From positions 1,116,001 through 1,180,000 of the forward strand of contig NZ_CCBB010000001.1 of NCBI RefSeq assembly GCF_000613185.1: a stretch of DNA of 64,000 nucleotides, written 5' to 3'. Position numbers and translations under genes: made by a program. The notes under the pieces were generated by a model. That model was not told where the DNA came from and searched no databases. It saw only the letters and a program-made list of their open reading frames with translations. Within the stretch, counting starts at the first letter, position 1, and each line of letters starts with the position of its first letter. Positions 1-64,000 of this stretch are shown here, piece after piece. The DNA is from Mycolicibacterium cosmeticum (lineage in GTDB: Bacteria; Actinomycetota; Actinomycetes; Mycobacteriales; Mycobacteriaceae).

Positions 1-131
1 CAGGGCTCGTCCACCGGCCCGCCGTAGGCCTCGACCTCGACGATCGTGGCGACCACGCCGCGACTGCTCAGTTGCGCGCCCAGCAACAACCGTGCCGCGG
101 TCACCGGGTCCACCGCCAGCGCATCGGCCAA
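1..131 (-). CDS. mpg: 3-methyladenine DNA glycosylase, N-terminal part (partial)
   Basis: Only the first 43 or so codons are inside the window. The reading frame contains [14 protein letters not shown] followed by [13 protein letters not shown], the N-terminal signature of the AAG/MPG family, which excises alkylated purines in base excision repair. The TTG start at 131 gives a protein beginning [10 protein letters not shown], close in length to the M. tuberculosis Rv1688 N-terminus as I remember it. In-frame ATGs at 176 and 206 lie inside a 30-base tandem repeat and would add a repeated arginine/glutamate-rich tail. The gene is divergent from an ABC operon, the same arrangement as Rv1688/Rv1687c. 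Family is fairly sure, exact start is not. Confidence 0.75.
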
Positions 132-150
132 CGCCCTGTCGACCGAGTCC

Positions 151-240
151 CCTCGCTCCGCTCGCCCTGCGCCCATCCCCCGTCGCTCCGCTCGCCCTGC
201 GCCCATCCCCCCTCGCTCCGCTCGCCCCACGACTCCGCAT
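151..240. repeat. 30-base tandem repeat, three copies, 5' of mpg
   Basis: Three consecutive 30-base units (151-180, 181-210, 211-240) share the core TCGCTCCGCTCGCCC. The first two are nearly identical and the third diverges in its second half. The period is a multiple of three, so an upstream start of mpg would read it as an in-frame repeated peptide. The same core with the same 30-base period occurs at 37281-37362, also at the 5' end of a minus-strand gene. Confidence 0.85.
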
Positions 241-253
241 TGTGCCCGGCCCC

Positions 254-282
254 TTGACACCGACGCACAGCGGGCGCAGTAT
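254..282 (+). promoter_or_regulatory. Promoter of the ABC exporter/TetR operon
   Basis: A perfect TTGACA -35 lies at 254-259. After a 17-base spacer a weak -10, CAGTAT, lies at 277-282. The predicted transcription start falls at about 289-290, on the ATG at 290, so the message would be leaderless. The -10 end overlaps the left arm of the palindrome at 281-314. Confidence 0.5.
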
Positions 283-314
283 TCATCACATGATGACTTC
301 ATCGAATGATGAAT
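281..314. promoter_or_regulatory. Two-tier palindrome, likely TetR operator
   Basis: Outer arms ATTCATCA (281-288) and TGATGAAT (307-314) are perfect inverted repeats. Inner arms GATGA (292-296) and TCATC (299-303) share the same centre at 297/298. The element covers the predicted transcription start and first codons of an operon whose third gene encodes a TetR-type repressor, so autorepression through this site is the simplest reading. Confidence 0.6.
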
Positions 315-1045
315 TTTCCGGACGGGACGCCGAGCCGGCGGTCCGCATCGAGAAACTCCAGGTGACCCGCGGTAAGCGCCACGCCGTGCGGGACCTGTCC
401 GTGCAGATTTCGCGCGGCACCATCACCGGGCTGCTGGGGCCCTCGGGCTGCGGGAAGACCACCCTGATGCGGGCCATCGTCGGCACCCAGATCGTCGCGT
501 CGGGATCGGTGACGGTGCTGGGCCATCCCGCCGGCTCCCCCGAATTACGCCACCGGGTCGGCTATGTCACCCAGGACGCCACCATCTACCGCGACCTGCG
601 GGTCATCGACAACGCCCGCTACTTCGCCGCCCTGTACGGCACCGACGCACAGGCCGCCGAGGACGCGATCGCCGCGGTAGGCCTGACCGATCATCGAAAT
701 GCCCTGTGCGACAACCTCTCCGGCGGTCAGCGCACCCGGGTGTCACTGGCCTGCGCATTGGTGTCGCATCCGGACCTGCTGGTGCTCGACGAGCCGACCG
801 TCGGACTGGACCCGGTGCTGCGCGTCGATCTCTGGGTGCAGTTCCATCAGCTGGCCCGAGCCGGAACCACCCTGCTGGTCTCCAGCCATGTCATGGACGA
901 GGCCGACCACTGCGGCGACCTGCTGCTCATGCGAGAAGGCCGGCTGCTCGCCCACACCACCCCCACCCGATTGCGAGAGGACACAGGATGTTCGTCACTG
1001 GAGGAAGCGTTCCTGTCCGTCATCCGGCACAGCACCGCAGCCTGA
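290..1045 (+). CDS. ABC transporter ATP-binding protein (Rv1687c-like)
   Basis: A 251-residue nucleotide-binding subunit of a drug/lipid-type exporter. In order it has Walker [10 protein letters not shown], a Q-loop at GYVTQD, the signature [12 protein letters not shown], Walker [14 protein letters not shown] and the H-loop SSHVMDEA. The start is the first of two adjacent ATGs (290, 293), directly after a TTGACA promoter; the open frame extends further upstream but only through repeat DNA. The 3' end overlaps the permease gene by 58 bases. It should energise the membrane subunit that follows. Substrate is unknown; the TetR partner suggests a toxic or signalling small molecule. Confidence 0.85.
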
Positions 1046-1824
1046 AAAGGCCGAGCAGGCTGAGCCCGCGGGCGTACCTGGCCACCACCGGCCGGATCCT
1101 GCACCAACTGGCCGGCGACCACCGCAGCGTGGCGATGATCGTCGTGGTGCCCACGCTGATCATCACGCTGATGTACTTCATGTTCGACAGAGTTTCCCGC
1201 GGTCCGCACCTTCCTGGCACGCCGTCGCCGTTCAACAACGCCTGCCTGATCATGCTCGGCGTCTTCCCGCTGATCGTGATGTTCCTGATCACCTCGATCA
1301 CCATGCAGCGCGAACGGGTGTCGGGCACGCTCGAACGGATCCTGACCACGCCGCTGCGCCGGTTCGACCTGCTCGCCGCCTACGGCACGGCGTTCTCCAT
1401 CGCCGCGGCCGTCCAGGCCACGCTGGCCTGTGTGGTGGCGTTCTGGCTGCTGGGTTTCGACACCGCGGGCAGCCCGGCGCTGGTGTTCCTCATCGCCATC
1501 GTCAACGCGGTCCTCGGGGTGGGCCTGGGCCTGTTGTGCAGCGCGTTCGCCCGCACCGAGTTCCAGGCCGTGCAGTTCATGCCCGTGGTCATCGCCCCGC
1601 AGCTGCTGCTGTGCGGCATCATCGTGCCACGCGAGGTGCTGCCCGAATGGCTGCAGTGGATCAGCAATGTGCTGCCGGCCAGCTACGCTCTGGAAGCACT
1701 GCAACAGGTCGGCGCGTACAGCGAACCCACGGCAATCGCGGTCCGCGATATCGCTGTGGTCATCGGGTTCGCGATCATGGCCCTGGCGCTGGCAGCGGCG
1801 ACACTTCGGCGCCGTACCCCATGA
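988..1824 (+). CDS. ABC-2 type transporter permease (Rv1686c-like)
   Basis: A 278-residue membrane subunit of the ABC-2 export family. About six hydrophobic segments are visible: one near residues 45-65, two in the 90-150 stretch, a long pair around 150-200, and a C-terminal one before the charged tail LRRRTP. The segment RERVSGTLERILTTPLRR is the cytosolic coupling motif usual in drug-resistance ABC-2 permeases such as DrrB. The start ATG at 988 lies inside the ATPase gene, so translation is coupled. An internal start nearer residue 20 is possible, because the homologue I recall begins close to SRLSPR. Confidence 0.8.
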   Translation: MFVTGGSVPVRHPAQHRSLKRPSRLSPRAYLATTGRILHQLAGDHRSVAMIVVVPTLIITLMYFMFDRVSRGPHLPGTPSPFNNACLIMLGVFPLIVMFLITSITMQRERVSGTLERILTTPLRRFDLLAAYGTAFSIAAAVQATLACVVAFWLLGFDTAGSPALVFLIAIVNAVLGVGLGLLCSAFARTEFQAVQFMPVVIAPQLLLCGIIVPREVLPEWLQWISNVLPASYALEALQQVGAYSEPTAIAVRDIAVVIGFAIMALALAAATLRRRTP

Positions 1825-1831
1825 GGAGAAC

Positions 1832-2449
1832 GTGACCGCCCACAAGACCGAACCCAAACGCCCCGGGCGCCCGCCCGGGGCGTCCGACACCCGCGAGCGC
1901 ATCCTGGCAAGTGCCCGGGAGTTGTTCGCCCGCAACGGTTTCGACAAGACCTCGATCCGTGCGATCGCGACGGCCGCCGGCGTGGACGGCGCCCTGGTGC
2001 ACCACTACTACGGCACCAAACAGCAACTGTTCGCCGCCGCCATCCAGATCCCGATCGACCCGATGCAGGTGATCGGACCGCTGCGTGAGACCCCGGTGGA
2101 CGAGATCGGCCTGATGCTGCCGTCGCTGCTGCTGCCGCTGTGGGATTCGGAGATCGGCAAGGGTCTCATCGCGACACTGCGCTCGATTCTCGGCGGCGCC
2201 GACGTGAGCCTGGTGCGCTCGTTCCTGCAGGAGGTGATCGCCGTCGAGGTCGGCTCCCGGGTGGACAACCCGCCGGGCTCGGGGCCGATCCGGGTGCAAT
2301 TCGTGGCATCCCAGTTGGTCGGCGTGGTGGTGGCCCGCTACATCCTGGAGCTGGAGCCGTTCGCGTCGCTGCCGCCCGAGGCGATCGCCAAGACGATCGC
2401 GCCCAACCTGCAGCGTTATCTCACCGGGGAACTGCCGAGCCTGAGCTGA
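1832..2449 (+). CDS. TetR family transcriptional regulator (Rv1685c-like)
   Basis: A 205-residue repressor. The N-terminal helix-turn-helix is clear: TRERILASARELFARNGFDK, then TSIRAIATAAGVDGALVHHYYGTKQQLF, the canonical TetR_N pattern ending in the YY-K-LF helix. The C-terminal ligand domain is not assignable. The GTG start at 1832 follows a good GAGGAGA ribosome site and lies 7 bases after the permease stop, so it is the third gene of the exporter operon. It most likely binds the palindrome at 281-314 and is released by a substrate of the exporter. The last 29 bases overlap the convergent small gene on the other strand. Confidence 0.88.
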   Translation: MTAHKTEPKRPGRPPGASDTRERILASARELFARNGFDKTSIRAIATAAGVDGALVHHYYGTKQQLFAAAIQIPIDPMQVIGPLRETPVDEIGLMLPSLLLPLWDSEIGKGLIATLRSILGGADVSLVRSFLQEVIAVEVGSRVDNPPGSGPIRVQFVASQLVGVVVARYILELEPFASLPPEAIAKTIAPNLQRYLTGELPSLS

Positions 2450-2636
2450 CCAGGCGGTCGTGCTCGGCCTCGTCGGTCACCGCGACGGCTTCGTCGATCA
2501 GCAGCACCGGGATGTCGTCGACGATCGGATATGAGCGCCGCAACCTCGGGTTGTACAGGCACTCGCCGGCGACGTACAGCAGCGGTCCGTGATCCTGCGG
2601 GCAGACCAGGATGCTCAGCAGTTTGGAATCGACCAC
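2421..2636 (-). CDS. Trm112/UPF0434-like small protein (Rv1684-like)
   Basis: A 71-residue protein beginning MVDSKLLSILVCPQDHGPL and carrying YPIVDDIPVLL, the conserved core of the Trm112/YcaR family. Family members are small zinc-ribbon-like proteins, some of which activate methyltransferases. Here only the first cysteine of the usual pairs is visible, so zinc binding is doubtful. Position next to the TetR gene matches M. tuberculosis Rv1684. Its 3' end overlaps the TetR gene by 29 bases in convergent orientation. Confidence 0.75.
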   Translation of the reverse strand: MVDSKLLSILVCPQDHGPLLYVAGECLYNPRLRRSYPIVDDIPVLLIDEAVAVTDEAEHDRLVSSGSAVPR

Positions 2637-2645
2637 GACCGCAGG

Positions 2646-3083
2646 TTATCCGCCACCCAGCGGTGGGCCGCTGACGGTGAAGTTGCCGAAAACGCTGTCG
2701 TTGTCCGGGTTGTAGGTGTTGATCCCGATCGTGGTCGGGTTGGACGGCTGGACCGTGCGCGCCTGCGTCTTGCGCTGGAAATCCACCGTCGCCTTGAGCG
2801 CGTTGATCAACGGAACCTGGTTCGGCCGCTTGTCCAAGCCGTCCTTGAGGTCGGCGTAGTTGCCCTTGGACGGCATGAAGCCGAGCGCCCGCAGCTTGAG
2901 CGCATCGTGGATCAGATTGGAGATCTGACCGCCACCGGCGCCGGTGTCGTACTCGGCGGCAATATCGTCGAGCACGTCGGCGCTGGCGATCCCGGATCCG
3001 AAAGCGGCCATCAAGCCGGTCGCCACCGCGACACCTGCGATCGCGCGCCGCCAGCCGGTCGCCCGCGTTGACTCCGGTGCCAT
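2646..3083 (-). CDS. Secreted protein of unknown function
   Basis: A 145-residue protein with an N-terminal arginine pair, a hydrophobic stretch (AGVAVATGLMAAF) and an ASA-D signal-peptidase site near residue 30. The mature part begins DVLDDIAAEYDTG, contains a basic helical stretch and ends in a glycine/proline tail. The start at 3083 was chosen because GGAGG lies 7 bases upstream; a longer frame to 3149 would place 22 non-signal-like residues before it. I do not recognise the family. It probably acts outside the cytoplasm. It lies 9 bases upstream of the Trm112-like gene on the same strand and could share its transcript. Confidence 0.72.
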   Translation of the reverse strand: MAPESTRATGWRRAIAGVAVATGLMAAFGSGIASADVLDDIAAEYDTGAGGGQISNLIHDALKLRALGFMPSKGNYADLKDGLDKRPNQVPLINALKATVDFQRKTQARTVQPSNPTTIGINTYNPDNDSVFGNFTVSGPPLGGG

Positions 3084-3145
3084 AGATCCTCCATTGCGTT
3101 GCGTCGTCACGGGGAGCCTAACAGCGTCGTGGGGGCCGGGCACCG

Positions 3146-6145
3146 TCAAAGATCCCCGAGCTCGGCACGGACCGCCGCCGTCAGGCGCTTGTACTGACTC
3201 GTATCGGCGTCGAAATACCAGGCGTTACGCGACGCCTTGGGGACGCCAGCCGCCCGCAGCGGGCCGACCATCGGCCGGTAGGACGCACTGAGCGTCATGC
3301 GCGGTGTCACGTACACGATGTCCGGGCCGGCGCCGACGGGCAGCGCCGCCAGCGCGTCGTTGAGCTCGGCGCTGGGCACACTGCCACCCGGCCGCAGCGC
3401 CACCGCCGTCACCGCCAGGCAGCGCTGCGGCAGGTCGAGGCTGTAGGTGACGGCCAGGTCGACCGACTCCACCTGGCTGACGGCGTCGTTGACCGCGGCG
3501 GTGAAGACCGGACCGCGCGGGGTGCGGATCACGGCGCTGCGGTTGTCGACGAACCAATAGTCACCGTCCTCGTCGCGGCGGAACAGCGACTCGGTGGACA
3601 CCCAGGTATCCGCGGCGGCGAAAACGCCCCGCTTGACCGAGGCCGTCGGATCGACCGGGCCGCGCGGCTGCGCGAGCAGCACGCCCACCTCGTTGGCCTG
3701 CGCCAGCCGCACGAAACCGTGGTCGTCCTCCAGGATCAGATCGTCATCGGCGTCGTAGGCCGCCAGCTGCACCCGGCCACCGCCGGGCAGCGGCCGGCCC
3801 TTGCTGCCGAACTTCGCGCCGGACACGTTGGCCAGCACCGCCTGCCCGTCGGTGGTGGCGAAGAACTCCACCACGTGCGCCGGATCGAACACCTCGACCA
3901 CCCGGCGCCACAGCCCCGTCGGCATACCGGACCCGATGAACAACCGCACCGGGTGGCTCCCGGACAGCCGGAACGCCGGATCGTCGATCACCTCACCGAG
4001 CATCGCCCAGGTGTAGGACACCACCGTCACCCCGTACTGCCGGATCTCGTGCAGGAAACGGTCCGGGGACAGCCCCCGGGACAGCGCGATGCGGGCCCCG
4101 CCGACGACGGCGCCGCCGAGACTGACCAACAGACCCGACTGATGGTGCAGCGGGGTCAGGCAGTAGACCGTGTCACGGTTGCTCAGGTTGGCGGCCGAGG
4201 CCGTGCCGAACGCCGAGAGCGCCCACCGGAAGTTGGTGATCTGGCGGGCCACCAACTGGCCGCCCGCACTCGCGAACGCGACGTAGGCCAGATCGCGGGC
4301 GAATCCCGGGTTCGGCTTGTACCAGCCGGGCAGGATGACCTTGTCCGGGTCGATCTGCTCCATGTCCACCACGTCGTCCGCGTCACTCGGCAGATGCAGG
4401 TCACGCGATTCACCGCCACCGAGCACCAACACCCGGATGCCCAGGCCGCGGGCCACCTCCAGGTTGCCGGGATCGGCGAGCACGTCGGCGATCCCGGCGA
4501 TCCGGACCACCTCGGTCAGGTCGGCGTCCGGCGGGATCAGCACCGCCACCGCACCGAGCCGGGACAGCGCGGCGATGGCCACCAGCGCACTGGGGCGGGT
4601 TTCCATCAGCACACCGACGCGGACGCCTTGCCGGATGCCCACCCCGATCAGGCCGCGCACCACGTTGTTGACCCGGCGGTCCACCGCCTCGTAGGTGTGC
4701 ACCCGTCCGTCGAAGAGCAGGAACTCGCCGTCCGGGTTGTTCTCGGCCTGTTCGGACATGATGCGGCCCAGCGAGATCCGGGTGTGATCGTTGATCTGCC
4801 CGAGGCGCGCCAGCCTGGGCAGCGTGCGGGCGGTCTCCACCGCCAGCGTCCGCGCCGACTTCTGCGCTGCCACAACGGCATCCGCCGCTGTGCGGGCCAG
4901 ACCGAACGCCACCTCGGTGGCCGCCGCGGTGCCCGCCGCCACCCGGGAGGCCAGTGGGACACCGCTTTCGGTGGCCGCGGTCGCCGGGCGGTGCGCCATC
5001 GGGACGACATCCTCGGGCAACGGCCCTTCGCCGTTGCGCCACTTGACCCACGCGGCGACCGTCGGCCAGGTCTGGGTTGCGGCCTTCGAACCGACAACCA
5101 GGCCGAAATGCCCTGCCCTGATCAGATATTCGTACACATCGGCCTTGGGCGCCGCGCCTTTGATGCCGCGCACCGCGGCCGGCTGGCCGATGTCGTCGAC
5201 CTCGCCCACCACCGCCAGGATCGGGCAGTCGATATCGGCGAGGGTCACCAGATCACCGCGGATGGAGAATCCGCCGGACATCATCCGGTTGTGGGCGATG
5301 AACTGCTTGAGCAGTTCCGAGATCGCGGGCCCGGACCACGCGATCCAGCCCTCCGAGTCCAGGAAGCGACGCTGCTGTTCGCGCGGCAGCAACGCCTCAC
5401 GATCGTGCAACTGCCGCAGGAAGTCCAGCCGGGCCTGCGCGGTCTTGAGCGGGTCGAGCATCTGAAAACCGGTGCGCGCCAACCAACCCGGGATGTCGAT
5501 ACGCGAAAATACGTGGTCGGCCATGAAGTTCGCCGCCACCGCACCCATATTGGGCGGGATACCCATCGGCAGCGCGGCCAACGTGTCGACCGGGGAACCG
5601 AAGGTGATGATGCTCGCCAGGTCCTGCGCCCGCCGGTAGGCCGCCGTCTGATAGCAGAACATGCCCCCCTGCGAATAGCCGGCCAGATGGACGTCGCGTT
5701 CGGTGACCTTCTTGACGGTGTCGATGGCCTCGCTGAGGGCCACCACGTGATCGGCGAGATTGCGCTGCATCCCGCCCTCGATCTGATCGGGTGACCCGAA
5801 ATCGATGACCCATGGGTCCAGACCGGCGTTGTGCAGGATGCCCGCCGCGCCGTCGGCCCGGGTCACGTCCCACATGTCGGCCGACATCATCATCGGGTGC
5901 ACCATGAGCACCGGCGGGCCGGGTGTCGCCGCGCCGGGCCGACTGTCCGGCGGAAAGTAGCGGCGCAGCTTGTACATCGGGACGCTCTCGATGATCTGGA
6001 ACGGTGAGGGCACCGCGCCGGTCTCCAGCCCGCCGTAGCGGAGCACCTCGATCCCGTTCTGCGCGGTGGCCAGAAGACGGCCGACCGGTCCGGTGATCAG
6101 TGAGAAATCGACCAACGCCCGCTCCCCTAACGCCTCATAGTCCAT
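3146..6145 (-). CDS. Alpha/beta hydrolase fused to acyl-CoA synthetase-like domain (Rv1683-like)
   Basis: A 999-residue two-domain protein of the Rv1683 type, implicated in lipid/triacylglycerol metabolism. Residues about 40-380 are an alpha/beta hydrolase resembling PHA synthases/depolymerases: nucleophile elbow GYSQGG (Ser about 158), acid in VVGEVDD, and histidine in RAGHFG. A hydrophobic helical linker follows. Residues about 480-999 resemble the AMP-forming acyl-CoA synthetase fold of the very-long-chain/FadD6 type. The usual YTSGTTG loop is degenerate (FASAGGQLVARQ), and the C-terminal TFK lysine region reads SYRP, so adenylation may be lost. The ATG at 6145 was preferred to one 12 codons upstream. 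Confidence 0.85.
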   Translation of the reverse strand: MDYEALGERALVDFSLITGPVGRLLATAQNGIEVLRYGGLETGAVPSPFQIIESVPMYKLRRYFPPDSRPGAATPGPPVLMVHPMMMSADMWDVTRADGAAGILHNAGLDPWVIDFGSPDQIEGGMQRNLADHVVALSEAIDTVKKVTERDVHLAGYSQGGMFCYQTAAYRRAQDLASIITFGSPVDTLAALPMGIPPNMGAVAANFMADHVFSRIDIPGWLARTGFQMLDPLKTAQARLDFLRQLHDREALLPREQQRRFLDSEGWIAWSGPAISELLKQFIAHNRMMSGGFSIRGDLVTLADIDCPILAVVGEVDDIGQPAAVRGIKGAAPKADVYEYLIRAGHFGLVVGSKAATQTWPTVAAWVKWRNGEGPLPEDVVPMAHRPATAATESGVPLASRVAAGTAAATEVAFGLARTAADAVVAAQKSARTLAVETARTLPRLARLGQINDHTRISLGRIMSEQAENNPDGEFLLFDGRVHTYEAVDRRVNNVVRGLIGVGIRQGVRVGVLMETRPSALVAIAALSRLGAVAVLIPPDADLTEVVRIAGIADVLADPGNLEVARGLGIRVLVLGGGESRDLHLPSDADDVVDMEQIDPDKVILPGWYKPNPGFARDLAYVAFASAGGQLVARQITNFRWALSAFGTASAANLSNRDTVYCLTPLHHQSGLLVSLGGAVVGGARIALSRGLSPDRFLHEIRQYGVTVVSYTWAMLGEVIDDPAFRLSGSHPVRLFIGSGMPTGLWRRVVEVFDPAHVVEFFATTDGQAVLANVSGAKFGSKGRPLPGGGRVQLAAYDADDDLILEDDHGFVRLAQANEVGVLLAQPRGPVDPTASVKRGVFAAADTWVSTESLFRRDEDGDYWFVDNRSAVIRTPRGPVFTAAVNDAVSQVESVDLAVTYSLDLPQRCLAVTAVALRPGGSVPSAELNDALAALPVGAGPDIVYVTPRMTLSASYRPMVGPLRAAGVPKASRNAWYFDADTSQYKRLTAAVRAELGDL

Positions 6146-6231
6146 TCCCCCGATGCCCCGGCCATCATGGCATAGCGGCACCGGGCGGCCACCGCGAATA
6201 TGGTGGGTGAATGTCCGGCCCGGCGCCCGCC

Positions 6232-6237
6232 TAGCCT
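6232..6237 (+). promoter_or_regulatory. -10 box of the ABC-F gene
   Basis: TAGCCT at 6232-6237 fits the mycobacterial TANNNT -10. The ATG at 6247 is 9 bases downstream, so the transcript would carry a leader of only two or three bases. No convincing -35 is visible. The gap 6146-6246 is the divergent control region shared with the Rv1683-like gene. Confidence 0.45.
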
Positions 6238-6246
6238 GGTGGGGAC

Positions 6247-8034
6247 ATGGCGCATCTTCTCGGGGCCGAGGCCCTTCATCTGGAATACCCCACCAAGGTC
6301 GTCTTCGACTCCGTCTCCCTGGGCGTGAACGAAGGTGACCGCATCGGCATCGTCGGTCGCAACGGCGACGGCAAATCCAGCCTGCTCGGCATGCTGGCCG
6401 GACGGGTGCGCCCCGACGGCGGCCGGGTCACCGTGCGGGGCGGGGTGCGCATCGGCGTCCTCGACCAGGCCGACACGCTGGACCCGACCGACACCGTCGG
6501 GCACGCGGTGGTCGGCGATGTTCCCGAGCACGAGTGGGCGGGCGACCCGCGCGGGCGCGACGTCATCGCCGGGCTGCTCGGCGACCTGGACTGGCAGGCG
6601 GTGCTGGGCACCCTGTCGGGTGGGCAGCGCCGGCGCGTCGCGCTGGCGCGGTTGCTGGCCGGCGATCATGACGTGCTGGCGCTCGACGAACCCACCAACC
6701 ATCTCGACGTGGAGGCCATCACCTGGCTGGCCGACCATCTGAAGCGAAGGTGGAGCGCCAACGCCGGCGGGCTGCTGGTGGTGACGCACGACCGCTGGTT
6801 CCTCGACGAGATCTGCACGACCACCTGGGAGGTGCACGACCGCATCGTCGAACCGTTCGAGGGCGGCTACGCCGCATACATCCTGCAGCGCGTGGAGCGG
6901 GACCGGCAGGCCGCCGCGGTGGAGGCGCGCCGGCAGAACCTGGCCCGCAAGGAACTGGCCTGGCTGCGCCGCGGCGCCCCGGCGCGGACCTCCAAGCCGA
7001 AGTTCCGCATCGACGCGGCCAACGCCCTGATCGCCGACGTTCCGGAGATCCGGGACAAGGTGGCACTGCAATCGCTGGCGGTCACCCGACTGGGCAAGCA
7101 GGTCGTCGATCTGCTCGACGCGTCGGTGAGCTACGACGGCCGCGAGGTGCTGCACGAGGTCGAATGGCGCATCGCCCCCGGCGAGCGCACCGGCATCCTG
7201 GGCGTCAACGGTGCGGGTAAATCCACGCTGCTGGGCCTGATCGACGGCACGGTGCAGCCGACCGCGGGCCGGGTGAAACGCGGCAAGACGGTGAAGGTGG
7301 CGGCGCTGACCCAGAGTGTGGACAAGCTCGCCGAGCATCTGGACGAGCCGGTGCGGGTGGTGCTGGCCCGGCTGGCCACCACCTACACGTTCGGGGCGGG
7401 TTCCAAGGCCCAGGAGCTGACCCCCAGCCAGCTGCTGGAGCGGCTCGGATTCGCCAGTGCGCAGCTGTCCACCCCGGTCAAGGACCTCTCCGGTGGTCAG
7501 CAGCGCCGGCTGCAGCTGCTGCTCATCCTGCTCGAGCAGCCCAACGTGCTGATCCTCGACGAGCCGACCAACGACCTGGACACCGACATGCTGGCGGCGA
7601 TGGAAGACCTGCTGGATTCCTGGCCGGGAACCTTGATCGTGGTGAGCCATGATCGGTATTTCCTGGAGCGGGTCACCGATCAGCAGTACGGCATCCTCGG
7701 CGGCCGGCTGCGCCACCTGCCCGGCGGCGTGGACGAGTATCTGCGGCTGCGGGCCGCGCACGCCGCCCAGACCGGTGCCGCGCCGGCGAAAACCGAGGCT
7801 CGGGAAGGGTTGTCGGGCGCCGATCTGCGGGCCGCGCAGAAGGAGATCGCCTCGATCGAGCGCCGGTTGGAGAAGCTGACCGGTCTGATCGACACCGCCC
7901 ACCACCGGCTTGCCGAGCACGATCAGGGCGATTACGAAGGGCTGCAACGGCTTACCGGTGAGCTGCGTGAGCTGGAAGCCGAGGTCGAACAGCTCGAGGA
8001 GAAGTGGCTGGAGCTCACCGAACAGCTGGGCTGA
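6247..8034 (+). CDS. ABC-F ATPase, Uup/EttA-like
   Basis: A 595-residue cytosolic protein with two ABC cassettes and no membrane segment. Cassette 1 has Walker A GRNGDGKSS, signature LSGGQRRR and Walker B LALDEPTNHLD. Cassette 2 has GVNGAGKST, LSGGQQRR and LILDEPTNDLD. The linker (about 215-265) is arginine-rich, as in ribosome-acting ABC-F factors. A C-terminal coiled coil (about 515-595) is typical of Uup-type members. ABC-F proteins act at the ribosomal E site in translation or antibiotic protection. M. tuberculosis carries two broken halves of such a gene (Rv1668c/Rv1667c) in this region, if I recall correctly; here it is intact. The next gene starts 18 bases downstream. Confidence 0.85.
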   Translation: MAHLLGAEALHLEYPTKVVFDSVSLGVNEGDRIGIVGRNGDGKSSLLGMLAGRVRPDGGRVTVRGGVRIGVLDQADTLDPTDTVGHAVVGDVPEHEWAGDPRGRDVIAGLLGDLDWQAVLGTLSGGQRRRVALARLLAGDHDVLALDEPTNHLDVEAITWLADHLKRRWSANAGGLLVVTHDRWFLDEICTTTWEVHDRIVEPFEGGYAAYILQRVERDRQAAAVEARRQNLARKELAWLRRGAPARTSKPKFRIDAANALIADVPEIRDKVALQSLAVTRLGKQVVDLLDASVSYDGREVLHEVEWRIAPGERTGILGVNGAGKSTLLGLIDGTVQPTAGRVKRGKTVKVAALTQSVDKLAEHLDEPVRVVLARLATTYTFGAGSKAQELTPSQLLERLGFASAQLSTPVKDLSGGQQRRLQLLLILLEQPNVLILDEPTNDLDTDMLAAMEDLLDSWPGTLIVVSHDRYFLERVTDQQYGILGGRLRHLPGGVDEYLRLRAAHAAQTGAAPAKTEAREGLSGADLRAAQKEIASIERRLEKLTGLIDTAHHRLAEHDQGDYEGLQRLTGELRELEAEVEQLEEKWLELTEQLG

Positions 8035-8052
8035 CCTCGCTACCATGAGGCG

Positions 8053-9363
8053 GTGCGCTATCTGCTGATGCCGGTGACGCTGTGCGTGCGTTATTTCCCG
8101 CAGTTGGTGGCGTGCTACCTGCTCGGCTACCTCGGCCGGATCGGCGCCATCGAGTGGGCGGCGTGGGCCGGGTACGACAACTACCTGTGGGCGTCGCTGA
8201 TCATGCCGCTGGCCGGCATGGCCCGGCTCGGGTCCTACGTCGCGATGTTCCTGGTGATCCGGCCGGGCATCCCGGTGCTGGCCGGTCTGCCGCGGCGCTC
8301 GGCACGCCAGATCGACATCTTCGCCACCATCATCGTGCCGTTCTTCGCGATCTACCTGGCCTGGCAGATGTTCCGGGAGGACTGGCTGACCTTCGTCTAC
8401 CGCGCCGGTGACTATCAACTCGACGAGGTGTTCACGTCCGACGCACCCACCGAGCTGGAACCGGACATGCTGCCGGTCAGCACGGTCACCGTCGTCGTCA
8501 TCGTCGTCGCCTTGGTGGCCCGGCTGGTCCTCGGCCGGCTCAAGGACCGTGCGCCGGCCTGGCTGCTGCCCATCCGGGTGTACCTGGACGCGCTGTGGGT
8601 GTTCCTGGTGCTGACGGTGTCGGCCAGTCACGGTCTGACGCTGCTGATCAATCCGTCTGCGTGGCTGTCCGAACGCCGGATCGTCGTGTGGTTCAACCAC
8701 ACTCGGGAAAGCGTCTTCTCGCATTTCGCGCCGCTGGAATCACTGTGGGACGGCGCGGTGTGGGCGGTCAAGACCGCGTTCGGCGGGGCCGCGGTCCCGC
8801 TGATCTGGCTTGCGGTGGCGTGCATCGTGTACGGCGCGACGGCGAAAACCGATTGGCAGGCCGCGGCGCGCCGGGTCGGCGGCGATCGGTTGGGCCGCTG
8901 GATCGACCGATCCCAGACCACCCGCACGCGGCTGAGCACCGGCTGGAAACGCATTCCGGGCAAGGTCCGCACCGAGGTGTACGACCAGCTGACCGGTCAG
9001 ATCGGCAAGTTCAAGCCGATCACCGACTCGGCGCACGTCATCGCGGCCGCGGGCGTACTCGCGCTGGCGCTGTACGTGCTGGGTTATCTGGGGTTGGCCT
9101 GGCTGGACATGTCGGGCAGCTTCTACCGCGCACAGCTGGGTTCGGGCTATCTGCTGCGCGGGATGGCCTGGTTGCTGGGGCCACACGACGTCACGTTCTG
9201 GTACGGCACCTGGGATGCGCTGGCGCTGGTGTCGCATTCGATCATCGAACCGTTGCGGATCTGCCTCATCGCGACCGCGCTGGCGTGGTGCCTGCAGCGC
9301 ACCCCGGCGTCGGCACCGGCTACAACCGCAGTCGAATCAGAATCGAGCCATCCGATTTCGTGA
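8053..9363 (+). CDS. Polytopic membrane protein, unknown function
   Basis: A 436-residue protein with about eight hydrophobic helices: residues roughly 5-30, 40-70, 80-100, 142-165, 175-200, 240-265, 330-355 and 395-415. A cytosolic arginine/lysine-rich segment lies between helices 6 and 7. No transporter or enzyme motif was recognised. GTG at 8053 is the start; an ATG 8 bases upstream is out of frame. It follows the ABC-F gene by 18 bases and may be co-transcribed. Its 3' end overlaps the convergent gene at 9320 by 44 bases. Because the three convergent genes also encode membrane-anchored proteins, they may work together, but that is only inferred from position. Confidence 0.75.
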   Translation: MRYLLMPVTLCVRYFPQLVACYLLGYLGRIGAIEWAAWAGYDNYLWASLIMPLAGMARLGSYVAMFLVIRPGIPVLAGLPRRSARQIDIFATIIVPFFAIYLAWQMFREDWLTFVYRAGDYQLDEVFTSDAPTELEPDMLPVSTVTVVVIVVALVARLVLGRLKDRAPAWLLPIRVYLDALWVFLVLTVSASHGLTLLINPSAWLSERRIVVWFNHTRESVFSHFAPLESLWDGAVWAVKTAFGGAAVPLIWLAVACIVYGATAKTDWQAAARRVGGDRLGRWIDRSQTTRTRLSTGWKRIPGKVRTEVYDQLTGQIGKFKPITDSAHVIAAAGVLALALYVLGYLGLAWLDMSGSFYRAQLGSGYLLRGMAWLLGPHDVTFWYGTWDALALVSHSIIEPLRICLIATALAWCLQRTPASAPATTAVESESSHPIS

Positions 9364-9784
9364 CGTCTACCGCGTCGGGTTCCGCGCTCGCCGGGATGAG
9401 GAAGCTCCACGGCATCGTCACCGCCGCACCGCAGGGCGGGCCGGCCGACGCCCGCCAGGACCGGTCGCCCTGGATCAGGTAGCCGGTGCAGCCGAAGCCG
9501 TCCGCCGGCGCTCCCGACCGTTCGACGACGACGTTCATCAGGACGGTGCCCTCGGGCAACGCCGCGCCGGACCCGGCCGCCCGCGTCGAGCGGCTGACGG
9601 TGCGGATCGACCAGGTCTGCCCGTCGACGTCGATCGACCGGTGGGGCGCGGCGATATGGGCGGGTTGCACGGTGCGCTCGTAGTTCCGCCACGCCGGTGC
9701 CACGGTGGTCACCACGATCACCGCGAGCGCCGCCGCGGCGACCGCGGTGCCGATGAGGTTGCGCTGCCAGAGCCGGACGGTCAT
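9320..9784 (-). CDS. Single-pass membrane-anchored protein, unknown
   Basis: A 154-residue protein with one N-terminal membrane helix (LIGTAVAAAALAVIVVTTVAP) and a predicted extracytoplasmic domain. Two cysteines occur in FGCTGYL and GPPCGAA and could form a disulphide. The ATG at 9784 overlaps the preceding stop as ATGA; the frame is open much further upstream but only in antisense to the neighbouring gene. It is the last of three coupled genes whose domains look alike (beta-rich, around 130 residues, containing VxVxRSG-like strands), possibly DUF4352-like. No function can be given. Its 3' end overlaps the convergent polytopic membrane gene by 44 bases. Confidence 0.7.
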   Translation of the reverse strand: MTVRLWQRNLIGTAVAAAALAVIVVTTVAPAWRNYERTVQPAHIAAPHRSIDVDGQTWSIRTVSRSTRAAGSGAALPEGTVLMNVVVERSGAPADGFGCTGYLIQGDRSWRASAGPPCGAAVTMPWSFLIPASAEPDAVDVTKSDGSILIRLRL

Positions 9785-10347
9785 GTGCCGACCTGCGTGG
9801 CGGGTCCGAAGTCGATGACGTCGGTGCGCCCTACCCGCGGATCGTCGAGCGGGATCGCGATGACCAGTCGGGAGTCCTGACGCCAGTCGTCCACCCAGAC
9901 CCGCAGGGTGATGGTCTGCGCGCCGGGCGCGACGAGTTCCGGCGGCACATCGAAGATCCACGAACTCCGCACGGCGATACCGGGACTCAGATTGCCGGTG
10001 AGGGCGGTGAAGCCGAGCCGGTTGGTCGGTACGTACGTGTTCGGGCCGACCAGCAGGTCGACGGTGGGCACATCGTCGGCCCGGGTGGTCATGGCCTCCC
10101 CGTCGATGGCGACCCAGGTGCCGAGGGCGTCGACGAGGGCGGGCCGGTACTGCTTCTTGAGGATCCGTGGGCCGATGCGTACACCGGTGACTTGGGCCGT
10201 GATCGCGTCGCCGGTGGCCCGCTGGCCCATGCCGGCATGTACGTCGAAGGAGCCGTACACCTGGTCGGGTGTGGGCAGGTTGTGCCACATCCACGCCGCC
10301 GCCGCGATCACCACGGTGCTGGCCAGCGCATACAGCGCCCGCCTCAC
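9781..10347 (-). CDS. Single-pass membrane-anchored protein, unknown
   Basis: A 188-residue protein with an N-terminal membrane helix (ALASTVVIAAAAWMW) and an extracytoplasmic domain rich in predicted beta strands. It includes SSWIFDVPPELVAPGAQTI and ITLRVWVDDWRQDSRLVIAI, which resemble the ligand-less DUF4352/TRP-1-like immunoglobulin-type domains of actinobacterial surface proteins. It is coupled at both ends by 4-base ATGA overlaps (9781-9784 and 10344-10347). Middle gene of the trio downstream of argH. Unknown function; membrane topology is the only confident statement. Confidence 0.72.
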   Translation of the reverse strand: MRRALYALASTVVIAAAAWMWHNLPTPDQVYGSFDVHAGMGQRATGDAITAQVTGVRIGPRILKKQYRPALVDALGTWVAIDGEAMTTRADDVPTVDLLVGPNTYVPTNRLGFTALTGNLSPGIAVRSSWIFDVPPELVAPGAQTITLRVWVDDWRQDSRLVIAIPLDDPRVGRTDVIDFGPATQVGT

Positions 10348-10961
10348 GGTCGGCCCCGCACGGGAACGGTCAACCGGGCATAGTCGTCACCGCGCACCCA
10401 CGCCTGACCGGCGGTGATATTCGCCTTGCGGACCTCCTTGTAGACCCGGACCGGCAACTGCGCCCCGACGGCGAGCGCGTCCTCGGGCAGCCGCCACAGC
10501 AGCACGATGTCGTCGGTGAGGCCGGGACCCAGCCGTCCGGCGATCGTTCCGTCGGCCAGCCGCATGGCGGCCAGCACCTGGGCGGCCAGCTGGTCGACCA
10601 GCCGGATCGGCTTGTCCACCACACCGGGCAACGTGCCGATATTGCGGGCGGTGACCACCAGGCCGAGGTAGCGGCTGCCCGGCTCCTGCCGGTAGAGCAC
10701 GCGCGGACCGGCGCGCACCTCGCTGACCAGGGTGGCCCGGTGCACGGTCAGCTCGAACTCACCGGTGTCGAACGCCTCGCCGGGCGCGATATCGGTGATG
10801 TGGTCGTTGACGGTGTCCAGGCCCCCGAAGGCCGCGGTGCCGGCAAGCACGGCCACCAACGCCACCCGGCGCCACTCCTTGAGACCCCATCCCGAGACCC
10901 AGCGCCAAAGACGCTGCCGGACACCCACGGTCGGTGTGGCGGCGCTCCCCCCGGGCTCCAT
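10344..10961 (-). CDS. Single-pass membrane-anchored protein, unknown
   Basis: A 205-residue protein with a short cytosolic arm (about 30 residues), one membrane helix (VALVAVLAGTAAFGGL) and an extracytoplasmic domain containing GEFELTVHRATLVSEVR and YLGLVVTARNIG, a pattern similar to DUF4352 immunoglobulin-like domains. It begins 15 bases after the argH stop on the same strand, so it is probably read through from the arginine operon unless it has its own promoter inside argH. First of three coupled genes. No link to arginine biosynthesis is evident from the sequence. Confidence 0.72.
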   Translation of the reverse strand: MEPGGSAATPTVGVRQRLWRWVSGWGLKEWRRVALVAVLAGTAAFGGLDTVNDHITDIAPGEAFDTGEFELTVHRATLVSEVRAGPRVLYRQEPGSRYLGLVVTARNIGTLPGVVDKPIRLVDQLAAQVLAAMRLADGTIAGRLGPGLTDDIVLLWRLPEDALAVGAQLPVRVYKEVRKANITAGQAWVRGDDYARLTVPVRGRP

Positions 10962-10976
10962 GGCTGCCGATAGTAC

Positions 10977-13674
<2,698 letters not shown>

Positions 13675-13703
13675 TCGTTGATCTCCCTTATTTCTCTGTA
13701 CTG

Positions 13704-14180
13704 CTATTTCAAGTTCTCGAACATGGTCGCGAGCTCGGCGCCGGTCATCGGCTCGCGCGCTATCACGAAGATGGTGTCATCACCGGCGACCGTTCCCACC
13801 ACCTGGGGCAACGATGCCCGGTCGATGGCGCTGGCCAGGTAGTGCGCCGCCCCCGGCGGGGTACGCAGCACGGCCAGGTTGGCGCTGGCGTCGGTGGACA
13901 CCAGCAGCTCACCCAGCAGCTTGGTCACCCGTTCGGTGCCGCCGGACACCCCGCGCACCGGGCTGCCGTCCTCGGGCACCACGTACACGCCCACCCCGCC
14001 GTCGGCGCCGCGGAGTTTCACCGCACCGAGCTCCTCCAGGTCACGCGACAGCGTCGCCTGGGTGACCTCGATTCCCTCCTCGGCGAGCATCGCGGCCAGC
14101 TCGCTCTGACTGCTCACCGCGTTCGCGGACAACAGCGCGACGATGCGGGCCTGGCGTCCGACCCGGGTCGGGGTGCTCAT
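13704..14180 (-). CDS. argR: Arginine repressor
   Basis: A 158-residue hexameric regulator. The N-terminal winged helix (about 5-75) includes [20 protein letters not shown] and [16 protein letters not shown], the ArgR DNA-recognition region. The C-terminal domain binds arginine, with the GDDTIFVI segment close to the known GTIAGDDT motif. With arginine bound it should repress the operon through the ARG box at 19388-19415. It lies 3 bases downstream of argF, so it is autoregulated as part of the operon it controls. Confidence 0.96.
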
Positions 14181-14183
14181 GGG

Positions 14184-16260
<2,077 letters not shown>

Positions 16261-16264
<4 letters not shown>

Positions 16265-17135
16265 GAGGGTTTCACCACCTTGGTTCCGGTGCCTTCGTCG
16301 GTGAGAAGTTCGACGAGGACACAATGTTCGACGCGGCCGTCGATGACGTGTGCGCTGGGGACCCCGTTGTTCACCGCCCGCAAGCACGCCTCGATCTTGG
16401 GCACCATGCCCGATTCGAGTTTCGGCAGCAGCTGGGTCAGTGCGGCGGTGTCGATTTCGCTGACCAGCGACGCGCGGTCCGGCCAGTCGGTGTAGAGGCC
16501 TTCGACATCGGTGAGCATCAGCAGCTTCTCGGCGCCGAGCGCCTCGGCCACGGCTGCCGCCGCGGTGTCGGCGTTGATGTTGTGCACCACGCCGTCCTTG
16601 TCGGGGGCGATGGTGGAGATCACCGGAATCCGGCCGGCGGCAATGAGATCCAGCACCGCCGCGGTGTTGACATGCTCGACGTCACCGACCAGACCGATAT
16701 CGGTGGGCACGCCGTCCACCAGGACGCTGCGCCGCACCGCGGTGAACAGGCGGGCGTCCTCACCGGTGATGCCCACCGCGTACGGACCGTGGGCGTTGAT
16801 CAGGCCGACCAGTTCGCGACCCACCTGGCCGAACAGCACCATCCGCGCCACGTCGAGCACTTCTGGGGTGGTGACCCGGAATCCGCCCTTGAACTCACCG
16901 TCGATGCCGAGTTTCTTGAGCATGGCGCTGATCTGCGGGCCGCCGCCGTGCACCACGACCGGGTGCACACCACAGTTGCGCAGGAACACCATGTCGGCGG
17001 CGAACGCGGCCTTGAGGGTGTCGTCGGTCATGGCGTTGCCGCCGTACTTGACGACGACGATCTTGCCGTTGAGCTGTTTGAGCCACGGCAGCGCCGCCGC
17101 GAAAACCCCTGCGGCGGTCACCGGCGCCTCGCGCG

Positions 17136-17139
<4 letters not shown>
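16261..17139 (-). CDS. argB: Acetylglutamate kinase
   Basis: A 292-residue amino-acid kinase that phosphorylates N-acetylglutamate. It has the substrate loop KYGGNAM (about 28-34), the HGGGPQI motif (about 65-71) and the ATP-side TDVEGLY segment. The N-terminal extension before [10 protein letters not shown] is the helix that, in arginine-sensitive hexameric members, mediates feedback inhibition. The GTG start overlaps the argJ stop. This is normally the allosteric control point of the linear/cyclic arginine pathway. Confidence 0.97.
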
Positions 17140-19415
<2,276 letters not shown>

Positions 19416-19472
19416 CTCATTAAATCGGCTCGCGCCGACATCGACGTTTGGCCCGGTTCCACTCGCACTTTT

Positions 19473-19496
19473 CCGCCCATTTGCGCAATTGGGCGG
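19473..19496 (-). terminator. Hairpin downstream of pheT
   Basis: Arms CCGCCCA (19473-19479) and TGGGCGG (19490-19496) flank an inner TTGCGCAA self-complementary core. It begins 7 bases past the pheT stop, and no U-run follows on the minus strand. Best read as an I-shaped mycobacterial terminator separating pheST from the arg operon. Confidence 0.55.
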
Positions 19497-19503
19497 GGAG
19501 GAG

Positions 19504-21989
19504 TCAGGCGCGTTGGGTGGCGCCGAGTTGGGCCGCCGCGGCGGCCACGGCGGCGTCGCGGGCGGCGCTGGCCTCGTCCTCGGTCAGCGTGCGGTCGGCG
19601 GCGCGGAACCGCAGCGCCAACGTCAGGGACTTGCGCCCCTCCCCGATCTGCGGACCGGTGTAGACGTCGAACAGCCGGACATCCTCCAGCAGCTCACCGG
19701 CCCCGGCCCGGACCACGTCGATGACCGATTGGGCCGCGACATCGTCGGCGACGATGAGGCTGACGTCCTGGAACACCGCCGGGAACGGCGACACCGACGG
19801 GGCGGGCAGCCGTTCCACGATCGGAATGGCGTCCAGGTCCAACTCCACCGCGCAGGTGCCCTTGGGCAGGCCGGCGCGCTCGACGACGGCCGGGTGCAGC
19901 TGCCCGGCGAAACCGACGGACACCTCTCCGGCGAACACTTCGGCGCAGCGGCCCGGATGCCACGGCAATTCCTGGGCGGCGCGCAGGGTGAGGTCCACCC
20001 CGACGGCCCGGCCGATCACCCGCACCGCCTCGAAGGCGTCGGCCGCCTCGACCTTGCGGCCCGGCCCCCACGGGCCGGCCGGCTCGCGCAGCCCGGTGAG
20101 CACCACGCCGACATGTTCGGGCTGACGCGGCAACGAGGCGTCCAGCGCGGCGATCTCGTCGTCGGTAGGCCGCCGGTCGGTCGGGATGCGGTCCACCGCA
20201 CGGGTCTGCGGCGTCGGCAGCACCACCTCGGCGATGGCGAACAGCGCGGCGTCCACCGCACCGCGGGAGACGTTGCGCACCAACGCTTCCAGCAGACCCG
20301 GAAGAAGCGTCGTCGCCAGCTCGGGCCGGTCGGCCTCCAGCGGGTTGAGCACCTTGGTGGTGTTCCGGCGCGGATCATCGGGGTCCAGACCCCAGCTGTC
20401 GAACACCCCGGCGGGCAGGAACGGCGTCGGCAGCACCTCCACGAAACCGGTCAGGGCGAGTGACTTGCCCACCGCGCGCCGGCGTTTCTGGATCGGGGTC
20501 AGCCCGCGCCCGGCCGGGGCGTGCGGCAGCACCGACGGGATGAGGTCCAGCCCTTCCAGGCGCAGCACCTCCTCCACCAGGTCAGCGGGTTCCCGCAGAT
20601 CGGGGCGCCAGCTCGGCGGCACCGCGGTCACCACACCGTCGGCCACCGACACCTGCGCGCCGATCTGGCGCAGCCGCTTCGGCGTCACACCCTCGGCGTA
20701 GGTCACGCCTGCGGTGCGGTCGGGCAGATCCACCGGCATGCTCACCGGCGGGTGCGACCAGTCCGCGCGCGGCGGGTCACCGCGCCAATCGGTCAGCGTG
20801 GGTTCGACTGTGCCACCGGCGATCTCGGCCAGCAGGCTGGCGCAGCGGTCCAGGGCCGCGACCGAGATGGCCGGGTCCACGGTGCGCTCGTAACGACGGC
20901 CGGCCTCGCTGGTCAGGTGCAGGCGGCGCTGGGTGCGCGACACCGCGGCCGGATCCCACACCGCGGCCTCCAGCAGCACATCGGTGGTGGTGTCGCGCAC
21001 CTCGGTGGTGCCGGCGCCCATCACACCGCCGATGGCCGCGGTGGCCACGTCGTCGACGATCAGCACGTCACCGGCGTTGAGGGTGCGGGTGACGTCGTCG
21101 AGCGTCACCACCTTCTCGCCCTGCTCGGCGAAACGCACGGTGAACCCGCCGGTGATCAGCGACCGGTCGTGGGCGTGCATCGGATGCCCGATCTCGAGCA
21201 TCACGTAGTTGGTGACGTCCACCGCGGGCGAGATGGCCCGGATCCCGGACAGCAGCAGCCGGCGTTGCAACCACCACGGCGACACCGCGGCCGGGTCGAT
21301 GCCGGTGACGGGCCGCAGCCCGAACCGCTGCACCCCGGTGCCGGGCTGGATGGTCAGCGGCCAGGCCTCACCCTGCGCCGGCAACGCAGGGACGTCGGCG
21401 GGGTCGACGAAGTCGAGGTCCAGCGCGCAGGCGATATCGCGGGCCATGCCGCGAATGGACAAGCAGTAACCGCGGTCCGGGGTGATCGCGAGGTTGAACA
21501 CCACGTCGTCGAGCCCCAGCACCTCGATGCCCGAGTCCCCCGGTTCGGCGGTGCCCGGCGGCAGCACGATGATGCCGGACTGGTCGGCGCCCAAGTTCAG
21601 CTCGGCGGCCGAGCAGATCATGCCGTCGGAGGTGCGGCCATAGGTCTTACGCTTGGCGATGGTGAAGTCACCCGGAAGCGTTGTACCCGGCAACGCCACC
21701 GCCACCAGGTCACCGACGACGAAATTGCGTGCCCCGCAAACGATGTCGCGGGGTTCGCTTTCACCCACGTCGACCTTGCAGGCCCGGATCGGCTTCTTGA
21801 ACTCGGTGAGCTCTTCGATGTCGACGACCCGGCCCACGGTGAGCGGACCGGTGACCGGACCGACCGGCAGGATCTCCTCGACCTCGTGGCCGATGCGGAT
21901 CAGCGTCTGCTCCAGCTCGTCGACACCCAGATCCCAGCCCGGCGCGCCGGCCCGGATCACGTCGCGGAGCCAGCTGTACGGAATACGCA

Positions 21990-21990
<1 letters not shown>
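19504..21990 (-). CDS. pheT: Phenylalanine-tRNA ligase beta subunit
   Basis: An 828-residue subunit. In order: the EMAP-like tRNA-binding domain (about 40-160), the B3/B4 editing domain that hydrolyses Tyr-tRNAPhe, the B5 domain around 400-480, the catalytic-like core, and the C-terminal anticodon-binding FDX-ACB domain ([14 protein letters not shown] to the end). It pairs with PheS as an (alpha-beta)2 enzyme. Its ATG shares one base with the pheS stop (TGATG), a typical coupled arrangement that balances subunits. Confidence 0.97.
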
Positions 21991-24727
<2,737 letters not shown>

Positions 24728-24733
24728 GACGCC

Positions 24734-24762
24734 ACGATAGGTGGCACCACCGGTAGCGGCAA
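24734..24762 (-). promoter_or_regulatory. Leaderless promoter of the cyclase-pheST operon
   Basis: On the minus strand, TTGCCG (24762-24757) is followed after 17 bases by TATCGT (24739-24734), and the GTG start begins 6 bases further on at 24727. Spacing is ideal for a transcript starting at the initiation codon. Confidence 0.6.
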
Positions 24763-24858
24763 TCAGGTCGCGACACGACCTTGCTCACACAGCGAAATCG
24801 GCAGGTCACGGCCATGCGGCGGCCGGATCGCCGGTCTGTCACGGCGCCGCCGCGGTTA

Positions 24859-24887
24859 TGGACAACGTACGTTGTCAAGAATAGGCT
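24859..24887 (+). promoter_or_regulatory. Promoter with embedded perfect palindrome
   Basis: TGGACA (24859-24864, five of six to TTGACA) and TAGGCT (24882-24887) are separated by 17 bases. The perfect 16-base palindrome GACAACGTACGTTGTC (24861-24876) starts in the -35 and fills the spacer, so a dimeric repressor bound there would block RNA polymerase. It controls the DUF2236 and acyl-CoA dehydrogenase genes. The palindrome has the form of a TetR-family operator, but no regulator gene lies next to it. Confidence 0.7.
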
Positions 24888-24922
24888 GGCCGGACAACCG
24901 TGGTTTCGTCAGCGAGGACGCC

Positions 24923-25978
24923 ATGACAACAGCACACTCCCGCGCCGGTACCGATGCGCAGCCAGGCATCCCGCTCGGCCCCGACTCGCTCACCTGGAAG
25001 TACTTCGGCGATCTGCGGACGGGTTTGCTCGGGGTGTGGATCGGCTCGATCCAGAACATGTACCCGCAACTCGGTGCCGCCGTGGAGGAGCACTCGATCC
25101 TGCTGCGCGAGCCTCTGCAGCGGGTGGCCCGATCGGTGTACCCGATCATGGGCGTGGTGTACGACGGTGACCGCGCCGCCGAGACCGGTGAGCAGATCAA
25201 GGGTTTCCACCACGACATCAAGGGCGTCGACGGTGCCGGCCGCCGCTACCACGCGCTCAACCCGGAGACCTTCTACTGGGCGCACGCCACCTTCTTCATG
25301 CTCATCATCAAGACCGCGGAGTACTTCTGCGGCGGGCTGACCGAGGCCGAGAAACGGCAACTGTTCGACGAGCACGTGCAGTGGTACCGGATGTACGGGA
25401 TGAGCATGCGGCCGGTCCCGGCCTCCTGGGAGGACTTCTGCGAGTACTGGGATCACAAGTGCCGGGAGGAACTCGAGATCAACCGGGCCACCATGGACAT
25501 CTTCACCATCCGGATTCCCAAACCGTGGTTCGTGCTGATGCCGACCCCGATCTGGGATCAGTTGTTCAAGCCGATGGTCGGGGCGCAGCGCTGGGTGGCC
25601 GCCGGGCTGTTCGATCCCGCGCTGCGGGAGAAGGCCGGGATGCGCTGGACCCCGGGCGACGAGGTGGTGCTGCGGCTGCTGGGCAAGATGGTCGAGTTGG
25701 CCTTCCTCGCGGTGCCCGAGGAGATCCGGCTGCATCCCCGCGCGGTGGCCGCCTATCGGCGCGCCGCGGGCAAGCTGCCCGAGGATGCCCCGCTGGTGGA
25801 GGCGCCGGCCTTCATGGCACCGCCCAAGGACCGCCGCGGGCTGCCCATGCACTACCAGCCGCCGCACAAGACGCTGCTGGATCGCGCAGGGTCACTGGTG
25901 CACACCACCTTCTCGCTGGCCGGACTGGGCCGGCGCCCGTCGCCCAGAAGGCCGGCGACCAAACGAAAGGCAGCCTGA
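24923..25978 (+). CDS. DUF2236 protein, MpaB/latex-clearing-like oxygenase family (Rv1645c-like)
   Basis: A 351-residue protein of the ER-bound-oxygenase/MpaB/Lcp family (DUF2236), whose studied members are haem b proteins. Family landmarks seen are RVARSVYPIMGVVYDGD, KGFHHDIKG and YHALNPETFYWAHATFF with its histidines, then the ELAFLAVPEEIR helix and a basic C-terminal tail. The ATG at 24923 has GAGGA upstream; longer frames run into the promoter. It is 4 bases ahead of the acyl-CoA dehydrogenase gene, suggesting a shared oxidative lipid function. Substrate unknown. Confidence 0.8.
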   Translation: MTTAHSRAGTDAQPGIPLGPDSLTWKYFGDLRTGLLGVWIGSIQNMYPQLGAAVEEHSILLREPLQRVARSVYPIMGVVYDGDRAAETGEQIKGFHHDIKGVDGAGRRYHALNPETFYWAHATFFMLIIKTAEYFCGGLTEAEKRQLFDEHVQWYRMYGMSMRPVPASWEDFCEYWDHKCREELEINRATMDIFTIRIPKPWFVLMPTPIWDQLFKPMVGAQRWVAAGLFDPALREKAGMRWTPGDEVVLRLLGKMVELAFLAVPEEIRLHPRAVAAYRRAAGKLPEDAPLVEAPAFMAPPKDRRGLPMHYQPPHKTLLDRAGSLVHTTFSLAGLGRRPSPRRPATKRKAA

Positions 25979-25982
25979 CACG

Positions 25983-27227
25983 ATGCTGGACTGGTCCGAC
26001 GTCGACATCGCCGTGCGCGATGCGGTGCGCGAGTTCATCGACAAGGAGATCCGGCCGAATATCGACGCCCTCGAAGACGGCGATATGGAGCCCTACCCGA
26101 TCGTCCGGAAGCTGTTCGCCACCTTCGGTATCGACACGATGGCCCGGGAAGCGTTGGAGCGCAGGCTGTCCCGGCTGCGCACCGGGGAAACCGCCAAGGC
26201 CGGGAAGTCGTCGGGCAGCATGTTCGGCGGCGGACCCGACCAGGCCGGCATGGGTTTCGTCTTGATCAGCGAATTGTGCCGGGTATCCATGGGTTTGGTG
26301 ACGGGCATGGGTGTCAGCCTCGGTTTGACCGTGCCCACCATCCAGAGCCGCGGCACCCTGGCACAGCAGGAGCGCTGGCTGCCCGGGTTGGTGACCTACG
26401 AGAAGATCGGCGCCTGGGCCATCACCGAACCCGATTCCGGGTCGGACGCGTTCGGTGGGATGAAGTCCTACGTCGTGCGCGACGGTGACGACTACATCCT
26501 CAACGGGCAGAAGACGTTCATCACCAACGGGCCCGATGCCGACGTCGTGGTGGTCTACGCCAAGCTGGACGAGGGCGATCAGACCGACAAGCGTGACCGC
26601 AAGGTACTGACCTTCGTGCTGGATCGCGGGATGGAGGGCTTCGTACAGTCGAAACCCTTCCGCAAGATGGGGATCCACTCGTCGCGCACGGGCGAGCTGT
26701 TCTTCAACAACGTGCGGTTAGGCCGCGACCGCCTGTTGGGCGAGACCGAGTACAACAGCTCCGGGGACGGCCGGGACAGCGCACGCTCCAGCTTCTCCGC
26801 CGAGCGCATCGGCGTCGCCGCGATGGCCCTGGGCATCATCGAGGAGTGCCTGCGGCTGTCGGTGGACTACGCCAAGAACCGGGTGCTGTGGGGTAAGGAG
26901 ATCGCCCAGTTCCAGTTGATCCAGCTCAAGCTGGCAAGCATGGAGGTGGCGCGGATGAACGTGCGCAACATGCTGTTCCGGGTGATCGAGTCGGCCAAGG
27001 AGGGGGTGCCGATCTCGCTGGCGGAGGCCTCGGCGATCAAGTGGTACTGCTCGCAGGCGGCCACCGATGTGGCGATGGAAGCGGTGCAGCTCTTCGGCGG
27101 CAACGGCTACATGACCGAGTACCGGGTCGAACAGCTGGCGCGCGACGCGAAGTCACTGATGATCTACGCCGGCAGCAACGAGGTGCAGATCACGCACGTG
27201 GCCAAGGGGTTGTTGCGGGACGCGTGA
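25983..27227 (+). CDS. Acyl-CoA dehydrogenase
   Basis: A 414-residue flavoenzyme that introduces a 2,3 double bond into an acyl-CoA. FAD/substrate signatures AWAITEPDSGSDA, LNGQKTFITNG and the C-terminal QLFGGNGYMTEYRVEQLARDAK are clear. The usual catalytic glutamate in IYEGT is alanine here (IYAGSNEVQ). The SAERIGVAAMALG segment has a glutamate where isovaleryl-CoA dehydrogenase carries its base, so activity on a branched or otherwise unusual acyl-CoA is plausible. Start ATG at 25983 follows the DUF2236 stop by 4 bases. Expected partner is an ETF. Confidence 0.92.
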   Translation: MLDWSDVDIAVRDAVREFIDKEIRPNIDALEDGDMEPYPIVRKLFATFGIDTMAREALERRLSRLRTGETAKAGKSSGSMFGGGPDQAGMGFVLISELCRVSMGLVTGMGVSLGLTVPTIQSRGTLAQQERWLPGLVTYEKIGAWAITEPDSGSDAFGGMKSYVVRDGDDYILNGQKTFITNGPDADVVVVYAKLDEGDQTDKRDRKVLTFVLDRGMEGFVQSKPFRKMGIHSSRTGELFFNNVRLGRDRLLGETEYNSSGDGRDSARSSFSAERIGVAAMALGIIEECLRLSVDYAKNRVLWGKEIAQFQLIQLKLASMEVARMNVRNMLFRVIESAKEGVPISLAEASAIKWYCSQAATDVAMEAVQLFGGNGYMTEYRVEQLARDAKSLMIYAGSNEVQITHVAKGLLRDA

Positions 27228-27237
27228 AATTCACGCG
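27221..27237 (+). terminator. Palindrome over the dehydrogenase stop codon
   Basis: CGCGTGAA (27221-27228) and TTCACGCG (27230-27237) are perfect arms around a single A and include the TGA at 27225-27227. As RNA it gives a six-base-pair stem with a five-base loop and no U-run, so terminator function is weak guesswork. Confidence 0.35.
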
Positions 27238-27269
27238 ACCGGGGTCGGTAAGGCGTGTGAAAATCCGCT

Positions 27270-27398
27270 ATGCCCAGCACCATCATCGAAGTCCGACGGC
27301 GATACACGCCGGCCGAAGAAGGCGCCATCATCGACGCGTCAACGTGTGAGAGCCGTCGAGTGTCCGATTGCGTCACACATGACGCGAAAAAGCGTGCC
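27270..27398 (+). pseudogene. Remnant of a tautomerase (4-OT superfamily) gene
   Basis: The frame reads MPSTIIEVRRRYTPAEEGAI and then IDA. As I remember the family this is almost exactly the opening of Tautomerase_2 proteins, including the amino-terminal proline that acts as the catalytic base once methionine is removed. Homology stops abruptly after codon 23 and unrelated residues run to a TGA at codon 43; full-length members are about 120-140 residues. It therefore looks like the 5' stub left after a deletion that fused it to the tsnR downstream region. A functional 42-residue peptide cannot be excluded. Confidence 0.5.
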
Positions 27399-27416
27399 TG
27401 AACCCGACATTCGGCA

Positions 27417-28187
27417 TCACAGAGCCTGCGCGCTGGCGTACAGACAGATCGCCGCCGCGGCGGCGACGTTGAGGCTTTCGGCGCTGCCGTGCATCGGAAT
27501 GGTCACCCGGGCATCGGCGGCAGCGGCGACGGCGGGTGCGAGCCCATGGGCCTCGGAACCGAACAGCCACGCCGTCGGCACGGACAGATCGGCTGCAGGC
27601 AAAGGAGTCTCACCGTCCAGCGTGGTGGCCAGCACCTGCAACCCGGCGCCGCGCATCGCGGCGACGAGCGCCTGCGTGTCCTCGGCCTGCACCACCGGCA
27701 CCCCGAAGATGCTGCCCGCCGACGACCGCAGGCATTTGCCGTTGTACGGGTCGACCGAGTTACCGGCCAGGACCACCGCGTCGGCGCCCATGGCGTCGGC
27801 CAGCCTGATGAGGGTACCGGCATTACCCGGTTCGGAGGTCTCCACCGCCACCGCGACCAGCCGCGCGCCGGCCAACACCTCGGCGAGGGACACCTCGGGC
27901 AGCCGGCACACCGCCACCAGCCCCACCGGGGTCACGGTGTCCGACAAGGCCTTCGCCGCGCGTTCGGTCACCTCGTACACGGGGGCGTCCCCGAGCAGGT
28001 CGCCGAAGCGGTCCAGCGCCGCCGCGGTGGCGAACACCTCGGAAACGACACCGCGCCGCAGCGCTGCCTCGACAAGGTTGGGACCTTCGGCGAGAAAGCG
28101 TGCGGCGCGGCGACGTGCGACAGCGCGGTGCAGCTTGACTGCTGCGGCGACGCGGTCAGCCCGCTCGGTCAGCGGGGTGGTGCTCAG
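27417..28187 (-). CDS. tsnR: SpoU/TrmH-type RNA 2'-O-methyltransferase
   Basis: About 256 residues. The N-terminal part ([27 protein letters not shown]) is the L30e-like SpoU substrate-binding domain. The C-terminal SPOUT knot domain has the motifs [27 protein letters not shown] and [18 protein letters not shown], which bind AdoMet. It modifies ribosomal or transfer RNA and sits after rplT, as Rv1644 does. No ATG, GTG or TTG lies in frame before codon ~48, so the likely start is the CTG at 28187, overlapping the rplT stop (CTGA). The longer open frame to 28394 is antisense noise inside rplT. Confidence 0.85.
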
Positions 28188-28573
28188 GCGGCCTCGTCGG
28201 AAGGAGCGTTGACATCGGCGGGCAGCGCGGCCTTGGCGACCTCCACCAGCGCGGTGAACGCGGCCGGGTCGCTCACGGCGATCTCGGCGAGGTTCTTGCG
28301 GTCCACCTCGACACCGGCGGCCTTGAGGCCCTGGATGAGGCGGTTGTAGGTGATGTCGTTGGCGCGGGCCGCGGCGTTGATACGCGAGATCCACAACTTG
28401 CGGAACTCACCCTTGCGGGCGCGACGGTCGCGGTAGGCATAGGTCAAGGAGTGCAGCTGCTGTTCCTTGGCCTTGCGGTAGAGCCGCGAGCGCTGGCCGC
28501 GGTAACCCTTCGACGCCTTGAGGACTGTGCGCCGCTTCTTCTGGGCATTGAGTGCGCGCTTCACGCGTGCCAT
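28184..28573 (-). CDS. rplT: 50S ribosomal protein L20
   Basis: A 129-residue early assembly protein of the large subunit. The basic N-terminal arm [19 protein letters not shown] and the family core [18 protein letters not shown] and [17 protein letters not shown] are all present. A short acidic tail (PSDEAA) extends beyond the usual end. Third gene of infC-rpmI-rplT. In other bacteria L20 represses this operon through its leader; no L20-type leader was recognised here. Confidence 0.98.
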
Positions 28574-28621
28574 GGGAGTGTTCCTATTCTTGCGAGGGGA
28601 GGTTCAAAGGTGAAGCGGCTG

Positions 28622-28816
28622 TTAGCCGTTCAGCAGCTTGTTGATACGGCCGGCGTCGCTGGCGGCGACCACGGTGCGACCGTCGAGGCGACGCGTGCGC
28701 TTGGTGGCCTTGTGCTCCAGCAGGTGGCGGCGGTTCGCCTTCTGGCGCACGATCTTGCCGGTGCCGGTCTTACGGAAGCGCTTCGAAGCTCCGCTATGGG
28801 TCTTTGCCTTGGGCAT
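28622..28816 (-). CDS. rpmI: 50S ribosomal protein L35
   Basis: A 64-residue basic protein beginning [18 protein letters not shown], the unmistakable L35 signature, and ending in the GRINKLLNG helix. It binds 23S rRNA in the large subunit. It lies 12 bases after infC and 48 bases before rplT, the standard order for this operon. Confidence 0.98.
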
Positions 28817-28828
28817 GTGTCCTCAGTT

Positions 28829-29434
<606 letters not shown>

Positions 29435-29532
29435 GGGGCCTCCTACGTTGTCTTCTCGTCCACGACCGTGGGGAGACGACGGGGCCAGCGGGGAGTCCGA
29501 CACCATCAGCACTCTGTTCTCCCGAACAGAAA

Positions 29533-29553
29533 GGCCCTGCACGTAGCAGGGCC
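29533..29553 (-). terminator. Leader hairpin upstream of infC, possible attenuator
   Basis: Arms GGCCCTGC (29533-29540) and GCAGGGCC (29546-29553) with a five-base loop. On the minus strand the stem is followed by TTTCTGTT. It lies about 100 bases upstream of the IF-3 start inside the presumed leader, so it could act as an attenuator of the infC operon. Confidence 0.5.
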
Positions 29554-29697
29554 CGATGCCGACCGATCACGGCTTTCGCCGTCTGCGCGGTGCGCAGAAC
29601 AGGACATCCGCAGATGCCTGCGACCGGACCGCTGGACCGGTATGGTCAGCGGTGGGAGCGGGACTCCACTTGCTGTCCCTGGCGTTCGCCGGGACGG

Positions 29698-29728
29698 TCG
29701 ATCATGCCAGTCTATCAGGCATGACCGA
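29698..29728. promoter_or_regulatory. Palindrome over the start of the DUF1844 gene
   Basis: TCATGCC (29702-29708) and GGCATGA (29718-29724) are perfect arms, extended outward by TCG/CGA after one mismatch. The site overlaps the ATG at 29721 and lies in the divergent region with infC. It also contains TAGACT on the minus strand (29716-29711), a possible -10 for infC. A protein bound here could affect both directions. Confidence 0.5.
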
Positions 29729-30080
29729 TGATCAGAAAACTCCAGCCGCTGCAGACCCGCAGGTGAGGGAACTCGCCGAGATCCCCGCGGTCGAAGTGAT
29801 CACCCGTTCGGCCGTGATGCTGATGAGTGCGGCCGCCGAGAAGCTCGGTCTGGCGTCCGAGGATCCCGACGAGAGTCCGCACCGCGACCTCGACGAAGCC
29901 CGCCGGCTGATCACCGCGTTGGCCGGCCTGGTCACCGCGTCGGCGGAATTCCTCGGCCTGCACGCCGGCCCGCTGCGGGACGGTTTGAAGAGCCTGCAGT
30001 TGGCCTTCCGGGAAGCCAGCGCCGCCCCCGAAGAACCCGGTAAAGGGCCTGGCGAGAAATACACCGGCCCCGTCTGGTAG
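29721..30080 (+). CDS. DUF1844 domain protein
   Basis: A 119-residue acidic protein containing EIPAVEVITRSAVMLMSAAAEKLGL and DLDEARRLITALAGLVTASAEFLG, the paired helices of the DUF1844 family that is common in actinobacteria next to infC or lysX. No enzymatic motif is present. The ATG at 29721 was preferred to an earlier in-frame ATG (29556) because the upstream codons overlap the infC leader and do not look like protein. Function is not known; it may be a small helical adaptor. Confidence 0.8.
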   Translation: MTDDQKTPAAADPQVRELAEIPAVEVITRSAVMLMSAAAEKLGLASEDPDESPHRDLDEARRLITALAGLVTASAEFLGLHAGPLRDGLKSLQLAFREASAAPEEPGKGPGEKYTGPVW

Positions 30081-30111
30081 CCACTCACACGAAATTCGAT
30101 GGCCGAAGGCA

Positions 30112-30117
30112 TATCCT
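30112..30117 (+). promoter_or_regulatory. -10 box of lysX
   Basis: TATCCT at 30112-30117 fits TANNNT and lies 8 bases before the ATG at 30126, predicting an almost leaderless message. This is the main reason for choosing 30126 rather than the in-frame ATG at 30099 as the lysX start. Confidence 0.5.
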
Positions 30118-30125
30118 CGCGGCCT

Positions 30126-33100
30126 ATGACCTCGACAATCGCCCCGCAGCCGTCGAGAACCGGCCATCAGTCCCGATTCACCTGGGTACCCGCGGTCGCC
30201 GGGTGGATCGTCGGCGTCATCGCCACGCTGTCGTTGTTGGCCAGCGTCTCGCCGCTGGTGCGCACCCTGATCCGGGTACCGCGGGAGTTCGTCAACGACT
30301 ACATCTTCAACTTCCCCGACACCAGCTTCGCCTGGGCGGTGGTGCTGGCCCTGCTGGCCGCCGCGCTGGCCGCCCGCAAGCGCATCGCGTGGTGGATCCT
30401 GGTGCTCTACATGGTGGCCGCGGTCGGCTGGAATCTCGGCGACCTGGCCACCGGCGACGAAACGGTGGCCGAAGAGGTCGGCGAGGTCATCGGCCTGGTG
30501 TTCCATGTCGCGTCCATCGGCGCGCTGGTGCTGGCCCGGCCCCAGTTCTGGGCCAAGGTGCGCCGCGGGGCGCTGTTCAAGGCCGCCGCCACCCTGGTCG
30601 CCGGCATGGCCGTCGGCACCCTCGTGGGCTGGGGACTGCTGGAACTGTTCCCCGGTTCGCTGGCTCAGGCCGACCGGCCCTGGTACGCGCTGAACCGGGT
30701 CAGCGCGTTCGCCGGTGCCGACGCCGACGCGTTCAGCGGACATCCGCACGGTCTGGTCAACGCGCTGCTCGGGCTGTTCGGCGCGCTCGCGCTGATCGTC
30801 GCCGCGGTGGTGCTGTTCCAGTCGCAGCGCGCCGCCAACGCGCTGACCGGCGAGGACGAATCCGCCATCCGCGGTCTGCTGGAACTGTTCGGCAAGAACG
30901 ATTCGCTGGGCTACTTCGCCACCCGTCGGGACAAGTCGGTGGTGTTCGCGCCCAACGGCCGCGCCGCCATCACCTACCGCGTCGAGGTCGGCGTCTGTCT
31001 GGCCAGCGGTGACCCGGTCGGCGACCCGCGGGCCTGGCCGGCCGCCATCGAGGCCTGGCTGCACCTGTGCGAGACCTACGGGTGGGCGCCCGGGGTGATG
31101 GGGGCCAGCGCCGCGGGAGCACAGGCCTTCCGCGAAGCCGGCCTGAACGCGCTGGAGCTCGGTGACGAGGCGATCCTGCATCCCGACAACTTCCGGTTGT
31201 CCGGTCCCGACATGAAGCCGGTCCGGCAGGCGGTCACCCGGGCCCGCCGGGCCGGGCTGACGGTGCGCATCCGCAGGCACCGCGAGCTGACCGCCGACGA
31301 GATGGCCCAGGTGATCGCCCGTGCCGACCAGTGGCGCGACACCGAGACCGAGCGCGGGTTCTCGATGGCGCTGGGCCGGCTCGGCGACCCGGCCGACAGC
31401 GACTGCCTGTTGGTCGAGGCGATCAAGGCCGGCGGCGACGGTGCAGCCGACGACGTGGTGGCGCTGCTGTCGCTGGTGCCGTGGGGCAGCAACGGGGTGT
31501 CGCTGGACGTGATGCGCCGCTCGCCCCAATCCCCCAACGGCACCATCGAATTGATGGTCAGCGAGCTCTGCCTGCAGGCCGAGGACCTCGGAATCGCCCG
31601 TATCTCACTGAATTTCGCAATGTTCCGGTCGGCGTTCGAGCAGGGTGCCCAGCTGGGTGCCGGCCCGATCGCGCGGCTCTGGCGCGCCCTGCTGGTGTTC
31701 TTCTCCCGGTGGTGGCAGCTGGAGACGCTGTACCGGTCGAACATGAAGTACCAGCCGGAATGGGTGCCGCGGTTCGCCTGCTACGAGGATGCCCGGCTCA
31801 TCCCGCGGGTCGGCGTCGCCTCGGTGATCGCCGAAGGCTTTCTGGTGCTGCCGTTCTCGCGGCGCAAGGATCACACCGGCGAACACATCGCCGCCCCACA
31901 GCGGTTGGTGGACAGCGGTCTGCTGCACCAGGACGGCAGCGCCCCGGACATCAGCGGCCTGCGCGCCGATCTGCCGGACGACGACACGCACCGATTGCCG
32001 GATCAGGTCCGCGTCCGGATGGCCAAGCTGAAGGGTCTGCAGGACCAGGGCGTGGACGCCTATCCGGTGGGTGAGGCGCCCAGCCACACCGTCGCCGCCG
32101 CGTTGGGCGTCGCCGATCCGGCGACCGTCGTCACCGTGGCCGGCCGGATCCTGCGGATCCGTGACTACGGCGGCGTGCTGTTCGCCGTGCTGCGGGACTG
32201 GTCCGGTGAGGTCCAACTGCTGCTCGACGGCCCCGCGGCCGCCCAGGACTATCCGGATTTCGGTGCGTCGGTCGATCTCGGCGACCTGGTCGAGGTGACC
32301 GGCACCATGGGCCGCAGCCGCAACGGCACCCCGTCGTTGCTGGTGACCGACTGGCGGATGATCGGGAAATGCCTGCGCCCGTTGCCCGACAAGTGGAAGG
32401 GGCTCACCGATCCCGAGGCGCGGGTCCGCACCCGTTACGTCGACCTGGCGATCAACACCGATGCGCGTGACCTGATCACCGCGCGCAGCGCGATCCTGCA
32501 CGCCATCCGGGAGACGCTGGTGGGCAAGGGCTTCCTGGAGGTCGAGACACCGATCCTGCAGCAGATCCACGGCGGCGCGAACGCGCGCCCGTTCCAGACC
32601 CACATCAACGCCTACGACCTGGATCTGTATCTGCGCATCGCCCCGGAGCTGTACCTCAAGCGGCTGTGCGTGGGCGGCGTCGAGCGGGTCTTCGAACTCG
32701 GCCGCGCATTCCGCAACGAGGGCGTGGACTTCAGCCACAATCCCGAGTTCACCCTGCTGGAGGCCTATCAGGCGCATGCCGACTACAACGTCTGGATCGA
32801 CGGCTGCCGCGAGCTGATCCAGAATGCCGCCCAGGCGGCCAACGGTGCGCAGGTTGTCATGCGGCCGGGTGCCGACGGAGCGCTGGAACCGGTGGACATC
32901 TCCGGGGTGTGGCCGGTGAAGACGGTGCACGGCGCGGTCTCGGAGGCCCTGGGCGAGGAAATCGGCCCGGACACCGGGCTGGCCCGGTTGCGCGAGCTGT
33001 GCGACGGCGCGGGCGTGCCCTACCTGAAGCACTGGGATGCCGGGGCGGTGGTGCTCGAACTCTATGAACGGCTGGTCGAAGGGCAGACCGAGCACCCGAC

Positions 33101-33449
33101 GTTCTACAAGGACTTCCCGACCTCGGTGTCGCCGCTGACCCGCCCGCACCGCAGCATCGCCGGCGTCGCCGAACGCTGGGATCTGGTGGCGTGGGGAGTC
33201 GAGCTCGGTACCGCCTACAGCGAACTCACCGACCCCGTCGAGCAGCGTAGGCGGCTGCAGGAACAGTCCACGCTGGCCGCCGGCGGCGACCCGGAGGCGA
33301 TGGAGCTCGACGAGGACTTCCTGCAGGCGATGGAGTACGCGATGCCGCCGACCGGTGGCCTGGGCGTCGGGGTGGATCGCGTGGTCATGCTGATCACCGG
33401 GCGCAGCATTCGCGAGACGCTGCCGTTCCCGCTGGCAAAACCGCGCTGA
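30126..33449 (+). CDS. lysX: Bifunctional lysyltransferase / lysyl-tRNA synthetase LysX
   Basis: A 1107-residue fusion known in mycobacteria. The first 230 or so residues hold about six membrane helices. Next comes an MprF-type DUF2156 lysyltransferase domain (about 240-590; [31 protein letters not shown]) that transfers lysine to phosphatidylglycerol. The C-terminal half is a class II LysRS with an OB anticodon domain (about 625-740) and catalytic motifs [11 protein letters not shown] and [15 protein letters not shown]. It makes Lys-tRNA and lysyl-PG at the membrane, giving resistance to cationic peptides. Very close to LysX of M. tuberculosis. Confidence 0.96.
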
Positions 33450-33507
33450 CGAAACGTCGGAAGCCGACTCACAGCCACCCCCAAGGAACTGCGGCCACGA
33501 TGGTGGC

Positions 33508-34926
33508 GTGACACCTTCGACGACGACGGTCGCCGCACCCTTGATGACCGATGCCAATAATGACTTCTTGCAGCACATTTCGCTGATGCACGGCTGGCTC
33601 CCGGTGATCGTGCAGTTGGTCGCCGCGGCCGTTGTGATCGCCGCCGTCGGTTGGCGCAGCAGGCGCTGGCACCAACTCGGGCTGCCGATTTCCCTGGTTG
33701 CCGGGGTGGCCGTGGCTACCGCCGTGCACTGGTACATCAACAGCCAGGGGCTCGCCGGTGACCCCGCCCCGCATGCGTTGTGGATCTGGGTGGGCCTGAT
33801 CGGCTTCATGGCCGCGGTGCTGGTGACCGGTTGGCGGCGCACCGGCTGGTGGCGCCGTGGCGCCACCGCACTGGCGGTACCGCTGTGCGTCCTGTGCGCC
33901 GCGCTGGCGCTCAACCTGTGGGTCGGGTACTTCCCGACGGCGCAGACCGCCTGGAACCAACTGACCGAAGGACCGCTGCCGGACCAGACCGACATGGCCA
34001 CCGTCACTGCCATGCAGCAGCAACGGATGATCCCCGCCAACGGCACCGTGGTCCCGGTCGACACCGGTGACGCCGGGTCCGGCTTCAAGCACCGCGGCGA
34101 ACTCGTGTACCTCCCGCCGGCCTGGTACGCCACCGATCCCCCGCCGAAGCTGCCGACCCTGATGATGATCGGCGGCGAATTCAACACCCCGGCCGACTGG
34201 TTGCGCGCCGGTGACGCGATCCGGGTGGTGGATCGGTTCGCCGCCGCGCACAACGGCAACGCGCCGGTGTTGGTGTTCGTCGACTCCGGAGGGGCGTTCA
34301 ACAACGACACCGAATGTGTGAACGGGTTGCGCGGCAAGGCCGCCGACCATCTCACCAAGGATGTGGTGCCCACCATGATCTCGAAATTCGGGGTGAGCGC
34401 CGCGCCCGCCAACTGGGGCTCGGTCGGCTGGTCCATGGGCGGCACGTGTGCGGTCGACCTGACGGTGATGCATCCGGACATGTTCTCGGTGTTCGAGGAC
34501 ATCGCCGGTGACATCAGCCCCAACTCGGGGAACAAGGCGCAAACCATCGACCGGCTGTTCGGCGGCAACGTCGCGCAGTACGCCTCCTTCGACCCGACCA
34601 CCGTGATCAACCGGCACGGCCGCTATTCGGGCATCGCCGGCTGGTTCGCCGTCAACGACCCCGGCACACCGCCGGGTACCCATCCGCGGGCCAGTGATCA
34701 GGCCGTCGCCGCCCAGTCGCTGTGCGGGCTGGGGAGCACCGCCGGCATCGAGTGCGCGGTGATCGTCCAGCCCGGTAAACACGACTGGCCGTTCGCCTCA
34801 CGGGCGTTCGAGTCGGCCCTGCCGTGGCTGGCCGGGCAGATCGGCACGCCGGGCGTGCCGCGGCTCCCCCTCCCCCGCTCGGGCCCGCCGACCTTGCAGG
34901 CCGCCGGAGCAGGGGTGGCCCGCTGA
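33508..34926 (+). CDS. Membrane-anchored esterase-D/mycolyltransferase-like protein (Rv1639c-like)
   Basis: A 472-residue protein with about four N-terminal membrane helices (residues 25-145) followed by an extracytoplasmic alpha/beta hydrolase of the esterase D/antigen 85 superfamily. The nucleophile elbow is VGWSMGGTCAV (Ser around 310) and the candidate histidine is in PGKHDWPFA. An acidic residue in AVNDPG may complete the triad. GTG at 33508 is the start, 58 bases after lysX. It may act on cell-envelope lipids, which fits the lysX context, but no substrate is shown. Its stop is four bases from the convergent unknown gene. Confidence 0.82.
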   Translation: MTPSTTTVAAPLMTDANNDFLQHISLMHGWLPVIVQLVAAAVVIAAVGWRSRRWHQLGLPISLVAGVAVATAVHWYINSQGLAGDPAPHALWIWVGLIGFMAAVLVTGWRRTGWWRRGATALAVPLCVLCAALALNLWVGYFPTAQTAWNQLTEGPLPDQTDMATVTAMQQQRMIPANGTVVPVDTGDAGSGFKHRGELVYLPPAWYATDPPPKLPTLMMIGGEFNTPADWLRAGDAIRVVDRFAAAHNGNAPVLVFVDSGGAFNNDTECVNGLRGKAADHLTKDVVPTMISKFGVSAAPANWGSVGWSMGGTCAVDLTVMHPDMFSVFEDIAGDISPNSGNKAQTIDRLFGGNVAQYASFDPTTVINRHGRYSGIAGWFAVNDPGTPPGTHPRASDQAVAAQSLCGLGSTAGIECAVIVQPGKHDWPFASRAFESALPWLAGQIGTPGVPRLPLPRSGPPTLQAAGAGVAR

Positions 34927-34930
34927 GCCG

Positions 34931-35971
34931 TCAGTAATCCGATTCGGCGGCCAGGATCTCGGCCAGGAAAGCGTCGGGGGCCGGACCGGCGAGGCGTGCC
35001 CGCGCGAACGCGCGCAGGCGGTTGCGGACCTCGCGGTTGTCACCGGGACCGGCCGAATCGCCGACGGCGATCACGGCCGACGACCAATCCCGGTCCCAGG
35101 CAGCAGATTCCGTGATCGGGAGGGCGATGGTCGCCCGCCCCTGCGCGTCCAGCACACCGTCGGCACCGTCGAACCGCACCGGTATCCCGCTCGCCGGCCC
35201 GATCAGCTCGGCGCGCATCTCGACACGCACCGCTCCCGCCGTGGCGGTCACCGCCCAGGACACGGTGTCCTCGGCCGCGTCGAACACGCCGGGCGGTACC
35301 GCGCTCCACGGGATGGACGCGGTGCCCGACGCGACCGTGCCCGGCCGCTGGGCCCCGGCCGCGCCGGCGGCCAGCGCATAATCCTGCTGCCTGCGCTGCG
35401 CCGGAATCTCGTCCAGGTCAACCCAATCGGCCACCGATGCGATGAGCGCCGCCACCCGCGGGTCGCCGTCGGCCAGCAGGGCCGCCAGCGCCGGGCGATG
35501 CGGCTCGAGCAGGCCGGCCACGTCGGAATCGAAGGTGTCGCCGGCGAAGAACTCCTCGGCCGCCGCGGTGAGCGCGGCGATCTCGACATCCAGCAGCGCC
35601 GCGTCGAGTCCGGCGATACCGTCGCGCACACTGGCCGGCCACCAGCGGCGCAGCCAGTGCCCCAGCGCCAGTCGCCGCAGCGGAGCCAGCGCGGCGGCGG
35701 CCCACTCCACATCGACGAGGTCCAGCGCGGCCGCCGTGTGGGCCGGCCGTCCGGTGAGTGCTTCGACGACGCTGACATGGCCGGTCTCGCCCAGCACTCG
35801 CCACAACCAGTCGGCGGCGGCCACGTCGGTGAACGTGACGGCAACCGGCGTCTGCGGGTCGTCGACGGTCCAGGCCAGCACCGCGCCCGCGACCTCGAGG
35901 ACGGCGACCGCGGGTGGTGCGGCGGCCGGCCGGCCGGTGGTCCACAAACCCTGTTCGGCAACGAGTCTCAT
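34931..35971 (-). CDS. Unknown protein A of the CHAT/TPR island (346 aa)
   Basis: A 346-residue alanine-rich acidic protein with no signal peptide, membrane helix or motif I recognise. The N-terminal third looks alpha/beta (AVLEVAGAVLAWTVDDPQTPVAVTF); residues about 90-220 are predicted helices with WLRRWWPASVRDGIAGLDAALLDVEI; the C-terminal part (about 230-320) looks beta-rich (ATAGAVRVEMRAELIG). The ATG at 35971 overlaps the preceding stop as ATGA, so it is translated together with protein B. It has no counterpart at this place in M. tuberculosis that I know of. A substrate or effector of the neighbouring CHAT protease is one possibility. Confidence 0.75.
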   Translation of the reverse strand: MRLVAEQGLWTTGRPAAAPPAVAVLEVAGAVLAWTVDDPQTPVAVTFTDVAAADWLWRVLGETGHVSVVEALTGRPAHTAAALDLVDVEWAAAALAPLRRLALGHWLRRWWPASVRDGIAGLDAALLDVEIAALTAAAEEFFAGDTFDSDVAGLLEPHRPALAALLADGDPRVAALIASVADWVDLDEIPAQRRQQDYALAAGAAGAQRPGTVASGTASIPWSAVPPGVFDAAEDTVSWAVTATAGAVRVEMRAELIGPASGIPVRFDGADGVLDAQGRATIALPITESAAWDRDWSSAVIAVGDSAGPGDNREVRNRLRAFARARLAGPAPDAFLAEILAAESDY

Positions 35972-37368
35972 TGCGCCGCCGCCAATTCCAGCATGGCCTT
36001 GATGCGCTGCCGGTGATCCAGGCTGACCGAGCGGGCCACGCCTTCCAACAGGGCACGGACGTCGTCGACATCGGCGCAGGATTCCTGCCACACATCGCGG
36101 CCGTGCAGGCGGGCCCACAGTCGGCTCAGGTAGGGCCTGGCGAAGGCGGCCAGCTCGTCGGTGACCTGTTGCTGACGCGGATGCAGCGCGGCATCGGCGG
36201 TCAGGTAGCGGCGCGCGTGCAGCACATAGGCCTCTTTGCGCAATCGGGCCTGGATCTGTGCCGCCAGCCGGTAGCGCGGCGCGGCCTCCTCGCTCAGCGG
36301 CGCCAGTTCGACGGCCACCTCCACCCCGGCCACCAGGGTGGCCTGCATGTCCTCGGCCAGCAGACCCCACGGCGCACACGCCCGGTCCACCTCCTCCGCA
36401 CACAGCGTGGGCACGTCGGGCAACTCGTCGCGGTCGAGCGCACGCCGCAGCGTGGCCCGGACCCGGTCCACCACACTGCGGTCGAGCGGACGGTCGCCCT
36501 CGGACCCCCCGTTCACCGGTGGCGGCGGTTGCGGCACAGTCGAACTCAGGCCGATGTCGACGATCGACCAGGGCAGCTGCGGATCCGGGCCGTGTGCACG
36601 CGCGCCGAGATTGTACGGCGTGGCGTCGGCCACCAGCGCCGTCCACACCCGCTGCCGGGCCGCCTGCGCCGAATGGCCTTCGGCGTCACCGAGAACGGTG
36701 GCCAGACCGGCCAGAAACGGCGCGGTGATGGCTTCCGACGGACGCACATCGCGCCAGCTGCGCTGCAACTGCATCGACAACGCCGCCATCGCGCCGGCGT
36801 CCGTCACGTAGCGGTTGAGAACCTCGATGGCGGTGCGGTCCCGATCGCCGTGCACACCGCGCAACACCCGCTCGGCGGTCTCCGACAGGTCATCATCCCC
36901 TTGCCCCGGTTCACCATTGGTGACGGCCAGCTCGAAACACACGGGGAAGTACAGCTCCTGGGCGTTACCGGTGGTCAACCGCAGCCGCCGGCGGTGCGCC
37001 TTGAGTACCGCGAACCACCCGGCGGTTGCGCGCAGCCGGCCGGCGTGGGCCAGGATCAGCTGGTGCATCTCGTCGGCCACCTCGGCGGTGACCACCGGTG
37101 TCGAGTACTGCGGATTGGACCGCAGCCGCAAGACCAGCGGATCCAGGATGCGCTTGACGGTCCGGCTGAGGGGTCCGCCGTCCTCGGCGCTCAGCACCTC
37201 GACACCCGGGCCCAGCGCCCGCCAGGCCCGGTCGATCACGGCGCGGCGCGGCGCGGACGCCACGGCAGCGGCGGCATACTCCGTCGCTTCGCTCGCCCCG
37301 GTGCCAACTCCCGTCGCTTCGCTCGCCCCGGTGCCAACCCCCGTCGCTTCGCTCGCCCCGGTCACCAT
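35968..37368 (-). CDS. Unknown protein B of the CHAT/TPR island (466 aa)
   Basis: A 466-residue, mostly helical, arginine-rich protein. Its first 30 residues are a repeated peptide (GASEATGVGT) encoded by 30-base tandem repeats. A helical block follows (about 40-275), then a proline linker STVPQPPPPVNGG (about 276-288) and a second helical block. No known domain or membrane helix was recognised. The ATG at 37368 was chosen because TATCCT ends 6 bases upstream, giving a leaderless start; the longer open frame to 37791 crosses the divergent gene. Coupled by ATGA to protein A. The linker could be a protease-accessible hinge. Confidence 0.78.
   Translation of the reverse strand: MVTGASEATGVGTGASEATGVGTGASEATEYAAAAVASAPRRAVIDRAWRALGPGVEVLSAEDGGPLSRTVKRILDPLVLRLRSNPQYSTPVVTAEVADEMHQLILAHAGRLRATAGWFAVLKAHRRRLRLTTGNAQELYFPVCFELAVTNGEPGQGDDDLSETAERVLRGVHGDRDRTAIEVLNRYVTDAGAMAALSMQLQRSWRDVRPSEAITAPFLAGLATVLGDAEGHSAQAARQRVWTALVADATPYNLGARAHGPDPQLPWSIVDIGLSSTVPQPPPPVNGGSEGDRPLDRSVVDRVRATLRRALDRDELPDVPTLCAEEVDRACAPWGLLAEDMQATLVAGVEVAVELAPLSEEAAPRYRLAAQIQARLRKEAYVLHARRYLTADAALHPRQQQVTDELAAFARPYLSRLWARLHGRDVWQESCADVDDVRALLEGVARSVSLDHRQRIKAMLELAAAQ
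37281..37362. repeat. 30-base tandem repeat in the 5' end of protein B
   Basis: Units at 37281-37310, 37311-37340 and 37341-37362 (partial) share CCGTCGCTTCGCTCGCCCC. The first two differ only near their ends. The period preserves the reading frame and encodes GASEATGVGT. Core and period match the array at 151-240. Confidence 0.88.
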
Positions 37369-37374
37369 CGCCCC

Positions 37375-37384
37375 AGGATAGGGT
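37375..37384. promoter_or_regulatory. Bidirectional promoter with overlapping -10 boxes
   Basis: On the minus strand TATCCT (37380-37375) lies 6 bases before the ATG of protein B. On the plus strand TAGGGT (37379-37384) points at the small membrane protein, leaving a leader of about 35 bases. The two boxes share the TA at 37379-37380, so only one polymerase could open the site at a time. Confidence 0.55.
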
Positions 37385-37425
37385 GCGCCGGCAAAACTTG
37401 GGTTCGGTAGCAGGCGGGCAGCCCG

Positions 37426-37908
37426 ATGCTGGTCAGCATGTTCGAAGTCATGATGCTGGTGCTGCTGATCGTCGCCGGCGCCGCCGCGGCCGGACTGCTG
37501 GCCCTGGCATTCCTGCGTCGCGCCACCGAACCGGCAGCGGAAACCGATCCCGCGGCCGCCGAACGACTCATTCGGCCCGACGAGATCACCGCGGCGCGAG
37601 CGACGTTCGACCGAATGCTGCTCGACAAGGGATTGGTCACCGACACCCAGCTGGAACTCATCCGGCACGGCACCAGGAGTCACGGCGTGGTGACCGCGTC
37701 GCAGCCGACCGGCACCACCCGCGAAGACCACCGCGAGGTGGTGCTCGATCTGATGGTGCGCAAACCCGAGGGCGGCCAATTCCCGGCTCATGAGACGGCC
37801 TTGATTCCGGTGACCGCGCTGGACCGCATCTGCCCTGGCAGCATCGTCGACGCCTACTACCGCCGCGGCGACGAGTCGGCGGTCGCGGTGTGCGTGCCAC
37901 CGGCCTGA
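37426..37908 (+). CDS. Small membrane protein of the CHAT/TPR island
   Basis: A 160-residue protein with one N-terminal membrane helix (residues about 6-30, MMLVLLIVAGAAAAGLLALAF) and a soluble part of about 125 residues. The C-terminal 80 residues (VVTASQPTG, VVLDLMVRKPEGG, PGSIVDAYYRRGDES) look like the small beta-barrel domain found in many actinobacterial membrane proteins, close to DUF3592-type sequences. It is divergent from protein B by 57 bases and converges on the CHAT gene with a 52-base overlap. It could anchor the island's products at the membrane; no other function is evident. Confidence 0.78.
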   Translation: MLVSMFEVMMLVLLIVAGAAAAGLLALAFLRRATEPAAETDPAAAERLIRPDEITAARATFDRMLLDKGLVTDTQLELIRHGTRSHGVVTASQPTGTTREDHREVVLDLMVRKPEGGQFPAHETALIPVTALDRICPGSIVDAYYRRGDESAVAVCVPPA

Positions 37909-39209
37909 GACAGGGCGAAGGTCGCCAGCGCGGCCCAGTACACCGGACTGGCCGAGATGTCCCCGCCGCGCCAGCGGCGCATCTGTGCGCGTTGCCAGCG
38001 GTTCACCGCGCGGGCGGCCGCCGCGACGGACTCCTCCTGGTGGGCGGTGTCGACCGCGGCGATCACCTCACCCATCGGATCGGCGTCATCGGCGGGAGTG
38101 GCCGGGTGCGCGAACCGCCGGTAACCGGCGGTGGTGGGCAGCGACCACAACGTGGCCGTGACGATCTGGGCGCCACCCAGCACCATCGCGGCCACCAAAC
38201 CGGTGGCCTCGTCGAACCGGTAGTCGCCGCCGGAGGCACAGGCCAGCAGGGCGACCCGGCACGGGATCACCAGGTCGGCGGCCATCAGGTCCGCCGCGGT
38301 GAGGGGTCGGTGGTCCCCGATCGGCTCGGCCAGACCCGGCATGCTCGCGCGGCACGCCAGGTGCAGGGCCGCCCGGTCGGCATGCCCGAGATCGCCGTCG
38401 GCGACGCTGGCATGCCCGACGAACACCAACCGTCCCGGACGCTGCGCGAGCATGCCTGCCAGCCAGCCGCGGTCGACGTCGGTGCGCCGGAACAGTTCCA
38501 CCGCGGTGTCGACGCGCGGCAGCACCGGTTGCCGCTCCAGAACACCCGCATAGTGGCGGGCCAGCAGGGTGTCCGGGGCCGGACGGCCCAGCACCGACCC
38601 CAGGGTCGAGTCCGGGCGCTGGCCGGGCACCCGCGGATCGAGGATCAACAGCGGATCACCGCCCGCGGTCGGCGCGGTGGCGCGGCGCGATGCGGCGATA
38701 TTCGTGGGTACCGCCATCAGCACGTCGACCAGTTCCATCAGCCGGTAACCCTCGGTGAGTTCGGCGGTGACGGCCTCGGTGCGGCCCGCCAGTACGTCGT
38801 CCGCCGTCGGGAACGACGCCGGCTTGGCCAGCAGGCTCCACGGCACGCGGCCCAGGCGGGCACTCGGTGCGACGAAGAGCTCGGCCCGCGGCGAGGTCAC
38901 GCATTCGGTCAGCAACTGCCAGGCGTTTTCGGCGATGAGCAGCACGCCGAGGCGGTAGGCCAGCGACAGCTCTGTCGACGGTGCGGTGAAGGCGCCGTCC
39001 GAAAGCGCGCGCGCCAACCCCTCGAGCGGCGTTTCGTCGTGGCGGGGGTCCGGGAGTGCCGCGGCGAGTTCATCCAGTGCGGCAACGAGAATGTGCTCGG
39101 CCACCACCCAGGTGACGGTCCGCTCGGGCTGTCCGACGATGCGCAGGCTGGCATAAGTGGCGACACCGACGTCGGCGTAGCGCAACACCAGGGTGAGCGG
39201 TTCGGTCAC
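37857..39209 (-). CDS. CHAT-domain protease (caspase-like)
   Basis: About 450 residues. The C-terminal half is a CHAT domain of clan CD. The catalytic histidine is in RLVFVGHASV (about 266), and the cysteine is in VALLACASGG (about 324). The downstream GGAQIVTATLWSLPTTAG matches the conserved strand-tryptophan block, and GRVPWSLLA is the usual early CHAT motif. No membrane helix. The GTG at 39209 overlaps the TPR stop as GTGA, so it was preferred to the ATG at 39224. CHAT proteases with TPR partners act as regulated proteases in bacterial immunity and cell-death-like pathways; the target here is unknown. Confidence 0.85.
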   Translation of the reverse strand: MTEPLTLVLRYADVGVATYASLRIVGQPERTVTWVVAEHILVAALDELAAALPDPRHDETPLEGLARALSDGAFTAPSTELSLAYRLGVLLIAENAWQLLTECVTSPRAELFVAPSARLGRVPWSLLAKPASFPTADDVLAGRTEAVTAELTEGYRLMELVDVLMAVPTNIAASRRATAPTAGGDPLLILDPRVPGQRPDSTLGSVLGRPAPDTLLARHYAGVLERQPVLPRVDTAVELFRRTDVDRGWLAGMLAQRPGRLVFVGHASVADGDLGHADRAALHLACRASMPGLAEPIGDHRPLTAADLMAADLVIPCRVALLACASGGDYRFDEATGLVAAMVLGGAQIVTATLWSLPTTAGYRRFAHPATPADDADPMGEVIAAVDTAHQEESVAAAARAVNRWQRAQMRRWRGGDISASPVYWAALATFALSQAGGTHTATADSSPRR

Positions 39210-40825
39210 GGCCAGGTGGCCCATTCGGCTTCGAGCGACGTGACGGTGATCCCGTAACGCTGGTGCGCGAGTTCACGGTAGTGCGCCAGCACCGGCGCGG
39301 TGGTCGGATCCATGCGCAGCGGCGGCAGCGCGCCCAGCCGCGTCAGCGACCCGCCGGCCACGGATACGGGTCCGGACGCGACCAACGCGTAGTCGTCCGC
39401 CTCGTCGACGGGCACCGCCGCGGTCGCGGTGTCCGCCCAGTCCACCGCGTGTATTGCCGCCGGCACGCTGAGTGTTCCTCGGGCGCAATGGTATTCGATG
39501 AGTTCGCTGACCAGCGTGGTGTTACCCCATTCCCAGGCCACGGCGAACGCCCCGGCCAGCAGCCGCGCCGAGACGTGGGTCGCCCATCGCATCCGTGCGT
39601 CGGCGTCGGCGATGGCGTACCGCACCGTGTCGACCGCCAACGCGGCGGGCAGTTTGAGTTCGGCGGCCTGAGCGAACTTCCGATCGGCGTGCGCCGGGTC
39701 GGCCAGTGCCTCGGCACGCAGGATCGAACCCAGGTGATCGTCGAGCCGTGCGTACTGCAACCAGGTGTGCCGGGGCCAGCCGTCGAGCAGCGCACGCGCG
39801 GCGTCGGCTCGGTCGGTGGCCGCCGCGAAGTCACCACGAAGGATATCCACCCAGCTGCGCTGCAACAGGATTCGGTGAATGTGCAGCGGCTTCTCCACCT
39901 CGCGCCAGTGCCGCTCGGCATGGCCGAACCGTTCGTCGGCGTCGTCGAGGGCTCCGACCGAGAGGCTGATCAGCCCGAGGTACAGCCAACTGCGCGAAAC
40001 GTCGTGGGCGCGGGCGTGCTCGGCGATCACCGGATAGGCGCCGTGCACCAGATCCTGCGCGCGAGCCCGATCCCCGGCCGCCCACGCCGCGGTGGCGCGC
40101 TCCAATTCCGTTCTGGCCGTGGCCAGGTGCCATGCGCGCGCCTGCGCTCGGGCACCGGCCCGGCGCAGCCAGGGCTCGGCTTCGGTCAGCCGGCCCGTCT
40201 CGACACAGAACCGGCCGTAGCCCGTCGCGGCCAGGACTCGCAGGCTGTCGTCGAACTCGGTGCCGTCACCTGGCCCGTCGAGGGCATCGAACACCTTCTC
40301 CCACAGCGGAAGTGACTGCACGTGCAGATCGTCGTCACACAGGGCGACCGCGCACAGGATGCGGGCATGGGTCACCAGATAGGCGTGCTCGGCGGCCAGA
40401 TCGTCGAATGGCGCCGGATCTTCGACCAGTGACTGCAGGGCCACGGCCGCCGCCTCGTGCTCACCGTGGGCGGCGGCCAATCCGGTCTGCAGAAACCGGG
40501 TACGCCGGGTGTAACGGCAGACCATGTGGTCGATCTCGGTGTCGGTCATGGTGGTCTGCGCCGAGAGATCGGGTCGCGTGCCGGCCCGGATGTCCCGATA
40601 GATCCGCAGGCAGTCATCGATGCGCTTGACCGCCTCGACCACCCCGTCGTAGGCCGTCCGCACCAGGTAGAGCTCGCCGAGCTGGGCGAGAACTTCGAGC
40701 ATCAGGTCATCCCTGTCCGCCGCCTCGATGGGTGCCATCAACGACAGCAGCAGCTCTTTGGCACCGACTTCATCGGAGGCGAAGGCCAACGAACGAGCCC
40801 GCTCCAAATCGTCGGGTATCGACAT
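39206..40825 (-). CDS. TPR-repeat protein, partner of the CHAT protease
   Basis: A 539-residue all-helical protein. Repeated 34-residue-like helix pairs run from about 20 to 400, for example ATARTELERATAAWAAGDRA, SWLYLGLISLSVGALDDADE and ILLQRSWVDILRGDFAAA, with the TPR pattern of small/large residues. The C-terminal 120 residues are less regular. No membrane helix or enzyme motif. It starts at 40825 directly after a TATGAT box and is translationally coupled to the CHAT gene. The usual role of such a partner is to sense a signal and hold the protease inactive, or to recruit its substrate. Confidence 0.82.
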   Translation of the reverse strand: MSIPDDLERARSLAFASDEVGAKELLLSLMAPIEAADRDDLMLEVLAQLGELYLVRTAYDGVVEAVKRIDDCLRIYRDIRAGTRPDLSAQTTMTDTEIDHMVCRYTRRTRFLQTGLAAAHGEHEAAAVALQSLVEDPAPFDDLAAEHAYLVTHARILCAVALCDDDLHVQSLPLWEKVFDALDGPGDGTEFDDSLRVLAATGYGRFCVETGRLTEAEPWLRRAGARAQARAWHLATARTELERATAAWAAGDRARAQDLVHGAYPVIAEHARAHDVSRSWLYLGLISLSVGALDDADERFGHAERHWREVEKPLHIHRILLQRSWVDILRGDFAAATDRADAARALLDGWPRHTWLQYARLDDHLGSILRAEALADPAHADRKFAQAAELKLPAALAVDTVRYAIADADARMRWATHVSARLLAGAFAVAWEWGNTTLVSELIEYHCARGTLSVPAAIHAVDWADTATAAVPVDEADDYALVASGPVSVAGGSLTRLGALPPLRMDPTTAPVLAHYRELAHQRYGITVTSLEAEWATWP

Positions 40826-40831
40826 CGCGCC

Positions 40832-40837
40832 ATCATA
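40832..40837 (-). promoter_or_regulatory. Leaderless -10 box of the TPR-CHAT operon
   Basis: On the minus strand TATGAT (40837-40832), five of six to consensus, is followed 6 bases later by the ATG at 40825. The region normally holding a -35 lies inside the hairpin at 40847-40883, so transcription of the TPR gene may be sensitive to that structure or to read-through from the lipoprotein gene. Confidence 0.65.
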
Positions 40838-40846
40838 AAGCGGCAG

Positions 40847-40883
40847 CCGAAGGCGGCGGGCGCAGTGCGCCCGCCGCCTTCGG
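40847..40883 (-). terminator. Strong hairpin terminator after the lipoprotein gene
   Basis: A 17-base-pair perfect stem, CCGAAGGCGGCGGGCGC (40847-40863) with its complement at 40867-40883 and a loop of three bases. It lies 22 bases past the lipoprotein stop and has no U-run. It should insulate the lipoprotein gene from the TPR-CHAT operon. Confidence 0.75.
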
Positions 40884-40905
40884 GGTTGATCCCGTCGGTA
40901 CCCGG

Positions 40906-41397
40906 TCAGTTGCAGGAGACCTTGATCTCGAACTTCTTGCTGATCATCCCGGCCATGGGGTTCTTCAGGTCGGCGCCGGTGGCCTCACCGGTGATGGTGT
41001 AGGTGTTGCCATCCACCTTGACGTCGGCCGAACCGGAGCTGGCACCACCCATCGCGGCCACGGCCAGCGCATTACCGTCCACCACCAGGCCCAGCGATTC
41101 GACCTTCGGGGTGGCCTCATCGGTCATCACGACCCCCAGACCCTGCTGGCCGCCGATCGCACCGCTGGCGATGTTGATCTTGCCGCCCTGCTTCACGCAC
41201 GTCACGGTCTTGACGTCCAGGCCGGCCAGGTCCTGGCCCTCGACCTTCACCTCGGTGCTGCCACCGGTGCTGACCTGGGTGTTGCCGTTGCCCGCGTTGG
41301 CCGCGGGAGTGCTGCCCTTGTCGTCCGAGCAACCGACCAAGACCGCGGCCGCCGCGATCATCCCGATGCCGGCGACCAATACGCGATTCTTCGTCAT
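40906..41397 (-). CDS. LpqH-like 19-kDa lipoprotein family protein
   Basis: A 163-residue lipoprotein. The signal peptide ends in the lipobox LVGC, the cysteine being residue 22, followed by a serine/glycine/threonine-rich linker. The folded part aligns with LpqH: VKTVTCVKQGGKINIASG, PKVESLGLVVDGN, YTITGEATGADLKNPMAGM and FEIKVSC, with the two cysteines that form the conserved disulphide. It would be lipidated and exported to the envelope; LpqH relatives are TLR2 ligands. ATG at 41397 has AAGGGAA upstream. Confidence 0.88.
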   Translation of the reverse strand: MTKNRVLVAGIGMIAAAAVLVGCSDDKGSTPAANAGNGNTQVSTGGSTEVKVEGQDLAGLDVKTVTCVKQGGKINIASGAIGGQQGLGVVMTDEATPKVESLGLVVDGNALAVAAMGGASSGSADVKVDGNTYTITGEATGADLKNPMAGMISKKFEIKVSCN

Positions 41398-41496
41398 TTC
41401 CCTTGAGTCCCTTCGTCTCGCCCTGCGCCCCGGTGGCGCGGCGTAAGGCAAGTAGATGCGGCCGCGATTGCTACCGATCCCAAACTTTGCGGTGGG

Positions 41497-41502
41497 TATC
41501 GT
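41497..41502 (+). promoter_or_regulatory. Leaderless -10 box of the Rv1638A-like gene
   Basis: TATCGT (41497-41502) lies 6 bases before the ATG at 41509. It is identical in sequence and spacing to the cyclase promoter box at 24739-24734. Confidence 0.55.
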
Positions 41503-41508
41503 GACGAT

Positions 41509-41772
41509 ATGGCCGATGACCAGCAGCCTTCCCCGCCCGATCCGGAGTACGACGCCGGCGGAGTGCCGACCTTCGACGCCGTTCGGGAGAAGATCGAGAC
41601 CCGGTTCGGCACCGCGATCGGCGCCGCCGAGCTGGCCGAGGAAACTCCCGAGGGCCGGTCGGTGGCCGAGCAGTACGAACGGCGTCAGGAGGCGGCCGCC
41701 GAGCGGCTCCGCCAGATCAGGGAGTCGATGGGACAGCCGGACGCCCGTCCGGAAGAGCCCAGTGACGGCTGA
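41509..41772 (+). CDS. Small acidic hypothetical protein (Rv1638A-like)
   Basis: An 87-residue acidic protein with a central helix: TFDAVREKIETRFGTAIGAAELAEE and then EQYERRQEAAAERLRQIRESM, flanked by disordered proline/aspartate ends. It resembles the conserved mycobacterial protein Rv1638A, which also lies next to uvrA. No catalytic feature. It overlaps the following winged-helix gene by 11 bases, so the two are probably made together. Confidence 0.8.
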   Translation: MADDQQPSPPDPEYDAGGVPTFDAVREKIETRFGTAIGAAELAEETPEGRSVAEQYERRQEAAAERLRQIRESMGQPDARPEEPSDG

Positions 41773-42931
41773 GCGGACGTTCGGCGTCGAGGAGCGGCGC
41801 GCCCGGCTGGCCCGCCGACACTTCCTGGCCCCGCAGGGCGGCACCGCCGAGACCGTCACGGCGGCCCTGGTCGGCTTGCACGCCACCGATCCGGCCACCC
41901 CGTATCTGTCGTTGTGGGCGCGGGTGCCCGAATTCACCCGCACCGAACTGGATGACGCCCTCTACGAACGTCGTTCGCTGGTCAAGCACCTCGCGATGCG
42001 CCGGACGCTGTGGGTGGTGCGTGCCGCGGACCTGCACACCGTGCAGGCGGCATCCAGCGACCGGGTGGCCGCCAACGAGCGGCGCAAGCTGATCGCCGAT
42101 GTGGAGAAGGGCGGCATCGCCGCCGACGGGGCGGCTTGGCTGGACACCGCGTGCGCCGCGGTGCTCGAGTATCTGGACGAACACGGGGCCACCAGTGCGG
42201 CCGAATTACGCGCGGCGCTGCCCGAGTTGGCGGGCAACTACGATCCGGCGCCCGGAAAGTCTTGGGGCGGAGCGACTCCGGTGTCCCCTCGGGTGTTGAC
42301 GGTGCTGGCGGTGCGCGGCGATATCGTGCGCGGTCCGAACACCGGCGCATGGACGGTGTCCCGGCCGCGCTGGGCGTCGCGCACATCGTGGCTGGGTGCC
42401 GGCGCGACCGCCGACGCCGATGCGGCCAGCGCCGCGTTGGTGCAGACGTGGCTGCGGGCGTTCGGCCCGGCCACGGTCGCCGACGTCGCCTGGTGGTTCG
42501 GCCACACCCTCACCTGGACACGGAAGGCGCTGACCGCCGTCGGCGCCGTCGAGGTCGACCTGCACGGGACCCCGGGGGTGGCGCTGCCCGACGACCTGGA
42601 ACCCGAACCACCCGCCGAGCCGTGGTGCGCGCTGCTGCCGGGCCTGGACGTCACCGTGATGGGCTGGTTCGACCGGGAGTGGTACCTGGACGGCCACCGC
42701 GAGCAGGTGTTCGACCGCAACGGCAATGCCGGTCCCACCGCGTGGGCCGACGGCCGGGTGGTCGGCGGCTGGGTGCATGGCGCCGACGGCCGGGTGCAGC
42801 TGCGGCTCACCGCCGACGTCACCAAGGACACCCTGAAGGGGTTGCAGCACAAGGCCGACGAGTTGACCGAATGGCTGGACGGGGTGCAGGTCAAGCCCCG
42901 GTTCCCGTCCCCGCTGACCAAGGGCAGTTGA
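41762..42931 (+). CDS. Winged-helix DNA-binding domain protein (HTH_42 / AlkX family)
   Basis: A 389-residue protein of the HTH_42 family, related to the AlkZ/YcaQ glycosylases that unhook DNA crosslinks. Typical elements are the opening RRARLARRHFL, the LVGLHATDPATPYLSLWAR motif near residue 40, RRTLWVV, and a repeated winged-helix core ending in FDREWYLDGH. The QxD-type catalytic motif of AlkZ was not recognised, so glycosylase activity is only possible. GTG at 41762 overlaps the previous gene. Closeness to uvrA suggests a role in DNA repair, by position only. Confidence 0.78.
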   Translation: MTAERTFGVEERRARLARRHFLAPQGGTAETVTAALVGLHATDPATPYLSLWARVPEFTRTELDDALYERRSLVKHLAMRRTLWVVRAADLHTVQAASSDRVAANERRKLIADVEKGGIAADGAAWLDTACAAVLEYLDEHGATSAAELRAALPELAGNYDPAPGKSWGGATPVSPRVLTVLAVRGDIVRGPNTGAWTVSRPRWASRTSWLGAGATADADAASAALVQTWLRAFGPATVADVAWWFGHTLTWTRKALTAVGAVEVDLHGTPGVALPDDLEPEPPAEPWCALLPGLDVTVMGWFDREWYLDGHREQVFDRNGNAGPTAWADGRVVGGWVHGADGRVQLRLTADVTKDTLKGLQHKADELTEWLDGVQVKPRFPSPLTKGS

Positions 42932-42987
42932 CATGGCGCTCACGGCGGCAGCTACTCGCACATTCCCGCCATGAGCGCCATGTCAAC
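42927..42987. terminator. Long inverted repeat between convergent genes
   Basis: Arms GTTGACATGGCGCTCA (42927-42942) and TGAGCGCCATGTCAAC (42972-42987) are perfect over 16 bases, around a 29-base loop containing an inner GGCGG/CCGCC pair. It spans the stop of the winged-helix gene and ends 6 bases from the uvrA stop. Likely a bidirectional terminator, though the long loop is unusual. Confidence 0.65.
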
Positions 42988-42992
42988 GCGTG

Positions 42993-45905
42993 CTACGCGC
43001 TGACCTTGCGCCGCTTACGCGCCGGGGCGGGTGCCGGTGCCACTGCCGGCGGGTCCAGCATTTCGGCGAGGAACTGCCCGGTGTAGCTGCCCGGCGTCGC
43101 CGCCACGTCTTCCGGGGTGCCCTGCGCAACGACGGTGCCGCCGCCCGCACCGCCCTCGGGACCCATGTCGACGATCCAGTCCGAGGTCTTGATGACGTCC
43201 AGGTTGTGCTCGATGACGATGACCGTATTGCCCTTGTCCACCAGGCCGTTGATCACCCTGAGCAGTTTCCGGATGTCCTCGAAATGCAGACCGGTGGTGG
43301 GCTCGTCGAGAATGTAGACCGTGCGCCCGGTGGAGCGCTTCTGCAGTTCGGCGGCCAGCTTCACGCGTTGCGCCTCACCGCCGGACAGCGTCGGCGCGGG
43401 CTGCCCCAGCCGGACGTAGCCCAGCCCGACGTCCACCAGCGTCTTGAGATACCGGTGGATCGAGGAGATCGGCTCGAAGAACTCGGTGGCCTCCTCGATG
43501 GGCATGTCGAGCACCTCGGAGATGGTCTTGCCCTTGTAGTGCACCTCCAGGGTCTCCCGGTTGTACCGGGCGCCGTGGCACACCTCGCACGGCACGTAGA
43601 CATCTGGCAGGAAGTTCATCTCGATCTTCAACGTGCCGTCACCCGAACACGCTTCGCAGCGGCCACCTTTGACGTTGAACGAGAACCGGCCCGGCTGGTA
43701 CCCGCGCACCTTGGCCTCGGTGGTGGCGGCGAACAGCGTGCGGATCTTGTCGAACACGCCGGTGTAGGTGGCCGGGTTGGACCGCGGCGTGCGGCCGATC
43801 GGCGATTGGTCGACCCGGACCAGTTTGTCCAGCTGGTCGATGCCGTTGATCCGGGTGTGCCGGCCCGGCACCTGCCGGGCCCCGTTGAGCTTGTTGGCCA
43901 GCACCGTGGCCAGGATGTCGTTGACCAGGGTGGATTTACCGGACCCGGAGACACCCGTCACCGAGGTGAGCACCCCGAGTGGGAAGGCCACGTCGACCTC
44001 TTTGAGGTTGTGCTCGCGGGCGCCGACCACGGTGAGTTGGCGCTTGCGGTCCACCGGCCGGCGGATCGCTGGCACCTCGATGCTCTCTTTGCCGGAAAGG
44101 TAAGCGCCGGTGAGTGATTCGGTGTTCTTCAGCAGATCCTGATAAGTGCCGCTGTGTACGATCCGGCCGCCGTGCTCGCCGGCGGCCGGACCGATGTCGA
44201 CCACCCAGTCGGCGTGGGCGATGGTGTCCAGGTCGTGCTCCACCACGATGAGGGTGTTGCCCAGGTTGCGCAGCCGGACCAGGGTGTCGATGAGCTTGCG
44301 GTTGTCGCGCTGGTGCAGCCCGATGGAGGGCTCGTCGAGCACATACAGCACGCCGACCAGGCCGGAGCCAATCTGGGTGGCCAGCCGGATGCGCTGCGCC
44401 TCGCCACCGGACAGGGTGGCCGCCGCGCGGGACAGCGACAGGTATTCCAGTCCGACGTCGAGCAGGAAGCCCAGCCGGGACTGGATCTCCTTGAGCACCT
44501 GACCGGCGATGGCCTGCTCGCGCGCGCCCAGGGTCAACGCGTTGAGGAAGTTCGCGCAGTCGGCGATGGACAGTTCGGCGACCTCGGCGATCGACTTGGC
44601 CCCGTAGGTACCGGCGGCGAGGGTGACCGCGAGGATCTCCGGCTTGAGCCGGGTGCCCGCACATTCCGGGCACGGAATGTCGCGCATGAAGCCCTCGTAG
44701 CGTTCCTTCATCTGCTCGGACTCGGTCTGCTCCATCCGCCGCTGCAGGAAGGCCAGCACGCCTTCGAAGTCGGCGTAGTAGGACCGAGTGCGCCCGTACC
44801 GGTTCTTGTACCGGACGTGCACCTGGTGGTCGGAGCCCTCCAGGATCGCCTTACGCGCCTTGGCCGGGAGCTTCTTCCACGGGGTGTTGACGTCGAACCC
44901 CAGCTCCTCACCGAGGCCGGCCATCATCCGGGTGAAGTACTCCGAGGTGTGCCCCATGGACCAGGGCGCCACCGCACCCTCGGCGAGCGTCAGCTCCGGA
45001 TCCGGGACGACGAGTTCCGGGTCGACCTCCTTCTTGATGCCCAGGCCGGTGCATTCGGGGCAGGCGCCGTAGGGCGAGTTGAAGGAGAAGGACCGCGGTT
45101 CCAGGTCGTCGACGGCCAGCGGGTGCCCGTTGGGGCAGGCCAGCTTCTCCGAGAATCGCTGTTCCCGGTGCGGGTGGTCGTCGTCGCGGTCGACGAATTC
45201 GAGCACGACGATGCCGTCGGCCAGGCCGAGTGCGGTCTCCACCGAGTCGGTGAGCCGTTGCTTGCTGCTGGCTTTCACGGTGAGGCGGTCGACCACCACC
45301 TCGATATCGTGCTTCTCCTGCTTCTTCAGCTTGGGCGGGTCGGTCAGCGGGTGCACCACACCGTCGACCCGGACCCGGCTGTAGCCCTGTGAGTTGAGCT
45401 TGTCGAACAGGTCGACGAACTCACCCTTGCGGGTGCGCACCACCGGGGCCAGCACCTGGAAGCGCAGGCCCTCGTCCATCGCGAGCACCTGGTCGACGAT
45501 CTGCTGCGGGGTCTGCCGGGCGATGCGCTCACCGCAGACCGGGCAATGCGGGGTCCCGGCCCTGGCGTAGAGCAGGCGCAGGTAGTCGTACACCTCGGTG
45601 ATGGTGCCGACGGTCGAGCGCGGGTTGCGGTTGGTGGACTTCTGGTCGATCGACACCGCCGGGGACAGACCCTCGATGAAGTCGACATCGGGCTTGTCCA
45701 TCTGGCCGAGGAACTGCCGGGCGTAGGCCGACAGCGACTCGACGTAGCGACGCTGCCCCTCGGCGAAGATGGTGTCGAACGCCAGCGACGACTTCCCCGA
45801 TCCCGACAAACCGGTGAACACGATCATCGCGTCGCGGGGCAGGTCAAGGTCGACGCCGCGCAGGTTGTGTTCGCGCGCGCCCTTGACGACTAGACGGTCA
45901 GACAC
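42993..45905 (-). CDS. uvrA: Excinuclease ABC subunit A
   Basis: A 970-residue ABC-type ATPase that finds bulky lesions for UvrB in nucleotide excision repair. It has two ATPase modules (Walker [10 protein letters not shown] near residue 33 and GVSGSGKST near 650; two LSGGEAQR signatures) and zinc modules at [23 protein letters not shown] and CEACSGDG...CEVCHG. The C-terminal 20 residues are basic ([10 protein letters not shown]). GTG at 45905 has AGGAGG upstream. No LexA-type box was seen in the 106-base divergent gap. Confidence 0.98.
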
Positions 45906-45998
45906 CGATTTTCCTCCTGAGGACAGAATTCACAGCCATGCTAGGTGTACCCACCGACAAGACGTAGCCAAGCTGGAGCCACCCGGGGTCGGGCCGGA

Positions 45999-46004
45999 TA
46001 GCGT
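45999..46004 (+). promoter_or_regulatory. Leaderless -10 box of the MBL-fold gene
   Basis: TAGCGT at 45999-46004 lies 7 bases before the GTG at 46012, the position expected for a leaderless transcript. It supports this start over the longer open frame that runs back into the uvrA start region. Confidence 0.5.
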
Positions 46005-46011
46005 GGGCAGG

Positions 46012-46698
46012 GTGAACAGTCCACACAGCCTCGTCAGTGACGACTACACCGGCCACCTCGACCCCGGGACGGCTGCCCGGCGCACCCTGCCCGCAGCCAC
46101 GATCATCAAGGCCTCGGTCGGCCCGATGGACAACAACGCCTACCTGATCACTTGTTCCGAAACCGGGAAAACCCTGCTCATCGACGCGGCGAATGACGCC
46201 GACCGGCTCGTCGAGCTGATCAGGACACACGCTCCCGACATCTCTCTCATTGTGACCAGTCACCAGCATCCCGACCACTGGCAGGCACTGGAAGCCGTGG
46301 CGAAGGCCACAGGGGCACCGACCGCCGCGCACGCGCTGGACGCCGAACCGCTACCGGTGCGGCCGTACCGGATCCTGTCCGACGGCGACACCGTCCCCAT
46401 CGGGAACCTCACCTTCGACGTCATCCACCTGCAAGGCCACACCGAGGGGTCGGTCGCACTGGCGCTGCGCGGTGCCGACTCCGACGTGACCCACCTCTTC
46501 ACCGGGGACTGCCTGTTCCCCGGCGGGGTGGGCAAGACCTGGAAGGACGGCGACTTCGAACGGCTGCTCGGTGACGTCAGCACCAAGCTGTTCGACCGCT
46601 ATCCCGACTCGACGGTGGTCTATCCCGGCCACGGCGACGACACCACGCTGGGCGCCGAACGCCCGCACCTTGAGGAGTGGAAGCAGCGCGGCTGGTAG
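46012..46698 (+). CDS. MBL-fold metallo-hydrolase, glyoxalase II-like (Rv1637c-like)
   Basis: A 228-residue metallo-beta-lactamase-fold hydrolase. The HxHxDH metal motif is SHQHPDHWQAL, with further ligands in LQGHTEGS, FTGDCLFPGG and YPGHGDDT. The layout (GPMDNNAYLI opening, small C-terminal end) is that of glyoxalase II-type thioester hydrolases; mycobacteria use mycothiol, so a mycothiol conjugate is a possible substrate. Divergent from uvrA, as Rv1637c is in M. tuberculosis. The P450 gene converges on it 16 bases later. Confidence 0.88.
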   Translation: MNSPHSLVSDDYTGHLDPGTAARRTLPAATIIKASVGPMDNNAYLITCSETGKTLLIDAANDADRLVELIRTHAPDISLIVTSHQHPDHWQALEAVAKATGAPTAAHALDAEPLPVRPYRILSDGDTVPIGNLTFDVIHLQGHTEGSVALALRGADSDVTHLFTGDCLFPGGVGKTWKDGDFERLLGDVSTKLFDRYPDSTVVYPGHGDDTTLGAERPHLEEWKQRGW

Positions 46699-46714
46699 AC
46701 GCGCTGCGTTCGGG

Positions 46715-48013
46715 TCATGTCCAGGCGACCGGCAACCGTTTGATGCCGTGGATGAACGCCGACCGCAGGATGGCCGGTTCGGCGATCGCGACGATCTCGG
46801 GCACCCGTAACCGCAGTTCGTCGAAGAGCACCCGGATCTCGCGGCGGGCCAGATTGGCACCCAGACAGAAGTGCGCGCCGCCCGCACCGTAGCCGATCTG
46901 CGGGTTCGGATTCCTGGTGACGTCGAACCGGTAGGGGTCGGCAAACTTCGTCTCGTCGCGATTGGCCGACGCGTACCACATGGACACCTTGTCGCCGGCC
47001 TTCATCGAGATGCCGCGCATCTCGATGTCCTCGGTCAGGTTGCGGCGCATGAAGATCAGTGGCGATGCCCACCGGACGATCTCTTCGACCGCGGTCGGGG
47101 CGACGGTGTCGAAGTCGTCCCACCAGATCTGGCGCTGTTCTGGATAGCGGGTCAGCGCGACCATGCCGTGGCTGATCGCATTGCGGGTGGTCTCGTTGCC
47201 GGCCGCCGACAGCAGGATGAAGAACGAGGCGATCTCGGCGGAGCTGAGCCGTTCCCCGTCGACTTCGGCCTGCACCAGGTTGGTGGTCAGATCCTCTGCC
47301 GGTCGAGCCCGCCGAAGCTCGGCCAATTCCATTCCATATGTCGCCAAACTCGTTGACACCTTGAGGATTTCGTCGTAGTCGCCGGACACTTCGTCGTCCC
47401 CGGCGCCGAGCAGCACCGTGGTCCAGTGGAAGACGTCGGCCTCGTCCTCTTCGGGAATGCCCATCAGGTCACAGATGATCTGCAGGGGAAGCTGCCCGGC
47501 CACCTCGGCCACGAAGTCCGCTTCGCCATCTGGGTGCCGGTCGATCATCTGCGCAACCAGCCGCCGCGCCCGCTCGCGCACGCTGTCCTCGATGCGGGCC
47601 ACCACCTTGGGTGTGAACGCGCGATTGACGATCCCCCGCAATCGCAGGTGTCGCGGGTCGTCGAGCGTGATCATCGACCCGAAGAATTCGGCGATCTCGG
47701 CCGGCACATCGGACAACGAGGTGCTCGTCGGGCTGGAACTGAAGATTTCCGGATGGCGGCTGGCGTGGCGCACATCCTCATAGGTGGTGAACGCCCAGTG
47801 TCCGGCGCCGGACGGGAACCCGGCGAATTCCGGCACCGAGAAGAAGGTGATCGGCGACTCACGACGCAGGGTGGCGAAGGCGCCGTCGCGGTGGTCGTCG
47901 TCCCACTCCCAGAACTCCAGCGAGCCGAGGTCGATATCGGCCAACGGCACCTCGGGCGGCGGTGCGCCGTTCCGGCGGGGCGCGATACCGGTATGGCTGA
48001 GTGTTGCGGTCAT
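46715..48013 (-). CDS. Cytochrome P450, CYP124/125/142-like
   Basis: A 432-residue soluble monooxygenase. The I-helix oxygen motif is AAGNETTRNA, the ExxR is in VEEIVRWASP, and the haem-cysteine loop is YGAGGAHFCLGANLARRE. The I-helix and the opening region resemble the mycobacterial CYP124/125/142 group, which hydroxylates methyl-branched lipids and cholesterol side chains. ATG at 48013 has GGGAGG upstream; extra codons to 48151 lack RBS support. No ferredoxin or reductase gene is adjacent. This gene interrupts the Rv1637c/Rv1636 order, so it is an insertion relative to M. tuberculosis. Confidence 0.9.
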   Translation of the reverse strand: MTATLSHTGIAPRRNGAPPPEVPLADIDLGSLEFWEWDDDHRDGAFATLRRESPITFFSVPEFAGFPSGAGHWAFTTYEDVRHASRHPEIFSSSPTSTSLSDVPAEIAEFFGSMITLDDPRHLRLRGIVNRAFTPKVVARIEDSVRERARRLVAQMIDRHPDGEADFVAEVAGQLPLQIICDLMGIPEEDEADVFHWTTVLLGAGDDEVSGDYDEILKVSTSLATYGMELAELRRARPAEDLTTNLVQAEVDGERLSSAEIASFFILLSAAGNETTRNAISHGMVALTRYPEQRQIWWDDFDTVAPTAVEEIVRWASPLIFMRRNLTEDIEMRGISMKAGDKVSMWYASANRDETKFADPYRFDVTRNPNPQIGYGAGGAHFCLGANLARREIRVLFDELRLRVPEIVAIAEPAILRSAFIHGIKRLPVAWT

Positions 48014-48213
48014 GGCTCGACCTCCCTCATGGCCGAGTGTGACACCGTGCGCATCGGGATGTCGCCGATTCGCCGACTCGGAGCTCGGCGACCGCCTGTT
48101 CACCGAACGGGCTCGATGGCGTCGATGGCGTGGCGCCAGTGCCCTCCTCATCGAAACCGACTCCCGGCGTGCCGAATTCGGGATCGTGAGTTTGTAAAGG
48201 TGGCGTAGAGCTG

Positions 48214-48247
48214 CGAAAGGCCCGGCGCGCGAGCGCCGGGCCTTTCG
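48214..48247 (-). terminator. Strong hairpin after the universal stress gene
   Basis: Arms CGAAAGGCCCGGCGC (48214-48228) and its complement (48233-48247) form a 15-base-pair stem with a 4-base loop, 9 bases beyond the universal stress gene stop. It lacks a clean U-run but includes UUUCG on its 3' side. Confidence 0.75.
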
Positions 48248-48256
48248 CGGGCGGTA

Positions 48257-48700
48257 TCAGGACGTGTGCACGATGAGGACGTCGACCTTGGAACGGCGCG
48301 CCACGTTGGCCGGCACCGAGCCCAGCAGCCGGCCGGCGATGGTGGACAGGCCGACGTTGCCGACCACCAGCAGGTCGGCCCCGGAATCGTTGGCCAGGTC
48401 GACCAGCGCGTCGACGGGCGCTCCGACGATGGCCTTTTCCTCGATGTCGGTGGCTCCGGCCACCTTGGCCCGGTCGCTGGCCTCCTTGAGGATGGCGTAG
48501 ATGGGGGCGTTGCCGGTCATCTTGTAGCCCTCGTCCTTCAGGACGTCGGCGGCGTGGTGGTCTTCACTCTGCGGGAAGTATGCCGTCGCGACGATCAGCT
48601 TGGCCCCGGCATTGGCCGCGATCTCTCCTGCGCGCTCCACGGCTCGCAGTGACGAATCCGATCCGTCCGTGCCGACGACCACGGTCCGATAGGCGCTCAT
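48257..48700 (-). CDS. Universal stress protein (Rv1636-like)
   Basis: A 147-residue UspA-fold protein. VVVGTDGSDSSLRAVERA forms the opening strand and loop, and GNVGLSTIAGRLLGSVPANVARRSKVDVLIVHTS is the nucleotide-binding G-x2-G-x9-GS block. The Rv1636/MSMEG_3811 orthologue group binds cAMP better than ATP and may act as a cAMP sink; this protein keeps the same glycine pattern. ATG at 48700 follows GGGAGGG. It lies divergent to the mannosyltransferase gene with a 433-base control region between. Confidence 0.93.
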   Translation of the reverse strand: MSAYRTVVVGTDGSDSSLRAVERAGEIAANAGAKLIVATAYFPQSEDHHAADVLKDEGYKMTGNAPIYAILKEASDRAKVAGATDIEEKAIVGAPVDALVDLANDSGADLLVVGNVGLSTIAGRLLGSVPANVARRSKVDVLIVHTS

Positions 48701-49133
48701 TCATGCCCTCCCAGTCTCAGAACCTTCTCCATAGCTACGCCACCCGAGACAGTAACCCTTTGCTCGACGACCGGGGGCGCGATTCGCGACACCCGGCGCG
48801 CCGGTCACCGGCCCGGCGGCGCCTTTCGAGTACCGATGGTATCGGCTCGCCGCCCGGATCAGGCATTTTGGTGACGCAGGACATGCCCGTACCGGGCCGC
48901 GGACGTGACCGAGGTCAAACCGTCGGCACCCGTTGTGCGGACATCACAGCGGCCCTCAATGTCGTTCGCCGCGCCGGTGTTTGGGCACCGCACCGGTGCG
49001 GGCGGTGACGCCGGCCGCACCGGTACCGGAAGGTCCTGTGCCCCAGCGGTAATGACCCGACACAGCATCGACTGGACCGGCACGGGTGGGGGTATTACGG
49101 TTGCGCCCTACAACCTGAACGGGGGTCGACCAG
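48701..49133. other. 433-base divergent intergenic region
   Basis: This stretch separates the universal stress gene from the mannosyltransferase gene. I see no convincing small gene, RNA or DosR-type box in it. Open frames crossing it continue as shadows into neighbouring genes. It should contain promoters for both flanking genes; the only credible one is listed separately at 49073-49101. Confidence 0.6.
49073..49101 (+). promoter_or_regulatory. Promoter of the mannosyltransferase gene
   Basis: TGGACC (49073-49078) and TACGGT (49096-49101) with a 17-base spacer, leaving a leader of about 26 bases before GTG at 49134. Confidence 0.4.
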
Positions 49134-50657
49134 GTGGAACTGTCCCTGCTCACGCGGCGGGAACCGGCTACGCTGCTGCGTTCCGGCCGCCTGGACGGGG
49201 TGCTGGTGGCGGTCTTCGCGATAGCCGTGAGCGCGGCCGGAGCCGCGCGGCCCTCGTTGTGGTTCGACGAGGCGGCCACCATCTCGGCGAGCACGCGCAC
49301 CATCCCGGAGCTGGTGCGCCTGCTCGGCAATATCGACGCCGTGCACGGCGCGTACTACCTGCTGATGCACGGCTGGTTCGCGGTGTTCCCGGCCACCGAG
49401 TTCTGGTCCCGATTCTCCAGTTGCCTGGCCGTCGGGCTCGCCGCCGCCGGTGTGGTGGCGCTGGGCAGGCGGTTCGTCGGTCGCTCGGCCGCGGTCACCG
49501 CGGGTGTGGTGTTCGCGATCCTGCCGAGGGTGACGTGGGCCGGTATCGAGGCACGGTCGTATGCCCTGACGGCCGCCGCCGCGGTGTGGCTGACGGTGCT
49601 CCTGGTCGCAGCGTGCCGCCGGCCCCGCCTGTGGGTGGCCTATGGCGCCGGTTTGGTGCTGGCCGCCGTGCTCAACGTCTTCATGGTGCTGCTCGTGCTG
49701 CCGCACGCGGTGTTCGCCGCGACGCTGCGCGACCGCCGGTCCACCGCGGCGTGGGCCGGTGCCGCCGCCGCCGCGGTGCTCACCGTCGCGCCGTTGTTGT
49801 TGTTCTGCCGCACCCAGATAGCGCAGGTGCGGTGGATCTCCCCGCTGTCGGCACGCACGGTCGGCGAGATCCTCAAGGAGCAGTACTTCGACGACAGCCT
49901 GGCGTTCGCGGTGTGCGCTGGATTTATCCTGCTGCTGCCGTTGGCATTCCGGCGGCTGCGGCCGGCCGAACCGGGGGCACGTCGGCTGCTTCGGCTCTGC
50001 GCGGCCTGGGCGGTGCTGCCCACCGCGATGTTGCTGCTGTATTCGATTGTGGCCGAGCCGATTTATTATCCGCGCTATCTCACCTACACCTCCCCCGCGA
50101 TGGCGTTGCTGCTCGGGGTGAGCATCGTCGGCATCGTGCGGGCCCGGGAGCGCGCCACCGCGGTGCTGGCCGTCCTCGCCGTCGCCGCGACACCGAATTT
50201 CCTGATGGTCCAGCGCGGCCCGTATGCCAAGGAGGGTATGGACTTCAGCCAGGTCGCCGACGTCATCACCGCGCACGCCGCCACCGGCGACTGTCTGATC
50301 ATGGACAACACCACCAACTGGATGCCGGGCCCGATCCGGCCGCTGACCGCGGCACGACCCGCGGCCTACGCCAAGCTGATCGATCCCGGCCGCGGGATGC
50401 GCGCCGCCGATCGGAACCGGTTGTGGGACGCGCATCTGGGCATCTGGGGGGTCGCCGACCGGGTTCGCGCGTGCACCGTTCTGTGGACGGTGTCCCAACG
50501 CGATCGGGCCGTCCCGGACCGGCAGAGCGGCGCCGCACTGGATCCGGGACCGCGGTTGCGCCGCGCCCCGGCCTACCAGGTGCCCGAGCGGATGGGCTTC
50601 CACATCGTGGAGCGCTGGCAGTTCAATTTCGCCCAGGTGGTGAAGTCCATGCGCTGA
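49134..50657 (+). CDS. Membrane mannosyltransferase, GT-C fold (Rv1635c/CapA-like)
   Basis: A 507-residue polytopic protein with about ten hydrophobic helices (for example residues 22-42, 95-125, 165-200, 215-235, 305-330 and 335-375). The first extracytoplasmic loop SLWFDEAATISAS carries the acidic DE motif usual for GT-C polyprenyl-phosphomannose transferases. A soluble domain of about 130 residues (after LMVQRG) follows. The Rv1635c orthologue adds the first mannose cap to lipoarabinomannan; many fast growers lack caps, so the acceptor here may differ. GTG start at 49134. Confidence 0.85.
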   Translation: MELSLLTRREPATLLRSGRLDGVLVAVFAIAVSAAGAARPSLWFDEAATISASTRTIPELVRLLGNIDAVHGAYYLLMHGWFAVFPATEFWSRFSSCLAVGLAAAGVVALGRRFVGRSAAVTAGVVFAILPRVTWAGIEARSYALTAAAAVWLTVLLVAACRRPRLWVAYGAGLVLAAVLNVFMVLLVLPHAVFAATLRDRRSTAAWAGAAAAAVLTVAPLLLFCRTQIAQVRWISPLSARTVGEILKEQYFDDSLAFAVCAGFILLLPLAFRRLRPAEPGARRLLRLCAAWAVLPTAMLLLYSIVAEPIYYPRYLTYTSPAMALLLGVSIVGIVRARERATAVLAVLAVAATPNFLMVQRGPYAKEGMDFSQVADVITAHAATGDCLIMDNTTNWMPGPIRPLTAARPAAYAKLIDPGRGMRAADRNRLWDAHLGIWGVADRVRACTVLWTVSQRDRAVPDRQSGAALDPGPRLRRAPAYQVPERMGFHIVERWQFNFAQVVKSMR

Positions 50658-50661
50658 TAGC

Positions 50662-51459
50662 TCAATACAACTCGGGACGCCGATCGCCGAACAGGTCCAC
50701 ATGCTCGGTGAGCGCCTTGTCGTGGGTGACGCTGAGGTCGACGTCGGCGATCGCCATGCCAGGGCCGGAGCCGACGGCAGAGAGCACCCAACCGTCGGGG
50801 GACACCACCGCGCTGCCCTCCGTCCACGCCTGTCCGCGTTCCACCCCGGTGCGATCGCAGCAGGCGACGGCCACCTTGCTGGCCCGGGCGGTGGCCATCG
50901 CGTTGATCACCTCGCCGGGGTGTTCACCATCCGGACGGGGAAACAGTGGCCAATTGACCGGTGCGGCAATGAGTTCCGCCCCGGCCAGCGCAACCGGCCT
51001 GGTCAGTTCCGGGAACTCCAGGTCGTAGCACACCATCACCGCGATGGCGCCGTGCCGGGTGGCGACCACTTCCGGCACCGCCGCGCCGGGCGTGAAGACC
51101 AACTTCTCCCGGTCCCACAGATGCGATTTGCGATAGAAGCCCAGCACCCCGGATCCGTCGAGCATCACCGCACTGTTGTAGAGCAGTCCGTCGGTACCGC
51201 TCTCGGCGAATCCGCCGATCACGACGGCGTCACCGGCCGCGGCGATCCACTCGGCGAACGTGTCGGCGGTGGCCGGCCGCGCGAGCGACCGGGCCTCGTC
51301 GGCGTCGGCGAACATGTACCCGGAGGTCACCAGTTCGGGTAGGACGACGACATCGGCACCGGCGGCGACCGCGGCGCGGATCTGCTCGACGATCAGGGCG
51401 GTGTTGGCCGTCAGGTCGCCGAACACGGGCGCGATCTGGCAACAGGCGATCCGGGTCAT
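50662..51459 (-). CDS. Carbon-nitrogen hydrolase (nitrilase superfamily)
   Basis: A 265-residue hydrolase. The catalytic Glu is in VVLPELVTSGY, the Lys in YRKSHLWDREK and the Cys in AVMVCYDLEFPEL. Gly-rich and aromatic positions fit the amidase/carbamoylase branches rather than true nitrilases. It sits 13 bases downstream of a PucR-type regulator on the same strand, with NCS1 permease and ureohydrolase genes divergent, so hydrolysis of a carbamoylated or amidic nitrogen compound (such as an N-carbamoylputrescine-like intermediate) is a reasonable guess. Convergent with the mannosyltransferase gene, 4 bases apart. Confidence 0.86.
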   Translation of the reverse strand: MTRIACCQIAPVFGDLTANTALIVEQIRAAVAAGADVVVLPELVTSGYMFADADEARSLARPATADTFAEWIAAAGDAVVIGGFAESGTDGLLYNSAVMLDGSGVLGFYRKSHLWDREKLVFTPGAAVPEVVATRHGAIAVMVCYDLEFPELTRPVALAGAELIAAPVNWPLFPRPDGEHPGEVINAMATARASKVAVACCDRTGVERGQAWTEGSAVVSPDGWVLSAVGSGPGMAIADVDLSVTHDKALTEHVDLFGDRRPELY

Positions 51460-51472
51460 CAGCGCAGTGTAG

Positions 51473-52936
51473 TCACGGCAGGGCGGTACGGGCCTTCAGC
51501 GCCAGCCACAGCTCCATGCGGTCGTCGCCGTCGTCCAGGCGCCGCCCGGTCAGCTGGGCGATCCGTTCGATACGGTTGCGAACGGTGTTGCGGTGCACCG
51601 ACAACCGGGCCGCGGCGGGATCCCACGCCCCGTTGACCCGCAGCCACTGGTCGAGGGTGCGCAGCAACTCCACCCGCTCTCCCGGTTCGAGTTGGTCCAG
51701 CGGTGCGAGCACCGCGTCGCCGAATCCGCGCACCGTCTCGGGCTCCCCCAGCGACAACAGCAGCGACACGGTCTCGCCCTCACCCGCGGTGACGACGCGG
51801 CCCAGCCGCCGGCTGACCGGAACCAGGGACCGGGCTTGGGCGGCGGACACCCCGAGCGTCTCCGGACTGGTCGCGGCGCCGACGCCGGTGGGCAGGCCCG
51901 CGGCGTGGGTGGCCATAGTCTCGGTCAGCGCGGCCAGATCCCAGTGGGCGATCTCGACCGTCGGCCCGTTAACCCGGACCAGCGCACCGTCGAGAGTGGA
52001 CCGCAGCCGGAAGGCCAACTCCTCGCCGGCGCCCTCGACCACCGCAACATGGCAGTGTTCGCCGGACAGGCCCACGCTGGCCGCCAGTTGTTGGGCGCGT
52101 TCGCGTTTGACGCCGGCCCGCAGCAGCTGCCCGAACACCTGCTCGCGCCGCCGGCGCTCGGGCTCGTCGGAGAGCTCACGCCGCTCGCGGTCCACGGCGA
52201 TCAGCGAGACCAGCACCGTCGACGACGCCCGGGTGGCGGCGTCCATATCGGCGCCCAGCGCGACATAGGCCAGCGGCACCCGGGCGCCGATGGCGTGCAC
52301 CTCGAAGCCGTCCACCACCGCCCAGCTGCGGCCGTCCATCTGCCCGCAGCTCGTGCGCGCCCGCTCCACGGTGTCCGGGGCAGCACCGGGGCTCGCGGCC
52401 ACCAGGCCACCCGCGCCGTCACACACCACGCACGGTGTGGTGCTCGTGGTCGCCCAGGCCGACAGCAGCGCGGGCAGCGGCGCGGAGCTGGTCGCCACCG
52501 CAGTTAGCCGGCGATTGTTCTCCATGGCCTGTTGCAGGTCGCGCCGCTCCTGCCGGGCGATCGTCTCGAACACCCACTTGGTGACGGCGATGAACGGGGT
52601 TTGGTCCGGCACCACCAGCATGGTGATGCCGGCCTGCTCGGCCGCCGCGCGTAACGGCTCCGGACACTCCCGGTACGGCAGGCCGTGCCCGACGCCCAGG
52701 GCCAGGGCCGCCACCCCGGCCGCCGCGCACGCGGACACGTAGGCTCGGCAGTCCTCGTCGGTCATCGGCAGCAGCAGGCCGACCGTCATCAACAGCTCAC
52801 CGCCCTGCAACCAGTCACCCGGGGAGACCAGCTCCGAGACGTGCGCCGAGGTGACCTCGCGGTCCAGCCCGGCCGCGCCGGCCACCACCGCGAGCTGCAG
52901 TGACGCCGCCGTGGCGACATCGCGGACGGTGATCAC
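51473..52936 (-). CDS. PucR family transcriptional regulator
   Basis: A 487-residue regulator. The N-terminal PucR domain (about 5-125, starting ITVRDVATAASLQLAVVAGA) is a putative purine/nitrogen sensor. A GGDEF-like central region follows (about 270-400, SPETLGVSAAQARSL), and the C-terminal HTH_30 is WLRVNGAWDPAAARLSVHRNTVRNRIERIAQLTGR. GTG at 52936 gives the family N-terminus; an extended frame to 53053 covers the divergent promoter. Divergent from the NCS1 permease-ureohydrolase operon, which it probably activates. Confidence 0.88.
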   Translation of the reverse strand: MITVRDVATAASLQLAVVAGAAGLDREVTSAHVSELVSPGDWLQGGELLMTVGLLLPMTDEDCRAYVSACAAAGVAALALGVGHGLPYRECPEPLRAAAEQAGITMLVVPDQTPFIAVTKWVFETIARQERRDLQQAMENNRRLTAVATSSAPLPALLSAWATTSTTPCVVCDGAGGLVAASPGAAPDTVERARTSCGQMDGRSWAVVDGFEVHAIGARVPLAYVALGADMDAATRASSTVLVSLIAVDRERRELSDEPERRRREQVFGQLLRAGVKRERAQQLAASVGLSGEHCHVAVVEGAGEELAFRLRSTLDGALVRVNGPTVEIAHWDLAALTETMATHAAGLPTGVGAATSPETLGVSAAQARSLVPVSRRLGRVVTAGEGETVSLLLSLGEPETVRGFGDAVLAPLDQLEPGERVELLRTLDQWLRVNGAWDPAAARLSVHRNTVRNRIERIAQLTGRRLDDGDDRMELWLALKARTALP

Positions 52937-53055
52937 CGCGGGACCGGCCGGTTGTACATATCGTCCAATGCTAATGGGCGGACTGAACAAAATCGCTATG
53001 GCATCGGGCTGCCGTTCCGGCGACAGTATGACCAACGCCACACAGGGAGACACGC

Positions 53056-54519
53056 ATGACCATCCCCAGCACCGACCGGTCCGGGACCTTGATCGAGACC
53101 CGCTCGATCGACTACGTGCCCGACGACGAACGGCACGGCAAAGTCGGCCACCAGGGGCCGTTCTGGTTCGTCGGCAACTTCCAGCCGTTCACCCTGGCGC
53201 TGGGGTTCGTGGGCCCCAGCCTCGGCCTGTCCCTGTGGTGGACCGTCGTCGCCGGGATCGCCGGCATCGCCTTCGGCACGTTGTTCATGGCGTTCCACGC
53301 CACCCAGGGCCCGGTGCTCGGGCTGCCGCAGATGATCCAGTCGCGGGCCCAGTTCGGTTACCGCGGTGTGCTTCTGCCGTTGATCGGCACGCTGTTCACC
53401 TTCGTCGGATTCAACGTCGTCGACGTGGTGATCATCAAATCCGGCCTGCAGGAGATCTTCGGCTGGAACTCGGTGGCGGTGGCCGTGGTGATCACCGTCG
53501 TCGCCGCCGGCCTGGCCATCTTCGGGCATGACTTGCTGCACAAGGCCTTCCGGGTGCTGTTCTGGATCTCGCTGCCGCTGTGGCTGGTCCTGACCTACGG
53601 CGTGCTGTCCGGTGACGTCCACGCGACGACGCCGGCCGCCGGTGATTTCACCTGGGTGGCCTTCCTGGCGCAGTTCGGGGTGGCGGCGTCGTACAACATC
53701 ACCTACGCCCCGTACGTCTCCGACTACAGCCGGTACCTGCCGCGGGACACCAAGCCCTCGGCCATCATCAGCTCGGTGTTCGTCGGCGCCACGGCATCGC
53801 CGATGTGGCTCATCCCGCTGGGCGGCTGGATGGCCACCTATCTCGGCGCCTCCGACGCACTGGCGGGCATCAACACCACCGGCAACGCCACCGTGCCCAT
53901 GCTGGGCAGCGTCCTGGCGGTGGTCTCGACCCTGGTGCTGGTGGCGACCATGGGCCTGAACGCTTACAGCGGAATGCTCACCGTCGTCACCGGTTTGGAC
54001 TCGGTCCGTTCGGTGCGGCCCACCCGTCGGCTGCGGGTGGTCACCATCCTGGCGTTGGCGGCGGCCTGGCTGGTGATGAGCCTGCTGCTGTCGAACGCGA
54101 CCGCGGCGCTGAACACCACGCTGCTGATCATGCTGTACCTGTTGGTGCCGTGGACCGCGGTGAACCTCACCGACTTCTTCTTCGTGCGCCGCGGGCATTA
54201 TGTGATCGCGGACCTGTTCACCCCGGCGGGCGTGTACGGCGCCTGGTCGTGGCGCGGGCTGGTCGCGTTCGCCGCCGGCATCGCCGCCGAGATCCCGTTC
54301 GTGGTGCTGCCGTTCTACACCGGGCCGGTCGCCACCGCGATGGGCGACGTCGACATCGCGTTCGTGGTGGGCCTGCTGGTGTCCGGCGTGGTCTACATCG
54401 CCGTCACCCGGTCCCTCGATGTGTCCGACGAATTGGCCCGCATCGCCGCCGACCCTTCCCTGAGTGATCCCGCCGACGCCGCCGCGATCGCCGACACCGT
54501 TGAAGCGGAGGAAAAATGA
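53056..54519 (+). CDS. NCS1 family nucleobase/cation symporter
   Basis: A 487-residue permease with about 12 membrane helices. The opening [19 protein letters not shown] is the first helix of the NCS1 family, and [20 protein letters not shown] around residue 225 is its conserved helix-6/7 region; [12 protein letters not shown] follows near residue 375. NCS1 members import cytosine, purines, hydantoins, thiamine and related nitrogen compounds. AGGGAGA precedes the ATG. Four-base ATGA overlap with the ureohydrolase gene ties import to that enzyme. Confidence 0.92.
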
Positions 54520-55469
54520 GTAACCCCGGCGGCCCCATCGGTCCGATCGACGCCACCCGTCATCCGCGCTACACCGAGCCCGGCACGTTCGCCCGGTTGC
54601 CGCGCCTCGACCAGGTCGGCCGTGCCGATGTGAGCATCGTCGGCATCCCGTTCGACAGCGGGGTGTCCTACCGCCCGGGCGCCCGTTTCGGCCCGGGCCA
54701 CGTGCGCGCCTCGTCGAAGTTGTTGCGGCCGTACAACCCCGCCGTCGACGTCGAGCCGTTCGCCGCTCAGCAGGTGGCCGACTGCGGCGATATCGCGGTG
54801 AACCCGTTCGATATCGCCGACGCGATCGAGACCATCGACGCCGCGGTCACCGACCTGCGCAAGGACGGTGCGAAGGTGCTCACCATCGGCGGCGATCACA
54901 CCATCGCCCTGCCCATCCTGCGCGCACTGGCGCGCGACCACGGCCCCATCGGTGTACTGCACTTCGACGCCCACCTGGACACCTGGGACACCTACTTCGG
55001 GGCACCGTTCACCCACGGCACCCCGTTCCGGCGGGCCAGCGAGGAGGGCCTGATCGACATGGAACGGTCCCAGCACATCGGCATCCGCGGCCCGCTGTAC
55101 AGCAAACACGATCTCGAGGATGACGCCGTGCTCGGATTCCAGGTGATCCGCTCCGACGACTACGAGGTCGACGGGGTGGCCTCGATCGTGGAGCGGATGC
55201 GCAAGCGGCTGTCCGGCGGCCCGGTCTACGTGTCGGTCGACATCGACGTGCTCGATCCCGCCCACGCACCGGGCACGGGCACCCCGGAAGCCGGTGGCAT
55301 GACCTCGCGCGAACTACTCAACACGCTGCGCGGACTGATCGGGCTGGACGTGGTGGGCGCCGACATCGTCGAGGTGGCACCGGCCTACGACCATGCCGAG
55401 ATCACCGGCATCGCCGCCGCACACGTCGGCTACGAACTGCTCTCCGTGCTGGCCGCCAATCGCGCCTGA
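54516..55469 (+). CDS. Agmatinase-family ureohydrolase
   Basis: A 317-residue dinuclear-manganese enzyme that removes urea from a guanidino compound. All metal motifs are present: [19 protein letters not shown] and [19 protein letters not shown]. Agmatinase, guanidinobutyrase and related enzymes share these motifs, so the substrate cannot be fixed from them. The coupled NCS1 permease would import the substrate. It also could be a guanidine-type hydrolase, but the nickel-enzyme hallmarks are not something I can verify. The last 40 bases overlap the gene on the opposite strand. Confidence 0.9.
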
Positions 55470-55738
55470 CCGCGGGCGTGCCGACCGAAAGACCGTGTGG
55501 GCGGGGCGGTTTCCGGGTAGCGGCGATGCAACCCGTCGATCAGCCGATGCGCCTCGTACAGTTCCCGGCGCAGATCACCGGCCCGCGGATCCACCCGAGC
55601 GGTGCCCCGGGCCCGGGCTCGCCGGTTACGCGCGTCGACGACCTCGAGCTTGTGCGAGATGTCGGCGACCTGATCGTAGAGTGCGGCCAAGAACTGCCGC
55701 GCCTGGCTCACGGCCGGGTCCTCCGGGACTTCACGCAC
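55430..55738 (-). CDS. Small helical hypothetical protein
   Basis: A 102-residue protein, predicted helical: [32 protein letters not shown], then [22 protein letters not shown], and a disordered C-terminus that overlaps the ureohydrolase gene by 40 bases. The heptad pattern suggests a coiled coil. No family recognised. Coding is supported by the coherent amphipathic pattern and the lack of a rival frame, not by homology. Confidence 0.55.
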
Positions 55739-55890
55739 ATGCGGATCCTCTCATCGATCCGGTCGGTACGCGCGCCGGGGGGTGGCCGATCACCGCTACC
55801 GCCGCCCGGATTCCGGACCAGGCACACACCGTGACTTTGCTCGCCGGTGCGCCGACCTGGCAAACCCCGAGAGCGCCGGCGTTGCGGGGT

Positions 55891-56514
55891 TCAGGCCGGC
55901 CGCACCATCGAGAACATCGCGGCGGGGCCGATCTCGGCATAGTCGGCCGGGCCGCCCGCCCGCAGGATCGGGTGGGCCGCCGCGGTCTGATAGACCCCGT
56001 CGACCAGATGGTCACGGTCGATGTGCACCGCGACCACCTCGCCCAGCACCAACCAGGTGTCCAGGGCGGTCCCGCCGACGTCCTGCAGACGCGTCAGTTG
56101 GGTCAGCCGGCATTCGAAGTTGACCGGGCTCTCCAGCACGCGGGGTGCCGAGACCACCGCCGACGGGACCGGCGTGAGCCCGCCTCGCTCGAACTCGTCC
56201 TGGTCGGCGGGCAGGGTGGCGGCGGTCTCGTTCATCTGGGCCGCAAGGTCACGAGTGGCCAGGTTCCACACGAATTCACCCGTGGCGTCGACATTGGCGA
56301 CGGTGTCCTTCCAGCCGATCGACGAGAATCCGATGATCGGCGGACGGTAGTTGAAGCCGTTGAAGAAGCTGTACGGAGCCAGATTTCGCACGCCGTCGCG
56401 GTCCTGGGTGGCCACCCAGCCGATGGGGCGCGGACCGATGATCGCGTTGAACGGGTCGTGTGGCAGTCCGGTTCCCTCGGCGGGACGATAGAAGTGGGCG
56501 TTCTGGCCTGCCAT
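55891..56514 (-). CDS. Flavin reductase-like domain protein
   Basis: A 207-residue FMN-binding split-barrel protein. FNAIIGPRPIGWVATQD and then NLAPYSFFNGFNYRPPIIGFSS are the flavin-site motifs of the flavin-reductase/DUF447-like family (HpaC relatives); KDTVANVDATGEFVWNL follows. Such proteins supply reduced flavin to monooxygenases or act as FMN-dependent oxidoreductases. It lies 51 bases downstream of the GAF-PucR regulator and divergent to an operon with an FAD monooxygenase, so it is probably part of the same catabolic module. Confidence 0.85.
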   Translation of the reverse strand: MAGQNAHFYRPAEGTGLPHDPFNAIIGPRPIGWVATQDRDGVRNLAPYSFFNGFNYRPPIIGFSSIGWKDTVANVDATGEFVWNLATRDLAAQMNETAATLPADQDEFERGGLTPVPSAVVSAPRVLESPVNFECRLTQLTRLQDVGGTALDTWLVLGEVVAVHIDRDHLVDGVYQTAAAHPILRAGGPADYAEIGPAAMFSMVRPA

Positions 56515-56565
56515 GTCTGATGTCTCATTTCCCAGTCGTTCCCAGCTTGCGGGCGGGCGCGGCCG

Positions 56566-58350
56566 TCAGCGCCGCGCCGCAATATCATGCACCATGAGCG
56601 CCGCCGAGAACTGGGTGGTGACCCCGGGGTCGGCGAGGTCGACAGCGCACAGGTGCTCGATGCGGCGCAGCCGCTGCGCGACGGTGTTGGGATGGACCAC
56701 CAGCGCCGCGGCCGTCGCGCTGCGATCCTGCTTGCAGGCGAAATACGTTCGCAGCGTTGACATCAGCTCGGTGCGGTGGTCGGCGTCGTAGTCGAGTAAC
56801 GGGCCCAGCGTGCGCCCGGCGAAGGCCGTGAGCTTGACCGGATCGTCCAGCTGCAGCAACAGGCCGACGATCCCGAGATCGTCGAGCGTCACCACCGTGC
56901 CGGTACGGCCGGCCTGCAACGCGATATCCAACGCCCCCTTGGCGATTCGGTAGGATTCACCGCCGCCGGCGGGCTGCGAATCGGAGACGGCGACGGTGGC
57001 GGTGATCTCCGGCGCCACCCGGGCCATCACCCGATGCACCAGCACGCCGGGCGGCTCATCGGCCGCCGCGGTGTCGGGCCACAGCACCACCAGGGCACCG
57101 CCGTGCGTGGCCACCAGCGGCCGGGGCGCAAACGCCGATGCCAGCTGGGTGACCACGGCCAGCGCACGCTGCCACGCCCGCCGCAGCGCCGCCTCACCGG
57201 GCCCGGTGACGGTGGCGACGATCGCAACGTGGGCGACCGTGAGGTCATGCCCCAAACGCTGGGCCCGCTCCAGTAGTTGTGGCGATAACGACGCACCACC
57301 GGTCAGCACATCGGCCAGCAGTTCGCCGCGCAGCCGCCGCTCCACCTCGGCCGCGGTCTGTTCGCGCAGCAACTCGACCGACACCACGATGGATGCGTGC
57401 TCCACCGCCCGAACCTGCAGCGCGTCGAGGGCACCCACCGCACCCGGGAACCAGATCCGGGCAGCCACCTCGTGGCCCAGCCGCACATTGGCCACCAACC
57501 AGCCCGTCGCGGCGCCCTCGGCGTCGCGCACCGGCACCACGGTCGCCGTGGAGTCGTCATCCGGGATACCGGAACGGATTGCGGCCGAGGGAAATTCGAT
57601 GTCGTCGCCGGCACGGGCCAATTCGACCTGGCGCGCGTCGTCGATCAGGACGGCCCGGCCGATCAGATCGCTGAGCGCGGCGGCGATACCGCCGATCCCA
57701 CCCGAGCGCAGGGTGACCGCCAGCAAGCGCTCGTGGATCTGTTCGGAGCGCGCCAGTGCGTCGCGCTGTTCGCGCAGTGAACCGGTCATGGTGCGCAGCT
57801 CGTCCAGGCGGCGCGCCGAGGTGACCGCGATCGCTGCGTGGTTGGCCAGCAGGATCAACCGCTCGATCTCGTACCGGGTGAACGTGTGCACCGAGGCGTA
57901 GTAGCCGTTGAGGGTGCCCAGCACCTCGGTGCCGGCCACCAGCGGCACGGCGACGATGGCCCGATACCCCTGGTCGCGGGCGACGCCGGCCCACAGGGCG
58001 AACTCGGGTTCGACCCGCACATCCCGGATGGCCACCGGCTCACCGCGGTGGAAGGCCTGGCTGGACGGGGAACCGCTGTCGAGCCGGATGGCCCGGTCCG
58101 AATTGACCCGCCGGACGTACTCCTCCGACAGCCCGCTCCAGCCCTGCACCAGCAGCCGGTCCCGGTCCGTGTTCGGGATGAGCACGCCACAGAAATCGAA
58201 GCCCAGCAGCGTCCTGGCGGTGTCGGCGACCAGACAGAGCACCTCGGGCAGGTCGGTCTCGGCACTGGCCTCGGCACTGAGGGTGCGCAGGGCGGCCAGC
58301 CACGTCACCAGCTCGGCACCCGGCCGGTCCTGGCCCGTCGATGTGGTCAC
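56566..58350 (-). CDS. GAF-domain PucR/CdaR-type regulator
   Basis: A 594-residue regulator. The N-terminal GAF domain (about 20-180) runs from LVADTARTLLGFDFCGVLIP to GTLNGYYASVHTFTRYEIERL. A helical linker follows, then a CdaR-like middle region (about 330-500) and a C-terminal PucR helix-turn-helix, KQDRSATAAALVVHPNTVAQRLRRIEHLCAVDL. The GAF domain probably senses an aromatic or other small-molecule inducer. GTG at 58350 is the start; it is divergent from the ALDH operon, with 106 bases between, making it the likely regulator of that operon. Confidence 0.88.
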   Translation of the reverse strand: MTTSTGQDRPGAELVTWLAALRTLSAEASAETDLPEVLCLVADTARTLLGFDFCGVLIPNTDRDRLLVQGWSGLSEEYVRRVNSDRAIRLDSGSPSSQAFHRGEPVAIRDVRVEPEFALWAGVARDQGYRAIVAVPLVAGTEVLGTLNGYYASVHTFTRYEIERLILLANHAAIAVTSARRLDELRTMTGSLREQRDALARSEQIHERLLAVTLRSGGIGGIAAALSDLIGRAVLIDDARQVELARAGDDIEFPSAAIRSGIPDDDSTATVVPVRDAEGAATGWLVANVRLGHEVAARIWFPGAVGALDALQVRAVEHASIVVSVELLREQTAAEVERRLRGELLADVLTGGASLSPQLLERAQRLGHDLTVAHVAIVATVTGPGEAALRRAWQRALAVVTQLASAFAPRPLVATHGGALVVLWPDTAAADEPPGVLVHRVMARVAPEITATVAVSDSQPAGGGESYRIAKGALDIALQAGRTGTVVTLDDLGIVGLLLQLDDPVKLTAFAGRTLGPLLDYDADHRTELMSTLRTYFACKQDRSATAAALVVHPNTVAQRLRRIEHLCAVDLADPGVTTQFSAALMVHDIAARR

Positions 58351-58456
58351 CGACTCAGTGTGCCCCAGGCAGCTGTGTTCCCGTGCACATATATCTGCAT
58401 CAACTATGTCTGCGAGGACATTGAAGGTTGCTCACGCTGTGACGACACTCATAGCC

Positions 58457-59947
58457 ATGACCTCCGCTACCGTCTCCGACGCCCAACACACGGGACCGCT
58501 GCCCCGCGAGTTCCGCGACATCGTCAACCCAGCGACCGGCGAGGTGATCGCGGCCGTTCCCGAACACGGTGCGAGCGACGTCGACGCCGCGGTGGCGCGG
58601 GCGCGCGCCGCGTTCGAGGACGGACCATGGCCGGCCATGGTGCGCAGCGACCGGGCCCGGCTGTTGCTGCGGATCGCCGACGCGATCGAGGACGCCAGCG
58701 AGCGGCTCTACACACTGGAGGCCCGCAACAACGGGCGGCCGATCACCGAAACCCGGGCACAGCTGTCCCGGGTCCCGGAGTGGTTCCGGTACAACGCCGG
58801 TCTGCTGGCCGCGCAGCGCCAGGCCGTGCTGCCCGGTGACGGCCCGTACCTGACCTATCAGCAGCGGTTGCCGCTCGGCGTGTGCGGCATCATCACGCCG
58901 TTCAACCACCCGATGCTGATCCTGGCCCGCAGCCTGTCCGCCGCTCTGGCCAACGGCAACACCGTGGTGGTCAAACCGTCCGAGCTGACACCGCTGACCA
59001 CCCTCGCGCTCGCCGAGATCCTGGCCCACGCCGGATTGCCCGACGGCGTGCTGAACGTGGTCACCGGGGCGCGTGAGGCGGGCCAACGGCTCACCGGCCA
59101 CCCCGACGTCGCCAAGATCACGCTCACCGGAGGCACCGAAGCGGGCCGCTCCGCCGCCGTCGCGACGGCGTCCCGGTTCGCGCGGATCACCGCCGAATTG
59201 GGCGGCAAGACACCGGTGCTGCTGTTCGACGACGTCGACCCGCGCATCGCCGCCGAGGGTGCGGCATTCGCGGCCTTCGTCGCCGCGGGCCAGTCCTGCG
59301 TGGCGGGCTCGCGGTTCCTGGTGCAGAGCGGGATCTACGACCAGTTCGTCGACGCGCTCGGTGCCCGCGCCCGCGCCATCCGGCTCGGCGACCCGGCCCT
59401 GCCCGACACCCAGATGGGACCGCTGATCAGCGCCCGCCAGCGCGACAAGGTGGCCGCCCTGATCCAGACCGGGCTCGACGAGGGCGCCAGCCTGCGCGCC
59501 GGCGGCGGAAAGCCCACCCTGCCAAGCCCGTTCGACAACGGCTTCTTCCTGTCCCCCACCGTGCTCGCCGACGCGACCATGGACATGACGGTGGCCCGCG
59601 AAGAGATCTTCGGCCCGGTGGCGGTGGTCATCCCGTTCGACGACGAGCGCGACGCCATCCGGATGGCCAACGACAATCCCTACGGTCTGGGCGCCGGCGT
59701 GTGGACCACCGATGTGAGCCGCGCCCACCGCGTGGCCGCACAGATCGACGCGGGCATGGTGTGGGTCAACGACCACCACCGGCTGGAACCGTCGCTGCCG
59801 TGGGGCGGCATCAAGGAGTCCGGCTCCGGAAAGGACGCCGGCACAGAGTCATTCGACGACTTCTCCTGGGTCAAGACGATCGTCGTGCGCACCGCGGCCG
59901 AACCCGTCGACTGGTACGGCGACCAGCCGCAACGGCGCCTGAACTGA
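58457..59947 (+). CDS. NAD(P)-dependent aldehyde dehydrogenase
   Basis: A 496-residue class-I-type dehydrogenase. The catalytic glutamate is at about 247 (AELGGKTPVLL) and the cysteine at about 281 (AAGQSCVAGSR); the cofactor segment TPFNHPMLILARS and VKPSELTPL fits NAD binding. ATG at 58457 gives the standard N-terminus; the longer open frame upstream reads through the divergent regulator. First gene of an operon with MFS, FAD-monooxygenase, cupin and amidohydrolase, consistent with oxidation of an aldehyde formed from a cleaved ring. Semialdehydes such as 2-hydroxymuconic or related ones are the kind of substrate, by inference. Confidence 0.92.
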   Translation: MTSATVSDAQHTGPLPREFRDIVNPATGEVIAAVPEHGASDVDAAVARARAAFEDGPWPAMVRSDRARLLLRIADAIEDASERLYTLEARNNGRPITETRAQLSRVPEWFRYNAGLLAAQRQAVLPGDGPYLTYQQRLPLGVCGIITPFNHPMLILARSLSAALANGNTVVVKPSELTPLTTLALAEILAHAGLPDGVLNVVTGAREAGQRLTGHPDVAKITLTGGTEAGRSAAVATASRFARITAELGGKTPVLLFDDVDPRIAAEGAAFAAFVAAGQSCVAGSRFLVQSGIYDQFVDALGARARAIRLGDPALPDTQMGPLISARQRDKVAALIQTGLDEGASLRAGGGKPTLPSPFDNGFFLSPTVLADATMDMTVAREEIFGPVAVVIPFDDERDAIRMANDNPYGLGAGVWTTDVSRAHRVAAQIDAGMVWVNDHHRLEPSLPWGGIKESGSGKDAGTESFDDFSWVKTIVVRTAAEPVDWYGDQPQRRLN

Positions 59948-59977
59948 TCCGCAGACCCGACACCGAAAGGCTCTCGC

Positions 59978-61345
59978 ATGTCCCCCGGACGTTGGTATCA
60001 CGACATCACCCGAACACAATGGCTCGTCCTGGCCGGAACCACCCTGGGCTGGGGACTCGACGGCTTCGCCGGCAGTCTCTACGTCCTGGTGCTGGGCCCC
60101 GCCATGACCGAACTGTTGCCGCACAGCGGGATCGCCACCGACGGCGCCGCGATCGGCTTCTACGGCGGCATGACCGTGGCCCTGTTCCTCATCGGCTGGG
60201 CCACCGGCGGAATCCTGTTCGGCATGCTGGCCGACTATTTCGGTCGGACCCGCGTGCTGTCGATCGGCATCCTCACCTATGCCGTCTTCAGCGCGCTGGC
60301 CGTCTTCGCCGAAACCTGGTGGCAACTGGGAGCGCTACGCTTCATCGCCGGCCTCGGCTCCGGCGTCGAGGCGCCCGTGGGGGCGGCGCTGATCGCCGAG
60401 ACCTGGCGTAACCGCTTCCGTGCCCGCGCCGGCGGGGTGATGATGGCCGGCTACGCCGCCGGTTTCTTCATGGCCGCCGCGGCCTACGCGCTGCTCGGCG
60501 ACCACGGTTGGCGCGCCATGATGCTGCTCGCCGGGATCCCGGCGCTGGTGGTCTGGTTCATCCGCCGCTACGTCCCCGAACCGCCCGAGATCGGCGCCCA
60601 CCTGGAGGCCCGCAAGGAACGTAAAGCGCTCGGACGCAAGCCCGATCACGACCGGTTCGTGCTGCGCCGGCTGGTCAGCCCGCCGCTGCTGCACCCCATG
60701 CTGGTGTGCACCGCACTGGCCACCGGAGCGCTCATCGCGTTCTGGAGCGTGTCGACCTGGTACCCGCAGATCATCCGGCAGATGACAACGGCCGAACAGC
60801 TGCCCAAGGACGTCGCCGACCACCGGGTGGCCGTCGCCGCGATGCTGTTCAACGCCGGCGGCATCATCGGCTATGCCACCTGGGGATTCATCGCCGACGC
60901 CATCGGCCGCAAGAAGGCCTTCCTGATCAGCTTCGCGGTGTCCGCCGCCACCGTCGTGTGGACGTTCCCGCCGGACCGCAGTTTCGACGAGGTGCTCATC
61001 GCGATGCCACTGCTGGGCTTCGGCCTGTTCGGCGCGCTGTCGGGCACCTTCATCTACGGCCCGGAACTGTTCCCGCCCAGCGTCCGGGCCACCGCCCTGG
61101 CGGTGTGCAACAGCGTCGGCCGCTACGTCACCGCGCTGGGCCCCCTCACCGCGGGCGTCATCGCCTCCTCGTGGTTCGACGGTGATCTGGGTATCGCCAC
61201 GGCGTCGGTGTCGGCCGTCGGCTTGATCGCCGTCATCGGGTTGGCGTTCGCCAGGGAGACCAAGGGTGAGCCCATGCCCCTGGACCAGACGCCGGATCAC
61301 ACCTCGGACCGCACGGTCCCACTCAGCGAAAAGAGCCCGTCATGA
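59978..61345 (+). CDS. MFS transporter, aromatic acid:H+ symporter-like
   Basis: A 455-residue permease with about 12 membrane helices and a long central loop (around 205-235, EARKERKALGRK). The loop 2-3 motif GMLADYFGRTRVL and its copy GFIADAIGRKKAF are MFS signatures, and the opening GWGLDGFAGSLYVLVLGP resembles the AAHS family of aromatic acid importers. The operon context supports uptake of an aromatic or heteroaromatic acid. Its end overlaps the monooxygenase start by 4 bases. Confidence 0.88.
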   Translation: MSPGRWYHDITRTQWLVLAGTTLGWGLDGFAGSLYVLVLGPAMTELLPHSGIATDGAAIGFYGGMTVALFLIGWATGGILFGMLADYFGRTRVLSIGILTYAVFSALAVFAETWWQLGALRFIAGLGSGVEAPVGAALIAETWRNRFRARAGGVMMAGYAAGFFMAAAAYALLGDHGWRAMMLLAGIPALVVWFIRRYVPEPPEIGAHLEARKERKALGRKPDHDRFVLRRLVSPPLLHPMLVCTALATGALIAFWSVSTWYPQIIRQMTTAEQLPKDVADHRVAVAAMLFNAGGIIGYATWGFIADAIGRKKAFLISFAVSAATVVWTFPPDRSFDEVLIAMPLLGFGLFGALSGTFIYGPELFPPSVRATALAVCNSVGRYVTALGPLTAGVIASSWFDGDLGIATASVSAVGLIAVIGLAFARETKGEPMPLDQTPDHTSDRTVPLSEKSPS

Positions 61346-62541
61346 CCGGACAGTCCACCTACCCCAGCGCGTCGGCGATCGTCGTCGGCGGATCCATCGG
61401 CGGCCTCACCACCGCACTGCTGTTGCGCGACCTCGGCTTTCACGTCGACGTCTTCGAACGCACCGCGTCACCGCTGGACGGCCGCGGCAGCGGCATCGTG
61501 CTGCAGCCCGACACCGTGCGGTGGTTCACCGAGCGCAGTTCCCAGGACCTGGCCGACCTGCACACCGCCACCGCCTACGTGCAGTATCTGGATCCCAGCG
61601 GCGCCGTCGTCCACCGTGAACCGGCGCTGTGGACCTACACCTCGTGGGGCACGTTCTACCGGGCCCTGCTCGCCGACTTCGGCACCGAGCACTACCACTA
61701 CGGCGAATTCGCCAGCGGCTTCGACCAGGACGCCGATTCCGTCACGGTCCGGTTCGTCAGCGGCCGGACCGCCTCGGCCGACCTGGTGGTCTTCGCCGAC
61801 GGCATCACCTCCCCCGCCCGGGAGTACTTCGACCCGGAGGCGAAGCTCGCCTACTCCGGCTACGTCGGCTGGCGCGGCACCGTCGCGCTGGGCAGCCTGG
61901 ATCCGGCGACACAAGAGGTGTTGCGGGACTCCATCACCTACACGGTGATCCCGCATTCGCACATCACCATGTACCCCATCCCCGGCGAGCAGAGCCTGGA
62001 CGAAGCGGACCGGCTGATGAACTACGTGTGGTACCGCAATGTGCCCGCCGGTCCGCAGCTCAGCGAGTTGCTCACCGACAAAAGGGGATTCACCGGGTCG
62101 GTTTCCGTGCACCCGGGACAGGTGCAGGACCGCTTCGTCGACGAACTGCGTGCGGCGGCCAGGGCGCAACTGGCACCCGCGGTGGCCGATGTCGTGGTCG
62201 CCACCGAACAGCCGTACCTCCAGGTGCTTTCCGATGTGCGGTCCTCGCGGATGGCGCTCGGGCGGGCCGCGCTGATCGGTGACGCCGCGTGCGCGTCGCG
62301 GCCGCACGCCGCCGCCGGGACGGCCAAGGCCGCCGCCGACGCCTGGGCGCTGGCCGAGGCCCTGTCGACCGCGTCCGGGGATATCGTCTCGGCCCTGGCC
62401 AAGTGGGAGCCCGCACAACTCCAGCTCAGCGACTCGTTGCTGCGCCGGGTCGTCGACATGGGCGAACGCTCCCAGTTCCGCAACACCTGGACACCCGGTG
62501 ATCCCGACCTGCGGTTCGGCCTCTACGGCCCAGGACTCTGA
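61342..62541 (+). CDS. FAD-dependent aromatic monooxygenase
   Basis: A 399-residue class A flavoprotein hydroxylase. The Rossmann GxGxxG-type sequence is IVVGGSIGGLTTALLLRDLG, followed by FER; the second FAD motif is RAALIGDAACASRPHAAAG with the GD pair, and the DG motif is in VVFADGITSP. Overall shape is closest to 2,6-dihydroxypyridine 3-hydroxylase-type enzymes as I recall them. It uses NAD(P)H and O2 to hydroxylate its ring substrate. Coupled to the MFS gene by ATGA. Confidence 0.88.
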   Translation: MTGQSTYPSASAIVVGGSIGGLTTALLLRDLGFHVDVFERTASPLDGRGSGIVLQPDTVRWFTERSSQDLADLHTATAYVQYLDPSGAVVHREPALWTYTSWGTFYRALLADFGTEHYHYGEFASGFDQDADSVTVRFVSGRTASADLVVFADGITSPAREYFDPEAKLAYSGYVGWRGTVALGSLDPATQEVLRDSITYTVIPHSHITMYPIPGEQSLDEADRLMNYVWYRNVPAGPQLSELLTDKRGFTGSVSVHPGQVQDRFVDELRAAARAQLAPAVADVVVATEQPYLQVLSDVRSSRMALGRAALIGDAACASRPHAAAGTAKAAADAWALAEALSTASGDIVSALAKWEPAQLQLSDSLLRRVVDMGERSQFRNTWTPGDPDLRFGLYGPGL

Positions 62542-62568
62542 AAAACCCTGCCTACGAAAGGATTCGAC

Positions 62569-63006
62569 ATGACCGACAACAACTACCTGACCGATCTGCC
62601 GCTGGCCGGTGAATTGGTGGCCACCGATTTCGAGAGCTGGCCCGAATGGCTCAAGACCGAGTTCGCCGAGCACGCGTTCGACGGCAACGTCGGCTCCCGC
62701 TTGCTGAGCGAGGATGCCCGGGTGCGGGTCTGGGAGATCCGGCTGGCGCCCGGTGAGCGCTGGCACGCGCACCGGCACGTGCTGGACTACTTCTGGACCG
62801 CCGTCAACGCCGGCCGCAGCCGCCAGCACACCCACGACGGCACCGTCCGCGAGGTCTCCTACCAGGCCGGTGAGACCCGGCACTTCCACTTCGGGCCAGG
62901 GGAATTCCTGCTGCACGATATCGAGAACATCGGTGACACCGACTTGGTCTTCACCACCGTGGAACACCTCGACAGCGACAACACCGCCCTGGACATCGCC
63001 CGATGA
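62569..63006 (+). CDS. Cupin-domain protein
   Basis: A 145-residue single cupin. Metal-ligand candidates are the two histidines in RWHAHRHVLDYF and a histidine in ETRHFHFGPGEF, placed on the two cupin strands (about 62-75 and 104-110). Cupins in such operons are often small ring-cleaving dioxygenases or isomerases. GAAAGGA lies before the ATG. The gene ends 4 bases into the amidohydrolase gene. Role in the pathway is inferred from context; it could equally be a binding protein. Confidence 0.8.
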   Translation: MTDNNYLTDLPLAGELVATDFESWPEWLKTEFAEHAFDGNVGSRLLSEDARVRVWEIRLAPGERWHAHRHVLDYFWTAVNAGRSRQHTHDGTVREVSYQAGETRHFHFGPGEFLLHDIENIGDTDLVFTTVEHLDSDNTALDIAR

Positions 63007-63983
63007 CCGCCGCGACCCCTGCCGACGGCGTCATCGACGTGCACGCGCACTGGCTGCCCCGCACGTTGTTCGGGTTGCCGCCCGGCGCACCCTACGGCCC
63101 GATGAACGACCGGGACGGCCAGCTGTATCTCGGTGACCTGCCGTTGTCGATCGCCACCGACGCGATGAGCGACGAGGCCGCGATCATCGAGGACATGGCC
63201 CGCGCCGGGGTGGGCATCCGGGTTCTCTCGGCACCGCCGTTCGCGTTTCCGCTCGGGGCCGACACGGCCGGGGTCGACTACGCGCTGGCATTCAATACCG
63301 CACTCGCCGAGGTGGTGACCCGGGCCGACGGAAAGCTGTTGGGGCTGGGCATCGTCAGCCTGAGCACCCCGGAGTCGGTGACCGATCAGCTCACCGCGAT
63401 CGCCGGCACCGACGGCCTGGTCGGGGTCGCGATTCCGCCGGTGGTCGACGGTGGCTCGCTGCACCGGGGCGTGTTGCGGCACATCGTCACCGAAGCCGCG
63501 CGCCTGGGCCTGGCGGTCCTGGTGCATCCCATGCAGATCGGTCGCCCCGAATGGGCCGACTACTACCTGGCCAACCTCATCGGGAACCCGGTCGAGACCG
63601 CCACCGCGGTGGCCAATCTGGTGCTCAGCGGTCTCAAGGACGAGCTTCCCGCGCTGCGCATCTGCTTCCTGCACGGCGGTGGCTGCGCGCCCGGGTTGTT
63701 GGGCCGCTGGGATCACGGTTGGCGGGCCCGCGCCGACGCGCGGGGCGGCTGCGCCCGGCTGCCCTCGGAGGTGGTCGCCGACCTGTACTTCGACACGGTC
63801 ACCCACGACGCACCGCAGTTGGAACTGCTGGGCAAGATCGCCGGCAAGGACAAGATCGTGTGCGGCAGCGACTACCCGTTCGATATGGCCGAGGCGGATC
63901 CGGTGCGGTTCGCGGTCAAGCACGGGCCCGACGAAGAGGCCTTGACCCGGGCCGCGCGAGCATTTCTGGGGATGGACCGATGA
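63003..63983 (+). CDS. ACMSD-type amidohydrolase (Amidohydrolase_2)
   Basis: A 326-residue metal-dependent decarboxylase/hydrolase. The metal HxH is IDVHAHWLP at the N-terminus, with further ligands in LVHPMQIG, CFLHGGGCAPG and KIVCGSDYPFD, the pattern of 2-amino-3-carboxymuconate semialdehyde decarboxylase relatives. In an operon with an FAD monooxygenase, cupin and ALDH it could decarboxylate a ring-cleavage product. Its stop overlaps the next ATG (ATGA at 63980). Confidence 0.87.
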   Translation: MTAATPADGVIDVHAHWLPRTLFGLPPGAPYGPMNDRDGQLYLGDLPLSIATDAMSDEAAIIEDMARAGVGIRVLSAPPFAFPLGADTAGVDYALAFNTALAEVVTRADGKLLGLGIVSLSTPESVTDQLTAIAGTDGLVGVAIPPVVDGGSLHRGVLRHIVTEAARLGLAVLVHPMQIGRPEWADYYLANLIGNPVETATAVANLVLSGLKDELPALRICFLHGGGCAPGLLGRWDHGWRARADARGGCARLPSEVVADLYFDTVTHDAPQLELLGKIAGKDKIVCGSDYPFDMAEADPVRFAVKHGPDEEALTRAARAFLGMDR

Positions 63984-64000
63984 CTGATCTGTTCACCCCG
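63980..64000 (+). CDS. Start of the next gene in the catabolic operon (partial)
   Basis: ATG at 63980 overlaps the amidohydrolase stop as ATGA and opens MTDLFTP before the window ends. Seven residues are too few to name it, but the 4-base coupling says the operon continues to the right. Confidence 0.6.

What the first reader, a model, noticed from the sequence alone, without database searches (positions are those of the whole stretch)
37857..40825. Translationally coupled TPR protein and CHAT protease from a leaderless promoter
The sequence shows a TPR-type helical protein whose stop overlaps the start of a CHAT-domain protease with His (GHA) and Cys (LLACAS) both intact. TPR-CHAT pairs are known as regulated proteases (for example the Csx29 partner of type III-E CRISPR effectors), but there is no CRISPR locus or gRAMP here. 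That makes this a stand-alone TPR-CHAT system of unknown trigger and target in a mycobacterial chromosome. It is the strongest candidate for an undescribed system in the window.
Basis: partly seen in the sequence, partly recalled or inferred. Interest (0 to 1): 0.85.

Follow-up and report, generated by a model that had tools for sequence, protein, structure and literature searches.

The report
Lipoprotein-linked caspase-like protease module
The two genes belong to a set of five or six genes that stay together, in three different orders, across several genera of mycobacteria and their relatives, and that likely makes a predicted caspase-like protease controlled from the cell envelope by a predicted surface lipoprotein of the LpqH (19 kDa antigen) family, which would tie that much-studied antigen family to a possible stress or cell-death switch.

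Summary
In detail: a TPR protein and a CHAT (caspase-like) protease with invariant His and Cys lie at 37857-40825(-), with a 4-nt stop/start overlap and a conserved leaderless-type promoter. "Stand-alone TPR-CHAT" does not hold. The pair sits in a module with an LpqH-family lipoprotein, a membrane protein (MemS, opposite strand) and two unnamed proteins, A and B, for which no credible Pfam, NCBIfam or PDB relative was found. LpqH, TPR, CHAT, A and B lie in one order within 6.9 kb in 75 of 80 related loci, at different chromosomal sites; other genera hold the same five in two other orders, and TPR and CHAT are sometimes one protein. In one genus (98 genomes) LpqH and A co-occur almost perfectly: 82 both, 0 A alone, 2 LpqH alone, 14 neither. 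I propose an envelope-gated TPR-CHAT protease: LpqH and MemS carry the signal, A-B is the regulated partner. Linkage, conservation and domain assignment are shown; signalling and cleavage are inferred. Not a Craspase (no CRISPR-type repeats nearby), not CATRA by the one model tested. New variant of a known kind, with two undescribed families.

The parts
40906..41397 (-). LpqH-family (Myco_19_kDa) lipoprotein gene
   Evidence: PF05481 107.7 bits, E 5.5e-31; lipobox-like LVGC read by eye; directly before TPR on the same strand in 76 of 80 loci
40847..40883 (-). GC hairpin after the lipoprotein stop, before the TPR promoter (terminator-like, no T run)
   Evidence: 16-pair stem, z -4.9; stem of 13 or more pairs in 64 of 76 loci against 1 of 76 shuffles; the terminator scan did not list it
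40832..40837 (-). -10-like box TATGAT of the leaderless-type TPR-CHAT promoter
39206..40825 (-). TPR protein (539 aa)
37857..39209 (-).
39206..39209 (-). GTGA stop/start overlap of TPR and CHAT
   Evidence: ATGA, GTGA or TTGA in 75 of 79 loci
38412..38414 (-). catalytic His266 codon (VGHA)
   Evidence: invariant
38238..38240 (-). catalytic Cys324 codon (LLACASGGD)
   Evidence: invariant
37426..37908 (+). MemS, small membrane protein, convergent with CHAT
   Evidence: one strong hydrophobic segment; MemS-like ORF in 73 of 80 type I loci, related to the ~267-aa membrane protein beside LpqH in type II loci
37375..37380 (-). -10-like box TATCCT, 6 nt before the A start
   Evidence: sequence; TANNNT at this spacing in 59 of 80 type I and 31 of 38 other A genes
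35968..37368 (-). protein A (466 aa), predicted helical, unnamed family, the most conserved cytoplasmic part
   Evidence: median 72% identity in 31 syntenic loci; no credible family match
37281..37370 (.). 3 x 30-nt tandem repeat that codes the N-terminus of A and ends at its start
34931..35971 (-). protein B (346 aa), unnamed family, mixed N-terminal part and C-terminal beta-sandwich; ATGA overlap with A
   Evidence: AF2 pLDDT 84.6, pTM 0.82; A/B overlap ATGA or GTGA in 79 of 80 loci

Best explanation
The pair is the predicted protease half of an actinobacterial module (LpqH-family lipoprotein, membrane protein MemS, A, B, TPR, CHAT) that likely works as an envelope-gated, caspase-like regulated protease. 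Shown: the linkage of the parts across genera and gene orders, the intact CHAT dyad, the TPR repeats, and single TPR-CHAT ORFs in some genomes. Inferred: TPR and CHAT form one enzyme, kept idle in a complex with A and B; LpqH (outside) and MemS (in the membrane, its soluble part probably inside) report a change at the cell envelope; the complex is released and CHAT cuts a partner, most likely A through its near-invariant C-terminal region, to start a stress or cell-death response. The trigger is not known.
For: Linkage: LpqH > TPR > CHAT > A > B in this order and on one strand in 75 of 80 type I loci, span 5.8-6.8 kb, at different flanks. In 41 loci from other genera all five parts in 33 with type I profiles, 37 with extended profiles; two further gene orders. 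TPR and CHAT in one ORF: 1104 aa in G713, 978 aa on a Streptomyces plasmid beside A and B. Co-occurrence of CHAT and A in 37 genomes of the genus: 25 both, 1 A only (G005, 84% complete), 0 CHAT only, 11 neither. LpqH and A in 98 genomes of genus g23: 82 both, 2 LpqH only, 0 A only, 14 neither, Fisher p 4e-15; 79 of the 82 hold a single LpqH. MemS of type I and the membrane protein of type II are related although placed differently. On a crude hydropathy scale no segment reaches 1.9 in A (0 of 59) or B (0 of 60), few in CHAT (3 of 56) and TPR (2 of 54). A's C-terminus is a near-invariant block yet has mean pLDDT 37-50 when A is predicted alone, as an interface might. Analogy: TPR-CHAT of Craspase is idle in a complex and, once activated, cuts a protein encoded nearby (PMC9729208, passages read).
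Against: No direct evidence of proteolysis, contact between the parts, or signalling. LpqH would lie on the other side of the membrane from TPR-CHAT and, by the hairpin and the -10 box, in another transcript. MemS was not found in 7 of 80 type I loci (four Nocardioides loci, L078, L086, L099) nor in 12 of 41 other loci, among them all four type III loci. The Streptomyces locus shows no LpqH in the stretch read. LpqH paralogues exist without the module: three more in the window's own genome and copies in A-negative G343, G353, G451, G802 and G894. The A model is poor overall (mean pLDDT 64.5, pTM 0.40), so low confidence at its C-terminus may mean nothing. In G656 A and B have no TPR or CHAT beside them.
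Confidence: 0.45

Rival explanations
1. An anti-phage (abortive infection) system: A-B senses phage inside the cell, TPR-CHAT is the killing protease, LpqH and MemS are membrane effectors or the phage-facing sensor.
For: TPR-CHAT of Craspase acts in phage defence (PMC9729208, passages). In G656 the A-B pair lies beside a C14 caspase (PF00656, 25.6 bits, E 1.1e-5) and a protein with ThiF (E 4.9e-31) and a sub-cut-off Prok-JAB match; such swaps of effector are common in conflict systems (recalled, and PMC7159879 passages). CHAT of the same lineage with TPR genes lies on Rhodococcus plasmids near NYN-domain genes.
Against: No PADLOC match at E 0.1 for the five window proteins tested; A has no match in 50,697 phage records and 6 in 72,556 plasmid records, one of them a 2.66-Mb Nocardia record; stable sites beside AlkZ/uvrA and lysX in many species; A's 72% median identity, near LpqH 71 and AlkZ 66, is slow for an arms race.
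Confidence: 0.3
2. A housekeeping regulated-proteolysis system (envelope growth, division or stress) in the cytoplasm; LpqH is only a co-inherited neighbour.
For: Stable retention within clades and even, moderate conservation; LpqH is set apart by a terminator-like hairpin.
Against: The LpqH link survives three gene orders and is almost exclusive in genus g23.
Confidence: 0.2
3. A stand-alone TPR-CHAT protease pair without dedicated partners.
For: TPR and CHAT do occur together without A, B, LpqH or MemS in the stretches read: G453, a second pair in G109, two Rhodococcus plasmids.
Against: All 80 type I loci hold A and 79 hold B; 13 A-negative genomes of the genus have no CHAT of this lineage at E 1e-10 (two of them, G022 and G027, are also among the 37 above).
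Confidence: 0.05

Closest known systems
Type III-E CRISPR Craspase, TPR-CHAT (Csx29) with gRAMP and Csx30
   Same: A TPR part with a CHAT protease, His-Cys dyad, partners encoded nearby (PMC9729208, passages read).
   Different: No CRISPR-type repeats in 28000-50000 and no Cas family among the neighbours scanned; TPR and CHAT are usually two proteins; lipoprotein and membrane protein linked; the CHAT profile finds no such PDB chain.
CATRA ternary conflict system (called caspase-dependent in one passage of PMC8195603; the rest of its definition is recalled)
   Same: A TPR-CHAT protein next to further unknown proteins: in G164 the NF038357 match lies in a 727-aa ORF beside a 108-aa ORF and a 1283-aa protein that looks like TPR-CHAT by eye.
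   Different: NF038357 has no match in the window's genome nor in G109, G631, G805, G656, G453 (1 of 10 genomes matched, G164); my profiles of the six parts match nothing at the G164 locus at E up to 10.
LpqH / 19 kDa lipoprotein antigen family (Myco_19_kDa, PF05481)
   Same: The lipoprotein of the module is a member.
   Different: The family is known as a host-immune antigen (recalled; listing in the same vein); no paper linking it to a CHAT protease turned up, which see only an open-licence library.
Rhodococcus plasmid, G453 and second G109 TPR + CHAT loci
   Same: CHAT of the same lineage (E 6e-90 to 6e-106 with the extended profile) with TPR genes beside it.
   Different: No A, B, LpqH or MemS in the stretches read; other unknown partners.

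Membership tests
CHAT protease family (PF12770, caspase-like, clan CD) | match over the family cut-off | tested here: met
   43.9 bits against 24
CHAT protease family (PF12770, caspase-like, clan CD) | His-Cys dyad intact and conserved | tested here: met
   24 of 24, 15 of 15
CHAT protease family (PF12770, caspase-like, clan CD) | caspase-like fold | not tested
CHAT protease family (PF12770, caspase-like, clan CD) | peptidase activity | not testable with these tools
   needs an assay
TPR proteins | TPR repeats recognised by Pfam | tested here: met
   23 of 24 alignment members match TPR_12 at E 0.1 or better, best 9.3e-8; the window's own protein is below the cut-off
Type III-E Craspase | CRISPR array and gRAMP effector nearby | tested here: not met
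   no spaced repeats in 28000-50000; no Cas family among the eight window proteins scanned
CATRA ternary system | NF038357 protein in the genome | tested here: not met
   0 matches in G000, G109, G631, G805, G656, G453; that this model is the CATRA protein is recalled
LpqH / Myco_19_kDa lipoproteins | PF05481 over the cut-off | tested here: met
   107.7 bits against 23
LpqH / Myco_19_kDa lipoproteins | lipid-anchored export | not testable with these tools
   lipobox-like motif only read by eye
Known anti-phage defence systems (PADLOC-DB 2.0.0) | match to a system protein | tested here: not met
   no match for CHAT, TPR, A, B, MemS of the window at E 0.1; the LpqH protein was not scanned

The most novel reading that the evidence does not exclude
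LpqH-family lipoproteins are the outside half of a bacterial transmembrane 'death receptor': they sense envelope attack (phage, rival or host), pass it through MemS to A-B, and unleash a TPR-CHAT caspase-like protease. LpqH proteins in genomes without the module would be orphaned receptors put to new use.
Probability: 0.2. Interest if true: 0.92.

Novelty: new variant of a known kind. Interest (0 to 1): 0.74.

Why it matters
It puts a much-studied lipoprotein family of mycobacteria, whose job in the bacterium is (by recall) unsettled, next to a caspase-like protease, with near-exclusive co-occurrence in one genus. It points to two protein families, A and B, that the libraries searched here do not recognise, and it makes clear experiments possible: which partner is cut, by whom, and under what envelope stress. 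If the gating is right, it would be a membrane-spanning route to a caspase-like protease in bacteria.

Tried and rejected
Craspase: no CRISPR-like repeats and no Cas family among the neighbours scanned. CATRA: see the membership test. A as TPR-like: profile comparison of A with TPR gave probability 0.1%. Family matches of A and B that I do not credit: for A, TetR_C_44 in 4 of 24 members (best E 0.041), OYE-like in 2 (0.22), and four families in 1 each (best DUF5539, E 0.0045); for B, five families in 1 of 24 members each (best E 0.044) and two designed proteins in the PDB (E 0.033 and 3.2); one NCBIfam match of a far A at E 0.072. MemS: DUF3592 E 0.0039 and DUF7269 E 0.04, both under the cut-off.

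Weak A hits in four genomes outside the class (E 8e-5 to 6e-4): three loci fetched (L182-L184; G133 was not): two kept only a marginal A match (E about 0.002), the third none, and no CHAT, TPR or B match at E 0.01; dropped. G050's CHAT hit (E 2e-4) is a 972-aa protein without A near it. Gene cargo between LpqH and A in eight g23 genomes (3-15 kb) was looked at in five: mixed genes by eye, no pattern. The LpqH tree does not show one clade of module copies (3 changes; 0 of 500 shuffles as low; two of the own-genome rows are the same ORF picked twice).

Literature: no paper held the terms; some searches gave listings, in which I saw nothing on this module. Two listed papers that might bear on it, PMC3501461 and PMC3482391, were not opened. 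The library lacks most subscription papers.

Full report
What is there. On the minus strand, 39206-40825 encodes a TPR protein and 37857-39209 a CHAT protease (Pfam PF12770, 43.9 bits). The CHAT start conserved in relatives is the GTG at 39209, overlapping the TPR stop as GTGA; the TPR ORF ends in ATGA, GTGA or TTGA in 75 of 79 loci and in CTGA in 4. The dyad His266/Cys324 (numbered from this GTG) and an Asp five residues after the Cys are invariant in 15 of 15 wide relatives. TPR repeats are recognised by Pfam in 23 of 24 alignment members. Most searches used the ATG form of CHAT, and A with one extra codon before its ATG at 37368.

Promoter. TATGAT lies exactly 6 nt before the TPR start. The same spacing of TANNNT is seen in 72 of 77 TPR genes (63 with TATGAT itself), against 172 of 1340 (0 with TATGAT) for other called genes in the same loci; A genes show it in 59 of 80 type I and 31 of 38 other loci; B (79), CHAT (80) and the lipoprotein (76) in none. 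A GC hairpin separates the lipoprotein stop from this promoter (16 pairs in the window, z -4.9; 13 or more pairs in 64 of 76 loci against 1 of 76 shuffles). The generic scan listed neither this promoter nor this hairpin, because it asks for a -35 box and a T run. So the leaderless reading is supported by conservation, though no transcript was seen.

Neighbourhood in the window's relatives. A genome-collection scan confirmed 126 relatives and kept the best 80 loci. All 80 hold CHAT and A, 79 TPR, 79 B, 76 the LpqH-family lipoprotein. In 75 the five stand in the order lipoprotein > TPR > CHAT > A > B on one strand, within 5.8-6.8 kb. Of the other five, L080, L083, L085 and L103 lie near a contig end; in L095 no lipoprotein was called. 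The flanks differ: AlkZ and lysX in fast growers, other genes in slow growers, others again in Mycobacteroides (L098, L100) and Mycobacterium sp. D16Q14 (L109), and in Nocardioides (L082, L084, L090). In eight fast-grower loci (L072, L075, L078, L088, L093, L095, L102, L111) the small gene W41509 lies on the far side of the module, so either it or the module has moved.

Other genera. In a sample of 401 genomes of the family, A is in 108, from 7 of 31 genera; in 396 genomes of the phylum in 15, four of them marginal. I fetched 41 loci from genera other than the window's. Type II (genera g23, g276, g269; a named example is Nocardia farcinica NCTC11134, L181) reads LpqH one way and A-B-TPR-CHAT the other: 28 of 41 by script, plus L142 and L169, whose long frames shift the sort order. 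Type III (g25, 4 loci) reads B-A one way, TPR the other, then LpqH and CHAT. Three loci of g264 keep the type I order. All five parts are found in 33 of 41 with type I profiles and in 37 with extended profiles; the other four are L153, L161 and L164, cut by contig ends, and G656. The first type II locus read is 27-43% identical to its best type I matches, so the association is old. TPR and CHAT form one ORF in G713 (1104 aa) and on a Streptomyces plasmid (978 aa, next to A and B; no LpqH in the 19 kb read).

MemS. The window's 160-aa MemS belongs with the ~267-aa membrane protein next to LpqH in type II (a type II query against the type I loci: 25-32% identity, best E 5e-21). A profile finds MemS-like ORFs in 73 of 80 type I loci, 71 of them between CHAT and A on the opposite strand, and in 29 of 41 other loci, 22 beside LpqH on its strand; none in the four type III loci. 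Its hydrophobic N-terminus followed by arginines suggests that the soluble part is inside (inference).

Co-occurrence. In 61 relatives, CHAT was sought and A. Of 37 genomes of the genus 25 have both, 1 only A (G005, 84% complete), 0 only CHAT, 11 neither (Fisher p 1.4e-8); of 24 others none has A and one (G050) a weak, unrelated CHAT hit. In the family sample 39 genomes of the genus have A and 13 are listed without; none of those 13 shows this CHAT at 1e-10. In 98 genomes of genus g23, PF05481 is in 84 and A in 82: 82 both, 0 A only, 2 LpqH only (G802, weak and with a stop; G894), 14 neither (Fisher p 3.7e-15). In the 82, LpqH and A start within 2.5 kb in 72, farther on the same contig in 8, on different contigs in 2; 79 of 82 have exactly one LpqH. 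In other genera LpqH also occurs without A (G343, G353, G451), and the window's genome has three further copies.

Unknown proteins. A (466 aa) is predicted helical and is the most conserved cytoplasmic part (median identity to the window in 31 syntenic loci: A 72, LpqH 71, TPR 60, CHAT 59, B 51, MemS 60 in 25; uvrA 92, lysX 82, AlkZ 66), with a C-terminal block RLWARLHGRDV...GVARSVSLDHR that is nearly invariant even in the type II row. No credible family match was found (weak ones are listed under Tried and rejected). Its AlphaFold model is poor. B has a good model (pLDDT 84.6) with a C-terminal beta-sandwich but no confident structural match.

Mechanism. TPR and CHAT are likely one enzyme (overlap, single ORFs). 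By analogy with Craspase, whose TPR-CHAT sits idle in a complex and, once activated, cuts a protein encoded nearby (PMC9729208, passages), A and B are the likely gate and substrate. A is the better candidate for the cut partner because a near-invariant region of it is predicted worst when alone; this is inference from a poor model. LpqH and MemS put the module in touch with the envelope. What triggers it and what follows cleavage are unknown. The main rival is phage defence: G656, where A and B lie by a C14 caspase and a ThiF protein, speaks for a conflict role, while stable sites, absence from phage records and lack of any PADLOC match speak against it.

What is known. The nearest described systems are Craspase and CATRA; the first lacks support here and the second fails the one test made. 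Ten searches of the open library found no paper on this module in what I saw of their listings. PMC8195603, PMC7159879 and PMC9729208 were read as passages only; all others as listings.

Noticed in passing
L158/L185/L186 (G656), L158:7284-16288: A and B beside a C14 caspase (PF00656), unknown proteins and a ThiF protein with a weak JAB match: a possible ubiquitin-like conjugation variant. A CHAT match lies about 12 kb beyond B, with genes shared with the Rhodococcus plasmid pYYL1.1 near it.
   Followed up: partly
L179 (pNSL1), L180 (pYYL1.1), L187 (G453), L188 (G109 C10): Same-lineage CHAT with TPR proteins but without A, B, LpqH or MemS in the stretches read; NYN-domain genes and shared unknown genes nearby on the Rhodococcus plasmids.
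   Followed up: partly
L167, L168, L169 (g276): Two genes of 187 and 530 aa (they look like AhpC and AhpF by eye in L167) lie between TPR and CHAT.
   Followed up: no
window 37281-37370: A 3 x 30-nt tandem repeat codes the N-terminus of protein A and ends at its start codon; a similar but shorter stretch is in L035, not in the other rows of the alignment.
   Followed up: partly
L166 (G582): Gene A is split by an in-frame stop (one TAG) into two ORFs in this genome; left as it is.
   Followed up: no
G000 C1:2602409-2603386 and C3:267324-267662: Three further PF05481 lipoproteins in the window's own genome, two of them close together, away from the module.
   Followed up: partly
window 41509-41772: Small 87-aa protein with no Pfam match at the module's edge, on either side of it in different species.
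   Followed up: no
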